Below, piece by piece: positions 1-64,000 of a stretch of 64,000 nucleotides of DNA. The position numbers and the translations under genes are program-made. How positions within the stretch are numbered: the first letter of the stretch is position 1; each line of letters begins with the position of its first letter. This DNA comes from Synechococcus sp. JA-3-3Ab (GTDB lineage: Bacteria > Cyanobacteriota > Cyanobacteriia > Thermostichales > Thermostichaceae). The stretch is from contig NC_007775.1 in NCBI RefSeq assembly GCF_000013205.1, positions 248,001 to 312,000 on the forward strand, written 5' to 3'. The notes beneath the pieces are model-generated. The model saw only the letters and a list, made by a program, of their open reading frames with translations. It ran no database searches and had not been told where the DNA came from.

Positions 1-399
1 GTGGTGGTCACCCCCCTTTGGAAGAAAGAAATGCAGGAGCAATTGGAGCGGCAGATCGAAGCCACCGATGCTCAGATGCAGCAACTGGAGTTTCAGGGCA
101 AGCGGGCCATTGCCGAGCTGGAGAAGCAAAGCCCTAACCCCAACAGCCCCCAGGTGCTCCAACAGGTGGAAGCGGTGAAAAGCCGCGTGAACGAGCAAAA
201 GATCAAGCTCTTGGATCAAAAAAACCAGTTGCTTCAGCAGATCAACCAACTGAACAACCTGGAGCTGAACCAAGAGGTGCTCCAGGGCAGCGTGGAGAGC
301 TTCTTCCGCGTGCAAAAGGGAGACAACCTGATCCAGAAAATGCAGGTGGAGATCCTGCTGGAAGATGGGGTGATCAAGGAAATTCGCGGCAACCCATAA
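1..399 (+). CDS. YlqD family protein, 5' end outside the window
   Basis: The frame is open from the first base, so the visible GTG is probably not the true start. The 132 visible residues are almost entirely charged, Gln-rich alpha-helix (LWKKEMQEQLERQIEATDAQ, then repeated Leu/Gln heptads), which predicts a long coiled coil. The C-terminus is a compact segment with VQKGDNLIQKMQVEILLEDG. This arrangement is that of cyanobacterial YlqD proteins, whose function is unknown; homologues usually have some 15-20 more residues at the N-terminus. No membrane segment is visible. The family call rests on overall resemblance only. Confidence 0.7.
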   Translation: MVVTPLWKKEMQEQLERQIEATDAQMQQLEFQGKRAIAELEKQSPNPNSPQVLQQVEAVKSRVNEQKIKLLDQKNQLLQQINQLNNLELNQEVLQGSVESFFRVQKGDNLIQKMQVEILLEDGVIKEIRGNP

Positions 400-578
400 G
401 CTCTTCATATCCTTTGGGAGGACAGGGATCCCTTGCTGTGGGGTAGCAGATCAAGACCTTTGGTCTTAACCCAAGTCGGTGGCAACACAATAGGTGACAA
501 TAATTAACGGCCTCTTAACAGCCGCTGGGCTCAAGCTTGGGACGGCTGGTGCGTACGGGCAAAGTTGTTACCTACGAG

Positions 579-3099
<2,521 letters not shown>

Positions 3100-3122
3100 G
3101 AAGTTCTTGCTAGGCAGGTCTT

Positions 3123-4430
3123 GTGCTGGATCTAAAGCTGCTGCGGGATCGTCCGGAGGAAGTACGCCAAGCCCTGAACAAGCGCGGGGCCGTCGCCGAT
3201 TTGGACAGGATCCTAGAGCTGGATGGCAAGCGGCGCCAGTTGGAGACTCGGCGCGTTGCTCTGCAGGCCGAAAGCAACAGCCTGGGCAAGAAAGTGGGCG
3301 AGCTCATCCGGCAGGGGGCGGATCCCCAGGGAGCGGAAGTGACGGCCCTGCGGCAGCAAGGAGCAGATCTCAAGGCTGAGATTGCCCAGCTGGAACAGCG
3401 GGAGCGGGAGCTGGAGGAGGAGATGCAGACTCTTCTCCTCACCCTGCCCAATCTGCCCTTACCCAGCGTGCCGGTGGGCCAGGATGAGACGGAAAACGTG
3501 GAGGTGCGCCGCTGGGGGGATGCGCTAAAACCCACCCACCCCGTCCTTCCCCACGACGAGGTTGCCGAAAAGCTGGGCCTCCTGGAGGTTGGCCGTGCCG
3601 TCAAGGTAGCCCAGAGCCGTTTTGTGGCTATGGTAGGGGCAGGGGCGGCTCTGGAGCGGGCCTTGATCGCCATGATGCTGGAGCGCCACATTGCCGCTGG
3701 CTACACCGAGGTGATCCCTCCCTTTTTGGTCAACAGCGCTGCTCTGGAGGGGACAGGGCAACTGCCCAAGTTTGCCGCTGAGAGCTTCCGCTGTGCCGAC
3801 GACGACCTCTGGCTGATCCCGACGGCGGAAGTGCCCCTCACCAACCTGTACCGGGAGGAGGTGATCCCAGCCGAGCGCCTGCCGCTCTATTTCTGTGCCT
3901 ACACACCTTGCTTTCGCCGCGAGGCCGGCAGCTATGGCCGGGACACCAAGGGCCTGATCCGGCTGCACCAGTTTCAAAAGGTGGAACTGGTCAAAGTTAC
4001 CCACCCCACCCAGTCGGAGGCAGAACACGAAAAGCTGGTGCAAGATGCCGAGGCCATTTTGCAGATGCTGGAGCTGCCCTACCGGGTAGTGGAGCTGTGT
4101 ACCGGCGATCTAGGTTTTTCAGCAGCCCGCTGCTTCGATCTGGAGGTGTGGTTCCCCTCCCAAAACCGCTACCGCGAGATCTCCAGTTGCTCCAACTGCT
4201 GGGATTTCCAGGCCCGCCGCGCTAACCTGCGCTACAAAGAAGCAGGGCAAAAGGGCACCCACTTCGTCCACACCTTGAACGGCTCCGGCTTAGCGGTGGG
4301 ACGGGCTCTGGCCGCCCTGTTGGAAAATCACCAGCAGCCGGACGGCTCGATTCGCATCCCCCAGGCGCTGCGTCCTTTCCTCAGCTCCCGCTTCCTCTCG
4401 GAAGACGGCGCTCTCCGGACTGCTCCCTGA
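3123..4430 (+). CDS. serS: Seryl-tRNA synthetase
   Basis: Charges tRNA-Ser (and tRNA-Sec where present). The first ~110 residues form the two-helix antiparallel coiled coil that grips the long variable arm ([19 protein letters not shown], then Glu/Arg-rich helices). The class II core follows: motif 2 reads [17 protein letters not shown] and motif 3 reads [18 protein letters not shown]. The length of 435 residues is normal. The start is a GTG, the only one that preserves the conserved MLDLKLLRD beginning. It lies 23 bases after ilvC on the same strand, so co-transcription is plausible. Confidence 0.97.
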
Positions 4431-4521
4431 GCCATTCTGCCGCGGTGCTCCAGCAAGCCATAGCTGTGGAGAGTATGAGAGTATGTCAATCTAGATAGGG
4501 ATCCCTACCCTGCCAGGGTTT

Positions 4522-4956
4522 ATGTTGCCCAAGCATCGTCCCAAGCAACTCTCACTAGGCCCTCTGGAATCCGAGATCCTCGATATCCTTTGGGAGCTGG
4601 GCAGTGCCAGCACCCGCCAAATCCACGAGCGCATCTTGGCCGATCCCGACCGAGAGTTGGCCTATGCCTCTGTAACTACCGTTTTGCGGCGCCTAAGCCA
4701 GAAGGGCTGGGTGAGCTGTGAACGTCGCACCGATGCAGAAGGGCGGAGTCTGCCGATGTTGTGGCGGCCCCGTCTTTCTCGCCAGGAAGCTGCCAGCCTC
4801 AGGGCCTTTGCCCAGTTGCAGCAGTTTTTGGCGGTGGGCGACCCAGACACCGTGGCAGCCTTTGCCGATAGCCTGGATCAGGCCAGCGTGTCCCAGTTGC
4901 AGGCGATTGCCGAGCGGTTGCGGGCGGCCCGCGAGGCCAGGAGGGATCCCCAATGA
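4522..4956 (+). CDS. BlaI/MecI/CopY-type winged-helix repressor
   Basis: A 144-residue dimeric DNA-binding repressor of the penicillinase-repressor family. Residues 10-80 form the winged helix (LGPLESEILDILWELG, then SVTTVLRRLSQKGWV); the C-terminal half is the helical dimerisation part. In known systems a membrane metalloprotease cleaves this kind of protein and so relieves repression. Its stop codon overlaps the start of the next gene (ATGA at 4953-4956), which is just such a protease. No beta-lactamase lies next to the pair, so the regulon is unknown. Confidence 0.85.
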   Translation: MLPKHRPKQLSLGPLESEILDILWELGSASTRQIHERILADPDRELAYASVTTVLRRLSQKGWVSCERRTDAEGRSLPMLWRPRLSRQEAASLRAFAQLQQFLAVGDPDTVAAFADSLDQASVSQLQAIAERLRAAREARRDPQ

Positions 4957-5825
4957 GCCACTTGGGCATGTTGCTGTTGGGTTTGGCCCTGAGTTGGCTG
5001 TGGCGGGCCCAGGTGCGGCTGGATCGAGCTGGTTCCTGGGCCCAGCGCTGGCAGTGGGCCTGGATCCACTTCTTGCTGCCGCCGCTGTTTTTGCTAATGA
5101 CTGCCCTTGCTTTGGCTTGGATGGGGCCGTGGGGACAAATGGCCGGGGCAGGAGGCTGGTTCTGCTACGGCTGTGCGCTGCTGTTGCTGGCGCTGGCTGC
5201 AGGCGTGGCCCTGCGCTGGGCTTGGGAGTACTGGCGCGTCTGCCGACGCGCCCGCCTGCGGGCTCTGGCCCAAGTCAATTTGTATGGCTCTTCGGCCTAT
5301 GTCTTGAATTTGGAGATCCCTTTTGCTGCCCAAGTGGGGGTATGGAAGCCGCAATTGGTGGTCAGTCGCGGCCTGCTGGAGCAGTTGGATGAAGAACACC
5401 TGCGGGCGGTGCTGGCCCACGAAGAGGCCCACCGCCACTACGGCGATACCTTGTGGATGTTTGCGGTGGGCTGGCTGCGCCATCTCAGCAGCTGGCTGCC
5501 GAATACAGAGGTCCTCTGGCAGGAATTGCTCACCCTGCGGGAGCTGCGGGCAGATCGCTGGGCGGCCCAACGGGTGGATCCCTTGGTGCTGGGAGAGGCT
5601 CTGGTGCAGGTGGTGGGCTATGGCATGGCGCAGCAACCGGCAGCGGCTTGGGTTGGCTTTGCCCTAGAAATGGGATCCGGTGCGGGGGGACGGCTGCAAG
5701 AGCGCATCGATGCCCTATTGCAGCAAGAGGAGTCAGGCCCGGTCGCCTCCCACCTTTCCCTGCAGGGTTGGGCCTGGCTGGGGCTGGCTCTCCTGCCTCT
5801 GTTGGCCATCCCCTTTCACAACTGA
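4953..5825 (+). CDS. M56/BlaR1-like membrane zinc metalloprotease
   Basis: 290 residues with membrane segments at the N-terminus (LGMLLLGLALSWLW), around residues 40-60 and 70-90, and at the C-terminus (GWAWLGLALLPLLAIP). The gluzincin motif HEEAH (in VLAHEEAHRHYGD) sits near residue 153, with a downstream acidic stretch TLRELRADRWAA that can supply the third zinc ligand. It lacks the large penicillin-binding sensor domain of BlaR1. The four-base overlap with the BlaI-like gene indicates translational coupling. Likely role: signal-dependent cleavage of the partner repressor; the signal is not known. Confidence 0.82.
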   Translation: MSHLGMLLLGLALSWLWRAQVRLDRAGSWAQRWQWAWIHFLLPPLFLLMTALALAWMGPWGQMAGAGGWFCYGCALLLLALAAGVALRWAWEYWRVCRRARLRALAQVNLYGSSAYVLNLEIPFAAQVGVWKPQLVVSRGLLEQLDEEHLRAVLAHEEAHRHYGDTLWMFAVGWLRHLSSWLPNTEVLWQELLTLRELRADRWAAQRVDPLVLGEALVQVVGYGMAQQPAAAWVGFALEMGSGAGGRLQERIDALLQQEESGPVASHLSLQGWAWLGLALLPLLAIPFHN

Positions 5826-5974
5826 GGTTGACGCCATTCCCCAGCTTGCCTTGGCGCGCCGGTGGGCAGCAGCTTTACAGCCGCTTGAACCATGGCCTGG
5901 ACAGAGCCAAGAATTTCTTCCTCCGCGGGAGTTGCTTGATGGCCTTTTTTTTCCTACGATGGAAAATACTTCGA

Positions 5975-6046
5975 TCCTCGGTAGCTCAGCGGTAGAGCGG
6001 TCGGCTGTTAACCGATTGGTCGCAAGTTCGAATCTTGCCCGAGGAG
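5975..6046 (+). tRNA. trnN: tRNA-Asn (GUU)
   Basis: Full cloverleaf. Acceptor TCCTCGG (5975-5981) pairs with CCGAGGA (6039-6045), discriminator G at 6046. D arm GCTC/GAGC; anticodon stem GTCGG/CCGAT around loop CTGTTAA with anticodon GTT at 6007-6009; T arm with the TTCGAATC loop. CCA is not encoded. The gene is 72 nt with a short variable loop. Confidence 0.97.
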
Positions 6047-6427
6047 TTGGGCGAGGGGATGCAAGCTTGATGTTCTCCTCAGCCCGAGAGGACGAGGATT
6101 CTTTCTCGCTTGTCGCAAGCTACGCGGACGGGCTGGCGCCGCTGCCACCGCGCCCCCTTTTTCCCACCCTATACGGGGGGATGAAAGGGAGGCCGGGGGC
6201 GCCATCACCCCGACTCCTGGGCGACGGCAGGGACATCGAAAGCGTGGGCAGTCGACTCCAGCCTGCAGGATGTCGAGATGGGGAGACTTATCTCCAGGAC
6301 TAAAGTCCGGGGCTTGTGCCTCCCGACTTGCTGGTCACCCCTAGTTGGGGTTGGGATGCCGCTGCTGAAGGAACGCTTCGATTTATAATGCCCTCTGGCC
6401 GTTTCACCTATTCCGAGGGTAATTGCT
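6047..6427. other. Gene-free stretch with an IS-like hairpin
   Basis: I see no convincing gene between tRNA-Asn and ppa; open frames here are tRNA or GC-rich shadows. A hairpin at 6294-6310 (CC-A-GGAC, loop TAAA, GTCCGG) resembles the terminal hairpin of the insert at 11973-11994, which has the same loop and a different but paired stem. A possible remnant of an IS200/IS605-type end, but the surrounding sequence is too decayed to set limits. Confidence 0.4.
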
Positions 6428-6949
6428 GTGATCGACCTGTCGCGGATCCCTGCCCAACCAAAGCCAGGCCTACTTAACCTCCTGATTGAGATTCCGGGCG
6501 GGAGCAAGAACAAGTACGAGTTTGACAAAGACATGGGCGTAATGGCCCTAGACCGGGTGCTCTACTCTTCGGTGCAGTACCCCTACGACTACGGCTTTGT
6601 GCCCAATACGCTGGCAGGGGACGGGGATCCTTTGGATGGCCTGGTGATCATGGATCAGCCCACCTTTCCAGGGTGTGTGATTGCGGTGCGCCCGCTGGGC
6701 ATGCTGCAGATGATCGATGCGGGGGAGCCGGATGAGAAGTTGTTGTGCGTGCCCGCTAAGGACCCTCGCTATGCTTCCGTAACCAGGCTGGAAGATATTG
6801 CCCAGCACCGCCTGGACGAGATTGCCGAGTTTTTCGCCACCTACAAGCGCCTGGAGAAGAAAGAAACCCAGATCTTGGGCTGGAAAGGCCTAGCCGAAAC
6901 CGAGGCAGTGATCGCCAGCAGCATTGCCACCTACCAACAGTCCAAGTAG
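6428..6949 (+). CDS. ppa: Inorganic pyrophosphatase, family I
   Basis: Soluble Mg-dependent enzyme that hydrolyses pyrophosphate and so pulls biosynthetic reactions forward. The signature DGDPLDGLV is present with upstream [15 protein letters not shown] and YDYGFVPNT; the basic and acidic active-site residues of the family are all visible (KYE, YPYDYG, DGDPLD, PAKDPRY). 173 residues, normal for the bacterial hexameric form. The start is the GTG at 6428, which gives the conserved [10 protein letters not shown] beginning. It stands alone after tRNA-Asn. Confidence 0.96.
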
Positions 6950-7035
6950 CTCCCCAACTTTTCTGGACTGAAGCTCCCAGTTGGCGCCAATCTGTTCTGG
7001 CTTGGATTCCTCGAGCTAGCTTAGGGTTGGACTCG

Positions 7036-7797
7036 ATGGCTTCTGCTATGGCCGATACCCTTCAGCTTTGGCTTTACCACCTGGAACAATGGGCAACGCA
7101 ACTTGTCCAAGGCCAACTGCAGCACCTTTCTCCGCTGAGCCTGCTGCTGGTGGGTCTGGCAGGTCTGGTCACCAGCCTTTCTCCCTGTATGCTCTCCCTG
7201 TTGCCGGTAACCATCGGCTACATCGGCGGCTACGCTCCCACTACCCCCGCCGCTGCCGGAGAAGTGCGCTGGCAGGTTTGGGTGCAATCGCTAGGCTTTG
7301 CGGCTGGCGTGGCTTTGACGCTCAGCGGGCTGGGCTTGGGAGCAGCTTTGCTAGGCCGGGTTTATGGACAAACCGCTGCCTTTGGATCCCTAGTGGCGGG
7401 AGGGATCGCCATCCTCATGGGCCTGAACCTGCTGGAAGTTGTCCCCTTGCGCTTCCCCGATTGGTTTAACCGGTTGGAGATCCCTGGCCAGTGGCCTGGG
7501 CTAGGCCGGTCGGTGTTGCTGGGATCCACCTTTGGCCTGGTAGCTTCTCCCTGCAGCACGCCGGTTTTGGTGGCCCTGCTCGGCTGGGTCTCCACCACAG
7601 GGCAGCCCTGGGTGGGGGGCGGGCTGCTGCTGGCCTATGCGCTGGGGCTGGTCTCGCCGCTGCTGTTGGCGGGGGTGTTCGCCGGCTCGATGAAGCAACT
7701 GTTGGCCTTGCGGCGCTGGTCGATCTGGTTTACCTATGCCAGTGGCGTGGTGTTGGTGGGCTTTGGCACCGTGACGATCCTCTCCGCTTGGGCCTAA
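7036..7797 (+). CDS. ccdA: CcdA-type thiol-disulfide transporter for cytochrome c maturation
   Basis: Polytopic membrane protein of about 250 residues with six hydrophobic helices. It passes reducing equivalents across the membrane to keep apocytochrome c haem-binding cysteines reduced. The paired cysteines sit in helices 1 and 4: TSLSPCMLSLLP and ASPCSTPVLVALLGW, each in the proline-containing context of the CcdA/DsbD core. I choose the ATG at 7036; the frame is open from a TTG at 7027. The next gene, 76 bases downstream, is Ccs1, its usual partner in the system II pathway of cyanobacteria and chloroplasts. Confidence 0.9.
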   Translation: MASAMADTLQLWLYHLEQWATQLVQGQLQHLSPLSLLLVGLAGLVTSLSPCMLSLLPVTIGYIGGYAPTTPAAAGEVRWQVWVQSLGFAAGVALTLSGLGLGAALLGRVYGQTAAFGSLVAGGIAILMGLNLLEVVPLRFPDWFNRLEIPGQWPGLGRSVLLGSTFGLVASPCSTPVLVALLGWVSTTGQPWVGGGLLLAYALGLVSPLLLAGVFAGSMKQLLALRRWSIWFTYASGVVLVGFGTVTILSAWA

Positions 7798-7873
7798 GGG
7801 ATCCCTGCTGCAAGCTAAGATGGGGCTGCCCTCCAGTTGGGGGGCAGTTCAGATCTTGAGCTGACAACTTCCC

Positions 7874-9310
7874 ATGGTTATCCCCTCTCTGCCGCTGTCG
7901 CGGTGGCTTTCCCCCTTGCGTCGGTACTTTCGCCATGAGCTGCTGCCGCTGCTGGCGGATCTGCGTCTGGCCATCGGCCTTTTCTTGGCAATTGCCCTTT
8001 TGAGCGCGGTTGGCACGGTCATCGAGCAAGAGGAAACCGTGGCCTTCTATCAGGCCCACTACCCCGAGCATCCGGCCCTGTTTGGCTTTCTCACCTGGCG
8101 GCTGATCCTCAAGCTGGGGCTGGATCACGTCTATCGCACCTCTTGGTTTCTGGCCCTGTTGATCCTCTTTGGCAGCAGCCTGGCCGCCTGTTCTTTGACG
8201 CGCCAGTGGCCGATGCTCAAGGTGGCCCGTCGCTGGAGCTACCTCACCCGTCCCCACTCCTTCCAGCGGCTGCCCTTTTGGACCTATCTGCCCCAACGCT
8301 CCCTGCAGGGGCTGCCGCAGCGGCTGCGCCAGCGGGGCTATGCGGTGTTTCAGGACGGATCCCGACTTTACGCCCGCAAGGGTCTGATTGGGCGGTTTGG
8401 GCCTATCCTGGTGCACGTCAGCCTGCTGCTGATCCTGCTGGGGGCCATCTGGGGCAGCCTTGCCGGCTTCAAGGCCCAAGCGCTGATCCCCAGCGGCAGC
8501 GTCGCCGCCATTGAACAGGTAACCGGGGCAGGGGATCTGGCTCATCTACCCACCTGGCAAATTCGGGTCAACCGCTTCTGGATTGACTATGCTCCTGATG
8601 GCCGGGTGAAGCAGTTTTACTCAGATCTCTCGATTTTGGATGGGGGCCAGGAGGTCAAACGCCAGACCATTTCCGTCAACCATCCCCTCTCCTACCGGGG
8701 GGTGACCCTCTACCAGGCTGATTGGAGCATCGACAGCATCCGCATCCGCCTCAACAACAGCCCTCCCTTTCAAATCCCGGTGGTGCCGGTGCCCACCCAA
8801 GCGGGCAGCAAGCTCTGGGGCGCTTTTGTCCCCACCCGGCCAGACCTAAGCGAGGGCCTGACGCTGTTGTTGCCCGATTTGCAGGGGACGGCCCTGCTCT
8901 ACGACACCCAAGGCCAGTGGATAGGATCCCTGCGCCAGGGCATGAGCCTGGCCCTGGACGAAGTTGCCCCCCAGCGCTTCCCCAACCGTCTTACCCTGCA
9001 CCTAGACGAGGTTATCGGCGCCACCGGTCTGCAGATTAAATCCGACCCAGGGATCCCGCTGGTCTATCTCGGCTTTGGGCTGCTGATGCTGGGGGTGGCG
9101 ATGAGCTATTTCAGCTACAGCCAAGTTTGGGCCCTGGAGACGGAAGCAGGGCTCTACCTGGGAGGCAAAACCAACCGCGCCCTGGTGAGCTTCGAGCGGG
9201 AGTTTGCCCGCCTGGTGGAGCAGCAACTGCTCTCCTCTCCCCCTTCGCCGGCAAAAGAACCCCCTCCTGCCGCTCGCGTCGGCGGGACGGAGTCCTTAGC
9301 CAACGGCTAG
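7874..9310 (+). CDS. ccs1: Cytochrome c biogenesis protein Ccs1 (ResB family)
   Basis: With CcsA, ResB/Ccs1 forms the system II cytochrome c synthase that exports haem and attaches it to apocytochromes on the lumenal/periplasmic side. The protein has N-terminal membrane helices (LADLRLAIGLFLAIALLSA; TSWFLALLILFGSSLAA), a third at IGRFGPILVHVSLLLILLGA, a large soluble lumenal domain, and a final helix VYLGFGLLMLGVAMSYFSYS. 478 residues is near the family norm. It follows ccdA on the same strand; CcsA is not in the window. The TAG stop shares the palindrome CTAG with the stop of the converging kinase gene. Confidence 0.9.
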   Translation: MVIPSLPLSRWLSPLRRYFRHELLPLLADLRLAIGLFLAIALLSAVGTVIEQEETVAFYQAHYPEHPALFGFLTWRLILKLGLDHVYRTSWFLALLILFGSSLAACSLTRQWPMLKVARRWSYLTRPHSFQRLPFWTYLPQRSLQGLPQRLRQRGYAVFQDGSRLYARKGLIGRFGPILVHVSLLLILLGAIWGSLAGFKAQALIPSGSVAAIEQVTGAGDLAHLPTWQIRVNRFWIDYAPDGRVKQFYSDLSILDGGQEVKRQTISVNHPLSYRGVTLYQADWSIDSIRIRLNNSPPFQIPVVPVPTQAGSKLWGAFVPTRPDLSEGLTLLLPDLQGTALLYDTQGQWIGSLRQGMSLALDEVAPQRFPNRLTLHLDEVIGATGLQIKSDPGIPLVYLGFGLLMLGVAMSYFSYSQVWALETEAGLYLGGKTNRALVSFEREFARLVEQQLLSSPPSPAKEPPPAARVGGTESLANG

Positions 9311-12300
9311 CCATGGCGGCTGTTTGACCGGCAACGCTGCCCAGGGTCATCTAGCTCCCCTCTCCCTGAGGGAGAGGGGCTGGGGGTGAGGGCGGAACTG
9401 CCCAAATCCGGCAGGCTGACCGCGAACAGGGTGCGGTTCTCGCCGCTTTCCACTTGCAGGATCCCTTGCAACAGCTCCACCGCCTTTTTCACCAGCGGCA
9501 GGCCCAAGCCGGTGCCCCCCTGGTGGGCGTAGTCCAGGTGCGGGATGCGGTGGAACTTCTCGAAGATGCGCGGCAGGTGCTCCGCTGGGATCTCGACACC
9601 GGTGTTGGTGACCTGCAAATGGAGACCCGACGAATCGACCGCCACTTCCAGATGAACCTGCTGGCCGGCAGGGGTGTACTTGGCGGCGTTGGCCAGCAAC
9701 TCGCTCAAGATGCGGGTGAGCAGCCCCACATCGGTGTTGAACAAGATGGGTTCAGAGGGGGGGTAGGAGATAAAGGTGAGCTGGCGCTCTTGAAAGCGCA
9801 GGGCAAAGGGCGGCAACAGCTTTTCCAGCCACTCGCGCACCTCGAAGCGGGCGATCTCCAGACTGCGGCTGCCGGCCTCTAGCCGCTGCAAGTCCAGCAG
9901 GTCGTTGACCAAGTCCAGCTCTTTTTGCCACTCCTGTTTGAGGATGTTGAAATAGGGGATCTGCGCCTCGGAAAGGCCGCGCACTTCCAGCATTTTCAGG
10001 GCCATTTTCATGCTGGTCAGAGGCGTGCGCAGCTCGTGGGAGACCATGCTGAGAAACTCTTCTTTGAGCTCGTTGAGCTGCTGCAGTTGCTGGAGCTGAG
10101 CCTGGGTTTCCTGGTAGAGGCGGGCCTGGCGAATGGCGATGCTGCACTGGGTGGCCACCTGCTCGGCAAAGTGGATCTCGGCCTCGGTAAAGCCCTCCTG
10201 GGGCAGGCGAACTAACTTGAGAAAGCCCAGCAACGAGCCGGTGCCTGAGACAAGCTGCCCTTCTTGCTCTTCTACAACCAGGGGGCAGGCAAGCAGGGTA
10301 CAGCGCCCCCGCAGCGGGTGATCCGTGCTGAGGTAGAGGGTCTGGCCTTGGCGGAGCTGGCGCAAAAGCACGGGATCCAAGGGCAGAGTGACCTTGCCCA
10401 GGGGGGGCAGGGATCCCGCCGCTTCGTAGGCCAGCGTGTAGGTCTGGGTTTCCGGATGGATGAGGGCCACACCGCAGGCGCCCAGTTGGAAAGCCTGGGT
10501 GAGCTCCCGCACCACGGTGGCCAAGATCTCCTGTTCGTCCAGGCTGGAGCGCACCTTGTCGCCAATCAGCCGCAGCAGTTGCTCGTATCTCACCCGCTGG
10601 GCCAGCTCGGCATTGCGCACCTCCACCTGGTAGCGCAGCTCGGCGTTGGCAGCTTGGAGTTGCTCAAACAGCTCCGCCTGTTGCAGCGCCAGCCCCAGTT
10701 GATCGGCAATTTGTCGCAAAAAATCCGGCATCCAGGGATCCCATTGTTTGGGGGCGCTGCACTGGTGGGCGATCAACAGCCCCCAGAGGCGGGCCGGCTC
10801 GCTGTCTTTGCCGTCAGGGCCAGCCGCCTGCAAAATGGGCACCACCAAGTTGGCCCGCACCCCCAAACCGGCCAGCAGCTCGCGGTGGCAGGGCTGGATG
10901 GGGGCGGTGTCGATATCTTCAATGGCCGAAATGCGGCCCTGCTGATAGGCCTGGTGCCACTGGCTAACAAAGCATTGATCTTCGATAACCAGGCCCAGCA
11001 GGCTCAACTCTGGCCGGCTGACCGATTGCATGGCGATCTCGCCCACCCAATTGGGGAAAAAGCGGTAGATCACCACCCGCTCCACATCCAACAAACGGCG
11101 GACTTCTTCTACGGCAAAACCCAGGATGGACTCCACCTGCAACGATTGCCGGATCCCTTGGGCGATGCGGTTGAGCAGCCGGGCTTGGTGGAGTTGCAGT
11201 TGAGCCTGCTCCTGGGCTCGCTTGCGCTCGGTAATATCGACAATGGAGGCAATGCCGTAGATTTGTTTGTCGGGAGTCTCCGCCACAAAAGACGAGAGGT
11301 CAACCCAGAGGATCTCGCCGCTTTTGCGGATGTAGCGTTTTTCCATGCGGTAGCCCCGGCGGCGGCCCGCTCGTATTTCTTCGACATAGATTGCCTCCTG
11401 CCGCAGATCCTCAGGGTGGGTGAGGTCGGCGTAATTCATGCTCAAGAGCTCGGCCTCGGTGTAGCCGGTGAGCTGGCAAAAGCTCTCGTTCACCTTGACG
11501 ATCTGCCCCGCCGCATCCGTAACTGCCATGCCCACCGGGGCTTGCTCAAAGAGGTTTTGAAACAGATCTGGCTGATCGTGCAGCGAGTGCTGCCGTTTTT
11601 GTTGTGGGTTCTGCAACTCTTTTTCCTGGGTCAAATCCTGTACGCTGGCAATGCCGATTACCTTCCCCTGGGCATCCTGCCAGGGGGCATCCAAAATCCG
11701 CACCGGAAACCGCTCGCCGTTGCGACGCATAAAGGTCAGCTCCCAACCCTGCGGGGGCCGACCCTGAGCCAGCCCCTGGGCGAAGGCGGTGGCGATCTTC
11801 TCCATCTCCTCCGGGGGCCAATAGACAAAAGGGGGATCCTTAACGGCCAGCGGATCCCGGTAGTCGCCGGCGGCCAAGGTTACAACAGGGGCGGTCATCG
11901 CCTCAGCCAGGGTGGATCCCTGCCAAGATCGGTCGCTGGCCACCCACCGCAACACAAAAGGATAGCTTGGTAGCCCCGTACTAAAGTACGGGGCGGAAAA
12001 GCCCTTGAGCCACTTTAGTTGCTTCTTTGTTATAGTTAGTACAGAGCTTCTCCAGGAAAACAACCTACTGCGGTGCAAAACCCGCGCGGCAATAACTAAC
12101 CTGGAGGAACTTAAGTCCGAAGTAAGCAGAACTTTGAGGTTATGCCTCAAAGGACTGTCTAGGGGCGTCTTGACAGCGCCTTTGCGAGTCCATTTTGGGC
12201 TGCGTAAGAATCCCCTGGGTGGGAGTGTCAAATCCACAGCCGTCAAAATGTCCACCACTCGGCCTGCATCCACCACCAAGGCGTAGGGCCGGGAGCCATT

Positions 12301-12417
12301 CTTTTGCGCCAACAGGGAGAGAACCTCGGCAAGGGGGCTGTCGAACCCGACCAAGAGTGGCATCTGGCCAAAGCACTGTTCCAGGGATCCCGATGAAGAG
12401 CGCAAGTCTTGCACCAT
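9307..12417 (-). CDS. Sensor histidine kinase with CBS, PAS and DXCF cyanobacteriochrome GAF domains
   Basis: 1036 residues. Order: first half of a CBS domain (1-62), an in-frame insert (about 63-152), the rest of the CBS region (VLRWVASD, then EAMTAPVVTL), a PAS-like segment (~205-275), a PAS domain (from ~289, LFEQAPVGMAVTD), a GAF (~405-560), a second GAF (~635-775), HisKA (SHELRTPL near 791) and HATPase (NAAKYTP; GGTGLGLPLVKKAV). The first GAF carries DQCF (Cys482) and PCHRELL (Cys510) before GVRANLVVPI, the two-cysteine pattern of DXCF cyanobacteriochromes, so bilin-based blue/green-type light sensing is likely (inference). No receiver domain or response regulator is adjacent. The last ~20 residues (TPSPSPSGRG) come from a dispersed repeat. 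Confidence 0.88.
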   Translation of the reverse strand: MVQDLRSSSGSLEQCFGQMPLLVGFDSPLAEVLSLLAQKNGSRPYALVVDAGRVVDILTAVDLTLPPRGFLRSPKWTRKGAVKTPLDSPLRHNLKVLLTSDLSSSRLVIAARVLHRSRLFSWRSSVLTITKKQLKWLKGFSAPYFSTGLPSYPFVLRWVASDRSWQGSTLAEAMTAPVVTLAAGDYRDPLAVKDPPFVYWPPEEMEKIATAFAQGLAQGRPPQGWELTFMRRNGERFPVRILDAPWQDAQGKVIGIASVQDLTQEKELQNPQQKRQHSLHDQPDLFQNLFEQAPVGMAVTDAAGQIVKVNESFCQLTGYTEAELLSMNYADLTHPEDLRQEAIYVEEIRAGRRRGYRMEKRYIRKSGEILWVDLSSFVAETPDKQIYGIASIVDITERKRAQEQAQLQLHQARLLNRIAQGIRQSLQVESILGFAVEEVRRLLDVERVVIYRFFPNWVGEIAMQSVSRPELSLLGLVIEDQCFVSQWHQAYQQGRISAIEDIDTAPIQPCHRELLAGLGVRANLVVPILQAAGPDGKDSEPARLWGLLIAHQCSAPKQWDPWMPDFLRQIADQLGLALQQAELFEQLQAANAELRYQVEVRNAELAQRVRYEQLLRLIGDKVRSSLDEQEILATVVRELTQAFQLGACGVALIHPETQTYTLAYEAAGSLPPLGKVTLPLDPVLLRQLRQGQTLYLSTDHPLRGRCTLLACPLVVEEQEGQLVSGTGSLLGFLKLVRLPQEGFTEAEIHFAEQVATQCSIAIRQARLYQETQAQLQQLQQLNELKEEFLSMVSHELRTPLTSMKMALKMLEVRGLSEAQIPYFNILKQEWQKELDLVNDLLDLQRLEAGSRSLEIARFEVREWLEKLLPPFALRFQERQLTFISYPPSEPILFNTDVGLLTRILSELLANAAKYTPAGQQVHLEVAVDSSGLHLQVTNTGVEIPAEHLPRIFEKFHRIPHLDYAHQGGTGLGLPLVKKAVELLQGILQVESGENRTLFAVSLPDLGSSALTPSPSPSGRGELDDPGQRCRSNSRHG
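9357..9392. repeat. Dispersed palindromic repeat, copy 1
   Basis: CCCCTCTCCC-TGA-GGGAGAGGGG forms a perfect 10-bp hairpin, followed by CTGGGGGTGAGGG. The same unit occurs at 18955-18992 and 25931-25954, and a weaker form at 48496-48517. Here it lies inside the 3' end of the kinase gene and supplies the residues TPSPSPSGRG. Confidence 0.75.
11962..12230 (-). mobile_element. Small non-autonomous IS200/IS605-like insert inside the kinase gene
   Basis: The flanks rejoin as a normal CBS strand (DILTAVDLT to VLRWVASD), so about 270 bp look inserted; limits are good to about ten bases. One end (11973-11994) is a perfect 9-bp hairpin, GCCCCGTAC, loop TAAA, GTACGGGGC. The other end, on the minus strand, begins near TTGACACTCCCACCC. 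There are no target-site duplications or inverted terminal repeats, and no transposase fits inside. That is the form of a MITE of a Y1-transposase family. It leaves the kinase frame open, adding about 90 residues. Identity to a parent IS is not shown in this window. Confidence 0.6.
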
Positions 12418-13101
12418 GTTGGTGTCAGGGGATAACCGAACCTTAAATTGCAGTCAGAAAAATTTGCAAACAGTATGGCAGAGGGAAACTTTAGCCAAGA
12501 CCAGACAAAATACTTACTTACGGACTTACTTGCAGGCAGTTTTAGCTTTAGGCATTTGATAGCTTTAACCCAAGCTTAACTTTACAAGTTAGAGTACCAC
12601 GTTGCGCAAAGAAGTTTCGAATTTTGATATAAATCTTTACATCTATCTGCTGTTTAATTTGCTGGTGCCGAGACTTGGGGAGCAAGTTAAGCTCTTAGCT
12701 CGCTGTTAACAGGAATTGTCGATCTAAGTTGCAGCTCTTCCGGTTTATCGAGGTTTTTCCTTCATCTAAAAAGGGGCAATCGCCATCCTGTTGCTCTGTT
12801 TTTTTCAAGTATCTTCGCGTCATCGAGTTGAGCTTGGGTTGGTTTCATTGGAGACAGATTTGACAGATTTTGAGCGGCTGCCAGATTACTTGAGTTCAGC
12901 CCGTGCTGCCGCGACCCCTCTCAGCCCTCCGCTCCCGGCGAGGGAACTTGGGAAGCTGGCTGCATTCTAAGCCTCATCAAGTACCCATCTGTGGCTGTGC
13001 TGCCCAGGTGAGGAGTTTGCCCCCTACACTGAAATTGGGCAAGTTGATCCCGATAGCTAGGGGATCAGATGTTGCCGGCGTTTTGGGCTTAGCTCTTCTC
13101 G
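12418..13101. other. 684-base AT-richer intergenic stretch
   Basis: Lies between the divergent kinase and glcE-like genes, so it holds both promoters. Bases 12430-12720 are clearly AT-richer than the surroundings (for example TTTTGATATAAATCTTTA near 12620). Two short frames exist (12475-12579, 34 aa; 12848-12970, 40 aa), neither recognisable nor preceded by a good ribosome site. I see no tRNA, riboswitch or repeat. Confidence 0.5.
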
Positions 13102-14256
13102 ATGGCTTTTTCTCCGCCGCTGACAGATTTTCTCTCCGGCCAGGCCGCTCCTATTCCCATCCAAACTCCCTCGACGGTTCCAGAATTGGCGCAGCTCCTA
13201 AAAGAGTGCCGCGAGCGGAAGGTGCTGCCGCTCGGGCAGGGGAGCAAGTGGGGATGGGCTCCTCGCTTGGAGGCTGTGGATCTCATCCTCAGTACCCGTG
13301 GGCTGCGCCGCTTGATCGACCATGCGGCTGCCGACCTAACGGCGACAGTGGAGGCCGGTATGACCCTAGGGGAGCTACAAGCCATCTTGGCAGAGCGGGG
13401 GCAATGGTGGCCGGTGGATCCCCTTTACCCTGACTGGGCCACAGTGGGGGGCATCGTCGCCACGGCCGATACGGGCTCGCTGCGCTGGCGTTACGGTGGG
13501 ATCGGCGATTTGCTGCTGGGCATCACCTGGGTACGGGCCGATGGGGAGGTGGCCAAAGCGGGTGGGCGGGTGGTTAAGAATGTGGCCGGCTATAACTTGA
13601 CGAGACTGTTCGCCGGATCCCTGGGCAGTTTGGGGATCCTGACGCAGGCGACCCTACGGCTCTATCCCCTGCCGGCAGCCCAAGCAACTTTGGTGGCTAC
13701 AGGATCCCTGCCCGATTTGGAAGCCTTGGCTCGGCAGGTGCTGAGGGCGCCGGTCAGCCCGGTGGGGGTGGATCTCTGGCTGAAGGCAGAAGGGCCCCAG
13801 CTCTGCCTCCATTTCCACGGCTCCGAGCGGGTAATTGCCCAACAGATGACCCAGGTGCAACAGCTAGCTCCTGCAGGATTGAGCTGGCAAGAGGCAAGAC
13901 CTGAAGCCCCGCCTCTGCCCTCCCGCCGTGCGGGGATGGTGTTGGCCAAGTTCGGCTGCTTGCCTAGCCAGAGCCTGGCTACTCTAGAGCAGTTTCAGTC
14001 TCTATTTCCCGACGCTCAGGTGCAACTGCATCGCGGCTGTGGATTGGGGCGAGCCTGGATCTCCCAGCCTGAGGTGGGATCCCTGCTACAGTTACAGCGC
14101 CACCTCAAGTCGGTGGGCGGGTTTCTCCTGCTGCTGGAGGCACCGGCAGCCCTGAAGACAGCTCTGGCCCACGATTTCGGCCCGACGGCGACCCTAATGC
14201 GCAAGCTGAAGCAGCAGTTTGATCCCGCCGCCATCTTCAGCCCCAGCTTGATATAG
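13102..14256 (+). CDS. glcE: FAD-binding oxidase subunit, glycolate oxidase GlcE-like
   Basis: A 384-residue flavoprotein of the GlcD/GlcE (FAD-linked oxidase) superfamily. The FAD-binding half shows LPLGQGSKWGW, TVEAGMTLGELQAILAERGQ, PLYPDWATVGGIVATADTG and GGRVVKNVAGYNLTRLFAGS. The C-terminal half ends in FDPAAIFSPSLI, the usual family ending, so the gene is complete. In the known complex GlcE works with GlcD and the iron-sulphur GlcF to oxidise photorespiratory glycolate to glyoxylate; neither partner is in the window. The IS200/IS605 element starts about 30 bases after the stop without damaging the gene. Confidence 0.85.
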   Translation: MAFSPPLTDFLSGQAAPIPIQTPSTVPELAQLLKECRERKVLPLGQGSKWGWAPRLEAVDLILSTRGLRRLIDHAAADLTATVEAGMTLGELQAILAERGQWWPVDPLYPDWATVGGIVATADTGSLRWRYGGIGDLLLGITWVRADGEVAKAGGRVVKNVAGYNLTRLFAGSLGSLGILTQATLRLYPLPAAQATLVATGSLPDLEALARQVLRAPVSPVGVDLWLKAEGPQLCLHFHGSERVIAQQMTQVQQLAPAGLSWQEARPEAPPLPSRRAGMVLAKFGCLPSQSLATLEQFQSLFPDAQVQLHRGCGLGRAWISQPEVGSLLQLQRHLKSVGGFLLLLEAPAALKTALAHDFGPTATLMRKLKQQFDPAAIFSPSLI

Positions 14257-14288
14257 CTACTCCAAATCACGCCGAAACGTGACATCCT

Positions 14289-14343
14289 CTCCCGCTAAGC
14301 CCTGACGGGCTGTAGACGGGAGCTTCCGAGAATCACTTCTCGG
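14289..14343 (-). other. Right-end hairpins and likely omega-RNA 3' region
   Basis: Two adjacent stems: CTCCCG (14289-14294) with CGGGAG (14317-14322), enclosing AGCCC-TGAC-GGGCT, and CCGAGAA-TCAC-TTCTCGG (14326-14343). In IS200/IS605 elements the right end downstream of tnpB both directs transposition and encodes the 3' part of the guide RNA used by TnpB. The RNA itself is inferred, not seen. Confidence 0.55.
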
Positions 14344-14353
14344 AGTTGCTGCT

Positions 14354-15595
14354 TCAACGGACTGGTAAACCAGGATCCTCCACAGCCAGAGAGCGGCAGT
14401 CCCACCGCCCCCCTATATCCCCCCGTATACGGGGGGACCTGAGTCCACGCTTCAAAATCTCGATAGCAGCGTTCAAGTCTCTGTCCCACGACCCGCAACG
14501 GGGGCAATCATGCACACGTTCCGACAAGGCCTTGGGAACACGCTCCTCACAAACACAACAATTTTGGGACGTACCACGGGGATCCACTCTCAACACCTGT
14601 TTGCCGCGTTTGACCGCCACTGCTGTCAGAATGTCAAGAAATTGTCCCCAAGCCGCATCCAAAATCGATTTAGCCAACCGAGTCCGTGCCAGCCCTCGGA
14701 CGTTGAGATCCTCCACCACCAACAGGTCGTATTGCTCCACCAGCCAGTGCGCCACTTGGTAGTGGAACGCTTTGCGTTGTCGGGCAACGTGCAACTGCAA
14801 ACAAGCAACTTTCGTGGCTTGTCTCTTCCAGTTGGCGGATCCCTTCACTTTGCGGCTCAGTTGCCGCTGCTGTCGAGCCAAGTGTTTTTGGGCTCGGCGG
14901 TAGTGCCGCGGGATAGGCACCACCTCCCCATCGCTGGTGGTGAGAAACCTATCCAATCCCACATCAATGCCCACCGCCTTTTTGACCGGCACAGGCTCTG
15001 GGAGAGGAACGCTTTTGTCCTCCAAGGTGATGCAGACATACCACCCATCGGCCTTGCGCACCACTGTGCAGGTTTTGGGCACGAACCCCTCTGGCAAGGG
15101 GCGGTGCAGCACCACAGGCATCGAGCCAATCTTGCTCAGCCGCAGAGTCTCCCCTTCCAGATGCGCTCCCGCCTTGGGGCAATTGATGCGGGGGAATGTG
15201 AAGGATCTCAACTCCCCCGCTTTTTTGAAGCGAGGCCGCCCCCGCCGTTTGCCTGTGCTATCCGGCACCTGCCACGCTTTCCACGCCTTGTCCAGCCGCA
15301 TCAAGTTTTGCTGCAGCACCTCGGCGTAAATGCCCCGGTAGGCCGGGAACAGTTGCTTGATTTGTTTGAGGGATCCCGCCTGCCGATAATAATTCGGCTC
15401 CAGCGGAGCTTCTGACACAGGCAACGGACAAGAGACAAGGCTGCAGCGGTCAATTGGACAACGGGTTGCGGTCAGCCAATCCAGTCTCTGCCCCAGAGCG
15501 TCGTTCCACTGCCGCCGCAACAATTCCAGCCACTCGGTCATCAGAGCGGCTTGGTCGTCACTGGGCAGGATCCGGTACTCGTGGGTGATAATCAT
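14354..15595 (-). CDS. tnpB: TnpB, RNA-guided RuvC-like nuclease of the IS
   Basis: 413 residues, full length. RuvC-type catalytic positions are all present: Asp in GIDVGLDRF (about residue 211), Glu in VVEDLNVRGL (about 295) and Asp in DRDLNAAIEI (about 371). A zinc finger lies between the last two (CCVCEER, then CPRCG). The N-terminal part has the basic Arg/Lys-rich WED/REC-like features. TnpB uses an RNA from the element's right end to cut DNA at the donor joint, which favours retention of the IS. No stop or frameshift is visible, in contrast to tnpA. The start ATG overlaps the region where tnpA must start in the other direction. Confidence 0.92.
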   Translation of the reverse strand: MIITHEYRILPSDDQAALMTEWLELLRRQWNDALGQRLDWLTATRCPIDRCSLVSCPLPVSEAPLEPNYYRQAGSLKQIKQLFPAYRGIYAEVLQQNLMRLDKAWKAWQVPDSTGKRRGRPRFKKAGELRSFTFPRINCPKAGAHLEGETLRLSKIGSMPVVLHRPLPEGFVPKTCTVVRKADGWYVCITLEDKSVPLPEPVPVKKAVGIDVGLDRFLTTSDGEVVPIPRHYRRAQKHLARQQRQLSRKVKGSANWKRQATKVACLQLHVARQRKAFHYQVAHWLVEQYDLLVVEDLNVRGLARTRLAKSILDAAWGQFLDILTAVAVKRGKQVLRVDPRGTSQNCCVCEERVPKALSERVHDCPRCGSWDRDLNAAIEILKRGLRSPRIRGDIGGRWDCRSLAVEDPGLPVR

Positions 15596-16040
15596 GAGAC
15601 GGTTCTAGCATTTAGCGCAACGAGCTACAACATAGGCCATCGTTCTGTTTACAGCCTACAAATCCACTTGGTGCTGGTGACAAAGTACCGTCGTCGGGTG
15701 ATAACTGCTCCAATGTTGCAGAGGCTGGAAGATATATTTCGAGCGACCTGCCAAAAGTGGCGCTGTTCCTTGGTGGAGTTCATTGGTGGAGTTCAACGGT
15801 GAGGCGGATTATGTGCATCTGTTGGTGAGTTTTCCGCCGGATGTCCAGGTCTCGAAGCTGGTGAACAACCTGAAAACAGTCTCCAGCCGGTTGATTCGCA
15901 AAGAGTTCGTCACAGAGGTGGCACGGTTCTACAGCAAGCCTGTATTTTGGACAGGGGCCTATTTTGTTGCCTCTTGTGGTGGGGTCACCGTTGAGGAGTT
16001 GAAGAAGTATGTCGAGCAGCAGGCAACGCCCAGATTGTGA
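15551..16040 (+). pseudogene. tnpA: TnpA Y1 transposase, frameshifted and lacking a catalytic histidine
   Basis: Two frames together make one transposase. The first (to 15802) contains HRSVYSLQIHLVLVTKYRRR; the second (from about 15783) contains EADYVHLLVSFPP and ends LKKYVEQQATPRL. The break is an exact 13-bp tandem duplication (TTGGTGGAGTTCA at 15770-15782 and 15783-15795); removing one copy restores CSLVEFNGEADYVHLL. The HUH motif, normally HxH in this family, reads YVH, a one-base change (CAT to TAT). The catalytic Tyr in KKYVEQQ is kept. No ATG is in frame at the beginning; a GTG near 15580 is the best guess. Confidence 0.9.
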
Positions 16041-16071
16041 GACTCAGGGGCATTGAACCCCTTCGTCTCAC
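16037..16071. other. Left-end hairpin of the IS
   Basis: GTGAGAC (16037-16043) pairs with GTCTCAC (16065-16071), with an inner GGGG/CCCC stem. It starts at the tnpA stop codon, where the left-end hairpin recognised by TnpA lies in this family. Confidence 0.65.
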
Positions 16072-16136
16072 CGCCTATCCTCCATCCCGCCAAGCTGCGC
16101 TGTGGCAGGAGTACCCCGGAGGTTCTGATGGCGCCG

Positions 16137-17249
16137 TTAGCGGGCGTGCGCAGGGATCCCCAGCATTTCCAGCAAGGTTTTAGCAGCATCCTGGCCGGAG
16201 AGCCAGGCGCCTTCTACTCGCTCCCCGGCACACCAATCGCCGGCACAGACCAACGGCAACCCCTTGCCGGCACCGGCAGGGACGTGGGTGCCCAGGCTGG
16301 CCAAACCTATCGTTTCCACAGGAAAAGCGTAGCGCCAGCGATGCACCTGCATCCATTGCGGCGAGGCCAGCCAGGGATCCAGCCGTTTGGCGGCGTGATC
16401 CAGCAGTTCTCGACCAGCTTTTTCCAACTCGGCGGGGCCGGCATCCAGATACCGCGACGACCACTCCGCCCCCCCGTGCAAGACCACCAGCGGCGGCAAG
16501 GGCTGTAGGCGCTTGCTGCTGTCCAGGGCCAGCCAGGCCAGCATCGGATCCTGCAAACACTTGATCCCCTTCCAAGGCGGCAGCGGCGTGCTCTTCGAAT
16601 AGCCGGCCAAAACGGCAATGCAGGGCTGGTAGGCGGCGGATCCCGGCAGAGAGAGCAGGTTGTCGGCAGGAGGGATCCCCTCTTGCAGCAAAGGCAACAA
16701 CTGGGGAGCTGGGATTGCCATCACCACTGCCGCGGCCTCGTAGCACTGGCCGTTTTCGGCCTGTAATTGCCAGGTGGTTGCCAGCGGCCTGAGGCCGACC
16801 ACACGCGTCTGGGTGTGGATGGACAAGGAGGTGGCTAGCTGTTTGGCCAGCGTCGTCATGCCCTGTGGGCAGATGTAGCGGGGTTTCTCGGCGTTGGAGT
16901 CCTCTGGGCGCAACCCCTCTCGATCCAGCAGGTGCAACGAGCGCGTCCATTCCCTCAGCAGCCCCAGGCCCAATAGCTCCTTCAGCCAGCGATAAAAGCT
17001 GTCGGAATCGGCGGTCAGGTATTGAACCCCGTGATCTACAGGCACTGTTTGTCCGGCATGCTCAACCCGCCGGGTGGCCATGCGCCCACCCAAACCCACC
17101 GATTTCTCCAGCACCAAGACCTCCAGCCCCGCCCGCCGCAGTTGCCGTGCGCAGGCTAGGCCAGCCACCCCGGCCCCGACGACAACGACGTCCGCCGACT
17201 TTGCGTTGCCCAGGCCTGGCCTTGCCCCCTGGAGATTTTCGTCTGACAT
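16137..17249 (-). CDS. FAD-dependent amine-oxidase/renalase-like oxidoreductase
   Basis: 370 residues. The N-terminus, after ~18 variable residues, is a dinucleotide-binding fold: VVVVGAGVAGLACARQLRRA, then EVLVLEKSVGLGGRMATRR, the motif pair of the NAD(P)/FAD amine-oxidase family. PVDHGVQYLTADS and the C-terminal VCAGDWCAGERVEGAWLSG complete the FAD site. Substrate is unknown; cyanobacterial homologues are mostly annotated as NAD(P)-binding or renalase-like. It begins 33 bases after psbY on the same strand, so the two may share a transcript. Confidence 0.82.
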   Translation of the reverse strand: MSDENLQGARPGLGNAKSADVVVVGAGVAGLACARQLRRAGLEVLVLEKSVGLGGRMATRRVEHAGQTVPVDHGVQYLTADSDSFYRWLKELLGLGLLREWTRSLHLLDREGLRPEDSNAEKPRYICPQGMTTLAKQLATSLSIHTQTRVVGLRPLATTWQLQAENGQCYEAAAVVMAIPAPQLLPLLQEGIPPADNLLSLPGSAAYQPCIAVLAGYSKSTPLPPWKGIKCLQDPMLAWLALDSSKRLQPLPPLVVLHGGAEWSSRYLDAGPAELEKAGRELLDHAAKRLDPWLASPQWMQVHRWRYAFPVETIGLASLGTHVPAGAGKGLPLVCAGDWCAGERVEGAWLSGQDAAKTLLEMLGIPAHAR

Positions 17250-17282
17250 ACAGGGCCTATCGGCTGCAACCGGATCCCACCT

Positions 17283-17435
17283 TCAACTCCCGCTCTTGCC
17301 AAAGGGGTTGTTGCCCCTTTCGCCGAAGAGCTTGGCTTCCCCCTTGATGGCAGCCTTGATGATGTTGTAAGCGGCCCAGCCAACCACCAAAACAATGGGT
17401 GCCAGGACGATCAGCGGACGGAGATCCATATCCAT
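17283..17435 (-). CDS. psbY: Photosystem II protein Y (PsbY)
   Basis: A 50-residue single-helix membrane protein. It starts MDMDLRPLIVLAPIVLVVGW, continues AAYNIIKAAIKGEAKLFGE and has a short polar tail ending FGKSGS. PsbY is a peripheral low-mass subunit near cytochrome b559 in photosystem II; the pattern of an acidic N-terminus, Arg before the helix, a Trp-Ala-x-Asn-Ile helix end and a basic tail matches the cyanobacterial family. The tail is longer than the usual ~40-residue form. Start at 17435; a second ATG two codons on is possible. It is too short for most gene finders. Confidence 0.78.
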   Translation of the reverse strand: MDMDLRPLIVLAPIVLVVGWAAYNIIKAAIKGEAKLFGERGNNPFGKSGS

Positions 17436-17594
17436 AGTTTCATCCCCCTCTCATCAACGGAGTAACAAGAGCTTCCAGAGTTAGCAACTGCTGGGATCCC
17501 GAAGAGCGAAGCTTTTTTGGGGTTTGGGTTTCGCTTTGGGCGGGGTACAACTCCGGAAGAACGGCTATGTCCAGAATAAACCCAGGTATACCTT

Positions 17595-17850
17595 CTCCCG
17601 CTAAGCCCTGACGGACTGGGGCAAAAACCTCCGCTCACGCCAGCAGGACAGGATCCCTGGATGATTTCTCAGAGTTGCTGCTTACTCAGGATCTTCACAC
17701 AGCCGGAGAGTGGCTGCTTCGCCGTTCCTAGCCCATTCTGCAGCAAGCCCGGCTTCTGGACAAGAGCTTGCCTTGTTGCCTCTTGCGGGGATGGGCCAAT
17801 CGAGCTAGGCGAGAACGTCCGTCGCTGGCGCCACGTAGACTGCGCCCGAG
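17595..17850. mobile_element. Collapsed remnant of the IS200/IS605 element
   Basis: Bases 17595-17614 repeat the right-end motif CTCCCGCTAAGCCCTGACGG. Around 17665-17730 the sequence follows the tnpB 3' flank of the complete IS (CAGAGTTGCTGCTT, then CACAGCCGGAGAG). It then jumps to the tnpA 3' end: about 17734-17830 translates as FCSKPGFWTRACLVASCG, matching TnpA FYSKPVFWTGAYFVASCG. About 1.5 kb of the interior is missing. Neither gene survives; the element could only move in trans. The end near 17850 is approximate. Confidence 0.8.
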
Positions 17851-17864
17851 AGTAGCGCGGAAGT

Positions 17865-18866
17865 TTAGCCAGCCAGGGAGTAGCGCTCCATCAAGTAGCA
17901 GAGGCAATCTTGGCGGATGATGCGGCTGTTGAGGGTGAGCATGCCGGGCATGATGGGCACGCGGGTGCGAATTTCGCCATCTTGGGCATAGAAGAAGCGA
18001 TCCGCCACATCTTGGCCCTGCTCGTCTTGTACCTCCAGGTGGAAGCCGTTGTTCGTCCAGCCGATGCGGGTGTGGGGAGGGAGCTCCCGAAAATTGAGGA
18101 GATCCAAATCGGGGGGAAAGCGCAGGTGCGGGTCGCCCGCCTCTTCCCCAAAGCCGAAGCTTACCTCGTCTGGGATCTTGACGATGGCGACGCTGTGGAA
18201 CAGGTCGATATCCTGGCTGAGGACGGGGCGTTGCGGCAGCGCCGACAGGTGCAGGCAGGCTTCCAGAAATTCGCAGGCATGTTGGGTGCCGTGGGGCTGA
18301 TCCGGCTTGCCACATTCCAGGGTTACCGCCGGGCAGAAGCGCCCAAAGGCCATGCTCTGCACGCCTTCTGGCCGCCTGAAGTAGAGGACAGTGCGACCAA
18401 ACAAGGTGGCCAGGTGCAAGGTGGAAGGATCTAGGTAATTGACACAGGCGTAATGGGGGTTGGTGCCCGTGTTGTTGTGGATGTCAACGCTGGCAAAGAC
18501 GCCGCGTTGCCGCATCTGCCGCAAAACCGCCTCGGCCATGGCATGCTCGGGGGTGGAGCCGGGGACCCAAATGCGGTTGTAGTCTGGCTGGCCGTCCAGG
18601 CGCCGCTGCCCATAGCGAGCAGCCCGTACATTGCCGATGAAGAGAGACAGAGAACGGGGCAGTTCCCGCCGGGTGTAGCGGCGCAGAAGCTGTTGCACCG
18701 CCTGCCAGCCGGTGACCTCGTTGCCGTGCAGCAGGACGGATACAAACAGGGGGGGATCCCGCCGTCCCGCCAGATGGATAAGGGTCGGCCCGCCCAAGCG
18801 ATCCTCCAGCTGATGGGCCTCTAGATCCAGGAGTTGATCCGGCAGGTGGTCGAGAACGGTGAGCAT
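17865..18866 (-). CDS. Succinylglutamate desuccinylase/aspartoacylase family zinc hydrolase
   Basis: 333 residues, M14-like AstE/AspA superfamily. Zinc and catalytic elements: HGNE in SVLLHGNEVTGW (about residue 48), the NRIW motif with preceding Asp, the third ligand in SVDIHNNTGTNPHY, and Glu in AVTLECGKPD. Such enzymes deacylate N-acyl amino acids or related substrates; which one here is not evident. The C-terminal part forms the beta-rich domain of the family. It lies 15 bases beyond the IS remnant and has no clear operon partner. Confidence 0.82.
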   Translation of the reverse strand: MLTVLDHLPDQLLDLEAHQLEDRLGGPTLIHLAGRRDPPLFVSVLLHGNEVTGWQAVQQLLRRYTRRELPRSLSLFIGNVRAARYGQRRLDGQPDYNRIWVPGSTPEHAMAEAVLRQMRQRGVFASVDIHNNTGTNPHYACVNYLDPSTLHLATLFGRTVLYFRRPEGVQSMAFGRFCPAVTLECGKPDQPHGTQHACEFLEACLHLSALPQRPVLSQDIDLFHSVAIVKIPDEVSFGFGEEAGDPHLRFPPDLDLLNFRELPPHTRIGWTNNGFHLEVQDEQGQDVADRFFYAQDGEIRTRVPIMPGMLTLNSRIIRQDCLCYLMERYSLAG

Positions 18867-19159
18867 AAGGGTTGGGCAAGCACCTCAACGCAAACCTTTT
18901 GGCTGCTCAAGGGCAGAGGGGATCCGGGAAATCGAGCCCTCTCTCTAATTCAGAGCCCTCACCCCCAGCCCCTCTCCCAGCGGGAGAGGGGAGATGGAGA
19001 TTGGGGTAGCGAACTGTCTCATCCCTAGCTGGAAATAAACAACTGGCTGCCGTGCTTGGGGCTTGGGTCGTCGCCCTGCCCTTTGAGAAGGCATCCCTTC
19101 CGATACAGGCATGCCCAGGCGGTGATCTGTCTCCCCTGCCATACAGGGAGAGCGCTTCC
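18867..19159. other. Intergenic region with palindromic repeat copy 2
   Basis: Upstream of the aspartoacylase-like gene and downstream of the glutamate-cysteine ligase family gene. It contains the dispersed palindrome (18955-18992) and no supportable gene. Confidence 0.6.
18955..18992. repeat. Dispersed palindromic repeat, copy 2
   Basis: CCCTCACCCCCAGCCCCTCTCCC followed by AGC and GGGAGAGGGGAG; the reverse complement of the unit at 9357-9392 with a different loop. Confidence 0.72.
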
Positions 19160-20629
19160 CTAGCCGAGATCCCAGGTGTGTACCGGCCGGCCTTGCCGCT
19201 GCCGTTCCCAGTAGGCACAGGTCAATTGTTGCATATCTTTACCATGCCGAGCCACGTAGCGGCGCTGCCAGGTGGCCCCATTCTGCCCCGACTCTACCCG
19301 GGCGCGGAGAATGCCCAGATACTCCTGGATATCCTGGGGGGCCAAGTCCAGTTGCGCCAAGCCCGCCTCTGCTTGCGGGATCAGCTCTTGCAGCAGCAAT
19401 TGGCGCAGGGATCCCTGCCAACCGTTGAGCCAAGTGATGGGGGCCTCGAGGCCGAAGCGGGCGGCCGCGTAGAAATTGGCGCGGCACTGGGCAAAGCTCA
19501 GCTCCTGCTCCGGGGGAAGGGGTCGGGCTCCCAGGGCTTGCACCAGGCCAAAGTAGAAGGCTGCATTGGCGATCATGTCCGGCAGGGTGGGGCCTGCTGC
19601 GGCCACCCGCTGTTCGATGCGCAGATGGGGATAGGGATCCACCCCCACCAGAGGGCGGTTCCAGCGCCAGATGGTGCCGTTGTGGAGGCGCAGATGGGCC
19701 AGCTCCCAGGGAGAGGCGGCCAACGTTTGCGGCAGCACCACCGGGTAGCAGCGTAGATTTTCCCAGAACAACTCCATCAGGGACTCTTGCACATAGCCTT
19801 GCCCAAAGGTGACGCGAGGTTGGTGGGTGGGGGCAAGGGGGGGTGGGCCATCCAACGCCTGCTCAAACACAGGGATGCGGGTTTCCGCCCATAGGTCGTG
19901 CCCGAACAGATAGGGAGAATTGGCCGCCAGCGCTACCAAGGGGGCCGACACGAGCAGGGAAGCGTTGAAGTAACGGGCCGCTTGGTGGGGGGCCACCTGC
20001 AGATGGATTTGAAAAGAGGTGGTGGCTGCCTCCAGCATGACGTTTGGGTGGGTGACCCGCAGCAGGGTGGCAGGCCCTTCGATTGTCAGCCCCAGGGGCG
20101 GGATCCTGGAGGGTTGCTCGCGCCGGTGCAGGTTCAGGATCTGCTCGTTGAGGGCCAGATAGCGTTTGCGGGGGGAGATCATCTCCAAGGTTAGCTGCTG
20201 CTGCTGCAGCGTGGGTAAAATGCCGATGGTCATCAGCCCTGCCTGCAGTTGCTCGGCCACTCGGCAACAGCGATCCCACCTCTGTTCCAGCTCTTGGCGG
20301 AGCTGCTGCAGAGCGGATGCAACCAAAACCTGGGGCCGGCTGTTGAGCTCGATGTTGAAGCGGGCCAGTTCCGGCACCACCAGCGGGTCGTTGACGGCCT
20401 CCAGGTAAGCTGAGTTGATCGGGGCCGGATCTCCCTGGGGGGTGACCAGCCAAGCTTCCAGCTCAAACCCGCCCACCGGGGATCCCTGGGCAAAAGGCCG
20501 GCAAATGGGATCCAGCCCCGGCAGGCCGGCCAGCCAGCGGTCCAGCAGATCCGTCTCCTGCTGCAGCCGAGCTTTGAACTCGGCAAAGTCCTCTGCGCCA
20601 AAGCTGAGGGAGGCAATCTCTTGGCCCAT
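19160..20629 (-). CDS. Glutamate-cysteine ligase family (GCS2-like) protein
   Basis: 489 residues of the carboxylate-amine/glutamate-cysteine ligase fold. The nucleotide/Glu-binding N-terminal part shows GGFELEAWLVTPQGDPAPIN and RFNIELNSRPQVL; later come MLEAATTSFQIHLQVAPHQA and the Arg-rich HLRIEQRVAAAGPT. If it is a true ligase it makes gamma-glutamylcysteine for glutathione. It is longer than the roughly 380-residue cyanobacterial GshA and resembles the broader GCS2 group, so an uncharacterised amide-ligase role is possible. glgE lies upstream on the same strand with a 55-base gap. Confidence 0.7.
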   Translation of the reverse strand: MGQEIASLSFGAEDFAEFKARLQQETDLLDRWLAGLPGLDPICRPFAQGSPVGGFELEAWLVTPQGDPAPINSAYLEAVNDPLVVPELARFNIELNSRPQVLVASALQQLRQELEQRWDRCCRVAEQLQAGLMTIGILPTLQQQQLTLEMISPRKRYLALNEQILNLHRREQPSRIPPLGLTIEGPATLLRVTHPNVMLEAATTSFQIHLQVAPHQAARYFNASLLVSAPLVALAANSPYLFGHDLWAETRIPVFEQALDGPPPLAPTHQPRVTFGQGYVQESLMELFWENLRCYPVVLPQTLAASPWELAHLRLHNGTIWRWNRPLVGVDPYPHLRIEQRVAAAGPTLPDMIANAAFYFGLVQALGARPLPPEQELSFAQCRANFYAAARFGLEAPITWLNGWQGSLRQLLLQELIPQAEAGLAQLDLAPQDIQEYLGILRARVESGQNGATWQRRYVARHGKDMQQLTCAYWERQRQGRPVHTWDLG

Positions 20630-20684
20630 CGAGACAACTCCGCGGCTTTCGTGGATGAGATCACTGCACTGCTGGTATCGGGCT

Positions 20685-22634
20685 TCAGCTTTCGACGAGA
20701 AAAATATGGGCCGGCATCGTCCAGGGATCCAGCTTGATGTAGTTGGTGGATCCCTGCCAGGAGTACTGCTGGCCGTCCAAGAGGTCGATCACCTTGAAAG
20801 TTTGCCAGTGTTCCAAACCCAAAGCCCCCAGGTTGAGGGTGACCCAGCCAGATTGAATGTGAAACGGATCCAGATTCACCGCCACCAAAATCCGGTTGCT
20901 GCCATCAAAGGTGCGCTTGGAGTAGCAGATCAGGGCCTCGTTGTCGGTGGGGTGAAACACCAGGCTCCAGTCGCTTTGCAAAGCCGGGTTTTGCCGCCGG
21001 ATCTGGTTCACCTGCGCGATCAGAGGCCGCAAGTTATCCGGCGCGTCCAGATCCCAGTGGCGGATTTGGTATTTTTCTGAGTCCAGATACTCTTCGCTGC
21101 CGGGGCGGAGCGGGCGGTTTTCACAGAGTTCAAAAGCGGGGCCGTAGATGCCGTAGCTGGCCCCCAGCGTAGCCGCCAGGATGAGGCGCAGCATAAAAGC
21201 CGGGCGTCCCCCCTTTTGCAAAAACTCGTTCAGAATATCCGGCGTGTTGGGCCAGAGGTTGGGGCGGTAGTACTCCCGCATCGGGGTTTGGGTGAGCTCG
21301 GTGAAGTACTCGGTCAGGCCCCATTTGTCGTTGCGCCAGGTGAAGTAGGTATAGGATTGGGTGAAGCCCAGCTTGGCCAAGGATTTCATCAGCTTGGGGC
21401 GCGTAAAGGCTTCGGATAAAAAGATTGTCTCCGGGTGCTTGGCCTTGATCTCGCCGATGCACCACTCCCAGAAGCCAAAGGCTTTGGTGTGGGGATTATC
21501 CACCCGAAAGATGGTTACCCCTTGGTCGATCCAGTATTCGATAACGCTTTTTAACTCCTCCCAGAGGGCCTGCCAGTTTTCCGTCTCAAAGTCGAGAGGG
21601 TAGATATCTTGGTACTTCTTGGGCGGGTTTTCCGCATATTGAATGGTGCCGTCGGGCCGCTTTTTAAACCATTCCGGGTGCTCTTTCACATAGGGGTGAT
21701 CTGGCGAACACTGGAAGGCGATATCGAGGGCGATGTCGATGTTGAATTTTTTGGCCTCCGCCACCAAGCGATGAAAATCCTCCAGGGATCCCAGTTGGGG
21801 ATGGATGGCCTTGTGCCCGCCTTCTGGCCCGCCGATGGCCCAGGGGGAGCCCACGTCATCCGGCTCCGCCGTCATGGCGTTGTTTTTGCCCTTGCGGAAG
21901 GTGCGCCCGATGGGGTGGATGGGGGGCAGGTAAAGCACATCAAAGCCCATCTCGGCAATCTGCGGCAGGCGGGCGATCACATCCTGGAAGGTGCCGTGGG
22001 TGTGCTCGTCAGGGCCACAGGAGCGGGGAAACAGCTCGTACCAGGTGCTGAAGCGGGCCTTCTCCGGATCCACCCAGACCCGTCGCTCCGGGTAGGCGGT
22101 GACGAAGCGGCGCTCGCCGTAGAGCTGCATCAGGGATCCCAGCGTCGGGGAAAGGGCGATCTCGATAGCTGGATCCCCGCCTTGGCGGAGCATTTGGGCG
22201 TAGTTGCGCAACTTCGCCGCCAGATCCCCGCTTTGAGCCTGGGCGGCCCGCTCCACGAGCTCCGCCCCGATCAACAGCTCCACCGCCACATCCTGCTCGG
22301 CAGCCACCCGCTTGTGCAGATCCTGCTGCCAGGTTTTGAAGGGATCCACCCAGGCCAGAATCCGGTAGAAAGCTTGGCCGATTTGCGTGACCTGGAACTG
22401 GGCCCGCCAGCGGTCGTTGCCGAGGGGCTCCATGAAGATCTCCTCCCAGTCGGTTGCCCCGGCCTGGCGGAAACTGAGCACCGCCGAGAGTTGGTCGTGG
22501 CCATCGGCGAAGATGTCCGCCTCCACCACCACATACTCCCCCACCGTCCGCTTGATGGCGTAGCGCCCGCCGTCGATTTCCGGCGTCACCGCCTCGATGA
22601 TGGCGCGTTGCCGACCTTCCGTTGGCCACATCAT
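20685..22634 (-). CDS. glgE: Alpha-1,4-glucan:maltose-1-phosphate maltosyltransferase
   Basis: 649-residue GH13 enzyme that extends alpha-glucan with maltose from maltose-1-phosphate. An N-terminal beta domain (to ~120) and the helical insert are followed by the barrel: FDVLYLPPIHPIGRTFRKGK is the GlgE form of the first conserved region. The nucleophile Asp lies in TIFRVDNPHTKAFGFWEW and the acid/base Glu in IFLSEAFTRP. TFRKGKNN and HTKAF are diagnostic of GlgE over ordinary amylases. Pathway partners (TreS, maltokinase) are not in the window, but debranching-type and GT4 genes lie 5-9 kb away. Confidence 0.93.
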   Translation of the reverse strand: MMWPTEGRQRAIIEAVTPEIDGGRYAIKRTVGEYVVVEADIFADGHDQLSAVLSFRQAGATDWEEIFMEPLGNDRWRAQFQVTQIGQAFYRILAWVDPFKTWQQDLHKRVAAEQDVAVELLIGAELVERAAQAQSGDLAAKLRNYAQMLRQGGDPAIEIALSPTLGSLMQLYGERRFVTAYPERRVWVDPEKARFSTWYELFPRSCGPDEHTHGTFQDVIARLPQIAEMGFDVLYLPPIHPIGRTFRKGKNNAMTAEPDDVGSPWAIGGPEGGHKAIHPQLGSLEDFHRLVAEAKKFNIDIALDIAFQCSPDHPYVKEHPEWFKKRPDGTIQYAENPPKKYQDIYPLDFETENWQALWEELKSVIEYWIDQGVTIFRVDNPHTKAFGFWEWCIGEIKAKHPETIFLSEAFTRPKLMKSLAKLGFTQSYTYFTWRNDKWGLTEYFTELTQTPMREYYRPNLWPNTPDILNEFLQKGGRPAFMLRLILAATLGASYGIYGPAFELCENRPLRPGSEEYLDSEKYQIRHWDLDAPDNLRPLIAQVNQIRRQNPALQSDWSLVFHPTDNEALICYSKRTFDGSNRILVAVNLDPFHIQSGWVTLNLGALGLEHWQTFKVIDLLDGQQYSWQGSTNYIKLDPWTMPAHIFLVES

Positions 22635-22707
22635 GATCCCTCAGCTTGCCTTTGCCTGCTCACAGGCTTGCCAGCCTGCCCTTTCAGAATGCCCAACCGA
22701 CTTTACG

Positions 22708-24060
22708 TTAGCCCGCCGTTACCGATACATCTTCGATGCGCAGGGCGGGAAAAGCGGTGGTGCCGTTGAAAACGGTTACCTCTTGTGAGATGGCGGAGAT
22801 ATTGCGCAAACAATCGTAGAGGTTGCCGGCAATGGTGGTCTCCAGGATGGGGCGTTTTTCGCCGCCTTTAACCAAAAAGCCCCCCTTCACCACCCCGGAA
22901 AAATCGCCAGTGATGGGGTTGCTGCTGCCGGAAAGCCGGGTGACGATAATGCCCCGCTCCATCGCATACAGCTCAGACAAAGGGGTTGTCCCCGGGGCCA
23001 CGCTCAAACAGGCCGGCCCCACGCCCGGCAAGCTGCCCGCCCCCCCTGTGGCATGGCCGTTGGACGGGATCCCGGCAGCCCGGCCTTCGTAGCTGTTGTA
23101 CATGAAGTTGCAGAGGATCCCTTCATGGATCAGGGGGGTAATTTGGCGGGGGATCCCCTCGCGGTCGAAGGGCTCGATGGGGTAGCCAGGCAAGCCCAGC
23201 CCCTCGGAAACCAACGTCAACAGGGGGCTGGCGATCAGGGATCCCATCTTCTGCGCCAGCGGGCTTTTGCCTTTGCGCACCGCGTCCGCCCCCAGCACAA
23301 AGACGAGATCCCCCAGAAACTCTTCCACCACATCCGGCGGCAGGACGATGGGGCCGCGGAAGCTCTCTCCCTCGGTAGCTCCCAAGGCCCCCACACATTT
23401 CTGGACAAAGCGTTCAAAAGCCCGCTCCAGCGCCGGCACCAGATCCGCCCGCTTCTGGACGCTGTCGCCGTCGTAGGCAAAGCTGCCCACCTCGTCCCCA
23501 TCGATGGCCATGCCGAACAGGGATCCGCCCGCCTCGACGCTGTGGTAGTTGGCGCGGATGCCGGTGGAAGAAGCAATGGCCACGGTATCCTCTTCTACGC
23601 TGAACGAGCCGCTGTCGATGGTGATGCGCGGGTCTTGGGAGCGCACCCACTCCACCAGTTGGGATCCCAGTTGCGTCAGCTCGGCGGCATCCAGTTCCAG
23701 CAGGCCTGGGTCAAGGGCAAAAGGCACCTGGGGCAGGGGCTGGGGATCTGGCAGGCCGTTGAGGGGATCCGCCGGCGAAGCCTTGGCCATGGCCACCGCC
23801 TCAGCAGCCGTCTCCGCCAGATCCTCAGGGCGGTTGGAGGTGGCAAAGCCCAGCCTGCCGCCGCAGAAAACCCGGATGCCGAACAGGGTCTCGCTGCTGC
23901 TGCGGGCCAGGTTGAGGTCATTTTTCTCAAAGGTGACTTCCGTCTCGCGGCCTGAGTTGGCGAACACCTCTGCTTGGTCAGCTCCGGCAGCCAAAGCCTT
24001 TTGCACACCCTGTTCGCAGAGATCCAGCAGGTTTTCAGGAGAAATGACGGAGCCGGCCAT
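22708..24060 (-). CDS. TldE/PmbA-type metalloprotease subunit
   Basis: 450 residues of the TldD/TldE family. The N-terminus has AGADQAEVFANSGRETEVTF and FGIRVFCGGRLGFATSNRPE; the C-terminal part has TGGAGSLPGVGPACLSVAPG, GSSNPITGDFSG and VKGGEKRPILETTIAGNL. It lacks the HExxxH zinc motif of TldD and so is the TldE/PmbA partner. The heterodimer trims unfolded or modified peptides. TldD is not in this window. The gene ends about 75 bases before the glgE start on the same strand. Confidence 0.88.
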   Translation of the reverse strand: MAGSVISPENLLDLCEQGVQKALAAGADQAEVFANSGRETEVTFEKNDLNLARSSSETLFGIRVFCGGRLGFATSNRPEDLAETAAEAVAMAKASPADPLNGLPDPQPLPQVPFALDPGLLELDAAELTQLGSQLVEWVRSQDPRITIDSGSFSVEEDTVAIASSTGIRANYHSVEAGGSLFGMAIDGDEVGSFAYDGDSVQKRADLVPALERAFERFVQKCVGALGATEGESFRGPIVLPPDVVEEFLGDLVFVLGADAVRKGKSPLAQKMGSLIASPLLTLVSEGLGLPGYPIEPFDREGIPRQITPLIHEGILCNFMYNSYEGRAAGIPSNGHATGGAGSLPGVGPACLSVAPGTTPLSELYAMERGIIVTRLSGSSNPITGDFSGVVKGGFLVKGGEKRPILETTIAGNLYDCLRNISAISQEVTVFNGTTAFPALRIEDVSVTAG

Positions 24061-24213
24061 AGAAAACTTGAGATCCGCAAGAGAACAGTTCTATTATCGA
24101 CCCTAGCAGCAAGGCCTGCCCCAGGAACGGGGCCCAGAAGAGCGCGCCTGTTTCAAGCGGTTCCCTCAGGCGCCGGGATCCGTTTGCCGGCGGTTTTCCG
24201 GATCCCTATCGGA

Positions 24214-24627
24214 TCAGGGCTGCTCCAGGGGCTGATCTGAAAAAAGCAGGGGGGCAATGTTGGCTGCCTGGTTGAGCGGGATCTCGTCGTGGATGGCGTA
24301 CTGATAGAACTGATCCAGCCGCTGACACAAACCTTCTGGGGTCAAAGCCTGCACGTTGGAGCTGATGATGTAGCTCTGGGCAGGAGAGGCCCGAAAGGCC
24401 TGAAAGGCTTTGCGACAAAAGGCCTGCTTGGCCTCAGGATCCGCCTGGCGCCACTCCGGCCCCGTCAGTTTGCCGGATAGTGCCGGCTGGGTGGCCGCCC
24501 AAGCGCTGGACGCGACCAGGGGCAGTCCTGTTGCCAAGATCAGGCCAGCCAGGATCAGAAACAGAAGGCCTCCCTTTAAAAATATCTGACGAGAAAAGAA
24601 CTGAAGCCGTTGCCAGTGTTGCCCCAT
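24214..24627 (-). CDS. Small exported or membrane-anchored protein, unknown
   Basis: From the ATG at 24627 it has 137 residues: a basic N-terminus (MGQHWQRLQFFSRQIFLKG), a hydrophobic run LLFLILAGLILATGLPLVAS with a possible signal-peptidase site after SSAWA, then a mature part of about 90 residues. The mature part is acidic and helical, with two cysteines (KQAFCRKAFQAF, PEGLCQRLDQFY) that could form a disulphide. The frame is open from 24837; the ATG at 24660 is an alternative. I do not recognise a family. Confidence 0.6.
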   Translation of the reverse strand: MGQHWQRLQFFSRQIFLKGGLLFLILAGLILATGLPLVASSAWAATQPALSGKLTGPEWRQADPEAKQAFCRKAFQAFRASPAQSYIISSNVQALTPEGLCQRLDQFYQYAIHDEIPLNQAANIAPLLFSDQPLEQP

Positions 24628-24760
24628 GGTTGGATAGGCTAAAGGTATCCCTTCGATCATACCGATCGCAGGAGAATCCAAAGCGGACAGCTTCTGCTCG
24701 TTTTGCCTGCTCCCCAGGGTTCTTGTAACCGTCAAAAAAGCTTGGCCGATCTCAAAACAA

Positions 24761-25051
24761 TTGCCAGCACCCGTCCGTCCCGTGGCTCGCAGCAAACCCC
24801 GCCAAAAACAGCGTTTTCCCCACCTCCTCGGCTCCAAGTGGACTTCCGTTCAGCCGGTGATGGGTTGGCGACATTTTCAGGTCGCCGCCCGCCAAGAGGG
24901 AGAAGGGGGGCTGGTGTTTGCCGAGCTGAGGGCCGTCTGCGATCCCCAGGTGCGCCTCTGGGTCAACGCCGCCACCCTCAAGAACCGGGATCTCTGGCAG
25001 CCGGGCTGGGCACCGCTGGAAGACGGGATCCCTCTAGCGCTGTATCCTTAA
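24761..25051 (+). CDS. Tryptophan-rich conserved protein (TIGR02450 type)
   Basis: 96 residues from a TTG. The core GSKWTSVQPVMGWRHFQVAA, then FAELRAVCDPQVRLWVNAAT and NRDLWQPGWAPL is the pattern of the small Trp-rich family found in cyanobacteria and marine bacteria, of unknown function. The first ~25 residues are basic and poorly conserved, so a later start is possible. It is divergent from the unknown exported protein and 29 bases before the zinc-ribbon protein. Confidence 0.72.
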   Translation: MPAPVRPVARSKPRQKQRFPHLLGSKWTSVQPVMGWRHFQVAARQEGEGGLVFAELRAVCDPQVRLWVNAATLKNRDLWQPGWAPLEDGIPLALYP

Positions 25052-25080
25052 GCAAGGGGGAGAAGTCTCGGAGAAAAAAG

Positions 25081-25242
25081 ATGCCCAGGTGCGATGTCTG
25101 CGGGAAAGAGCTCAGCTACAGCGATTATCAGTGGGCCAAGCGCTGTACCAATCCCTACGGGAAATCCCACCTCATCTGCTTCGACTGCTACAGTGGCTCT
25201 TCTTGTCCCATCTGCTACTCCCCTCTCGAGTCGGCAGAATAG
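25081..25242 (+). CDS. Small CxxC zinc-ribbon protein
   Basis: 53 residues beginning MPRCDVCGKELSY. Cysteine pairs CDVC, CFDC and CPIC plus single Cys and His residues could bind one or two zinc ions, like a double zinc ribbon. It may act as a protein- or RNA-binding adaptor, but no function can be assigned. A purine-rich stretch (GGGGGAGAAGTCTCGGAG) lies upstream. It is short but clean and in line with its neighbours. Confidence 0.65.
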   Translation: MPRCDVCGKELSYSDYQWAKRCTNPYGKSHLICFDCYSGSSCPICYSPLESAE

Positions 25243-25343
25243 AGAGAGGTCGTTCTCAAAAGCCGCTTGTCCTCTCCCCGTGAGCCAAGCTCTTGGGAGG
25301 AAGTGGCAGAGGTCTCGATGGTTTTCCCAAGGGAGCCCGAACA

Positions 25344-25817
25344 GTGCGCATTGGCCAGGGCTATGACATCCACCGCCTCGTCGAGGGGCGCCCCCTGATC
25401 CTAGGTGGGATCCGGATCCCTTACGAAAAAGGGCTGTTGGGCCACAGCGACGCCGACGTGCTCACCCACGCCATCATGGACGCTCTCCTGGGGGCCGCCG
25501 CCCTGCGGGACATCGGCTACTACTTTCCCCCCGAAGACGAGCGCTGGAAGGGGGCAGACAGCATTCTCCTCTTGCAGCAGGTGGTGCAACTGGTAGGCCA
25601 AGAGGGCTGGCGCATTGCCAATGTCGATAGCGTCGTGGTAGCGGAGCAGCCTAAGCTCAAGCCCCACATCCCCGCCATACAGGCCCGCCTGGCCGAGGCC
25701 ATGCAACTATCGCCCAAACAAGTAGGCGTGAAGGCCACCACCAACGAAAAACTGGGCCCCGTCGGCCAGGGAGAAGCCATGGCCGCCTTTGCCGTCGTCC
25801 TGTTGCTGGAACGCTGA
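25344..25817 (+). CDS. ispF: 2-C-methyl-D-erythritol 2,4-cyclodiphosphate synthase
   Basis: MEP pathway for isoprenoids: closes the cyclic diphosphate with loss of CMP. Metal ligands lie in GQGYDIHRL and [20 protein letters not shown]; the CMP-binding end reads [20 protein letters not shown]. 157 residues, usual for the trimeric enzyme. The start is the GTG at 25344 ([10 protein letters not shown]); the open frame upstream has no family match. Another MEP-pathway gene, ispE, is at 44938. Confidence 0.96.
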
Positions 25818-25930
25818 GCCGCCGCTTTCTGGGAAGCACCTGGTCATCGCGCTGCCCAAGCTGCCAAACTGGCAAGCAACCGCTTCAAAAGTTTGCCCCA
25901 ATTGCCGTGCAACCCCCTGCTGCCTCGATT

Positions 25931-25954
25931 GGGAGAGGGGCTGGGGGTGAGGGG
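25931..25954. repeat. Dispersed palindromic repeat, copy 3
   Basis: GGGAGAGGGGCTGGGGGTGAGGGG, same orientation as the unit at 9357 but lacking its first arm. It lies in the leader of the solute-binding lipoprotein gene. Confidence 0.65.
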
Positions 25955-25999
25955 CGCTGGCGGGCCCTTTCAAACTTGCTCGGATACTCAGCCAAGGAA

Positions 26000-27781
26000 A
26001 TGGCAGGCCAAAACACCACCTCAACAGAGCAGCTCAAGAGAAGCCTTTTTGTTCCCCTATTCCTAGGGATCCTCCTCCTCTGGCTTGGCGCCTGTGCTGC
26101 TCCCGCCCGCCCGCCCCATCTCATTGCCACCGTTACCTCGGATCCCAAAACCTTCAACACCTATCTGGCCACCGAGAGCTCCAGCCGCGACGCCATCGCC
26201 TACCTAGAGGCGGGCCTGGTCACCCTCGATGAAGATACCCTCCTGCCCAAGCCGGAGCTGGCGGAAGGCTGGGAAGTGTCTGAGGACGGCTTGCGCTATG
26301 TCTTTACTTTGCGGGAGGGGCTGCGCTGGTCGGACGGGGAGCTCCTGACGGCGGCAGATGTGGACTTTACCTTCAACCGCATCATCTTCGACGAGCGGAT
26401 CCCGACCTCGGCGCGGGATGTGTTGCGCATCGGCGAGGCGGGGGCGCTGCCCCAGGTGCGGGCCTTGGACGAGCGGCGGGTTGAGTTTGTCCTGCCGGAG
26501 CCCTTCGCCCCCTTCCTGTTGCAGGCCGGATCCCCTCTCTTGCCCAAGCACATTCTGGAGCCCACCGTGGAGCAGGTGGACGGCCAGGGCAACCCCCTCT
26601 TTTTGCAGACCTGGGGAGTTGACACGCCGGTGCAGGAATTGGTGGGGGCCGGCCCCTACGTCTTGCAGGAATATACCCCCGGCCAGCGGCTGGTGTACCG
26701 CCCCAACCCCTACTACTGGAAAGGGGAAGGGATCCCGCGCATCGAGCGGGTCATCCTGCGCATCGTGGACTCGGAAGATACGGCCCTGTTGCAGTTTCGC
26801 TCCGGCGAGACCGACGTGTTTTCGGTGCGGGGCAGAGACTTTCAGCTCCTGAAGCGGGAAGAAAAGCGGGATCAGTTCACGATTTACAATCTCGGCCCCA
26901 CCCTCAACAACAATTTCTTTGCCTTCAACCTCAGCCGGGCCCGCAACCCCCAAACCGGACGGCCCTTTGTGGATCCCGTCAAAAGCCGCTGGTTCAACGA
27001 TTTGAACTTCCGCCGGGCGGTGGCCCACGCCCTAAACCGCCAGTTTTACGTCGAGAGCGTCCTGCAGGGGTTGGGCGAGATCCAGCACTCGGTCTTCTCC
27101 CCCGCCAGCCCCTTCTACCTCAGCCCAGCAGAGGGCCTGCCCACCTACGACTACGATCCCGAGAAGGCGCGGCAACTGCTCTTGGCTGCCGGCTATACCT
27201 ACGACGCCGAAGGCCACCTGCGGGATCCCGACGGCAACCGCGTCCGCTTCAGCCTGATCACCAACGCCGGCAACAACCAGCGGGAGGCCACCGGCGCCTT
27301 GATCAAGGCCGACCTGGCGCGGATCGGCATCACCGTGGACTTCACCCCCATCGCCTTCAACACGGTGGTGCAGCGCACCGACAGCCGCGACTGGGAAACC
27401 TTGTTGCTGGGCTTTGGCGGCGGCGGCACCGAGCCCAACAACGGCTCCAACATCTGGCGCAGCGATGGCCGCCTGCACCTGTTTAACCTGGGGGATCTGC
27501 CCGGCAACCCCGCCGAAGGGGTGGAGGTGAGCGATTGGGAGCGGGAGATCGACCGCATTTTTATCGCAGGGGTGCGGGAGCTGGACTTTGAAAAGCGCAA
27601 GGCCCTCTACGACCGCTTTCAAGTGATCATCCAGGAACAACTGCCCCAGATCGGCACCTTCAATCCCCTGGTGCTCTCGGCCCTGCGCAACCGCCTGCAA
27701 GGGGTGGATCCCCGCCCCATCCTCGGCCCTCTCTGGAACCTGGATCAGCTCTCCATCCAGGACGTGCTGCAGGAGCGGTAG
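26000..27781 (+). CDS. ABC transporter solute-binding lipoprotein, family 5
   Basis: 593 residues from the ATG at 26000, preceded by AAGGA. A signal peptide ends in the lipobox LGAC (Cys about residue 28), so the protein is anchored outside the inner membrane. The body matches family 5 oligopeptide/dipeptide binding proteins: ELAEGWEVSEDGLRYVFTL, LTAADVDFTFNRI, NPYYWKG, RRAVAHALNRQFYVE and YDPEKARQLLLAAGY. The substrate is unknown and no permease or ATPase gene is adjacent. The upstream frame to 25907 translates a dispersed repeat and is not likely to be coding. Confidence 0.92.
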   Translation: MAGQNTTSTEQLKRSLFVPLFLGILLLWLGACAAPARPPHLIATVTSDPKTFNTYLATESSSRDAIAYLEAGLVTLDEDTLLPKPELAEGWEVSEDGLRYVFTLREGLRWSDGELLTAADVDFTFNRIIFDERIPTSARDVLRIGEAGALPQVRALDERRVEFVLPEPFAPFLLQAGSPLLPKHILEPTVEQVDGQGNPLFLQTWGVDTPVQELVGAGPYVLQEYTPGQRLVYRPNPYYWKGEGIPRIERVILRIVDSEDTALLQFRSGETDVFSVRGRDFQLLKREEKRDQFTIYNLGPTLNNNFFAFNLSRARNPQTGRPFVDPVKSRWFNDLNFRRAVAHALNRQFYVESVLQGLGEIQHSVFSPASPFYLSPAEGLPTYDYDPEKARQLLLAAGYTYDAEGHLRDPDGNRVRFSLITNAGNNQREATGALIKADLARIGITVDFTPIAFNTVVQRTDSRDWETLLLGFGGGGTEPNNGSNIWRSDGRLHLFNLGDLPGNPAEGVEVSDWEREIDRIFIAGVRELDFEKRKALYDRFQVIIQEQLPQIGTFNPLVLSALRNRLQGVDPRPILGPLWNLDQLSIQDVLQER

Positions 27782-27782
27782 C

Positions 27783-29948
27783 CTACCTCACCGTCAGCTC
27801 CACCTCCCCCGTGCTTCTAAGGACGTTGATCCCCACCCCTCCTGCCTGGAGATACAGGCCGATGTCCAGGGATCCGCGCCCCACCCGAATGTTTTCGAGG
27901 GTAACATGGGGCAGCCACAGGGGCAGGGTGGGCTGAGTCAGGTGCACCCGCTGGGCCAAGCCGTCGATCTCCAGGCCTAGGCAGGCCTGCAGCAGCAGGA
28001 ACACGCTGGCCGCCGCCCAAGACTGGGGCAGACAGGCCACGGGGTAAAGGGTGGGGCCCTCCCGCTGGCGCCGGCGAAAGCCACAGAACAGCTCCGGCAG
28101 CCGCCGCAGCTCCAGAAACTGGCTGGCATCGAACAAGGCCGTCAACACCTGGGCCGCTTCCGCCTTGTAGCCATAGCGGGAGAGCCCGGCTGCAATGAGG
28201 GCGTTGTCGTGGGGCCAGATGGAGCCGTTGTGGTAAGACATGGGGTTGTAGCGCCCTTCCCCTTCCGCCAGCGTGCGGATCCCCCAGCCGCTAAAAAAAG
28301 CCGGCTCCACAAGTTGGCGGGCAATGCGCTCGGCATGCTGCGGGTGGGCGATCCCGGAAAACAGGCAGTGGCCCATGTTGGAGCTGCGCACGCGGCAGGG
28401 CTGCTTGCGCCCGTCCAGAGCCAGGACATACCCCCCCAGCTCCTCGCACCAAAACTGCTCCCAAAACCGCTGCTGCAGCTTTTCTGCTTGCTGTCGCAGC
28501 TGGGCTGCCTGCGCCTGCCGCCCCAACAGCTCCGCCATCTCCGCCGCCAACCGCTTGGCCTCGTAGGCGTAGCCCTGCACCTCGCACAGGGCAATGGGCG
28601 GCTCCGCCAGGGATCCGTCGGCATGGAAGATGGCGTCTTCCGAATCTTTCCAGCCTTGGTTGCGCAGGCCCCGCCGCGCCTTGCCGGCATACTCCAAAAA
28701 GCCGTCGCCGTCGGGATCCCCGTAGGTGTCCATCCAGCTCAGGGCTGCCTCGATATTCGGCCACAACTGCCGCAACAGCTCGAGATCGCCGCTGCGGCGC
28801 ACATAGCGCCCCGCCAGCACCACAAACAAAGGGGTGGCGTCGATGCTGCCGAAATAATTGCCAAAGGGGATCTCGCGGGTCTTGGCCATCTCGCTGTAGC
28901 GCTGCTCGTGCAGGATCTTGCCCGGCTCGGCATCGCGGCTGGGATCCACCTCCTGGGCCTGGTGGGCCGCCAGGTACAGCAGCACCCCCCGTGCCAAATC
29001 GGGAAACCACCAGAGGGTGGCCAAGGCGGTGATCAGCGCGTCGCGGCCAAAGACCGTGGCAAACCAAGGTACCCCGGCGTGGGGATAGAGCCCGTAGGGG
29101 GTGCGGGCCAGCATCATCACCAGGTCGTCCCGCGAGGCGTTGAGCCACTCGTTAAACTGGGCGTTGCCAGTGTCGATGCGGTGGGCCAGAGCTCTTAGCG
29201 CCGCCCGATGCTCCCGCTCCGCCTGCAGGGCCTCCTGGTAGCTCAAGAGCGGGATCTCCTCGCCGCCATAGCTGCAGACTACCCGCACCTCCAAATCCCG
29301 CTCCTCCTGGGGCGCCAGCGGCACCCACCACTGCGCCAGCTTTTCCGAGACCACCTCCGGCGCAGGAGAAAACAAGATCTGGGTTTGCCGCTCCACCCCG
29401 TCCAGGCCGCGGTAGCGCAAAGTTACCCCTTCTGAGCTCACCTGGGGTGGCAGCACTTGTCCCCGCTGCGAGCGCCGGATGCCGCGAATCTCAAACATAT
29501 CGGCAAAATCGGCCTCAAAGCGCAGGGTCAGCGGCACCCGAAACGGCTCCGAGCCGTAGTTGTGGATGCGAATCCGCTCGTAGGCCACGTTGTTCCACAA
29601 AAAAGTAGTCCGCAGAACATGCAGGGTATCTTGACCGATAAACTGCCCCTTCGAGGTGGTGAACTCGGGGTTGGTCAGATCCACCGCCAGAATATCCTTG
29701 TCTTCTCGCACCTCCGAGCTAAGCAACAAAAACTGCTTCCCCTGCAAATCCAAGACCAGCCGCGACAAAAAGCGGGTATCATCCCGAAACAGGCCGTGAT
29801 CCCGGATGCCGAGGGGGCGCATGTTGCCCAGCCGGTCAAAGATGGCAAAGCAGTTGTCCTGCTTGAGGACGTGGGGACGCGCCTCCACCAGCGAAGCGCT
29901 GGCGCGGATGTAGTACTGATCCTGAATCTGGATAATGTCTTCGGCCAT
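27783..29948 (-). CDS. Glycogen-debranching-type amylo-alpha-1,6-glucosidase
   Basis: About 721 residues. The N-terminal beta domain (IIQIQDQYYIRASASL, FDRLGNMRPLGIRDHGLF, DDTRFLSRLVLDL) is the GDE N-terminal type. The C-terminal (alpha/alpha)6 barrel has GVPWFATVFGRDALITALAT, with Asp in FGRD, and later QGWKDSEDAIF and YHNGSIWPHDNALIAAG, typical of bacterial amylo-alpha-1,6-glucosidases that remove branch stubs from glucan. The frame is open to 30005; MAEDIIQ at 29948 agrees better with the family beginning. It follows the GT4 gene on the same strand, suggesting joint action on storage or compatible-solute glucans. Confidence 0.87.
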   Translation of the reverse strand: MAEDIIQIQDQYYIRASASLVEARPHVLKQDNCFAIFDRLGNMRPLGIRDHGLFRDDTRFLSRLVLDLQGKQFLLLSSEVREDKDILAVDLTNPEFTTSKGQFIGQDTLHVLRTTFLWNNVAYERIRIHNYGSEPFRVPLTLRFEADFADMFEIRGIRRSQRGQVLPPQVSSEGVTLRYRGLDGVERQTQILFSPAPEVVSEKLAQWWVPLAPQEERDLEVRVVCSYGGEEIPLLSYQEALQAEREHRAALRALAHRIDTGNAQFNEWLNASRDDLVMMLARTPYGLYPHAGVPWFATVFGRDALITALATLWWFPDLARGVLLYLAAHQAQEVDPSRDAEPGKILHEQRYSEMAKTREIPFGNYFGSIDATPLFVVLAGRYVRRSGDLELLRQLWPNIEAALSWMDTYGDPDGDGFLEYAGKARRGLRNQGWKDSEDAIFHADGSLAEPPIALCEVQGYAYEAKRLAAEMAELLGRQAQAAQLRQQAEKLQQRFWEQFWCEELGGYVLALDGRKQPCRVRSSNMGHCLFSGIAHPQHAERIARQLVEPAFFSGWGIRTLAEGEGRYNPMSYHNGSIWPHDNALIAAGLSRYGYKAEAAQVLTALFDASQFLELRRLPELFCGFRRRQREGPTLYPVACLPQSWAAASVFLLLQACLGLEIDGLAQRVHLTQPTLPLWLPHVTLENIRVGRGSLDIGLYLQAGGVGINVLRSTGEVELTVR

Positions 29949-30034
29949 CTCGGTCTTCCCAATATCTGGCCCAAATAAGGCGAAAAAGCGGTTTTCAAAC
30001 AGCACCAGCTTCCACTGGGCAGGGTCGGCATCTG

Positions 30035-31093
30035 TTAAGCCACCTTTTTCGAGATCTCCTGCCGCTCGTTCACCAGTTGCCGGTAGAGGGCCTCATATTC
30101 CGACACCATCCTCTCGACGCTAAACCGCTCCTCAAACACCTGCCGCACCCCGGCTCGGTCAAGGGATCCCACCTTTTCCAAGGCCTCCACTGCCTCTTCC
30201 ACGGAGTCAACAATAAAGCCGGAGCGGCTGTCCGCCATCACCTCAGGCACCGAGCCAAAGCGGGTGGCGATCACCGGCGTGCCGCAGGCCATCGCTTCGA
30301 TCATCACCAGCCCAAAAGGCTCCGGCCAGCGGATGGGAAACAGCACCGCATAGGCCTTGCCCAAGAACTCGCTTTTCTCCTGTTCGGTGATTTCCCCCAC
30401 GATCTCCACATTGGGGTGGCGGCTGGCCAAAGGCTTAATTTCCAACTCGTAGTACTGGCGATCCACCGCGTCGATCTTGATAGCAGCTTTCAGCGGCATC
30501 CCTGCCCGCGCGGCAATTGCAATGGCCGTGTCCAGCCCTTTTTCCGGCGAAACCCGACCCAGAAAGGCCAGGTAATCCCCCTTTTCTGGATAGAAACGGT
30601 GGAGATCCAGGGGCAAACCATGGTAGACCGTCCCCACCCAGCGCGCCTGGGGCAGCGGCCGCCGCTGAGCATTGGAGATGGAGACCACCGGAATGTCCTG
30701 AAACTCGCTGTAGAGAGGCTGCAGCTCCGGAATGTCCAGTCGCCCGTGTAGAGTGGCCAAAAAAGAAACTTGAGGGTGGCGGCGGGCCAGGGCGTAGGGA
30801 TAGTAGTCGATGTGGCCATGGATAATGTCAAACTCGTTGGCCATCTGAAAGGCCTTCTCCACCATCAAGATGTGGGGAGCCACCGTATCAATGGCCGTGG
30901 GATCCAAGCGCAAAGCCCGCTCCCGGAAAGGGATCAAGCGAGCCTGGGTCTGAGAGTCGCCGCTAGCAAATAGAGTCACCTCGTGCCCGCGCCGCACTAG
31001 CTCTTCAGTTAACCACGAGACCACCCGCTCGGTGCCGCCGTAGAGCTTGGGGGGTACACTTTCGTGCAACGGGGCAATTTGGGCAATGCGCAT
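30035..31093 (-). CDS. Family 4 glycosyltransferase
   Basis: About 352 residues, GT-B fold. The N-terminal half begins MRIAQIAPLHESVPPKLYGG with the acceptor loop GGTERVVSWL; the C-terminal half has FLGRVSPEKGLDTAIAIA and the EX7E signature in FPIRWPEPFGLVMIEAMACG. Donor and acceptor cannot be told from sequence; relatives make sucrose, glucosylglycerol or cell-wall glycans. The frame opens at 31111, but the ATG at 31093 gives the family start. It lies upstream of the debranching-type enzyme. Confidence 0.87.
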   Translation of the reverse strand: MRIAQIAPLHESVPPKLYGGTERVVSWLTEELVRRGHEVTLFASGDSQTQARLIPFRERALRLDPTAIDTVAPHILMVEKAFQMANEFDIIHGHIDYYPYALARRHPQVSFLATLHGRLDIPELQPLYSEFQDIPVVSISNAQRRPLPQARWVGTVYHGLPLDLHRFYPEKGDYLAFLGRVSPEKGLDTAIAIAARAGMPLKAAIKIDAVDRQYYELEIKPLASRHPNVEIVGEITEQEKSEFLGKAYAVLFPIRWPEPFGLVMIEAMACGTPVIATRFGSVPEVMADSRSGFIVDSVEEAVEALEKVGSLDRAGVRQVFEERFSVERMVSEYEALYRQLVNERQEISKKVA

Positions 31094-31341
31094 CGTTATC
31101 CTCCAAACCAAATTGGTAGCCGTTCGGGATTGTTGGTTGCGCCGAGCTAAAGGCGCTTCCCAGGTGCTGACCCCGGCAGCCCAGCCCTGTTACAGCTGGT
31201 TGCAGGATTTTCTTACAACCCCTTGGCTAAAGCCGGATGATAAAAAAAGAGGGAGCTAGATAGATCCAGCCTATGGGCTAGCTGGCTGGCTTTGTTGCGT
31301 TGGCTGGTGAGAAAATAGCCCATCCTCCAAGCCTAGCCGAT

Positions 31342-31437
31342 TTCCAGCACGAATACAATCGCCTCATGGGCCGGCTATTTCTGCCGCGGCAAACAGAGGC
31401 AGAGTACCAAGCCCGAATTTTGGGTCGGCCTGCCTAA
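31342..31437 (+). pseudogene. Fragment of peptide deformylase (3' end), duplicated
   Basis: Reads FQHEYNRLMGRLFLPRQ, then TEAEYQARILGRPA and a stop. This matches the last third of def at 37522-37635, but with six codons missing and the zinc-binding HEYDHL changed to HEYNRL. Nothing of the first 130 codons remains. With the DUF393 gene that follows, it is one half of a segmental duplication. Confidence 0.85.
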
Positions 31438-31448
31438 GGGATCCCACC

Positions 31449-31994
31449 ATGCCCTACATGGTTATCTACGACGGCCTCTGCAACCTCTGTGCCACCGGCG
31501 TTCAGCTCTTGGAGCAACTGGATCGCGGACGGCAGTTTTGCTATGCCCCCATGCAAGATGCTTCTACCCTGGCCCAATGGGGGATCCCACCGGAGCAGGT
31601 GGAGCTGGGGATAATTCTCATCGATCTGGAGCACCCAGAGCGCCGCTGGCAGGGATCCGCTGCCATTGAACAAATTGCCGCCCTTTTGCCGGGTGGGGAG
31701 CTGTGGCTGGCTTTTTACCGCAACTTCCCTGGCTTGAAGCTTCTAGGGGACCGAGGCTACGAACAGATCCGGGATCACCGCTACGAGTGGTTTGGCCGCC
31801 GTAACACCCCATACCTATGCGCCCTTCTGGCGGCAGGGCATAGGGATCCGCAACAGAAGGTTAATGCCTGTGCACTCCAAGTCCTCCATGACCACCGTCG
31901 CTGTGCATTTTTGAGCGCCCTTTGGGTATACTTGAGACTAGACTCAAGGTTTGCCTTTGAGTTTCCCTGGGGTGAGCTAGGCAGCTCTTGCTAA
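31449..31994 (+). CDS. DCC-family (DUF393) thiol-disulfide oxidoreductase-like protein, copy 1 with replaced C-terminus
   Basis: 181 residues. The first ~123 match copy 2 at 37646 closely, with the family motif DGLCNLC near the N-terminus and GYEQIRDHRYEWFGRR at the end of the core. After NTPYL (about 31818) homology stops: this copy runs on for some 57 unrelated residues instead of ending SVYPACVSCRDPL. The C-terminus is therefore read-through into other DNA and the protein may be impaired. DCC proteins carry a redox-like DxxCxxC motif; their role is unknown. Confidence 0.72.
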   Translation: MPYMVIYDGLCNLCATGVQLLEQLDRGRQFCYAPMQDASTLAQWGIPPEQVELGIILIDLEHPERRWQGSAAIEQIAALLPGGELWLAFYRNFPGLKLLGDRGYEQIRDHRYEWFGRRNTPYLCALLAAGHRDPQQKVNACALQVLHDHRRCAFLSALWVYLRLDSRFAFEFPWGELGSSC

Positions 31995-32018
31995 AGACGT
32001 TGACCCTAGCAAGTTTTT
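31987..32018 (+). terminator. Hairpin with T-run before the exported-protein gene
   Basis: CTTGCTA (31987-31993) pairs with TAGCAAG (32007-32013), followed by five T residues. It overlaps the stop of the DUF393 copy and ends just ahead of the AAGGAG ribosome site of the gene at 32033, so it could end the upstream transcript or act as an attenuator for the next gene. Confidence 0.6.
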
Positions 32019-32032
32019 GAAGGAGATCTGCC

Positions 32033-33727
32033 ATGGCTTCCCGCAACTCAAAATCCCGCTTTCGTCACCCGATAGCTCCCTTGATTTTGGCTTCCTCCCT
32101 CGTAGGAGGAGTGGCTGCTTGTTCCCTTACTTCGGATCCTCCGGCTGTTACTCAGGTTCCCCCGACAATTTCAGCTCAGGCACCAGAAGCAGCAGTGCAG
32201 GGCTCTGAGAGCATTGCCTTCTACTACGACGGGGTAAAGACCTCAGTCACCGTCAAGGATGCAGCAATCCTTTTTGCCGCCTGCACTCTCAACACTAGCG
32301 ACACAACCAAGATCGTAGGTTTTGTCAACAACACGCTTAAAGCAGGGCCGATTAAGGACAGTGATGTCACTGGGCTAGGTGACCCGCTGAAGCCCGCTAT
32401 CTCTGACTTCACGGGCGACGGCACGGTTGACTGCAAAGATGCGGCGGTGCTGTTTGCCGTAGCCACGTTGGGCACGGAGGCGCCTGCGGCCAAGGTTAAC
32501 GGCTTTTTGTCCGGCACCCTGAAGCTTCCCGAGGTGAATGTTACTCAAACTCAGTTGGATACCCTCTTCAAGACTCCAGCAACACCGACCCTGCCGCCGA
32601 CCCCGACTCCGACACCGACGCCAACTCCCACACTTACTGTAACACCCACCCCGACTCCGACACCGACGCCAACTCCCACACTTACTGTAACACCCACCCC
32701 GACTCCGATGCCAGACATGGCAGGGCCGTTAGAAGCCAAGTTGCAAGAAGCCAACAAGGCCTTCCGCGATGCAGTTGCTTCTGAAATGCAAGTGGCTGCG
32801 CGTCAAGCGGGCGTGAAGATCTACACAGACAACTTCGTCGCCATTCCGCTTGATGATGGCAGCTCCGTCGTGGTGAATGCGGGCATCGCCGGGGTGGAGA
32901 ACCTGACGCTTGAGCAATTGGCGCAGGGCGCCGATGTGCTCTTCACCTTCCTGCGGCTGCCGCAAGGCTCCCCTCTGCCTTCGGGCTTCTACACTGTGCG
33001 GTTTTTCCAAACGCCGGGGACAACGCAATGGAAGGCGCAGTTCAGGAACCTGGATGGACGGGTCGCGCTTGAGACCGATGCGCAAGTAGGGCCGGGAGAC
33101 CCCGCACAGATAGAGATACCCAAACCCAAGCTAACAGGGGGCGTTTTTATAGACCCAAGAAACCCAATAACCGGCAGTAGAATTGAGATTGATATCCACT
33201 GGAAAAAGGGCAAGGCTCAGGCATCAGTGCGGCTGGGCACAGGTGGACCTGACCCAACCCCCTTGTCGGCAGAGGGTCAGGTAATCGCGCAGGCAACCGC
33301 GAACTTTTACGAGGCAGCCCGCAAAATAATCAACACGTACAAGGACAATACGTACAGGCAGGTCATCATTGGCTCAAGGGATGACAACTTGGTAGTCCAC
33401 ACGGTCTTCCAGGGCGTGGAAGAGCTGACGCTGGACGAGTTGGCCAAGGGGCAGGATGTGTTCTTTGCCTACTTCCGGGTACCGCAATCCTCTGGGCTTC
33501 CTTCTGGCTTCTACACGGTGCGCATCGCAAAATCTGCCACGGGCGAGTGGCTTGCACGCTTTGTAGATGCAAAGGGAAATACGGTGAAAGAGGTGCCAGC
33601 GACAGTGGGCCATGGGGAGACACCAGCACAAAACGGGAGGGGGAGGTTGACAATAGAAATAGGCCCGGGTTATAGCTGCATTGACTACCACCGCGGTAGA
33701 CGTTTCATTAAGGTTTGTTGGGGTTAA
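32033..33727 (+). CDS. Exported lipoprotein with dockerin-like repeats, Thr-Pro linker and two copies of a new domain
   Basis: 564 residues. The signal peptide ends in lipobox VAAC (Cys30). Residues ~60-105 and ~124-165 are two related units (VKDAAILFAACTL and CKDAAVLFAVATL); the second has a calcium-loop pattern DFTGDGTVDCKD, like a dockerin or EF-hand. A Thr-Pro linker spans about 182-227. Two copies of an unrecognised domain follow (about 234-352 and 415-535), sharing LTLEQLAQGADVLFTFLR / LTLDELAKGQDVFFAYFR and LPSGFYTVR. The same domain is in the gene at 41017, nearly identical in DNA over 100 bases. GGATCC is almost absent. Function unknown; surface location is inferred. Confidence 0.8.
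   Translation: MASRNSKSRFRHPIAPLILASSLVGGVAACSLTSDPPAVTQVPPTISAQAPEAAVQGSESIAFYYDGVKTSVTVKDAAILFAACTLNTSDTTKIVGFVNNTLKAGPIKDSDVTGLGDPLKPAISDFTGDGTVDCKDAAVLFAVATLGTEAPAAKVNGFLSGTLKLPEVNVTQTQLDTLFKTPATPTLPPTPTPTPTPTPTLTVTPTPTPTPTPTPTLTVTPTPTPMPDMAGPLEAKLQEANKAFRDAVASEMQVAARQAGVKIYTDNFVAIPLDDGSSVVVNAGIAGVENLTLEQLAQGADVLFTFLRLPQGSPLPSGFYTVRFFQTPGTTQWKAQFRNLDGRVALETDAQVGPGDPAQIEIPKPKLTGGVFIDPRNPITGSRIEIDIHWKKGKAQASVRLGTGGPDPTPLSAEGQVIAQATANFYEAARKIINTYKDNTYRQVIIGSRDDNLVVHTVFQGVEELTLDELAKGQDVFFAYFRVPQSSGLPSGFYTVRIAKSATGEWLARFVDAKGNTVKEVPATVGHGETPAQNGRGRLTIEIGPGYSCIDYHRGRRFIKVCWG
32603..32698 (+). repeat. Two perfect 48-bp tandem repeats encoding the Thr-Pro linker
   Basis: Units 32603-32650 and 32651-32698 are identical and start CCGACTCCGACACCGACGCC; a partial third unit follows. 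Each unit codes for 16 residues (a TPTP stretch ending in TLTV), so copy-number change keeps the frame. Confidence 0.92.
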
Positions 33728-33996
33728 GAGTTGAACGGCACCATCGCTTTCTCCACTGACGGAACTTTCTTCAAGGTCAGTGGCAACGGAACCTTCTCGG
33801 CGTCTTACCTCTCGTGCGGATGAGGACATTCAAGGGGGCATCGGGTGATCAGTCAACCGCTCGGTGCCCCTTCCTTATGTCTCAGGCAATCGCAGAGAAG
33901 TGTCATAACTTCGGACTTTGCGGATGTCGCCGACGCCCTGCAAATTCAGATTCCGTGCTTCTCCAAAAGCACCCACGAAATGCTGGCAAATAGCGG
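33728..33996 (+). other. Spacer with a possible terminator and a 30-residue frame
   Basis: A short TTG frame (33731-33823, NGTIAFSTDGTFFKVSG) looks like a fragment of an exported protein, but I cannot place it. AAGGGGGCA (33832-33840) and TGCCCCTT (33865-33872) form a hairpin that may end transcription. The rest, up to the AAA+ pseudogene, shows nothing recognisable. Confidence 0.4.
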
Positions 33997-35394
33997 ATGG
34001 CAATAGGAGGTATTACCATCCTAGCCGACTCTCTGAAGCCCAAACGCAAGCTCTTGATCTGGGATATTGTCTCTGGCTGGTCAGATAACGGTCAGAACAA
34101 GGGGCAATTGATGCCTGCCTTGAACCGCATCGGCACCATCAGAGAAGATGAAGCAGTGATTTGTGTCTTGAAAGACTTTAACCCTACCCTGAGAAATCCA
34201 GAACGCTCGGATAATTATCCCGTCATTCGCTACCTGAAAACTTTAGCTAGGCAGAGCCGCAGCAGCCGCAAATCCATTATTCTCATGGGGCCAGAAGCAG
34301 TTGTACCCTCAGACCTGAGATCCGAGCCTGCCAAGGGCTGACGCGGCAGCGCATTGAACGCATCCTGGCCCGCGCCTTAGCTGCCAAGGGCAAGGTCAGC
34401 GAGGGCGACATCGATCTGGTTTTGGAAGAAAAAAAGCAATACATCCGCCAAACGGAAATCCTAGAATTTTACAGCCCTTCGGAAACCTTGCAAAATGTCG
34501 TCGGCCTGGAAAACCTCAAGGCCTGGATTAGAGAACGCCGCAACAGTTTTAGCGCTCAGGCCCGCGACTATGGCTTGCCCAGTCCCAAAGGGATTTTGCT
34601 GGCCGGGATCCAAGGCACTGGCAAATCCCTCTGCGCCAAAACCATAGCCCGCGAGTGGCGCATGCCTCTGCTTAGGTTGGATGTGGGGCGGCTGTTCGGT
34701 GGGATCGTTGGCGAAAGCGAAAGCCGCGTGCGGCAGATGATCCAAATTGCCGAGGCGATGGCCCCCTGTGTCTTGTGGATTGACGAATTGGATAAAGCCT
34801 TTGGCGGCATCAACAGCGAGTTTTCTGGGGATTCAGGCACCAGCAAACGGGTCTTTGGCAGCCTCATTACCTGGATGCAGGAAAAGACCAAACCCGTTTT
34901 CATTGTGGCCACTGCCAACAACGTCCGCATCTTGCCGGCTGAGTTGCTGCGCAAAGGTCGGTTTGACGAGATTTTCTTTGTCAATTTGCCAAACCAACGA
35001 GAGCGGGAGGAGATCTTTACAAGTCCACATCCAGCGACTGCGGCCTAACCGCGTGCGGGATTTCTCCTACACCGAGCTGGCCGTGGCAACGGAAGACTTT
35101 AGCGGGGCAGAAATTGAACAGGCTATCTATGACGCCATGCACATGGCCTTTAACCAAGATCCACCCCGCGAGTTTACCCAAGAGGATATTCTCAAGGCCA
35201 TTCGCCAAACCGTCCCTCTAGCCGCCATTGCTCGTGACCAAATTCAAGACTTGAAGGCATGGGCTGCTGAGTCGGGAGCTCGAACCGCCTCCCAGGATCA
35301 ACGGTTGGTTCAAGAGCTGCAAACCCTGGCTCAAAAGAGAGGACTAGGCCCCATTGAAGTCGATAGCCCCTCTTCCGCTCTGAAAGACCTATAG
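33997..35394 (+). pseudogene. Ycf46-like AAA+ ATPase, copy 1, broken in three frames
   Basis: Compared with the copy at 42258, 118 bp are missing after base 34320 (bases 42471-42588 of the other copy), which shifts the frame and gives a stop at 34339. A one-base insertion near 35022 (ATCTTTACAAG against ATCTTCCAAG) breaks it again. Walker [13 protein letters not shown] and Walker [13 protein letters not shown] are intact in the middle segment, and the last part continues [19 protein letters not shown]. Homology to the other copy starts exactly at AATAGGAGGTATTACC in both, so both lack the same N-terminal ~30 residues. Confidence 0.9.
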
Positions 35395-35489
35395 CAACTT
35401 GGCAGTGACCTGCTCATCCCGGCGCAGTCGAGGGGGAAGTGGCTGGGCTCAGGCTAGACTGGTAGGTACAACCGGCAAGATGAGGATCC

Positions 35490-37079
35490 ATGGCAGCGAA
35501 GGCGGGAGCAGAACCATCTTCAGCGCAAGCAGGGCTGCAAGAGCGACCTGCTGAATTCTGGAACAGCCAGGAAGGGCCCAAAGAGGCCTGCGGGGTGTTT
35601 GGCATTCTGGCTCCCGGCGAGGAGGTGGCCAAGCTGACCTATTTTGGGCTGTTTGCCCTGCAGCATCGAGGCCAGGAATCGGCGGGCATCGCCACCTTTG
35701 AGGGGGCCTTTTGCCGAGTGCACAAGGCGATGGGGTTGGTTTCCCAAGTTTTTGACCCGGTAAATCTGGGCCAACTGAGCGGCGACTTGGCGGTGGGCCA
35801 CACCCGCTACTCCACCACCGGCTCCAGCCGCGCCGCCAACGCTCAGCCGATCATTGTGGAAACCCGCCTGGGGCCGCTGGCTTTGGCCCACAATGGCAAT
35901 TTGGTCAACGCCGAAGAGCTGCGGCAAGAGCTGGAAGCTGCCGACCGCCACCTCACCGGCAGCACCGACTCGGAGTGTATTGCCCACGCCATTGCCCAGG
36001 CGGTCAATCAGGGCCAAGGCTGGGTGGAAGCCACCTGTCAGGCTCTGCGCCGCTGCCGCGGGGCCTTTAGCCTGGTCATCGGCACGCCAGAAGGGCTGAT
36101 CGGGGCGCGGGATCCCTACGGCGTGCGCCCGCTGGTGTTGGGGTTTTTGAGCCGCAACCCCGCTAAGCAGGAGCTGCTGCAGCCGCAGATGCTGGGGATC
36201 CTCTGCAGCGACGGCAAGCCCAACCACCCCGAAGCCCAGCCGCTGCACTGCGTGTTGGCTTCGGAAACCTGTGCGTTGGATATCATCGGGGCGGAGTATC
36301 TGCGCCAGGTGGAGCCGGGAGAGCTGGTGTGGATCAGCCGGCAAGGGTTGCAATCGGTGCGCTGGGCCGAGGCCACCCCCAAGCTCTGCATCTTCGAGAT
36401 GATCTACTTTGCCCGCCCCGACAGTTGCATGCACGGGGAGAGCCTCTACTCCTACCGGGTGCGGCTGGGGGAACAACTGGCCAAGGAAGCGCCGGCAGAG
36501 GCCGACTGGGTGATCTCGGTGCCCGATTCTGGCACGCCGGCAGCCATCGGCTATGCCCGCCAGGCAGGGATCCCCTACACGGAGGGGCTGATCAAAAACC
36601 GCTATGTGGGCCGCACCTTCATTCAGCCTACCCAGTCGATGCGGGAGCGGGGCATTCGCATGAAGCTCAACCCCCTGGAAGACGTGCTGCGGGGGCAGCG
36701 GATTGTGATCGTGGACGACTCGATTGTGCGGGGCACCACCAGCCAAAAGATCGTCAAGGCCCTGCGCCAGGCGGGGGCCACCGAAGTTCACATGCGCATC
36801 TCCAGTCCGCCGGTTACCCATCCCTGCTTCTACGGCATCGACACGGACAGCCAAGACCAGTTGATTGCCGCCAGGTATTCGGTGGCAGAAATTGCCGAGA
36901 AAATCGGGGTGGACTCTTTGGCCTACCTGAGCTGGGAAGGCATGCTGGCCGCTACGGGCCGGGATCCCAATTCCTTCTGCTCCGCTTGCTTTACCGGCCA
37001 CTACCCCATTCCTGTCCCAGAGGGGCTAAAGCGCTCCAAGCTCGCTCTGGAGACAGCAGCCAGCCGCAAAAATCGCTAG
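35490..37079 (+). CDS. purF: Amidophosphoribosyltransferase
   Basis: First step of purine synthesis, PRPP plus glutamine to phosphoribosylamine. The N-terminal ~33 residues form a propeptide before the nucleophile Cys of ACGVFGIL. The glutaminase domain has FALQHRGQESAGIA and GHTRYSTTG; the PRPP loop is VIVDDSIVRGTTS. C-terminal cysteines (in HPCFYG and NSFCSACFTG) point to the iron-sulphur, Bacillus-type enzyme. 529 residues including the propeptide. The start is an ATG at 35490 just after a GGATCC. def follows 28 bases later. It lies inside the duplication-rich region but looks undisturbed. Confidence 0.97.
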   Translation: MAAKAGAEPSSAQAGLQERPAEFWNSQEGPKEACGVFGILAPGEEVAKLTYFGLFALQHRGQESAGIATFEGAFCRVHKAMGLVSQVFDPVNLGQLSGDLAVGHTRYSTTGSSRAANAQPIIVETRLGPLALAHNGNLVNAEELRQELEAADRHLTGSTDSECIAHAIAQAVNQGQGWVEATCQALRRCRGAFSLVIGTPEGLIGARDPYGVRPLVLGFLSRNPAKQELLQPQMLGILCSDGKPNHPEAQPLHCVLASETCALDIIGAEYLRQVEPGELVWISRQGLQSVRWAEATPKLCIFEMIYFARPDSCMHGESLYSYRVRLGEQLAKEAPAEADWVISVPDSGTPAAIGYARQAGIPYTEGLIKNRYVGRTFIQPTQSMRERGIRMKLNPLEDVLRGQRIVIVDDSIVRGTTSQKIVKALRQAGATEVHMRISSPPVTHPCFYGIDTDSQDQLIAARYSVAEIAEKIGVDSLAYLSWEGMLAATGRDPNSFCSACFTGHYPIPVPEGLKRSKLALETAASRKNR

Positions 37080-37107
37080 CCAATGCTGGAGAGCCTGCGG
37101 AGGGAAC

Positions 37108-37635
37108 ATGACCTTGCGCCTGCGCCAACTGGGGGATCCCATCCTGACTCAAGTGGCTGAGCCGGTCGCCGAGTTTGGGACGCCGGCTTTGCAAAACCTA
37201 ATTGAAGAGATGCTCGCCACTTTGAAAGAGGCCCAAGGGGTGGGCTTGGCGGCCCCTCAGGTGGGATTCCCCCTCCAGGTCATCATCGTAGCCTCCCGTC
37301 CCAACCCTCGCTATCCTGATGCACCCCAGATGGAGCCGCTGGTCATGGTTAACCCCCGCCCCCTAGCTTGCAGCGAGGAGCAGGTGCTGGGGTGGGAAGG
37401 GTGCTTGAGCGTGCCCAACTGCCGCGGCCTGGTGGCCCGTTCCCGCGAGGTGGAGGTGGAGTACCACACCCCTGAGGGATCCCGGCAGCGGGTGGTCTGG
37501 CGGGATTTTCCGGCGCGCATCTTCCAGCACGAATACGATCACCTCAGGGGCCGATTGTTCCTAGATCGGCAGCCGCAGCAACTGCTCTCTGAGGCCGACT
37601 ACCAAGCCCAGATTTTGGCCCAGCCCCCTGCCTGA
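37108..37635 (+). CDS. def: Peptide deformylase
   Basis: Removes the formyl group from nascent N-terminal methionine. The three family motifs are intact: GVGLAAPQVG, EGCLSVP and QHEYDHLRG (metal ligands Cys and two His, catalytic Glu). 175 residues. The same strand as purF and 10 bases before DUF393 copy 2. Its 3' third is duplicated, in damaged form, at 31342-31437. Confidence 0.97.
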   Translation: MTLRLRQLGDPILTQVAEPVAEFGTPALQNLIEEMLATLKEAQGVGLAAPQVGFPLQVIIVASRPNPRYPDAPQMEPLVMVNPRPLACSEEQVLGWEGCLSVPNCRGLVARSREVEVEYHTPEGSRQRVVWRDFPARIFQHEYDHLRGRLFLDRQPQQLLSEADYQAQILAQPPA

Positions 37636-38015
37636 GGATCCCAACATGCCCTACATGGTTATCTACGACGGCCTCTGCAACCTCTGTGCCACCGGCGTTC
37701 AGCTCTTGGAGCGCCTGGATCGCGGCCAGCAGTTTCGCTACGCCCCCATGCAGGATGGAGCTACCCTGGCCCAGTGGGGGATCCCGCCAGAGCAGATGGA
37801 ATTGGGGATGATCCTGATCGACCTGGAGCAGCCGCAGCGCCGCTGGCAGGGATCCGCTGCCATTGAACAAATTGCCGCCCTTTTGCCGAGCGGGGAGGTG
37901 TGGCTGGCTCTGTACCGCAACTTTCCTGGCTTGAAGGTTCTGGGGGATCGAGGCTACGAACAGATCCGGGATCACCGCTACGAGTGGTTTGGCCGCCGTA
38001 ACACCCCATACCTAT
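37522..38015 (+). repeat. Source half of a segmental duplication (def tail + DUF393)
   Basis: Corresponds to 31342-31818 in the same orientation about 6 kb upstream. The DUF393 part is much more alike than the def part, where the upstream copy has lost six codons and its metal ligands. The outer limits are abrupt on both sides. Confidence 0.85.
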
Positions 38016-38068
38016 CTGTCTACCCTGCTTGTGTTTCCTGCCGGGATCCCTTGGCTGACAACCCATAA
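37646..38068 (+). CDS. DCC-family (DUF393) thiol-disulfide oxidoreductase-like protein, copy 2
   Basis: 140 residues, the complete version: MPYMVIYDGLCNLCATGVQL with the family DxLCxxC-type motif, a middle part with GSAAIEQIAALLPSG, and the end RRNTPYLSVYPACVSCRDPL. Its C-terminal Cys pair is missing in copy 1. Only ten bases separate it from def, so it should be co-transcribed with purF and def. The role is unknown; the motif suggests thiol redox chemistry. Confidence 0.85.
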   Translation: MPYMVIYDGLCNLCATGVQLLERLDRGQQFRYAPMQDGATLAQWGIPPEQMELGMILIDLEQPQRRWQGSAAIEQIAALLPSGEVWLALYRNFPGLKVLGDRGYEQIRDHRYEWFGRRNTPYLSVYPACVSCRDPLADNP

Positions 38069-38496
38069 TGCTTGGTAATGCTTGCCCTTATCCAGCTACC
38101 TCCAGCTACCTGAACTGAAGGAGGCCGATAGGAGAGGGGCTGTACTTAAGGGATCCCTTGACGAGGGATACATTACTCCTGAGTGTTTAATAATTTTTAA
38201 CTCACCTCATTGGTAAACAGGATGTGTTTGTGTGTCAGGAACACCTTTTCGGCCCTGAGAAAGCTGGCCTAGGATGGAAATGTTATGACGTTGTCAAAGA
38301 CCCTCTTTTAGGCTGGGTGGTCACTTGGTAAAAGGCTGCCGACAGCCAGAAAAGAACGCAAAGAGCAAATCTTTTTGCAAAAGGTCTGCTAAAGCGCGTC
38401 ATCAACCATTGGAAAGTTCCTTGATGCTTTATAAGGAACAAAGAGAAACGGTCGTGACGAAGAAAAGGAGAAAGACGAAGAAAAGGAGAAACAACA
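38069..38496 (+). other. AT-rich leader of the LamG gene
   Basis: No gene is convincing here. Bases 38165-38240 are AT-rich (GTTTAATAATTTTTAACTC) and mark the change from the GGATCC-rich host background to the GGATCC-free block that runs to 43420. The last GGATCC is at 38151. Confidence 0.5.
38456..38491 (+). repeat. 18-bp direct repeat duplicating the ribosome site
   Basis: GACGAAGAAAAGGAGAAA occurs twice in tandem (38456-38473, 38474-38491), ending five bases before the ATG at 38497. Each unit contains AAGGAG, so the gene has two Shine-Dalgarno boxes 18 bases apart; only the nearer one is well spaced. Confidence 0.92.
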
Positions 38497-40758
38497 ATGA
38501 GAAAATCGTCTACTTTTGTTCTAGTTTTTGGATCGATGATGCTGGCGATGAGCGCCGCCATCGCGCACGCACAATCAAACTCTAATCCGGCCACTTCATG
38601 TCAGACTGGTGGTGTTACGCCAGGGCCCATCGCTTGTTGGCCGATGAATGATTCGAACGGAAGCACCGTCCTGCAGGAGGTAATCGGCGGTAACAATGCG
38701 GGACCAGTGAGGTCGCCTGTCGGCGCTGCACAAGCGCCGCAACCGATCGCAGGCCAATTCGGCGGCGCGATCGACTTCGTCAAATTCCCAGGATCAGGGT
38801 TAACCGGAGCTGTAGTTACCAACACGAGTGGGGCTTTGCCATTCATCGGACAGGGTGACTTCTCCATTGTTACTTGGATAAAATTCCCGCCTACTTCGGC
38901 TTCGGCGCCTCCTTCGGGTCCGGGTGGGCGACACTACATCCTCAACAAGTACGACGCCCCGCAGAAAAAAGGCTACGCGCTCTACGTCATCCGTCCCTCG
39001 GGTAGCAATTCATCCTATTTAGAGTTTCTATGGGGGGACGGCGTCAGCACCTCGCCCCAAACGTTGCAATCAAGCACGCCGATCACGCCCAATCAGTGGC
39101 ACTTGGTCGCCGTGACCTTTGCGCGCAACGTCGGCAGCAATTCGCTCGTCGTCACCTTGTACGTGGATGGCGCGCCGAATGGCACCTATATGAGCACGGC
39201 GCCGTGGGGTTCGCTCGTCAACAACCTCGCCATCATGATGGGCTACCAACCGAGTTCGGTCGACGAACCCATCGCCCTCGACGAATTGCAGATTTATAAC
39301 CGTGCACTGACAGCGAATGAGATTTCTCAGATATACAATGCTGGTTCAGGCACGCAGCCGCCTTGCGTGCAACCGCCGTCGGGTATGGTCGCGTGGTGGC
39401 CGCTGGATGAGACCTCGGGAACAACGGCTGCCGATATTGCAGGATTCCCCAACAACGGAACGCATGTGAATGGTCCGACGCCAGTATCCGGAAAGGTTGC
39501 TGGTGCGCTCCGATTCGATGGCGTAAATGACCATGTGCGCGTACCTGACCATGCCGAGCTGAATGTTGGCACTGGCAATTTCACGCTGGATGCGTGGGTG
39601 CGCACAGGTTCTTCAGGCCTGATCGTGCTCGTGGACAAGCGTAGTGGTCCCACACCGCAGGGGTACTCGCTCTTCCTCGTCAATGGCCGATTGGGATTCC
39701 AGAGAGCTAATGGTGTTGGGAGTTCGGTTTGCGCCGCCACCCCTACACCAGGTCGTGCGTGCGTAAACTACGTTGCTCCACCGACGAGCCCAAATGTCGC
39801 TGATGGTCAGTGGCACCATGTGGCGGCGGTGGTGGATCGGGCGAACGCAACCAGTGGTGTGCGCCTCTACGTGGACGGTGTCCAGGTGTTTGCCGGTTCG
39901 CCACTGACGGGGAATCTGGACAACACAAGCGACCTGTATCTGGGCATGCGAACGCCAGCCCAAAATGGCGGCGGCTTCCTCCCTGGCGATCTTGACGAAG
40001 TAGAGCTCATCAAGCGTGCGCTCACGCAGCAAGAGATTCAAGCGATCTTCAATGCCGGCTCTGCGGGCAAGTGCAAATGCGTGCAACCGCCGTTGGGTAT
40101 GGTCGCGTGGTACCGGATGGATGGGAATGCGAACGATTCCGGAGGCTCCAACAATCCTTCGGCGACCAACGCAATCAGCTTCGTCGCGGGCAAGGACGGT
40201 CAAGGCGTGACGTTCAGCCCGGGCGGTTACATCGAGATCCCGCACTCGCCCGCGCTGGCCCCCCAGCGGTTCACCATCGACGCATGGGTCAAGCCGCAAG
40301 GCCCCGGACCGAACAATGACTTCTGGGGGAGCGTCATCGTACAGAAGGGTTTGCCGCTGCCAGCGGGGCACACGGCCCAGTCCGTCTCCCTTTGGTGGAG
40401 CTCGAACCAGCAAAAATTCCTCTTCGGAATTGGGACCTCCTCGCCGCCAACGAACGTTGCTGTTTCATCCAACACGTTCCCAGCTACGAATACAAATTGG
40501 TACCACGTCGCCGCAACCTACGACGGCAGCACCATGAAGCTCTATGTCAACGGCAACCTCGAAGCGTCGAAGCCGTTCACATCGTCCATTACTTACGACC
40601 CTTCGATTCCCTGGACCATCGGCTCGACAGCGGCTCCATACCGCGCCCTCGGTGCCCCGCGCACCTTCAACGGTGTCATCGACGAGGTGGAGATCTTCAA
40701 CCGGGCACTGTCGCAAGCGGAAATTCAAGCCATCTACAAATCCGGGAAGTGCAAATAA
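38497..40758 (+). CDS. Exported protein with three LamG/concanavalin A-like domains
   Basis: 753 residues. The Sec signal peptide is MRKSSTFVLVFGSMMLAMSA with cleavage near AHAQS. Three jelly-roll domains follow (about 45-285, 290-525, 528-752), each opening with a variant of MVAWWPLDE and closing with LDELQIYNRALTANEI or IDEVEIFNRALSQAEI. Domains 2 and 3 both begin CVQPP. Such domains bind glycans or cell surfaces; there is no catalytic or anchoring part, so a secreted adhesive or binding role is inferred. The gene has no GGATCC and codon use unlike its neighbours, consistent with transfer from another phylum. Confidence 0.85.
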   Translation: MRKSSTFVLVFGSMMLAMSAAIAHAQSNSNPATSCQTGGVTPGPIACWPMNDSNGSTVLQEVIGGNNAGPVRSPVGAAQAPQPIAGQFGGAIDFVKFPGSGLTGAVVTNTSGALPFIGQGDFSIVTWIKFPPTSASAPPSGPGGRHYILNKYDAPQKKGYALYVIRPSGSNSSYLEFLWGDGVSTSPQTLQSSTPITPNQWHLVAVTFARNVGSNSLVVTLYVDGAPNGTYMSTAPWGSLVNNLAIMMGYQPSSVDEPIALDELQIYNRALTANEISQIYNAGSGTQPPCVQPPSGMVAWWPLDETSGTTAADIAGFPNNGTHVNGPTPVSGKVAGALRFDGVNDHVRVPDHAELNVGTGNFTLDAWVRTGSSGLIVLVDKRSGPTPQGYSLFLVNGRLGFQRANGVGSSVCAATPTPGRACVNYVAPPTSPNVADGQWHHVAAVVDRANATSGVRLYVDGVQVFAGSPLTGNLDNTSDLYLGMRTPAQNGGGFLPGDLDEVELIKRALTQQEIQAIFNAGSAGKCKCVQPPLGMVAWYRMDGNANDSGGSNNPSATNAISFVAGKDGQGVTFSPGGYIEIPHSPALAPQRFTIDAWVKPQGPGPNNDFWGSVIVQKGLPLPAGHTAQSVSLWWSSNQQKFLFGIGTSSPPTNVAVSSNTFPATNTNWYHVAATYDGSTMKLYVNGNLEASKPFTSSITYDPSIPWTIGSTAAPYRALGAPRTFNGVIDEVEIFNRALSQAEIQAIYKSGKCK

Positions 40759-40849
40759 ATTCAAGAAGGTGTTCGATCCGACACAGTTTCCGACGAACCG
40801 AAGTGGAGGATATGCTCTCTTAGTTCGTCTCAGTCGGAACAGGAACAAC

Positions 40850-40876
40850 ACTCCCGTAAGATCATTACGGAGTTTT
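40850..40876 (+). terminator. Intrinsic terminator after the LamG gene
   Basis: ACTCCCGTAA (40850-40859), loop GATCA, TTACGGAGT (40865-40873): nine pairs with one bulged C, running straight into TTTT. It lies 92 bases after the LamG stop. Confidence 0.65.
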
Positions 40877-40893
40877 GGGAAACAACAGATAGT

Positions 40894-40970
40894 TCACGGC
40901 CAAGGGTTTCTCGGTCACTATGCAACCTACTTCCAACAATTAGTGATGCCAGAGAAACCCTTGGTTGTGA
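40894..40970. repeat. 77-bp imperfect inverted repeat upstream of the second exported protein
   Basis: Arms 40894-40912 and 40952-40970 pair over 19 bases with two mismatches (TCACGGCCAAGGGTTTCTC and its partner). An inner TCACTA/TAGTGA (40915-40920, 40941-40946) extends the stem. It ends 46 bases before the ATG at 41017. No T-run follows, so it is more like a regulatory structure or a folded mobile remnant than a terminator. Confidence 0.8.
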
Positions 40971-41016
40971 CAACTGCCACATAGCGTGCAAAACTCAAAC
41001 GTTAGGAGGTGTCATC

Positions 41017-41997
41017 ATGAAGAGAATAACAACTATAGCTTTGCATTCCGTGTTTCTCGTAGCTCTTGTTTTCAGCACGGGGTATACCCTTGCACAGAAA
41101 GAAACACAAGAAAGGCATCAGACCGAAAAGAGGCAAGCGCCCGTTCAATCAGTACCACGTCCGTTGCCAGACATGACAAGGCGGGTGCAAGAAGCCAACA
41201 AGGCTTTCCGCGATGCAGTTGCTTCTGAAATGCAAGCGGCTGCGCGTCAAGCGGGCGTGAAGATCCGCACAGACAACTTCGTTGCCATTCCATTTGATGA
41301 CTCGGGCACGGTTATCGTAAACTCGATGATCGAAGGTGCCGATAGAGTGAGCATCGAGCAACTTGCTAAAGGTGCGGATGTTCTCTTTATCTATTCAGGT
41401 GCGAAGCTGGGATTTGCCGGAAGAGAAATTGACCCGGGATTCTATGTAGTGCGTATCTCGCAAAATCCTGCCAGTGGGCAGTGGATCGCCCAATTCAAGA
41501 ACTTGCAAGGCAGGGTTGTCTTGGAAACCGAAGCAATCGTAGAAAAACCAGACTCAAATGCTGCCAAGATGCAACCAATGTGCACGCTTGGACCAAAAGG
41601 CGAACTGATTCTCTTTGACGAGCACGACCCATTCAAAAATATTACACTATCGGTCAGTTCGAAAGGGCTTCCTTCGCGTAACGGGCAGAGTATTATTCGT
41701 GGAGGGTTCAGTATTATTTCTCACTCCAGGACACTACGCGAGGCAGCATGGCAGCTTGTTAAAGAGGTCGCGAAAGAGCCCGTCTCTATAGAACAGGTGG
41801 TTCCTGTAAGTTTTGGACATATCCCCCAGCCCGATGAGTACATCCTCATGAACTGCGGCACGAAACAAAAACCAGATTGGTGCGCTTGTAATCTAGTAGA
41901 AAAAGGACCCCATCCAACTGGAGAACATGTTTACTATTATGTCTGGAGTTGTATTGGCATTTATAGTAAGAAGTGGTATGTATTTCTCATATGGTAA
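41017..41997 (+). CDS. Exported protein with the same new domain as the gene at 32033
   Basis: 326 residues. The Sec signal peptide is ITTIALHSVFLVALVFSTGY with cleavage near TLAQK; there is no lipobox. Residues ~50-175 carry one copy of the unrecognised domain: NKAFRDAVASEMQAAARQAG, then TDNFVAIPFDD, VSIEQLAKGADVLFIY and GFYVVRISQN. The C-terminal ~150 residues are unrelated to anything else here and contain five cysteines, several clustered near NCGTKQKPDWCACN, suggesting disulphides. A strong AGGAGGTG ribosome site lies before the ATG. Function unknown. Confidence 0.78.
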   Translation: MKRITTIALHSVFLVALVFSTGYTLAQKETQERHQTEKRQAPVQSVPRPLPDMTRRVQEANKAFRDAVASEMQAAARQAGVKIRTDNFVAIPFDDSGTVIVNSMIEGADRVSIEQLAKGADVLFIYSGAKLGFAGREIDPGFYVVRISQNPASGQWIAQFKNLQGRVVLETEAIVEKPDSNAAKMQPMCTLGPKGELILFDEHDPFKNITLSVSSKGLPSRNGQSIIRGGFSIISHSRTLREAAWQLVKEVAKEPVSIEQVVPVSFGHIPQPDEYILMNCGTKQKPDWCACNLVEKGPHPTGEHVYYYVWSCIGIYSKKWYVFLIW

Positions 41998-42015
41998 ATA
42001 GATGGAGGTATAGCT

Positions 42016-42147
42016 ATGCCAAACGGAACAAGCACTGCAGTAACTGAGGCAACCCGCCTCACCGATATTGGGTTTCCAGAATTTACCGCCAAGCTGGTGA
42101 AGGATGTCTTCGATGCGCTCCTTGCGGCAACACTTGCTCACGTCTAA
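42016..42147 (+). CDS. Small ORF, probably the truncated start of a larger gene
   Basis: 43 residues, MPNGTSTAVTEATRLTDIGF, then PEFTAKLVKDVFDALLAATL. A good GGAGGT box lies six bases before the ATG, and the frame starts 18 bases after the preceding stop. The sequence reads like a helical N-terminus that ends abruptly where the duplicated AAA+ unit begins (AATAGGAGGTATTACC at 42152), so the gene was probably cut by that rearrangement. I cannot name a family. Confidence 0.45.
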   Translation: MPNGTSTAVTEATRLTDIGFPEFTAKLVKDVFDALLAATLAHV

Positions 42148-42257
42148 CAAAAATAGGAGGTATTACCATCCTAGCCGACTCTCTGAAGCCCAAACGCAAG
42201 CTCTTAATCTGGGATATTGTCTCTGGCTGGTCAGATAACGGTCAGAACAAGGGGCAA

Positions 42258-43658
42258 TTGATGCCTGCCTTGAACCGCATCGGCACCATCAGAGAAGATG
42301 AAGCAGTGATTTGTGTCTTGAAAGACTTTAACCCTACCCTGAGAAATCCAGAACGCTCGGATAATTATCCCGTCATTCGCTACCTGAAAACTTTAGCTAG
42401 GCAGAGCCGCAGCAGCCGCAAATCCATTATTCTCATGGGGCCAGAAGCAGTTGTACCCTCAGACCTGAGAGAAGAAATGGTGGTCTGTGACTTTCCCTTG
42501 CCCAGCACTTCTGAAATTGAACGAATTATCACCAGCGTTATCCCTCCTAATCTACTGCAGGTGAGCGGTCTTGCTCTTGAGCAACTGATCCGAGCCTGCC
42601 AAGGACTTACCCGACAGCGTGTCGAGCGGATTCTGGTCCGCGCCTTGGCTGCCAAGGGCAAGGTCAGCGAAGGGGATATTGATCTCGTTTTGGAAGAGAA
42701 AAAACAATACATCCGCCAAACTGAGATTCTGGAGTTTTACAATCCCTCTGAGACTCTGCAAAATGTCGGAGTGGAAAACCTCAAAGCTTGGATTAGAGAG
42801 CGCCGCAACAGCTTTAGTGTCCAGGCCCATGCCTATGGCCTACCAAGCCCCAAAGGGATTTTGCTGGTTGGCATTCAGGGTACTGGCAAGTCCCTATGTG
42901 CCAAAACCATCGCCCGCGAGTGGCGCATGCCCTTGCTCAGGCTGGATGTGGGGCGACTCTTCGGCGGGATCGTCGGCGAAAGCGAAAGCCGCGTGCGCCA
43001 GATGATCCAAATTGCCGAAGCCATGGCCCCTTGTGTGTTGTGGATTGATGAGTTGGATAAAGCCTTTGGCGGCGTCAACAGCGAGTTTTCAGGGGATTCG
43101 GGCACCAGCAAGCGGGTCTTCGGCAGCCTGATCACCTGGATGCAGGAAAAAACCAAACCCGTTTTTATTGTTGCCACCGCCAACAATGTCCGCATCTTGC
43201 CGGCCGAGCTGCTGCGCAAAGGCCGGTTTGACGAAATTTTCTTCGTCAATTTGCCCAACCAACGGGAGCGGGAGGAGATCTTCCAAGTCCACATCCAGCG
43301 GCTGCGGCCCAACCGCGTGCGGGATTTTGCCTACCCTGAGCTGGCCATGGCCAGCGAAAACTTCAGCGGCGCAGAAATTGAGCAGACCATCTACGATGCC
43401 ATGCACATGGCCTTCAACCAGGATCCGCCCCGCGAGTTTACCCAGGAGGATATTCTCGGCGCCATTCGCCAAACCGTTCCCCTGGCCGCCATCGCCCGCG
43501 ACCAGATTCAAGACTTGAAAGCGTGGGCTGCCGAGTCCGGGGCCCGAACGGCCTCCCGAGATCAACACCTTGTGCACGAGCTGCAAACCCTGGTGCAAAA
43601 AAGAGGGCTGGGCCCCATCGAAGTCGACAGCCCCTCCTCATTTAAGTTTTCTAACTAA
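42258..43658 (+). CDS. Ycf46-like AAA+ ATPase, copy 2, N-terminally shortened
   Basis: Intact frame of 466 residues from TTG 42258 (ATG at 42261). Walker [13 protein letters not shown], Walker [13 protein letters not shown], sensor ATANN and the arginine-finger region [12 protein letters not shown] are all present, with the Ycf46 signature [19 protein letters not shown]. Homology extends upstream in frame to about 42155 (GGITILADSLKPKRKLLIWD) without an ATG. A strong AGGAGGT (42155-42161) stands six bases before an ATC (42168), so either initiation is non-standard or ~35 residues are lost. Ycf46 proteins are linked to CO2 response and photosynthesis regulation in cyanobacteria; the exact role is open. 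Confidence 0.85.
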
Positions 43659-44578
43659 GGCAGCTCTACCGAGGTGGGCTTGGAGGCGTAGGTTAGGCCC
43701 CAGCCCAATTTCTCCCGCATGACGCGGAAAAACTCCGGTCGGCGTAGGCGAATCAAATCTGTGCAGTAGGGGGCGCGGACAACGCGAATTTGGTCTTCTG
43801 GCAGGATGTAGCAGCCGGCATTGCCGTCCGCTACCAAAACCAGCGGCTGAGGGCTGGCGGGGCTGATCCATACCTCTTCCGAATCGGGAAAGACCAGAGC
43901 CCGTGAGGCCATCGAGTGGGGACAGATAGGGATCAACTGCAACACCGGCAGGCCGGGAGTGATGACCGGCCCTCCCGCAGAAAGGGCATAGGCGGTGGAA
44001 CCGGTGGGGGTGGCTAAAATAATGCCGTCGGCAGCCACATCCAGCGGTGAGTGATCCCCAATGGTTACTTCAAAGTGGCACATGCTGGTCAAGGGCTCGC
44101 GGTGGAGCACCATCTCGTTGAGGCTGAGCACCTCCCAGCGCAATTCGTTGCCGCGGTAGGCCTGCACCAGCAACATGCTGCGGCGATCGAGAATGTACTC
44201 GCCAGCAATGGCTGCCTTGGCCGCCTCCTCCAGGTGGGTTAGGTAGGTCTCTGTCAGAAAGCCCAGGTGGCCCGTGTTCACGGCCAGCAAGGGGATCCCT
44301 TTGGGGGCCAGTTGCCGGGCTGCTGCCAAAACGGTGCCGTCTCCCCCCAGCACCACGGCAAACTTCATGCTCTCGTCAAAGCCGGCGGGGGCCAGGCTGT
44401 CCACCTTGGTCAAGCAGACGGGACTGTCGGGCTTGGCGTAGCCAAGGATGCCGCCCCAGTTGGGTGCGACACAGACTTCCCAACCCTGTTCCTGAAACCA
44501 GCGGGACAGGGTTTCGCTGCTGCGCTTGGCGGCGGGCTTGGCGTCGTTGTAGAGGATCCCGGCTTTGGGCTTGCTCAT
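43655..44578 (-). CDS. nadK: NAD kinase
   Basis: Makes NADP from NAD. 307 residues with the family motifs [20 protein letters not shown] and [11 protein letters not shown], then LNEMVLHR and [16 protein letters not shown]. Cyanobacteria usually have two such kinases; this is one of them, and which cannot be told here. It converges on the AAA+ gene and the two stop codons overlap (CTAA at 43655-43658). Confidence 0.95.
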
Positions 44579-44937
44579 GGGGCAGTGGTGAGGCAGAGGG
44601 TGCCAAAACTCTATCAGTTCTGGATCGGCTCTGGGATCCCTTCTGTAACCAGGACGGCAGCGGTCTCGGGTTTTGGTGAAGTAAACCTAGCTTCCGTTCC
44701 GGGGTGCCCTGGGCTCGCCTCCAGCTTCGCCCTTGGGCTGGGCAGCGGATCCCGCTTTGCGGGCGCTTTTGCAGCAAACGGTGGCCGGCCCGATGGCCAT
44801 AGCCAATCCCATGCTGTTTCCTCCGCCCAGGGATCCCTTGCCTTAGAATCAGGCTGGAAGGCCTCCCCAGCAAGGTCTGGTTTCCCCTTGGTTTGGACAG
44901 GCTGAGGGGAGTTGCTGTCAACCTCGCTCCTTTCCCC
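44579..44937. other. Divergent promoter region, no gene seen
   Basis: Between nadK (minus) and ispE (plus). Open frames here are shadows; I see no RNA gene or repeat. The frame of ispE is open from 44893. Confidence 0.5.
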
Positions 44938-45867
44938 ATGCAAGCCTGTACCCTGATTGCCCGCGCCAAGATCAATCTCTACCTAGAAATCCTCGGCTCC
45001 CGCCCCGATGGCTATTCCGAGGTGGCCATGATCCTACAGAGCATCACTTTGGCGGATCGCGTGCATCTCCAGCGCCGTCCCCACGGGATCCTCTTGATTT
45101 GCGATCACCCGGAAGTGCCGGCAGATGCCCGCAACCTGGCCTACCGCGCGGCTGAGCTGCTGCAAAGGGAATGTCGGGCTGAGCTGGGAGTGGAGATCCA
45201 GCTGGAAAAACAGATCCCAGTAGCAGCGGGCTTGGCGGGCGGCTCAGCGGATGCGGCGGCAGTTTTGGTGGGTCTGAACCAGCTTTGGGGCCTGGGCCTG
45301 ACGGTAGGAGAACTGCAGAGCTTGGCGGCCCGTTTGGGATCCGATATTCCCTTTTGTGTGCAGGGGGGGACGCAGTTGGCTACGGGACGGGGAGAAGTTT
45401 TACAGCCGCTGGCCGACTGGGAAGGGATCCCGCTGCTGTTGGCCAAGCCCCGGCATCTAGGGGTTTCCACCGCCTGGGCCTATCAGGCCTTTCGCGCTCA
45501 CCGTGCCGCTTCCTTGCCTTCTGCTGGAGCCTCTCTGCCGACCTTGCCCCAAGTCCTCGCTGCTCTGGAGCGTCGGGATCTGCTGGCCTTGGCCCGCAGT
45601 TTGCGCAACGACCTGGAGCAGCCAGTTTTGGCCGAGCACGCTATCGTGGGAAAATTGCGCCAGGCCTTGCTCGAGGCAGGAGCGCTGGGATCCCTGATGT
45701 CGGGCTCAGGGCCGACGGTGTTTGGGATCATGGCCAGCCTGGAGAGGGCCGCCCAAGCCCGTGACAGTCTGTGCCACCACTTTCCAGAGGTGGATTTCTG
45801 GGTAACCCAGTTTGCTCCCACCGGTATTCTGCTGGAGCCGGATCCCCAGGCCCTCCGTCTCCCCTAG
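44938..45867 (+). CDS. ispE: 4-diphosphocytidyl-2-C-methyl-D-erythritol kinase
   Basis: MEP pathway kinase that phosphorylates CDP-methylerythritol. GHMP kinase family: LIARAKINLYLEILGSRPDG at the start, the ATP loop PVAAGLAGGSADAAA, and the C-terminal GSLMSGSGPTVFGI. 309 residues from the ATG at 44938. The open frame from 44893 adds 15 residues without family support. The product chain in this pathway goes on to IspF (25344). Confidence 0.95.
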   Translation: MQACTLIARAKINLYLEILGSRPDGYSEVAMILQSITLADRVHLQRRPHGILLICDHPEVPADARNLAYRAAELLQRECRAELGVEIQLEKQIPVAAGLAGGSADAAAVLVGLNQLWGLGLTVGELQSLAARLGSDIPFCVQGGTQLATGRGEVLQPLADWEGIPLLLAKPRHLGVSTAWAYQAFRAHRAASLPSAGASLPTLPQVLAALERRDLLALARSLRNDLEQPVLAEHAIVGKLRQALLEAGALGSLMSGSGPTVFGIMASLERAAQARDSLCHHFPEVDFWVTQFAPTGILLEPDPQALRLP

Positions 45868-46017
45868 GGCCGGTCAGCTCAACTGGGCTAGCCCGGCCTT
45901 GGGAAAGGTGCTTTGCCCGCCCCGACCTCTGACTTGACAAGCTTTGGTAACAAGTAGGACATTGAAGCTCTACGGAAAGCAGCTCAAAACTGGCTTGGCC
46001 GCAGGCCGGAGAGGAAG

Positions 46018-47421
46018 ATGAGCGAGAGGACGTTGTTCGACAAAGTCTGGGACGCCCATACGGTGCGGGTTTTGCCCTCGGGGCAGACGCAGTTGTTCAT
46101 CGGCCTGCACCTCATCCACGAGGTCACCAGCCCCCAGGCTTTTGCCATGCTGCGGGAGCGCAATCTGCCAGTTCTTTTTCCAGAGCGGACGGTGGCGACG
46201 GTAGATCACATTATCCCCACCGACAACCGGACGCGACCTTTTGCGGATCCCTTGGCAGAGGAGATGATCCAGGAGCTGGAGCGCAACTGTCGCCAATATC
46301 GCATCCGCTTCTACAACAGCGGCTCCGGCCAGCAGGGGATCGTGCATGTGATTGCGCCGGAGCAGGGGCTGACGCAGCCGGGGATGACCATTGCCTGCGG
46401 CGATAGCCACACGTCTACCCATGGGGCCTTTGGGGCCATTGCCTTCGGCATCGGCACCAGCCAGGTGCGGGACGTGCTGGCCACCCAAACTCTGGCCTTG
46501 TCCAAGCTCAAAGTGCGCCGCATCGAGGTGCACGGCAGGTTGGGGCCGGGGGTTTACGCCAAGGATGTGATCCTCCACATCATCCGCAAGCTGGGGGTCA
46601 AAGGCGGGGTGGGCTACGCCTACGAATACGGCGGCAGCACCATCGAGGCCATGAGCATGGAGGAGCGCATGACCCTCTGCAACATGTCCATCGAGGGGGG
46701 AGCCCGCTGCGGCTACGTCAATCCCGACGCGGTAACCTTTGAGTATCTAAAGGGACGGGAGTTTGCTCCTCAGGGATCCGACTGGGAGGAGGCAGTGGCC
46801 TGGTGGCAAAGCCTGGCCAGCGGCCCCGACGCCGTCTACGACGACGTGGTGGTGTTTCAGGCCGCAGAGATCGCCCCCACCGTAACCTGGGGAATCACCC
46901 CTGGTCAGAGCATTGGGGTGGACGAGCGGATCCCGGCACCGGAAGAGCTGCCGGAAAGCGAGCGGGAGCTGGCCAAGGAAGCCTATGCCTACATGGGCTT
47001 GCGGCCGGGGGATCCCATCGTGGGCACGCCAGTGGATGTCTGCTTCATTGGCAGTTGCACCAACGGCCGCTTGAGCGATTTGCGGGAGGCGGCCAAGATT
47101 GCCAAAGGACAGCGAGTAGCGCCTGGAGTGAAGGCGTTTGTCGTGCCCGGCTCGGAGCGGGTCAAGCAGGAGGCGGAACGCGAGGGCCTGCGCGAGATCT
47201 TTGAGGCGGCAGGGTTTGAGTGGCGGGATCCCGGCTGCTCCATGTGTTTGGCCATGAACCCAGACCGCCTCGTAGGCCGGCAGATTAGCGCCTCTTCTTC
47301 CAACCGCAACTTTAAGGGTCGCCAGGGATCCCCCAGTGGGCGCACCCTGCTCATGAGCCCGGCCATGGTGGCGGCGGCGGCCGTGAGCGGCAAAGTGGTG
47401 GACGTGCGGGAACTGCTCTAG
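46018..47421 (+). CDS. leuC: 3-isopropylmalate dehydratase, large subunit
   Basis: Leucine synthesis, isomerisation of 2- to 3-isopropylmalate with a 4Fe-4S cluster. Cluster cysteines are in [13 protein letters not shown] and in [11 protein letters not shown]. Other family stretches: [33 protein letters not shown] and [12 protein letters not shown]. 467 residues, normal. The small subunit leuD does not follow; the next gene is thiD on the other strand. Confidence 0.96.
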
Positions 47422-47482
47422 CCAGCGGGGCCGTTCAACCTCCCCCGGCAGCCTGAGCGGCTGCCGGCTGCGAAGAAGGGGG

Positions 47483-48331
47483 CTAAGACTGGAGAAGCGG
47501 GTAGAAGTGCCCCACCGGCCCTTGTCCTGCGCCGATGGCCAGAGGATGCCGCAGGGCTTCGGTAACATAGGCCTTGGCTGCTAGCGTCGCCGCCAAGGGA
47601 TCCTTGCCCCAAGCCAGTTGCGCCGCAATGGCTGCCGAGAGGGTACAGCCGGTGCCGTGGGTGTGGCGGGTGGGGATGCGCTCGCTTTTGAGGATCTCCA
47701 GCCGCTCGCCGTCAAACCACACATCCACCCCCTGCAGTTCCCCTGGCATACCTCCCCCCTTGACCAAAACCGCCTTACAGCCCAGGGCGTAGATGCGGCG
47801 GCCCGCCTCCTCCATATCCGCCAATGACTGCAGCTCCATCCCTGCCAAAATCTGGGCCTCGTAGCGGTTGGGGGTAACGACCTGGGCCAGCGGGATCAGC
47901 CGCTCGCGGATGGCCTGGATGGCGTCTTCTGCCAGCAGCTTGGCCCCGGTGCGGGAGACCATCACCGGATCCACCACCAGCGGCTGCAGGGCCCACCGCT
48001 CCACTTGGCGGGCCACCTCCCGCACGATCTCGACATTGAGCAACATGCCGGTTTTGATCCCTTGCACCCCGATATCCTGCACCACCGCCTCAATCTGGGC
48101 GGCCACCGCCTCCGGCGGCAGCGCATCCACGCGGTTGACCCCGAGGGTGTTTTGGGCAGTTACGCAGGTGAGGGCGGAAGTGCCGTGGACGCGCTGGAAG
48201 GCAAAGGTGCGCAGATCCGCTTGAATGCCCGCTCCGCCGCCGCTATCGGATCCGGCAATGGTGAGGGCAACAGGGGGATGCTGCTCGGCCAACATTGGAG
48301 CCGACATTGGTTCAGATGTGGGGACAGACAT
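47483..48331 (-). CDS. thiD: Hydroxymethylpyrimidine/phosphomethylpyrimidine kinase
   Basis: Thiamine synthesis, two phosphorylations of HMP. Ribokinase-like: TIAGSDSGGGAGIQADLRTF, VVDPVMVSRTGAKLL, TPNRYEAQIL, VLVKGGG and the anion hole HTHGTGCTLSAAIAA. 282 residues. The N-terminus has a small internal repeat (MSVPTSEPMSAPM), so the ATG at 48331, 48307 or 48295 may be used. I see no THI-box riboswitch upstream. Confidence 0.94.
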   Translation of the reverse strand: MSVPTSEPMSAPMLAEQHPPVALTIAGSDSGGGAGIQADLRTFAFQRVHGTSALTCVTAQNTLGVNRVDALPPEAVAAQIEAVVQDIGVQGIKTGMLLNVEIVREVARQVERWALQPLVVDPVMVSRTGAKLLAEDAIQAIRERLIPLAQVVTPNRYEAQILAGMELQSLADMEEAGRRIYALGCKAVLVKGGGMPGELQGVDVWFDGERLEILKSERIPTRHTHGTGCTLSAAIAAQLAWGKDPLAATLAAKAYVTEALRHPLAIGAGQGPVGHFYPLLQS

Positions 48332-48495
48332 TGGCCAAAGGACAAAAACTGCCGAGGGTACCGCTAGCCATTTCTGTCCTTCAGCGTAGCAACGAAATGA
48401 TTCCCGCTAGCCTCTGAGGTCTTGGGAAAACTCTTTCAGACCCGATAGGCAACGCAGTTGCGAACGCGCCGGCGGCGCGGGCGCTATCCCCAACT

Positions 48496-48517
48496 CCCCT
48501 CTTCCTAAGGAGAGGGG
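48496..48517. repeat. Dispersed palindromic repeat, weak copy 4
   Basis: CCCCTCT-TCCTAAGG-AGAGGGG with flanking GTGGGCT; a degenerate form of the unit at 9357. Confidence 0.5.
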
Positions 48518-48527
48518 TGGGCTGTCT

Positions 48528-48728
48528 TCAATCGGAATGGCCATCGTCGGTAGTAGCTACTACCTCCACCCAAGCCCTATCCCCCTCCACCGCCGTCAGG
48601 CTCCAGCGCAGAAGCTGAGCTGGCTGTCCTAGCTCCTGGGCCACCTGCTCGGTAAGGGATCCCTCCAGTCGAGCAGCAGAAACCGGCAGGCTTAGGGGCA
48701 GGGAAAGGCGGAGAAAGTGCAGCTTCAC
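48528..48728 (-). CDS. Small conserved-looking protein, unknown
   Basis: 66 residues from a GTG: MKLHFLRLSLPLSLPVSAAR, then LEGSLTEQVAQELGQPAQLL and a beta-rich end RWSLTAVEGDRAWVEVVATT. The alternating pattern suggests a compact alpha/beta domain. It lies 69 bases downstream of the ferredoxin gene on the same strand. I do not recognise a family; the orderly composition favours a real gene. Confidence 0.55.
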   Translation of the reverse strand: MKLHFLRLSLPLSLPVSAARLEGSLTEQVAQELGQPAQLLRWSLTAVEGDRAWVEVVATTDDGHSD

Positions 48729-48797
48729 AGGCCGTTAGAACTCCTTTGAGTAACCCGCACAGAATTGCCCTCAACGGGGGTGGATATCCAAGCAGGG

Positions 48798-49115
48798 CTA
48801 GGAGCCAAACTGGAGACGATAGACCTCCTCCTCTTGGTCCGTCTCCACCTCTAGATTGGAAGTAGGATAGGCTACACACAGCAGCACAAAGCCCTGAGCC
48901 TTGAGTTCCGGCCCGATCCCCATGGCGTCAGGCTGGGCCACGGATCCCGACTTCAGCCTCCCTGCACAGGTGGTACAGACTCCCGCCTGGCAGGAAGAGG
49001 GCAGCTCTAGGCCGTGTTCGAGAGCCGCCTGTAAAACTGTCTGATCTGCCGCCGCGGTAAACCGGTAGGTTTGGCCCCGGTGATGAACGGTTACCTGGTA
49101 AACCATAGCCGTCAT
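48798..49115 (-). CDS. Plant-type 2Fe-2S ferredoxin
   Basis: 105 residues. The cluster-binding cysteines are in SSCQAGVCTTCAGRLKSG and, about 30 residues later, FVLLCVAYP. The acidic C-terminus (VETDQEEEVYRLQF) resembles ferredoxins that accept electrons from photosystem I or serve assimilatory enzymes. The sequence is not that of the main PetF (for example the Ala/Gly context differs), so it is a second ferredoxin. Its start overlaps the DUF1816 gene by one base; the two are coupled. Confidence 0.88.
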   Translation of the reverse strand: MTAMVYQVTVHHRGQTYRFTAAADQTVLQAALEHGLELPSSCQAGVCTTCAGRLKSGSVAQPDAMGIGPELKAQGFVLLCVAYPTSNLEVETDQEEEVYRLQFGS

Positions 49116-49372
49116 CAGGAACGAACCCGCGAAGGAGTGCGGACCACCGTCAGCGACTGCGGCTGGCGCATTTTCTTTATCTGAACCTCGATCTTCTCAG
49201 CCCCCTCCGCCTTCAGGTCGGCGATGTAGCGACCTTTATGCGCCTCTGCTTCTTTCTCGCTGGCGAAGGGGCCGTAGTAATAGGTGCAGTCGTCGGTGGT
49301 GATCTCAACCCAGACTGCTAGGCCCCGCAGCCTATCCAACAGCCAGACCAAAGGGTTGCCCACGGGATCCAT
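49115..49372 (-). CDS. DUF1816 protein
   Basis: 85 residues from the ATG at 49372. GLAVWVEITTDDCTYYYGPF followed by SEKEAEAHKGRYIADLKAEG is the cyanobacterial DUF1816 pattern, related to the CpcD-like linker fold. The tail after EVQIKKMRQPQ is basic. The frame is open to a TTG at 49414; the ATG at 49372 places the core as in the family. It overlaps the ferredoxin start. Confidence 0.82.
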   Translation of the reverse strand: MDPVGNPLVWLLDRLRGLAVWVEITTDDCTYYYGPFASEKEAEAHKGRYIADLKAEGAEKIEVQIKKMRQPQSLTVVRTPSRVRS

Positions 49373-49418
49373 CCCCCCTATTAAGCGCAAAGGATGACTC
49401 AGGATCTTTTGCAATCAC

Positions 49419-50483
49419 CTAGATTCTACTGCCTTCGTTGAGGATTTGTTGAGAAATGTTTCGACCTCGGTGGGGGGAGCGCTGCCGGTGGATCTCGTAG
49501 AGGGCGATGCCCGCCGCCACCGAAGCATTCAAACTTTCCGTGCGGCCCGCCAAGGGGATCGACAGCAGTTGGTCGCAGTGGCGCTGGGTGAGCAAGCTGA
49601 TGCCTTCCCCTTCGGATCCCACCACCAAGGCAATAGGTCGGCGAAAGTCGGCGCTGTAGATAGGGGCAGCCCCCTGGCTGGTGGTGCCATAGACCCAAAA
49701 CCCCTGCCCTTTAAGATATTCCAGGGCGCGATTTAAGTTCACCACCCGCGCCACCGGCAAAGTAGAGAGGGCCCCCGCTGCCACCTTCATCACCGTCGCA
49801 GTGACGCCTGCCGCCCGCCGCTGTGGGATCACCATCCCCTGCATGCCAAACGCCTCCACGCTGCGGGCAATAGCCCCCAGGTTGTGGGGATCCTGGATCC
49901 CGTCCAGCACCACCAGCACCGGATGGGGGCCGGACTGGCGGCTCTGTTCCACCAGCTCTTCCAGATCCACATAGCGGTAAGGGGTGGCCTGGGCGGCGAT
50001 CCCCTGGTGGTTGGCTCCAGCGGTGAGAAGGTTTAGCCGCTGGAGAGACACCTCATCGATGACGGTACCCCGTGCTTTGGCTTCTTCCAACAAAGACCAA
50101 AATTGGGGGCTGTAGCGCAACCGCGGCAGCACCCACACTCGGTTAAGGGTGGCCTGGCTTCTCAGCGCAGCCAACACGGTTTGGCGACCGTAGATGATCT
50201 CTTGTTCAGGTTCGGCTTCGGGATCCCGGTTAACCTGCAGCTCCCCGTCTTCTGGACTGGCAACGGGAGGGCTGGGATTTGGCTGGGGGCGCTCCTGCTC
50301 AGCCTTGCGACGAAGCGGCTTTACGGGCGGCTCTTGCGCCGCCGGCTGGAGATGGAGCGGGGAGCCCCCCTCGCGCCGTTTGGTCTGCTTGGGCTTGTTG
50401 AAGGGTTGCCCCGCCCCTTGCCGCTGCAGCTTGCTCCGGCGAGACAGCCGTAAGGGAGGTTTGCATTGGGAAGGCTTGGGCAT
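49419..50483 (-). CDS. rlmB: TrmH/SpoU-family 2'-O-ribose methyltransferase (RlmB-like)
   Basis: 354 residues. The first ~90 form a basic, Pro-rich extension; then comes an N-terminal substrate-binding domain ([15 protein letters not shown]) and the SPOUT knot: [31 protein letters not shown] and [20 protein letters not shown]. RlmB methylates G2251-type positions of 23S rRNA; the exact target is inferred from family. Mini-RNase III, which matures 23S rRNA, is the next gene upstream on the same strand, so this looks like a 23S maturation pair. Confidence 0.9.
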
Positions 50484-50515
50484 GGGCAGAGAACGGTGCA
50501 GAGTAAAAGCCGATC

Positions 50516-50947
50516 TTAACCTTCCCCCTCGCCTATCGTCTTGGCCAAAACATCGGTGAGAGCGAGAATGTGGCGTAGCCGCTCGGGATCGGTGAGGTAA
50601 AGGTAGCCCAAGATGGTTTCCAGGCCACTGGCATTCTGGTAGTCGGCCAAGGGCAAGTGGCGGGGTGGACGACCGCAGCCGTTGCGGCCCCAGCGGACGA
50701 TCTCCCGCTCTTCAGGGCTGAGATAGGGCAAAAGCGCCAACAACAATCTGGCCTGAGCAGATCCGCGTACCCGCCTTACCACCTGCCGATGGTAAAGCTC
50801 TGGCCGAGTGGGAGGAAACAACTGCTGCCGTCGCACGTGCAGTTCGTAAATGGCATCTCCCAGGTAGGCCAGGGCTGCAGGCGACAGGCGACCGATCTCA
50901 GCCAAAGAGAAGCTTGCAGAAGTGGGATCGGACAGGAGATCGCTCAC
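50516..50947 (-). CDS. mrnC: Mini-ribonuclease III
   Basis: 143 residues. An RNase III catalytic domain without the dsRNA-binding domain: [20 protein letters not shown] carries the metal-binding Asp, and [16 protein letters not shown] the C-terminal acidic residue. Mini-III trims the ends of 23S rRNA in Gram-positive bacteria and cyanobacteria. The gene precedes the TrmH-type methyltransferase by 32 bases. Confidence 0.93.
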
Positions 50948-51331
50948 GACAGCTTACAAAAACTATTTGGCTATTTGGAAAAATGCCTAGAACCGCTGCC
51001 GTCGGTTCATAGCAAATTCGAGACTCCACTGGCTGGCTCAGTCTATGCTAGGGCAAGCTTCCTGCCTTCTGCCAGTCTCACTGCTGCCCTGAACTTTTCC
51101 CTCGCCTGCTCAGGTTATTGGATCACAAAGACGCTGCAAGCCTTGAAAAGCCAGCTGAAACCCCGTCAAGAAGCTGGAGAGCAAAATCCAGGGAAGCTGT
51201 GGGCAAGCGGGCCGGCATCAACGCGAAAAGCTGGAAAGCAGAGCCCATCTGGCCAAGCCGCCGCTCAGCAGAGGATGGAGAGACTCGCAAGGCCGTCCAA
51301 GACAAGGGGATGGATGGAGAGGGGAAGCCGC
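50948..51331. other. Gene-free stretch between mrnC and psaL
   Basis: No supported gene, RNA or repeat; the purine-rich plus strand gives open frames with no family match. It holds the mrnC promoter and the 3' region of psaL; I see no clear terminator. Confidence 0.5.
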
Positions 51332-51808
51332 TTAACCAAAATTGGGAAACAACAGATCTCCATTGAGCAGAAGCAGGTAGGCGACGATTGCCCCGCCCAT
51401 GCCCCCTACCAAAAAGCCGGCGGCCAGTTCGCTCCAAGATTGGGATCCCTGCACCGGCCCGTCGTTGCGCTGCGGGGAGACGGTGCCGTAGAGAGAGAGA
51501 GCTGCCGTCATGATTAAGATCAGGCCACAGGCTCCCAGGAAACCGCTCAGCAGGCCGATGGGCTCGCTGCGCAGCGGCCCCAGCTTGGCAAAAGGCCCCA
51601 CCAACCAATAGCCGTGGGCCATGCCAATTTCCAAACCCCGCCAAATGGAGCTCAATCCCGGCCGGTTGATGGGCAACCAGTCTATCAACAGACGGACAAC
51701 AGGCGCGTGGTTGATCGGCGTCCAGAAATCGCCAATCTGCGGATCCCCTTCCGGGACGGCGATATATCCCCTATTAGGAGAAACGGTATCGGCAGTGGGT
51801 TCAACCAT
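51332..51808 (-). CDS. psaL: Photosystem I subunit XI (PsaL)
   Basis: 158 residues. PsaL sits at the trimer or tetramer contact of photosystem I and helps bind chlorophyll. Visible: the conserved N-terminus (GDPQIGDFWTPINHAPVVR), NRPGLSSIWRGLEIGMAHGY, a membrane helix SGFLGACGLILIMTAALSLY and a final helix ELAAGFLVGGMGGAIVAYLL. In many cyanobacteria psaL is followed by psaI; here psaI is not found on either side. It lies downstream of psaJ on the same strand, with 125 bases between. Confidence 0.96.
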   Translation of the reverse strand: MVEPTADTVSPNRGYIAVPEGDPQIGDFWTPINHAPVVRLLIDWLPINRPGLSSIWRGLEIGMAHGYWLVGPFAKLGPLRSEPIGLLSGFLGACGLILIMTAALSLYGTVSPQRNDGPVQGSQSWSELAAGFLVGGMGGAIVAYLLLLNGDLLFPNFG

Positions 51809-51933
51809 GTCGGCAACTCTGGTTCCAGTGCAAAAAGGGTTAGAAAAACCTCAAATTCCAAAAAGTCTGGCTCAAAAGACCAGGGATCCCTGTGGGTGTT
51901 GCTGGCGCGGCTGGGGATCCCTGGCTTGCGAGT

Positions 51934-52053
51934 TCAGAACGTCAAAATGTCGGGGAAGAAGCGGTTGATCTCGATGAACAGCGCAAAAACGAAGCTGGAA
52001 AACAAGATAAAGGCCACTGGAGCCGTGGTGAGAAACTTGGTGAAATCAGACAT
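51934..52053 (-). CDS. psaJ: Photosystem I subunit IX (PsaJ)
   Basis: 39 residues, one membrane helix: MSDFTKFLTTAPVAFILFSS, then FVFALFIEINRFFPDILTF. The ending EINRFFPD matches the family's ELNRFFPD. PsaJ packs against PsaF at the plastocyanin/cytochrome c6 side. It starts 59 bases after psaF, as in the usual psaF-psaJ operon. Too short for most gene finders. Confidence 0.93.
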   Translation of the reverse strand: MSDFTKFLTTAPVAFILFSSFVFALFIEINRFFPDILTF

Positions 52054-52112
52054 ACATACCTCTCAAGTTGGATGGGTGAAGCTAAGCCAAAAGCCGAGGA
52101 GAAGCCCCTTCT

Positions 52113-52658
52113 TCAGCGAGGAGAGATGGGCACGGCCTCTTCCGGCTCCTGAATTTCGCCGCTGGCAATTTCCTTGAAAGCAGCGGCAGGCCAGGCCAAA
52201 GCCGTGAGGAAACAGCGCAGCGCCAAGGGGACGTCGATGATGCTTTCTTTCATCTCCGGCTCGTCGCTATTCCGGACAGCAATCAGATAGGAGCGCCCAG
52301 CCCAGCCCAGCCAGCCGGCGATGTAGAGGAAAAGCAGGCCAGGGATGAGAAACTCGCCTGCATGGCTCCAGCGGCCATCGGTAACCAGGTGGGGCAAGCC
52401 TTCTTCGCCACAGAGCAGCTTGCTGTAGCGCTCAAAGCGCTTCTCGGTTTGGGCCAACTTTTGCTGGTAGAGAGGAGCCAGGTTAGGGCTGGCATTGAGG
52501 ATCTTCTCTTCGAGGCTGCTCAGCCGTTCGTTCATCAGGGCCTGAAAAGCGGGAACTTCGCTGCAAGGCTTCAGACCGATCAAGGGCTCTGCCTGCACAG
52601 CCTGGGCGAGGCCAAGCGCCAGGCAAAGGGCTAAAAGGAGACTCAAAAGGGTTCGCAT
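52113..52658 (-). CDS. psaF: Photosystem I subunit III (PsaF)
   Basis: 181 residues with a cleavable signal peptide (LLSLLLALCLALGLAQAVQA). The lumenal part holds two cysteines (LKPCSEVPAFQ, SKLLCGEEGLPHL) and DGRWSHAGEFLIPG; the membrane helices are LLFLYIAGWLGWAGRSYL and the C-terminal LALRCFLTALAWPAAAF. Cyanobacterial PsaF lacks the Lys-rich plastocyanin-docking extension of plants and algae, as here. First gene of psaF-psaJ-psaL; the promoter should lie in 52659-52790. Confidence 0.96.
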   Translation of the reverse strand: MRTLLSLLLALCLALGLAQAVQAEPLIGLKPCSEVPAFQALMNERLSSLEEKILNASPNLAPLYQQKLAQTEKRFERYSKLLCGEEGLPHLVTDGRWSHAGEFLIPGLLFLYIAGWLGWAGRSYLIAVRNSDEPEMKESIIDVPLALRCFLTALAWPAAAFKEIASGEIQEPEEAVPISPR

Positions 52659-52824
52659 AGCAGGATGTGTCCTTAAGCTAGGGGTCTAGGTCTGTTAAAT
52701 GTGCAGGAATGCTAAGTGCAGCAACGGGCACTAAACGGTTAGTATCATACTCCCGAGTACCTCGCTCCAACGGATTGCGAGTTTTAGCTCACACAATTCT
52801 TAAGGAAACTCCCGCCTTTCCTCT

Positions 52825-53925
52825 ATGCTCCGCCTCCTCGCCATTGAAACCAGTTGTGATGAAACAGCTGTGGCTGTGGTGGAGGCAGATGCGGCCTGGC
52901 CGACCTTTGCCCCACGGCAGCTCAGCTCTGTGGTGGCTAGCCAGATCGACCTCCATGCAGCCTACGGGGGCGTGGTGCCGGAGGTGGCTGCCCGCCGCCA
53001 TGTGGAAACTCTGCCCTTTGTGCTGGAGTCCGCCCTGCAGCAGGCTGGGCTGGGCATGGCCGAGGTGGATGCTGTTGCCGTCACCTGTGCGCCGGGCCTG
53101 GTGGGATCCTTACTGGTGGGGCTGATGGCGGCCAAGACCTTGGCGCTGCTCTACAACAAACCTTTGATCGGGGTGCACCACCTGGAGGGCCACCTGTTCA
53201 GCGGCTTTTTGGCAGCAGCCGACTTGCGTCCCCCCTGCCTGGGCCTTTTGGTTTCAGGAGGCCACACCAGCCTGATCTGGATGAAGGACTACGGGGAGTA
53301 CCAGACGATGGGCCGCACCCGCGACGACGCCGCCGGCGAAGCCTTTGACAAGGTGGCGCGGCTGTTGGGGCTGGGCTATCCGGGCGGGCCCCAGATCGAC
53401 CGCTGGGCGCAACAAGGGGATCCCGATCGCTTCCCTTTGCCCGAGGGCAAACTGGATCACCCCTACGACACCAGCTTCAGCGGCCTGAAGACAGCGGTGC
53501 TGCGCCTGGTCCAACAGTTGCAGCAGGAAGGCCAGGAGCTGCCTGTGGCCGATATTGCCGCCAGCTTCCAGGCCTGCCTCACCCGCGTGCTCACAGAAAA
53601 AGCCGTGGCCTGTGCCGAGGCGCTGGGCCTCTCGACGCTGCTGGTTACAGGGGGGGTGGCCGCCAACCGGGAGCTGCGCGCTCGCCTGCTGGAAGCGGGC
53701 CGCCAAAAGGGCCTGCGGGTGGTGATCCCGCCCCCAAACCTCTGTACCGACAACGCCGCCATGATTGGGGCAGCTGGCCTTTGCCACTGGCTGCGGGGAG
53801 AGACCTCGCCCCTGGAGCTGGGGGTGGCCTCGCGCCTGACCCTGGAAGAGATCCCTGCCCTCTACGGCCAGGGGAGCGGCGGCTGCGGTCAGGCCCCGAC
53901 GGGAGCTGCAGCAGCCGTCTTCTGA
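52825..53925 (+). CDS. tsaD: tRNA N6-adenosine threonylcarbamoyltransferase subunit TsaD
   Basis: 366 residues, Kae1/Qri7 family. ASKHA fold with [20 protein letters not shown], the metal site [24 protein letters not shown] and [17 protein letters not shown]; the end has [14 protein letters not shown]. It makes the t6A modification of tRNAs reading ANN codons (partners TsaB, TsaC and TsaE are elsewhere). The last 37 bases overlap mnmG on the other strand, so the two 3' ends converge through coding sequence. Confidence 0.96.
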
Positions 53926-55820
53926 CGTTGTCTCACCTCTAGGTAGATGAGCAGGGCATTGATGTCGGCGGGGTTGACGCCGCCAATGCGAGCGGCCTGG
54001 CCTACGGTCAGAGGCCGGACTGCTGCCAGTTTCTCCCGCGACTCTTTGGAGAGGGTGGGGATGGAGTGGTAGTCCAGATCGGGGGGCAGGGGGCGGTGGT
54101 ACTGCTTGCTCACCTGCTCGATCTGGGCTTGTTGCCGCTGGATGTAGCCGCTGTATTTGACAGCAATTTCTGCTGCCTCCTGCTCAAAGGGATCCAGCTC
54201 CTCATTTCCCAACCCCAGCTCTAGCAGGTCGGCGTAGTGGATCGGGTTGCGGCGCAGGAGCTCGGCCAAGGTGGCGGATCCTTTGATCCCCTGGCCGGTC
54301 AGTTGGCTGAGGTGGATCCCGGCGGGGTCGTGGGCCTTAACCCGCTGGGTTTCCAGGCGCTCGATCTCGGCGGCAATGCGGGCCTGCTTGGCCTGGAAGA
54401 GGGCCCAGCGGCGGTCGTCGATGAGGCCCCATTCCCGCCCCAGGGGGGTGAGGCGTTGGTCGGCGTTGTCGGCGCGTAGGATAAGGCGGTATTCGGAGCG
54501 GCTGGTGAGCATGCGGTAGGGCTCCCGCAGCTCTTTGGTGCAGAGGTCGTCGATGAGGGTGCCGATGTAGCTGGACTCCCGCGGCAGCGTGACTAAGGGT
54601 TTGCCTTGCACCAACCGGGCGGCGTTGATCCCGGCAATGAGCCCCTGGGCTGCTGCTTCTTCGTAGCCGGTGGTGCCGTTAATTTGGCCGGCACAGAACA
54701 GCCCCTGCACCTTCTTGGTCATCAGGGTGGGGTAGAGCTGGGTGGCCGGCAGATAGTCGTATTCCACGGCGTAGGCAGGCCGCAGCATGACGCACCGCTC
54801 CAGGCCGGGCAGGGAGCGCAGCATCTGGATCTGGATCTTTTCTGGCATCCCCGTCGAGAACCCCTGGATGTAGAGCTCCGGCAGATCCCGCCCCTCTGGC
54901 TCAATAAAAATTTGATGGCTTTCCTTGTCGGCAAAGCGGACGATCTTGTCTTCGATGCTGGGGCAGTAGCGGGGCCCCTTGGCCTCCACCCAGCCGCCGT
55001 AGACCGGCGTCTCGTGGAGGTTTTCGCGGATGATGCGGTGGGTCTCCGGCGTGGTGCGGGTGAGATAGCAGTCCATCTGCTCCCGCGGCACCCACACCTC
55101 CGGGTCAAAGCTAAACCAGCGCAGGTCGGGATCCCCTGGCTGCCGCTCCATCACGGAAAAATCGACGCTGCGGCGATCCACACGGGCAGGGGTGCCCGTC
55201 TTCAGCCGACCTGTCTCAAAGCCCAGTTGGCGCAGGGTGTCGGTCAGGCCTTCGACGGCAAATTCCCCCGCTCTGCCAGCAGGCTGCCAGTGGCGGCCAA
55301 TCCAGATGCGCCCTCCCAGAAAGGTGCCCGTGGTCAGGATCACCGCCCCACAGCCGAAGACGCTGCCAAAATGGGTAACCACGCCCACCACCTCATCGTT
55401 GCGCCCCAGCACCAGGTCGGTAACAGTGCCCTCGCGGATGCTCAGATTGGGCTGGTTTTCCACCACCGAGCGCATTACCCGCGCGTACTCCCGCTTGTCG
55501 GTTTGCGCCCGCAAGGCCCATACCGCCGGCCCCCGCGAGCGGTTGAGCACCCGCTTTTGCAAATAGGTGCGGTCGGTAACTTTGCCCATCTCGCCGCCAA
55601 GGGCGTCGATTTCGTGCACCAGTTGCGACTTGGCCGGGCCCCCCACAGCGGGGTTACAGGGCTGCCAGGCGATCTTGTCCAGGTTCAACGTCAGCATCAA
55701 GGTATTACAGCCCAGCCGCGCTGCCGCCAGGGCCGCTTCACAGCCAGCGTGTCCCCCACCCACGACGATCACGTCGTAGTGGTCGAGAAAGTCCACATTG
55801 TCCCGTCCAACTTTGAGCAT
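53889..55820 (-). CDS. mnmG: tRNA uridine-5-carboxymethylaminomethyl modification enzyme MnmG
   Basis: 643 residues, FAD enzyme that with MnmE modifies U34 of several tRNAs. [20 protein letters not shown] binds FAD; the GidA signatures [15 protein letters not shown] and [20 protein letters not shown] are present, and the C-terminal helical tRNA-binding part ends [19 protein letters not shown]. It converges on tsaD with a 37-base coding overlap. Both gene products act on tRNA anticodon loops, but divergent orientation suggests no shared control. Confidence 0.97.
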
Positions 55821-56115
55821 AGGATCGCCCCCGCGGAATACCGGGATCCCCTATCCCAATTAGGTTGTTACAGCTTGTTTCTCCAGTCTAGCGACGGATA
55901 GAGGGCTATCCCCAAATCTCGGCAAGAGAAAGCCAGACCTCCACCAGTCTGCCGCTCCGAGGTTGCCCAAACCGGCTAGGATCCCGCTCTCCCCAGCCGG
56001 ATCTAATTCAGACTATTTTAGTCGGGTTTAGTTGACGGGGTCGATCGCGGGTGATAGGATTGCCCTCGACGACGGGTAAACAAGATCCAGCCCTTTCTCC
56101 TGTCTGAGGCTTCCT

Positions 56116-57456
56116 ATGACCCAAACCCTTTCCCACCGCCCGCTCAGCCCTGCCGATTTGCCGCCCAGCTCGGCCTTGCGCACCCTCCAGGTGGGCTTTA
56201 GGCGCTTGCGCTGTCGGGAATGTGGGGCCGAGTATGAGCCGGTGGCCAAGCACGTGTGCGACCTGTGTTTTGGCCCCCTGGAAGTGGTCTATGACTACGA
56301 CTGGCTCAAGAGCGTTGTCAGCCGGCAGAGCATCCAGGCCGGGCCGCTCTCCATCTGGCGCTACCGACCTTTCCTGCCGGTCCTTTCGGAGCGGCCCATC
56401 GATGTGGGCACCGGCATGACGCCGCTGGTGAAGGCGGAGCGGCTGGGCCGGCGGCTGGGGTTAAAAAACCTCTACCTCAAGAACGACGCCGTCAACATGC
56501 CCACCCTCAGCTTTAAGGATCGGGTGGTGTCGGTGGCCCTGACCCGCGCCAAGGAGCTGGGCTTTACCACCGTTTCCTGCGCCAGCACGGGCAACTTGGC
56601 CAACTCCACGGCTGCCATCGCCGCCCACGCCGGCCTGGACTGCACCATCTTCATCCCGGCGGATCTGGAGGCGGGCAAGGTGCTGGGATCCCTCATCTAC
56701 AATCCCACCGTCATGGCCGTGGAGGGCAACTACGACCAGGTCAACCGCCTCTGCGCCGAGGTGGCCGATCGCTATGGCTGGGGCTTTGTCAATATCAACC
56801 TGCGCCCTTACTACTCAGAAGGCTCGAAAACCCTGGCCTACGAGGTGGCGGAGCAACTGGGGTGGCAACTGCCGGATCAGGTGGTGATCCCGCTGGCGTC
56901 GGGATCCCTGTACACCAAGGTTTACAAAGGCTTCCAGGAGTTTGTGAAGGTGGGGCTGGTGGCGGAGAAGCCGGTTATCTTCCACGGCGCCCAGGCGCAG
57001 GGATGTTCGCCCATTGCCCAGGCCTTTCGCGAGGGGCGGGATTTTGTTACTCCGGTTAAGCCGAATACCATCGCCAAGTCTATTGCCATCGGCAACCCTG
57101 CCGACGGCATCTACGCCCTGGAGATTGCCCGCAAAACCGGCGGCCAGATCGCGACGGCCACGGATCCCGAGATCGTGGCCGGCATCAAGCTCTTGGCCGA
57201 GACCGAGGGCATCTTCACCGAGACGGCTGGCGGCACCACCATTGCCGTGCTCAAACGCCTGGCCGAATCGGGCCAGCTTGATCCTGAGGCGGTTACGGTA
57301 GCCTATATTACCGGCAATGGCTTGAAAACCCAGGAGGCGGTGCAGGCGCACGTGGGCCATCCGCTGGTGATCTCGCCCAAGCTGGAGAGCTTTGAACAGG
57401 CATTGGAGCGCGCCCGCACTCTGGAGCGGCTGGACTGGCAGGAGGCTTCGGTTTGA
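56116..57456 (+). CDS. thrC: Threonine synthase
   Basis: 446 residues, PLP-dependent. An N-terminal zinc-ribbon-like segment (CRECGAEY, CDLC) precedes the core, the layout of the cyanobacterial/plant class. PLP-lysine is in LSFKDRVVSVALTRA; the phosphate site ASTGNLANSTAAIAAHAG follows, then VIPLASGSLYTKV and TAGGTTIAVLKRLAE. It converts O-phosphohomoserine to threonine. The MoaD-like gene lies two genes downstream, an association seen in many cyanobacteria. Confidence 0.95.
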   Translation: MTQTLSHRPLSPADLPPSSALRTLQVGFRRLRCRECGAEYEPVAKHVCDLCFGPLEVVYDYDWLKSVVSRQSIQAGPLSIWRYRPFLPVLSERPIDVGTGMTPLVKAERLGRRLGLKNLYLKNDAVNMPTLSFKDRVVSVALTRAKELGFTTVSCASTGNLANSTAAIAAHAGLDCTIFIPADLEAGKVLGSLIYNPTVMAVEGNYDQVNRLCAEVADRYGWGFVNINLRPYYSEGSKTLAYEVAEQLGWQLPDQVVIPLASGSLYTKVYKGFQEFVKVGLVAEKPVIFHGAQAQGCSPIAQAFREGRDFVTPVKPNTIAKSIAIGNPADGIYALEIARKTGGQIATATDPEIVAGIKLLAETEGIFTETAGGTTIAVLKRLAESGQLDPEAVTVAYITGNGLKTQEAVQAHVGHPLVISPKLESFEQALERARTLERLDWQEASV

Positions 57457-57549
57457 AGCGAGAGGGATCCCCCTGGGCTCTTAACGGCGTCTTAGTGAAG
57501 AACTGTTACGATCCCTGGCACAGACCCACTCGCTCAGGAGCTCTGCACC

Positions 57550-58074
57550 ATGCCTATCCTCCGTTCTGTCCGTCACTTTGCGCGTCGCTGCTTGCCGGTG
57601 GCAGTGGCGGTGTTGACCCCCCTTGCTTTGGCTCCCACGGCTCGGCCTCAGGGGCTGAACACCATTGCCGTTGAGCTGGAAACTTTGCCCAGCAGCTACT
57701 CGACGTTGGCGACGGCTTTGCGGGCGGCGGGGCTGAACACGGCGTTGGCGGGGCCGGGGCCGTTCACGGTCTTTGCCCCTTCCGATGTGGCCTTTGGGCA
57801 ACTGCCGCCGGGCACCGTGGAGACGTTGTTGCAGCCGGCCAATCGGGATCAGCTCACCCGCATCCTCACCTATCATGTGGTGCCGGGGCGGATTACCTCG
57901 TTTGACCTGCGGCCTGGCCAATCGGCCACTCTGACCACCTTGGCGGGGCTGCCGCTGCGGGTGCAGGTGGGAGCCGATGGCAGCATCCGGGTCAACGGGG
58001 CCAATGTGAACTTGGCGGATATTCCGGTTGCCAACGGGGTGATTCACGGCATTGACGGGGTGCTGCTACCCTAG
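57550..58074 (+). CDS. Exported fasciclin (FAS1) domain protein
   Basis: 174 residues. A signal peptide (RRCLPVAVAVLTPLALAPTA) is followed by a single FAS1 domain: YSTLATALRAAGLNTALAGP, GPFTVFAPSDVAFGQLPPGT, the LTRILTYHVVPGRI strand and VNGANVNLADIPVANGVIHG at the end. FAS1 proteins mediate adhesion in many organisms; in cyanobacteria they are secreted or surface-bound. It sits between thrC and the MoaD-like gene. Confidence 0.9.
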   Translation: MPILRSVRHFARRCLPVAVAVLTPLALAPTARPQGLNTIAVELETLPSSYSTLATALRAAGLNTALAGPGPFTVFAPSDVAFGQLPPGTVETLLQPANRDQLTRILTYHVVPGRITSFDLRPGQSATLTTLAGLPLRVQVGADGSIRVNGANVNLADIPVANGVIHGIDGVLLP

Positions 58075-58110
58075 TCTTCTAAGGTTGGTCGCTGGACGAA
58101 GCATTGGCTT

Positions 58111-58386
58111 ATGGCAGTCAAGGTGTTAATTCCCACCACGCTGCGGGTGCTCACCCGGGATCAGGAGGTGGTAAGTTGCGAGGGATCCACCGTTCGGGAA
58201 TTGCTGGAGGCCTTGGAGCAGACCTATCCGGGCATCAAGGCGCGGCTGTGCGATGAAAAGGGGGAATTGCGCCGCTTTGTCAATCTCTATGTCAACAGCG
58301 AAGACATTCGCTTCCTCCAGGGATCGGACACGCCTCTACAGGATGGGGATGAGGTGAGCATCGTCCCTGCTGTTGCCGGGGGATGA
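58111..58386 (+). CDS. MoaD/ThiS-family ubiquitin-like sulfur carrier
   Basis: 91 residues, beta-grasp fold: [40 protein letters not shown] and [16 protein letters not shown]. The C-terminal Gly-Gly is the site for thiocarboxylate formation or protein attachment. The link with thrC suggests a role in sulfur transfer to an amino acid pathway, but this is unproven. The stop overlaps the start of the glycosylase gene (ATGA at 58383-58386). Confidence 0.87.
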
Positions 58387-58991
58387 AAGTTGCCGAGCCG
58401 GCTGTGGCTGCTTGGGAGTGGTTAAGCAAGCCGGCGCCGCTGGTGGCGCCTACGTTGCTGGGCATGGTGCTGGTGCGGCAATTTGCCGATGGGCTGCAGG
58501 TGCGGGCGCAGATTGTGGAAACGGAAGCCTACACCGCCGGCGATCCGGCATGCCACGCCTATCGCCGCAAGACCCGCCGCAACCAGGTGATGTTCGGGCC
58601 GCCCGGCCATCTCTACGTCTATCGCATCTACGGCCTCTACCACTGTCTCAACATCGTCACCGAGGCGGAAGGGATCGCGTCAGCGGTTTTGATCCGGGCA
58701 GCCCAGTTGGATTGCCTGCCGGAGTGGATCCCGGCCAACAAGCGCTTGAAACCGGCGCGGGTGGCGGCGGGGCCGGGCCTGCTCTGCCAAGCGCTGCGCA
58801 TCGACGGATCCCACAATGGCTGGCGGCTGGAACCGGTGGCAGCCGGCCAGGAAGGCATTTGGCTAGAGGGATCCCCTGCTTGGGAGGCACAGTTCCCCAT
58901 TGTCCAAACTACCCGCATCGGCATTACCCGCGGGGTAGAGCTTCCCTGGCGCTGGTACATTAAGGGGCATCCGGCGGTGTCGCACTATTAG
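58383..58991 (+). CDS. DNA-3-methyladenine glycosylase (AAG/MPG family)
   Basis: 202 residues. Base-excision repair of alkylated and deaminated purines. The catalytic Glu lies in [20 protein letters not shown] and the family motifs [25 protein letters not shown] and GPGLLCQAL follow; the Tyr that intercalates is in [10 protein letters not shown]. It overlaps the MoaD-like gene by four bases, so it is translationally coupled to it. Confidence 0.93.
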
Positions 58992-59007
58992 TGGGGGCAA
59001 GCCGACA

Positions 59008-60276
59008 ATGCTGCCGCAAGGCAAAGACTCCTGGCAAAGGCTGTCTGGGCTGGTCAGCGGCGTTGTGCTGCTCCTGCCCGCGTTGGCCCAGCCGGTTGCA
59101 ACTTCTCCAGGACTCTTGACAATGCAAGCCCAGCGCCACTCCCCCTATCGCACCAGGTTGCAGCGCTGGCATGCCCCCCAAGGTTTTCAGGGCTGGTCAG
59201 CCCGCGGGATCCGGCTGAACGCCCAAGGGCAATTGGTCTTAGATCCAGAGAGCTGGCGGCAAGAAGTCAGCCTTGAGGAGCCGCAGTCGCCATTGCGCGG
59301 ACGTCCTTTTCATCCCCCCGGCAGCTATTGGGTGGGAGAAGCCATCAGCCCGGAAGTTCCCGCCAGCTTTCCTCTGGTGGAAGCAATCGTCTCCTGGAAT
59401 GCCACCACCCCTCCCGGCACCTGGCTAGAAGTGGAGATCCGGGCCAAGCTTGCGGGGCGCTGGACGAAGTGGTATCACGCCGGCGTGTGGGCTGCCGATC
59501 CGCCCACCCTGGCCAGCCACTCCGTGCGCGGGCAGGAAGACGCAGATGGCAACCTGCACACGGACTTGTTGGTGCTCAAGGATACCCACAACGGGGCAGA
59601 GGCTTTCCAAGTCAGGGTGCGCCTGTTCACGCAAGAGGCGGGCCGCTCTCCCCTGGTGGATCAGGTGGCGGTTGCCTTTTCCAACCAGCCGGCCCAGCCC
59701 GACCGCCTCTCCCCTGGGGATCCCAGCCGCTGGGGCCAGGTCTTGGAGCTGCCCTTGTGTTCCCAAATGGTCTATGCCGACGGGGGAGCAGCTTGGTGCA
59801 GCCCCACTGCCTTGGCGATGGTGATGGCCTACTGGCAGCGGGATCCCCCCCCCTGTGAGCCGTTGGTGCGCGCCGCGGCGGCCGGGGTGTACGACCGGGT
59901 TTACCAGGGCCACGGCAACTGGGCCTTCAACGTGGCTCATGCCGCCGAGCGGGGTTTGGCCGGCGTGGTGGCGCGGCTGCAGAGCCTGGCCCAGGCAGAA
60001 GCCTGGATCGCGGCCGGCGTGCCGGCTATCCTCAGCTATGCCTGGGGCGAGGGCGAGCTGGAGGGGGCGCCGATCCCCAAAAGCAACGGCCATCTGGCGG
60101 TGCTGGTGGGGTTCGACCGCCAAGGGGATCCCATCCTCCACGATCCGGCGGCCAAGACCAACGAAGAAGTTCGCCGCACCTACCGCCGCGACCAGCTAGA
60201 GCCTTTGTGGTTGGCCCACTCCGGGGGTACCGTCTATTTGATCTATCCGCGAGGGTGGCCAATTCCGGACCCATAG
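59008..60276 (+). CDS. C39-like cysteine peptidase family protein, exported
   Basis: 422 residues. A signal peptide (LSGLVSGVVLLLPALAQPVA) and an N-terminal ~240-residue beta-rich region precede a C39-type catalytic part: Cys in AAWCSPTALAMVMAYW, His in SNGHLAVLVGFD and Asp in PILHDPAAK. Some relatives are ABC-type bacteriocin leader peptidases, but this protein has no transporter domain and is probably a stand-alone periplasmic protease. It lies 16 bases after the glycosylase gene on the same strand. Confidence 0.83.
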   Translation: MLPQGKDSWQRLSGLVSGVVLLLPALAQPVATSPGLLTMQAQRHSPYRTRLQRWHAPQGFQGWSARGIRLNAQGQLVLDPESWRQEVSLEEPQSPLRGRPFHPPGSYWVGEAISPEVPASFPLVEAIVSWNATTPPGTWLEVEIRAKLAGRWTKWYHAGVWAADPPTLASHSVRGQEDADGNLHTDLLVLKDTHNGAEAFQVRVRLFTQEAGRSPLVDQVAVAFSNQPAQPDRLSPGDPSRWGQVLELPLCSQMVYADGGAAWCSPTALAMVMAYWQRDPPPCEPLVRAAAAGVYDRVYQGHGNWAFNVAHAAERGLAGVVARLQSLAQAEAWIAAGVPAILSYAWGEGELEGAPIPKSNGHLAVLVGFDRQGDPILHDPAAKTNEEVRRTYRRDQLEPLWLAHSGGTVYLIYPRGWPIPDP

Positions 60277-60635
60277 GTTAGCCCCGGCCTTCCACCGGGC
60301 TGGAGGCTTCTGCTCGAAGAGGCTGGGATATCGAGCGGACAAAAACGAACATGGCTTGGCGAGCATCCGATTGCCATCTGGCTTTTCGACGGGGATTTGA
60401 GTAAGGATATTAAGAAGTGAGGAGTGCAACTCACCCTTGGGTGAGACGGCTTAAGCATGGATAGGGTTAGGGTTCAAGGCCTGCGAGGCTGGCTGAGGGG
60501 TTTCCCTATGCCGAGCAGGCGGTGGGGCGCGGCTGTCCGCAGAAAAAGTAGCGGGGCAATTTCTGCCGGCTTTTACGTGAGTTGCTATCGACATGGAGGT
60601 TTGGGTTCCCGCCGCTTCCCAGTTTGTGGGAGAGG
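60277..60635. other. Intergenic stretch, no gene seen
   Basis: GC-rich, with a short hairpin AGCCCcGG/CCGGGCT just after the C39 stop (from 60281) that lacks a T-run. Nothing else is recognisable. Confidence 0.45.
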
Positions 60636-62549
60636 ATGAGCTGCATCATGCCACGACGGGCTTCCCCTGCACCGCTATCTTTGCCGGCGCTGAGTGCTCT
60701 GGTGCTGGCCCTCTCGGCCTGCGGCGAGCTCTCTTCCTCTAATTTGTCTCCCAGCGTCGTTTCCCCTTCTGCCCTGCAGCCGGTTTCCACCCCAACTCCC
60801 CTCGCCCCCGCCGCTCTCACACTCGAACAGGCCCGCCAATCGGGTTTGGCGGTGCCCAACAACCGCATCGTCCTGCTCCTCCAGGAACAAGGATCCGATC
60901 TGGTGGCCCAGCTCCCTGCCTCCGAGGTGGATCGCTGGCTGGCTCGTACCCCCACCTGGCCGGGGGTGGAGGGGATCGATCTCAGCATTACCCTGGGCAG
61001 CTATCGCCAGACCGCCAACGCGCCCCTGCGCCTAGGGCAGCCGGCCACCTTCACTTTTACCAACCCACCTGCCGGGGAAGCGGAGCTCAGCGCCATTGCC
61101 TACCGGGGATCCACCACCTTGGCACAAGGAAAGGGATCCCTGACCCTTTCTGCCCGTTCTGGGGGCTCTGGCGGTGCCAATCGCCGCCTTTCTATGTTGG
61201 TGCTCTCCGGGGTAGAGGTGCCGCTGCTGCACACGGGATCGGGGGTGCCGGCGCCCGGCCAGCCGTTGCTGCTGTCGGGGGAAAATCTGGAGCGGGCAGA
61301 AACGGTTCTCTTCGCTTCAGCCGCCAATCCCGAGCGCAGCTGGAGAGGGGAGATCCGCTCCCGCAGCAACGACCGCCTAACGGTGATGCCGCCGGCCTCC
61401 CTTGCCGGCACTGTTTGGGTGGCCGTTGCCGATGCTGCAGGGCAGGGGTTGGGAACCCTGGTTTACGAGTGGCCGGCCCCTACCCCCTCACCCACCCCTA
61501 CTGCGGCAGCAGCCTCAGCCTGGCGGGTGGAGACCTTGCTGCATGGCCGCACCTCCTCGGCAGTTAACCCCGGGAACAGCGCCTCCGATAGCGGCGGCGA
61601 GTCCAGACTCTCCCTCGGACAGATCGGCGGCATTGCCGTCGACCCGGAAGGATTCTTTTACTTAGCTGACCCGGCCCAGCACCGGATTTTTCGGCTTTCT
61701 CCCGAAGGGGAACTGGAGGTGTGGGCGGGCAGTGGCAAGGCCGGCCATCGAGACGGAGCAGCGGATCAGGCGCAGTTCGACTCTCCCCAGGGGCTGCTCT
61801 GGGATCCCAAGGGAGGATTGTGGGTGGCCGACAGCGGCAACCACTGCCTACGCCACATCAGCCGCCAGCGACAGGTCACCACCTTTGCCGGCACTTGTGT
61901 AGCCGGCTACCGCGACGGGGAGCGCGACGAGGCGCAGTTTCGCGAGCCCTTTGGCCTGGCCTTGGGTCTAGACGGCAGCCTTTACGTGGCCGATCGCGCC
62001 AATCGTCGCATCCGCCGCATCACTCCCACGGGCAAAGTGACGACGGCCGCTGGCACCGGCCAGCCGGGATCCGCCGATGGGCCGGCAGACCAAGCTCAGC
62101 TCTTGCAACCCACGGCCCTAGCGGTGGACAGGGAAGGGAATCTCTGGATTGCAGACCGGCATCGCCTGCGCCGGCTCTCTGCCGACGGGCAACTGACCAC
62201 CCTCTCGCGGGCGGAAGCAGGCTACCGCGATGGCCCCTTGGCGGAAGCCCGTTTTCAAACTCTTGCAGGGCTGGCCTTCGACAGTGCGGGGATCCTCTGG
62301 CTAGCCGACCGAGACAACCATCGCTTGCGGCGCCTGCAGCCCAATGGACAGGTTTCCACCTTGGCCGGACAGGATGAGCCAGGCTGGCAGGATGGCCCTG
62401 CTTCTGTGGCTCGGTTTGAACAGCCCGGCGATTTGCTCGTTTTGCCAGATGGCAGCGTGGTGGTGGTGGATGCAGGTTTGCCTGGCCTGCGCCGTCTTAG
62501 CCGCCTCCTCCCCCCGCCCGCTACTCCCGTTTCCAGGGGATCCCCCTAG
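60636..62549 (+). CDS. Exported lipoprotein with NHL-type beta-propeller
   Basis: About 637 residues. The signal peptide ends in ALVLALSAC, a lipobox. A variable N-terminal half (with an immunoglobulin-like segment ALTLEQARQSGLAV onward) precedes at least five NHL repeats in the C-terminal half, each with a turn like LYVADRANRRIRRITPTGKV and VAVDREGNLWIADRHRLRRL. NHL propellers bind proteins, sugars or RNA; here an outer-surface role is likely. The ATG at 60636 is chosen; 60648 is possible and the frame is open from 60582. The stop shares CTAG with the converging photolyase gene. Confidence 0.85.
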   Translation: MSCIMPRRASPAPLSLPALSALVLALSACGELSSSNLSPSVVSPSALQPVSTPTPLAPAALTLEQARQSGLAVPNNRIVLLLQEQGSDLVAQLPASEVDRWLARTPTWPGVEGIDLSITLGSYRQTANAPLRLGQPATFTFTNPPAGEAELSAIAYRGSTTLAQGKGSLTLSARSGGSGGANRRLSMLVLSGVEVPLLHTGSGVPAPGQPLLLSGENLERAETVLFASAANPERSWRGEIRSRSNDRLTVMPPASLAGTVWVAVADAAGQGLGTLVYEWPAPTPSPTPTAAAASAWRVETLLHGRTSSAVNPGNSASDSGGESRLSLGQIGGIAVDPEGFFYLADPAQHRIFRLSPEGELEVWAGSGKAGHRDGAADQAQFDSPQGLLWDPKGGLWVADSGNHCLRHISRQRQVTTFAGTCVAGYRDGERDEAQFREPFGLALGLDGSLYVADRANRRIRRITPTGKVTTAAGTGQPGSADGPADQAQLLQPTALAVDREGNLWIADRHRLRRLSADGQLTTLSRAEAGYRDGPLAEARFQTLAGLAFDSAGILWLADRDNHRLRRLQPNGQVSTLAGQDEPGWQDGPASVARFEQPGDLLVLPDGSVVVVDAGLPGLRRLSRLLPPPATPVSRGSP

Positions 62550-64000
62550 CCGCGGCGGTAGCGGGCCAGGGCCGCTTCGTAAGCCCGCCGACTGGCCTGC
62601 AGGGACTTTCCCAAATCCACCACGGGGCGGGGATAGTCTACCCCCAGCCGCACGCCAAACTGCTTTTGCTCAGCGGCGCTGAGGCGGTAGGGCTCGTGGA
62701 TCTTGTCCCCCGGGATCCCGGCCAGCTCCGGCAGCCAGTGGCGCAGGTAGTGGCCCTGGGGATCGTAGTCGCGGGATTGCTTGGGAATGTGGAAGTAGCG
62801 AAAGCCGCGGGCATCGTTGCCCACGCCGGCGGTGTAGTTCCAGTTGCCGTAGTTGCTGGCCACGTCGTAGTCAATCAGCAGCGATTCAAACCATTCCGCC
62901 CCCAGACGCCAGTCGATCCCCAGGTTTTTGGTGAGGAAGCTGGCCACATTCTGCCGCCCGCGGTTGGACATGAAGCCGGTGGCGGCCAACTCCCGCATGT
63001 TGGCGTCCACCAGGGGGTAGCCGGTCTCGCCGCGGCACCAAGCCTGGAAGCGATCCCCGTCCTGCTGCCAGGGGATGGGGATCCCCTGGATCCCTGCGGG
63101 GCAAAACAGCTTGGCGCCATGCTTGGCCAGGATGAAGCGAAAGTAATCCCGCCACAGCAGCTCGAAGACCAGCCAGTAGGTGGATTCGTTGCGCACCCGC
63201 TCCTCCTCGTAGCGCTTGACTTCGGCATACACCGTGCGAGGAGAAAGGCAACCCAACGCCAACCAGGCAGAAAGACGCGAGCTGTCGTTGGGATCCAGCA
63301 TGCCGTTGCGGGTTTCTTTGTAGACGCGCAGCCGGTCCAGATCCCAGATATAGGTCTGCAGGCGGGCCTGGGCGGCGGTGCTGCCGCCGGCATAGACAAA
63401 GCGGGCGCGGGGATCCGGCGGCGGCAAGCTCAACCCCAGCTCCGCCAGAGTGGGCAGAGGGCCAGGGTCCAGCCCTGGCGGCAGGGGCGGCAGGGAGGGG
63501 ATGGGCAGGGGAGCGCGAATGGCGGCCTTGGCTTCCACCTGCTGGCGGAAGCGGGTGAACACCTCCGGCAGGTCTGCCAGGGCAAAGGGGAGGTCAGCAG
63601 GATGGTAGAGAGTGTGGCCCCACTCCAGGTGCAGCGGGATCCCTAAGGGCTGAAGCGCTTGCTGCAGGGCCCTGGCAACCGCCTCCTCCTCCGTGCCCAC
63701 CTCTTCGTGGGCATAGACAGCCTTCACCCCCCACTCCCGCGCCAGGGCCGGGATCACCTGCTCCGGCTGGCCTTGGCGGATGACCAGATCAGAGCCGCGG
63801 GCCCGAAGCTGCTGCCGCAGGTCAGCCAGGCTTTCCAGCAGGAACTGGGCGCGGAAAGGACCGGTCTTAGGAAAGCCAAAGGCCGTCCGGCCAAAGTGGC
63901 GCGGATCCAGGCAGTAGAGGGGAATGAGGAAGGATCCCTGCTGGCAAGCCCGCGTCAGCGGCTGGTGATCCAGCAGGCGCAAATCGGTGCGAAACCAAAG
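62546..64000 (-). CDS. DASH-type cryptochrome/photolyase, 5' end outside the window
   Basis: The frame is open through the right edge; the last visible codons (LWFRTDLRLLDHQP) are the family's N-terminus, so only a few residues are missing. 484 visible residues: photolyase alpha/beta N-terminal domain, then the FAD-binding helical domain with ETRNGMLDPNDSSRLSAWLA, NESTYWLVFELLWRDYFRF, WCRGETGYPLVDANMRELAA and YDPQGHYLRHWLPELAGIPG. The order and WRDYFRF motif indicate the Cry-DASH group. Repair of single-stranded or loop pyrimidine dimers is the usual role, with possible light sensing. Confidence 0.93.
   Translation of the reverse strand, partial: LWFRTDLRLLDHQPLTRACQQGSFLIPLYCLDPRHFGRTAFGFPKTGPFRAQFLLESLADLRQQLRARGSDLVIRQGQPEQVIPALAREWGVKAVYAHEEVGTEEEAVARALQQALQPLGIPLHLEWGHTLYHPADLPFALADLPEVFTRFRQQVEAKAAIRAPLPIPSLPPLPPGLDPGPLPTLAELGLSLPPPDPRARFVYAGGSTAAQARLQTYIWDLDRLRVYKETRNGMLDPNDSSRLSAWLALGCLSPRTVYAEVKRYEEERVRNESTYWLVFELLWRDYFRFILAKHGAKLFCPAGIQGIPIPWQQDGDRFQAWCRGETGYPLVDANMRELAATGFMSNRGRQNVASFLTKNLGIDWRLGAEWFESLLIDYDVASNYGNWNYTAGVGNDARGFRYFHIPKQSRDYDPQGHYLRHWLPELAGIPGDKIHEPYRLSAAEQKQFGVRLGVDYPRPVVDLGKSLQASRRAYEAALARYRRG

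Follow-up and report, generated by a model that had tools for sequence, protein, structure and literature searches.

The closest described systems to the locus reported here are cyanobacteriochromes (CBCRs). TePixJ, whose GAF domain (PDB 3VV4 and 4GLQ) is a blue/green CBCR of the DXCF type, is a methyl-accepting chemotaxis protein. Tlr0924/SesA of Thermosynechococcus carries N-terminal CBS repeats and a PAS domain, followed by a DXCF GAF and a GGDEF diguanylate cyclase output, while PPHK (PDB 6OAP) is a dual-sensor histidine kinase. Thermophilic mat Synechococcus serve as ecological models, and their light-colour sensing has been little described: a survey of their two-component systems covered phytochromes and named no DXCF cyanobacteriochrome in the genus.

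We analysed a window of 64,000 nucleotides from Synechococcus sp. JA-3-3Ab (Thermostichus), a Yellowstone mat strain (PMC9953108). Its minus strand carries an ATG-initiated open reading frame for a sensor histidine kinase (Table 1), which belongs to a known CBCR family and is itself uncharacterised. What is new here is the altered input end, remodelled or decaying, of an otherwise known receptor type. Specifically, we consider it very likely that the first GAF domain of the kinase (GAF1) belongs with TePixJ and Tlr0924 among the dual-cysteine DXCF light sensors and that the N-terminal CBS/PAS1 input has been damaged in this strain. GAF1 is 39% identical to the TePixJ GAF and shares with it the DXCF and CH cysteines, their spacing, the Asp, His and Asn, an Ile or Val plus a Leu at the tuning positions and the GAF fold, although the output here is a histidine kinase. 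Tlr0924/SesA resembles the window family in its CBS-PAS-GAF order and in the Ile/Val plus Leu pair; it differs in its output, in having CY in place of CH and in its intact CBS repeats. PPHK is the top match of GAF1 in both sequence and Foldseek searches (45-48% identical GAF) and is likewise a histidine kinase, but it has DQYF for DQCF, and hence no second cysteine, and a Phe at helix 4.

Table 1. Features of the sensor kinase gene (window coordinates; residue numbers refer to the kinase).
Feature	Position	Strand	Basis
Orphan sensor histidine kinase, 1036 aa	9307..12417	-	ORF + Pfam
Domain order: CBS remnant, mobile-element segment, partial PAS1, PAS2, CBCR GAF1, GAF2, HisKA, HATPase	9307..12417	-	
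CBS1 remnant, residues 23-63	12229..12351	-	Pfam + alignment to orthologues
280-bp MITE-type repeat in CBS1, read through in frame, no stop	11952..12231	-	Multi-copy in genome
Junction of in-frame deletion (~115 residues) at GGATCC direct repeat	11836..11850	-	Orthologue comparison
PAS1 C-terminal remainder, residues 195-270	11608..11835	-	Alignment to orthologues
PAS2, residues 294-397	11227..11538	-	Pfam
GAF1, CBCR GAF domain, residues 406-590	10648..11202	-	Pfam GAF 9.7e-31 (residues 429-578), PDB CBCR matches, AlphaFold model, fold matches
Cys482, second Cys of DXCF motif, predicted C10 ligand (= TePixJ Cys494)	10972..10974	-	Sequence + alignments
Cys510, canonical Cys of CH motif, predicted A-ring C3(1) ligand (= TePixJ canonical Cys)	10888..10890	-	Sequence + alignments
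GAF2, residues 626-762, without bilin cysteine pair	10132..10542	-	Pfam GAF_2 + sequence
HisKA dimerisation/phospho-acceptor domain, residues 785-849, MVSHELRTPLT	9871..10065	-	Pfam
HATPase_c, residues 896-1003, G1 box NTGVE	9409..9732	-	Pfam + sequence

The kinase core is intact, with Pfam matches to HisKA (PF00512, 7e-16), including the H-box His, and to HATPase_c (PF02518, 7e-21), including the N and G boxes. The G1 Asp is replaced by Asn, as it is in 28 of 48 G1 boxes found in related kinases, and a pseudokinase reading based on this replacement was dropped for that reason. A first-pass annotation of the window had given the protein CBS, PAS and HisKA/HATPase parts; Pfam recovers the PAS, HisKA and HATPase domains, whereas all that is left of the CBS part is a disrupted fragment with a partial match.

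The same annotation had proposed a profile search that might place the GAF outside the phytochrome/CBCR families; GAF1 was placed inside them. All PDB sequence matches of GAF1 at E <= 1e-17 are CBCRs or cyanobacterial phytochromes, i.e., one superfamily, with the top match reaching 2e-41 in the phmmer search and 1e-71 in the profile search. The first matches are cyanobacteriochromes (6OAP at 2.4e-41, RcaE, NpR3784-derived proteins, NpR6012g4 (6BHN) and TePixJ), and a 25-sequence profile searched against the PDB gave the same CBCR placement. An AlphaFold model of GAF1 (pLDDT 89.8; alignment of 39 sequences) superimposes on TePixJ 4GLQ with Z 24.2 and an rmsd of 2.0 over 149 residues, and its best fold matches are CBCR GAF crystal structures. 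Phytochrome GAFs follow close behind because the superfamily shares the fold; what distinguishes CBCRs from phytochromes is the DXCF motif together with the sequence scores, as the fold by itself does not. GAF1 thus groups with bilin-binding CBCR GAFs in both sequence and fold. In a tree, it falls among DXCF domains together with its two congeneric orthologues (100/99), in a clade that is apart from RcaE, NpR6012g4 and NpR3784 and, with weak support, near the blue/green Tlr0911; the deep forks are open. It is most closely related to dual-Cys DXCF domains, and nearly all of the closest relatives have both cysteines, while the lack of the second cysteine in the best-scoring PDB relative (6OAP) weighs against a dual-Cys reading. 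A search for relatives among viral contigs found none. Profile, fold and relatives are all of CBCR type and, as far as sequence and model can tell, argue for the DXCF photosensory kinase that had been suggested at first pass.

The cysteine pair itself is as initially described: DQCF (residues 480-483, with the second cysteine in D480-Q-C482-F483) and PCHRELL (509-515, with the canonical C(H/Y) motif as Cys510-His511) lie 28 residues apart, cysteine to cysteine, directly before GVRANLVVPI, which starts at 519. A six-frame scan of the window for D.CF-26-CH gave a single occurrence, and none of 20,000 shuffled versions of the protein contained it; we therefore dropped a chance origin of the pair. 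Among 172 aligned related GAFs, the full cysteine pair is present in 128, of which 120 show the same spacing. The first-pass annotation had given this spacing for TePixJ as well, correctly so: a Thermosynechococcus GAF that is 100% identical to the TePixJ PDB chains has DPCF and ECH 28 apart, and an alignment of GAF1 to TePixJ brings both cysteines into register. Besides the cysteines, GAF1 keeps Asp480, His511, Asn523 and His551; the Asp, the Asn and His551 are common to more than 90% of dual-Cys relatives and His511 to 70%. This retention makes it highly improbable that GAF1 is a CBCR-like domain that has lost bilin binding and acts as a protein-protein module instead, as might be proposed from the loss of cysteines in some CBCR-related GAFs (L011, L023 and L025). 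The hallmark of the red/green (XRG) lineage is a W-x-D-x-x-L motif (PMC11284453). The red/green Trp lid is absent from GAF1, where Ile478 occupies the Trp position (IEDQCF).

As for colour, we located the tuning positions of GAF1 by counting along the sequence of NpR6012g4, in which we take them to be F634 and F695. The beta-2 and helix-4 residues are Ile461 and Leu518 in GAF1, Val and Leu in TePixJ, Tlr0924 and Tlr0911, and Met and Tyr in the teal-type Tlr1999. TePixJ was identified by a sequence match; the BP-1 gene names Tlr0924, Tlr0911 and Tlr1999 are presumed from genome position. Our best guess from these residues is that GAF1 is a blue/green sensor with phycoviolobilin, since its tuning positions resemble those of TePixJ and Tlr0924. 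DXCF domains also include blue/teal and blue/orange types, and Phe residues at beta-2 and helix-4 have been linked to the blue shift of the photoproduct to teal (PMC5240096). GAF1 might accordingly bind a bilin with one of these other photocycles, or keep phycocyanobilin without isomerising it, particularly as the published trapped-twist residues predict colour only partly. We consider this rather unlikely, given that GAF1 has the Ile/Leu combination of the blue/green group, with neither Phe nor Tyr at the two positions near ring D and with Leu where the teal Tlr1999 has a helix-4 Tyr. The genome (a single contig of 2,932,766 bases was searched) encodes heme oxygenase and PcyA, the latter scoring over its curated cut-off, so that phycocyanobilin can be made. 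A thermostable blue/green sensor kinase, if confirmed, would be a practical subject for structural work and optogenetics.

In the mechanism that we propose for such a blue/green sensor, phycocyanobilin would be bound covalently by Cys510 at ring A and isomerised by the protein to phycoviolobilin, and in the dark state Cys482 would add to C10, giving blue absorption. Blue light would then flip the 15,16 double bond and break the second bond to yield a green-absorbing form. The signal would reach HisKA/HATPase by way of GAF2 and coiled linkers and would alter autophosphorylation, with the phosphoryl group presumably going to an unlinked response regulator. The kinase gene is an orphan. Its neighbours in the window are ccsA/ccs1-type cytochrome c biogenesis genes, glcE-like (glycolate oxidase-like) genes and a TnpB-type gene, and there is no response regulator beside it, either here or at two orthologue loci. 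Given that the neighbourhoods differ and none offers a response regulator, no partner can be named. At its 3' end, the kinase gene shares a 4-base overlap with the convergent ccs1-type gene, and the C-terminus LTPSPSPSGRGE (window 9357-9400) runs into a GC-rich palindrome CCCCTCTCCCTGAGGGAGAGGGG that is not in the orthologues.

These congeneric orthologues, G001:C26 (69%) and G005:C3 (72%), have the layout CBS-CBS-PAS-(PAS)-GAF-GAF-HisKA-HATPase; in G004 (3.0 Mb, one contig) we found no orthologue above 43%. Both share PCH, the GAF-GAF-HisKA-HATPase arrangement and the orphan state with the window kinase, and carry DPCF and PCHR where it has DQCF and PCHR; the G005 protein lacks the PAS2 found in the window kinase. 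Unlike it, they lie in other neighbourhoods, contain no mobile element and have an intact CBS2, and they give good Pfam CBS matches (3.6e-15 and 2.5e-13). In the window protein, a complete CBS pair is absent: Pfam CBS picks up residues 23-63 only, at E 3e-5 and 24.6 bits (cut-off 24), and the match is partial because the 280-bp repeat interrupts the domain. The repeat splits CBS1 and adds a net 276 nt relative to the orthologues; this number is divisible by three, and no stop codon is introduced. The deletion, whose ends are two GGATCC-containing sites, takes most of CBS2 and the N-terminal half of PAS1, leaving 6 residues between two DP motifs that are separated by 121 in both orthologues.

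Because the insertion and deletion have damaged CBS/PAS1 ahead of GAF1, the kinase, if made, probably senses light without the CBS input present in its relatives. One account, which we consider rather unlikely, is that the two events cut off the CBS-PAS input but left the light-sensing and kinase parts untouched, so that a multi-input sensor is in the course of being remodelled into a light-only one. With two N-terminal lesions the gene may be decaying; that it is a decaying pseudogene which lost its input domains and kept its frame by luck is, in our view, also rather unlikely. CBS1 is broken, CBS2 is largely gone, as is half of PAS1, the part from the start to the element is poorly conserved, and the insertion is recent, given the 98.6-99% identity between the element and another copy. 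The chance of keeping the frame through both events is about 1 in 9, so that frame retention alone does not show selection. Against decay, the frame is open and conserved for more than 800 residues, starting in PAS1 and reaching HATPase, the H and N boxes are intact, and dN/dS relative to the orthologues is low (0.16-0.18 for GAF1, 0.11-0.15 for GAF2 and 0.07-0.09 for the kinase), although these values are rough, as dS is near or past saturation, and average over time before the insertion. The damaged N-terminus provides a natural experiment for asking if the CBS/PAS input is important to a CBCR kinase.

The 280-bp element has eight further copies in the genome (247-282 bp, 90-99% identity), which have common ends (TTGACACTCCCACCC and CTATCCTTTTGTGT) and unrelated flanks, as expected of a short multi-copy MITE. 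The same ends also occur as separated pairs about 1.25 kb apart, and the short ORFs inside these longer copies match no Pfam family. An Rfam search of the 280-bp element gave no match; the element has strong folding potential (z -2.5). Distant copies were seen in G003 and G004, and none was found in G001, G002 or G005.

One copy of the element lies directly downstream of L002 (G000:C1:2574995-2575507), a single-Cys CBCR-like GAF with Tyr for the second Cys (WDEYF) and a canonical PCY. The genome also encodes a second DXCF GAF (L006, G000:C1:2854355-2854861), with EDPCF and EPCY, in a 1524-codon open frame of a hybrid kinase with PAS, kinase and receiver-like parts. Finally, the TnpB-type gene in the window (14354-15595, minus strand) is a complete TnpB/OrfB_IS605 gene, encoding 413 aa with a Cas12f1-like TNB domain.

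Follow-up and report, generated by a model that had tools for sequence, protein, structure and literature searches.

The window analysed here, a 64-kb stretch of the genome of Synechococcus sp. JA-3-3Ab, is located on a single contig of 2,932,766 bases at positions 248001-312000 and carries two copies of a locus flanking purF-def, which were found by self-comparison: copy A (31342-35375) and copy B (37522-43639). All genes and segments of both copies described in the following are encoded on the plus strand. In copy B, a native left flank composed of a DCC1-like gene (PF04134) and an AT-rich leader (37646..38275) can be aligned to the related genome G003 up to position 38275. Next to it lies a segment of 3892 bp (38276..42167) encoding, in this order, a LamG protein of 753 aa with three Laminin_G_3 domains (38497..40758), the 326-aa orphan protein expB (41017..41997) and an ORF of 43 aa (42016..42147). 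For LamG and expB an N-terminal hydrophobic signal can be recognized by eye, as can a purine-rich ribosome-binding site upstream of the 43-aa ORF. An imperfect 24-nt inverted repeat (83%) is present at 40894-40970 in between LamG and expB. The segment is followed by an AAA+ gene (42168..43658; PF00004, E 1.1e-31), which we take to be Ycf46-like. It has lost its start and about 62 N-terminal codons, as calculated with a 545-aa paralogue as length reference, and the first remaining start is a TTG at 42258. Downstream of this AAA+ gene nadK is found, and the genes following the AAA+ gene in G003 and G004 are located in the genome of the window (G000) approximately 50 kb upstream of purF (G000:C1:231867-233401); these displaced neighbours suggest that a rearrangement breakpoint lies where copy B ends, at 43640-43655. 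Copy A is composed of the tail of def and DCC1 (31342..31818, 86% identical to 37522-38015), the exported-protein gene expA (32033..33727), a copy of the junction between the 3892-bp segment and AAA+ (34002..34320) and a broken remaining AAA+ copy (34319..35375, 86% identical to 42587-43639).

The genome is saturated with the hexamer GGATCC, the core of the octamer GGGATCCC, which occurs 3397 times in 2.93 Mb, i.e., 1158 times per Mb, compared to 55 occurrences of the reversed control. It was reported that in Synechococcus JA-3-3Ab and JA-2-3B the HIP1 derivative GGGATCCC is more frequent than any other octamer, that it reaches 1160 per Mb in Synechococcus OS type A and that the HIP-type palindrome is tied to GATC methyltransferases (Life 2015, PMC4390886). 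Since identity and frequency of the word match those given in the passages of this study (1160 per Mb there, 1158 per Mb here), the GGATCC saturation represents a published HIP1-type trait. In contrast to our analysis, these passages do not apply the word to mapping foreign DNA. The window contains 175 GGATCC sites, one per 366 bases and not roughly every 500 bases as the original prediction had put it, and only 68 of the 175 are part of GGGATCCC, which the prediction had described as the usual context. The ten sites it had counted in the first 5 kb are indeed present.

The largest gap between GGATCC sites in the window spans 5270 bases in copy B, from the site at 38151-38156 to the site at 43421-43426, confirming the site-free block 38157-43420 as real. 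The second largest, which had been overlooked, spans 2472 bases (32134-34606) and is located in copy A, so that the two largest gaps of the window sit in sister loci. Assuming a Poisson model with one site per 357 bases, a gap of 5.3 kb has a probability of approximately 4e-7 per gap and of approximately 0.003 over the whole genome, showing that it exceeds chance. To describe the genomic background, 20 roughly evenly spaced 20-kb stretches were sampled (400 kb, 1120 GGATCC sites, 10 kb N-masked). The longest unmasked gap in this sample is 2788 bases, and two longer gaps contain masks of 5000 N. Site-free were 8 of 6702 unmasked sample windows of 2500 bp and none at 3000 bp (0/6482), 3892 bp (0/6106) or 5264 bp (0/5495). 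A gap of 3488 bp was encountered beside an IS605-type gene in L149, a later, non-random stretch. GGATCC-free blocks over core genes elsewhere, named beforehand as the observation that would speak against import, are absent from the 400-kb sample except for GroEL.

Only five of the 96 sampled ORFs longer than 1.2 kb lack GGATCC, namely four IS605/TnpB-type genes and GroEL. It was shown for a cyanobacterium that HIP1 scarcity together with odd codon usage marks acquired DNA and that HIP1 is missing from rDNA and ribosomal protein genes (BMC Genomics 2011, PMC3025956). The long site-free ORFs of the sample thus represent mobile and highly expressed classes, as the passages of that study would predict. 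The site-free IS605/TnpB-type genes are multi-copy (L011:12789-14450, L014:18226-19800, L022:17853-19514, L025:233-1921 and L149:14169-15758) and have an unusual N-terminal extension of approximately 150 aa preceding the HTH domain (tested against Pfam for L011, L014, L022 and L025).

The block 38157-43420 is not homogeneous, as native AAA+ sequence makes up its final 1.25 kb (42168-43420). Homology to G003 stops at 38275 (L103) and resumes at 42168 (L115), which narrows the foreign part to 38276-42167. The original prediction had placed the left boundary at the AT-rich leader at 38165; G003 has this leader as well, up to 38275, so that it is native. The right boundary at 43420 could not be maintained either, as 43421 is merely the next GGATCC site inside the AAA+ gene. 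Import of the whole block 38157-43420 was thereby ruled out, the AAA+ part and the leader being native. The insert contains 16 GATC sites with 16.2 expected, and no GGATCC with 1.0 predicted from order-1 composition, i.e., it is GGATCC-free and shows no GATC excess. In window positions 1-38156, 320 GATC sites were observed with 122 expected, and 109 GGATCC sites with 13.3 expected.

The AAA+ gene of copy B is 91% identical to a gene of G003, and a remnant is found in G004; it is native to the genus. Nine relatives from the same family, encoded at other native loci of six genomes, contain one to three GGATCC sites, compared to one in this gene. Because the family is site-poor at native loci, the scarcity of sites in the AAA+ gene says nothing about import. 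The foreign acquisition proposed for the block is therefore upheld for 38276-42167, where GATC and GGATCC are not enriched, the composition is outlying, the congeners lack the sequence and LamG has its closest kin in Acidobacteria, and it does not hold for the AAA+ part.

The LamG protein matches PF13385 (Laminin_G_3) with E 9.9e-75 and 250.2 bits, above the curated cut-off of 27.6, while the match to NCBIfam NF052521 (TafC fimbrial protein) with 92.3 bits stays below the curated cut-off of 410. Its tetranucleotide distance exceeds that of all 74 sampled ORFs of similar length, and GC, GC3 and codon scores are mildly low (percentiles 0.16, 0.17 and 0.075, respectively). No match was found in any of five congeners (0/5), and 7 of 291 other cyanobacteria have matches at E<=1e-10, which are confined to a single stretch with at best 40% identity over one domain. 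A search of GTDB genomes gave 35 loci, and the best relative among them is encoded by the Acidobacteria MAG J014 (RFGC01000005.1), with 63% and 67% identity in domains 1 and 3 compared to 32% and 38% for the next best. Domain 2 is 43-50% identical to proteins of Ignavibacteria, Bacteroidetes, Chloroflexi and others. The J014 protein, a ConA-like secreted protein with Laminin_G_3, resembles LamG of the window in domains 1 and 3; in between, it has an SdrD_B-like stretch just under the Pfam cut-off, whereas the protein of the window carries a different type of LamG domain there. The J014 locus contains no GGATCC in 13.7 kb. As 63-67% identity is far from that of a direct source, J014 may at best be a relative of the LamG donor. 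Chloroflexi, originally favoured as donors, are not supported, with six Chloroflexi/Anaerolineae matches of at most 42% in the best segment (one with 46% over domain 2) versus 63-67% for J014. In IMG/VR, six LamG relatives were found with best segments of 24-37% identity. The dN/dS value of approximately 0.16-0.17 between LamG and J014 implies that LamG was kept under selection. Literature searches on J014, Acidobacteria, hot springs and its record number did not yield the habitat of J014 in print, and searches for LamG with JA-3-3Ab and for TafC with fimbrial yielded no paper.

For expB, GC (0.476), GC3 (0.465) and codon score rank within the bottom 0.4% of the 228 ORFs sampled, and the gene is confined to this genome among 292 cyanobacteria. 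It has no match outside this genome in Pfam, NCBIfam, IMG/VR or plasmids; the BLASTP match to a neighbouring gene in J014 (E 0.018, 53 residues) was not accepted as homology. Taken together, the insert lacks the host palindrome, has an atypical composition and carries with LamG a gene that is absent from close relatives and has its best match outside the phylum, as known for xenologous inserts. The hallmarks of an integrative mobile element, i.e., integrase or transposase, tRNA site and terminal repeats, are lacking: no integrase or transposase was found among the ORFs read, no convincing repeats flank the insert, there is no Rfam match, and no tRNA lies at its borders, the only tRNA of the window being located at 5975. 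A phage or plasmid origin was rejected, as the 43-aa ORF has no match in phages, the insert DNA none in plasmids and expB none in IMG/VR or plasmids.

The junction between insert and AAA+ is present twice, the second time in the sister locus 8 kb upstream. The segment 34002..34320 of copy A is 99.7% identical to 42152-42470 of copy B (318 of 319 bases), while the AAA+ copies are elsewhere 86% identical, and copy A has lost approximately 116 bp relative to copy B at the end of this 319-base tract. Between the two AAA+ copies dN is 0.015 and dS 0.85, and before the presumed copying of the junction both were under strong purifying selection. Copy B is colinear with G003, which makes copying from B to A the simpler reading; junction DNA would thus have been transferred from B to A, breaking the AAA+ gene of copy A. 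In G004, the slot from purF-def-DCC1 to the AAA+ remnant is occupied by a pentapeptide-repeat-type gene, as judged by eye. In G003, the slot content is only partly visible because it is split over two contigs; the AAA+ contig starts with the end of a pentapeptide-repeat-type gene (by eye), followed by an AAA+ gene that has the N-terminal coding sequence and itself contains a stop.

DNA and protein alignments show that expA is composed of a native N-terminal export/PT-linker module up to 32708 and two further domains, the first of which is similar to that of expB. Positions 31900-32708 share 81.6% DNA identity with a native paralogue at 1.44 Mb, and relatives of the N-terminus occur in G004 and G007; G001 and G003 yield weak matches that fall largely into the linker. 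The C-terminal parts of the native paralogues are quite different. The first domain after the linker is 58% identical to expB in the alignment, including a 115-base tract (32742-32856 in expA, 41186-41300 in expB) of 93.9% DNA identity. The composition of expA is more host-like. EF-hand-like repeats at its N-terminus were seen by eye, and a search for a dockerin gave no Pfam family at E<=1; the structure predicted for the shared domain (mean pLDDT 53) was too poor for a fold search. We tentatively suggest, as a possibility rather than a likely outcome, that the slot behind purF-def-DCC1 is a swap site for genes of secreted proteins, where domains from outside become attached by recombination to a native lipoprotein/PT-linker export module, and that in expA an expB-type domain was joined at approximately 32709 behind the native N-terminus common to the cluster at 1.435-1.443 Mb. 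Secreted-protein clusters of G000, G004 and G007 (L149:1635-10664, L150:4589-11405 and L151) have, by eye, a similar N-terminal part with lipoprotein, EF-hand-like and PT-linker features and different C-termini, and look like a modular display family. Moreover, a repeat of approximately 285 bases in G004 (L114:14334-14620) recurs with 99-100% identity in at least 12 places of G000, and additional copies reach 89-92%; it might represent a family of MITEs or IS ends that the two genomes have recently shared or in which it has been active in both.

We consider it probable that downstream of purF-def, in the interval from DCC1 to AAA+, native DNA was exchanged for 3.9 kb of a foreign operon encoding exported proteins. 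An earlier import by an ancestor, followed by loss in five congeners and with the DNA still unameliorated, is unlikely. The age of the duplicated AAA+ copies (dS 0.85) and the more host-like composition of expA with its expB-like domain would fit such a history; however, not a single palindrome has arisen in the insert, and the slot holds a different, pentapeptide-repeat-type gene in G004 and ends in one in G003 (by eye).

The block might also be native and avoid the palindrome under selection, as highly expressed genes do. In the sample, GroEL lacks GGATCC, HIP1 is reported missing from rDNA and ribosomal protein genes (PMC3025956), and the AAA+ part fits a family with one to three sites at other native loci. 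However, expB and LamG show no bias to host codons (percentiles 0.004 and 0.075), the insert has no GATC excess, LamG is absent from the congeners, and expB is absent, among the matches listed, from one congener and from all others of the 292 genomes, so that avoidance in native DNA is very unlikely. Slightly less probable still is a chimera of assembly or cloning. The composition of the block differs and the analysis covered the assembled sequence, but the locus lies on a single contig, the insert is joined on its left side to an unbroken stretch of native DNA common to G003, and the insert/AAA+ junction occurs twice with 318 of 319 identical bases.

Import of the 3.9-kb piece would be explained as follows. 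A methylation-linked palindrome with GGATCC core accumulates in resident DNA, and the imported 3.9 kb have not gained it, so that the block is conspicuous. As the borders show neither an integrase or transposase nor a tRNA or Rfam element, the DNA may have been taken up and then integrated by illegitimate or homology-assisted recombination. The insert has cut off the 5' end of the AAA+ gene in copy B, the junction would then have been copied from B to A, and a native PT-linker export module may have captured an expB-type domain, giving rise to expA. LamG might be secreted and bind glycans of the mat matrix, with expB as its putative secreted partner.

As an event, the insert is ordinary horizontal gene transfer of a well-understood kind, and both HIP scarcity as import marker and the HIP word of this genome are already in print, as passages of the two studies show (PMC3025956; PMC4390886). 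The HIP1-poor xenologous genes and genomic islands described there resemble our case in that palindrome scarcity and odd codons mark acquisition; they differ in that the word was GCGATCGC in S. elongatus PCC 7942, whereas here GGGATCCC/GGATCC was used and a single 3.9-kb insert was given refined limits (PMC3025956). In this hot-spring genome, GGATCC can serve to delimit imported DNA to within a gene, and the approach separates true import from native site-poor genes. The capture of domains is the sole part that might surprise a specialist. If it holds, foreign domains placed on a native export scaffold would constitute a testable route of surface diversification in mat cyanobacteria.
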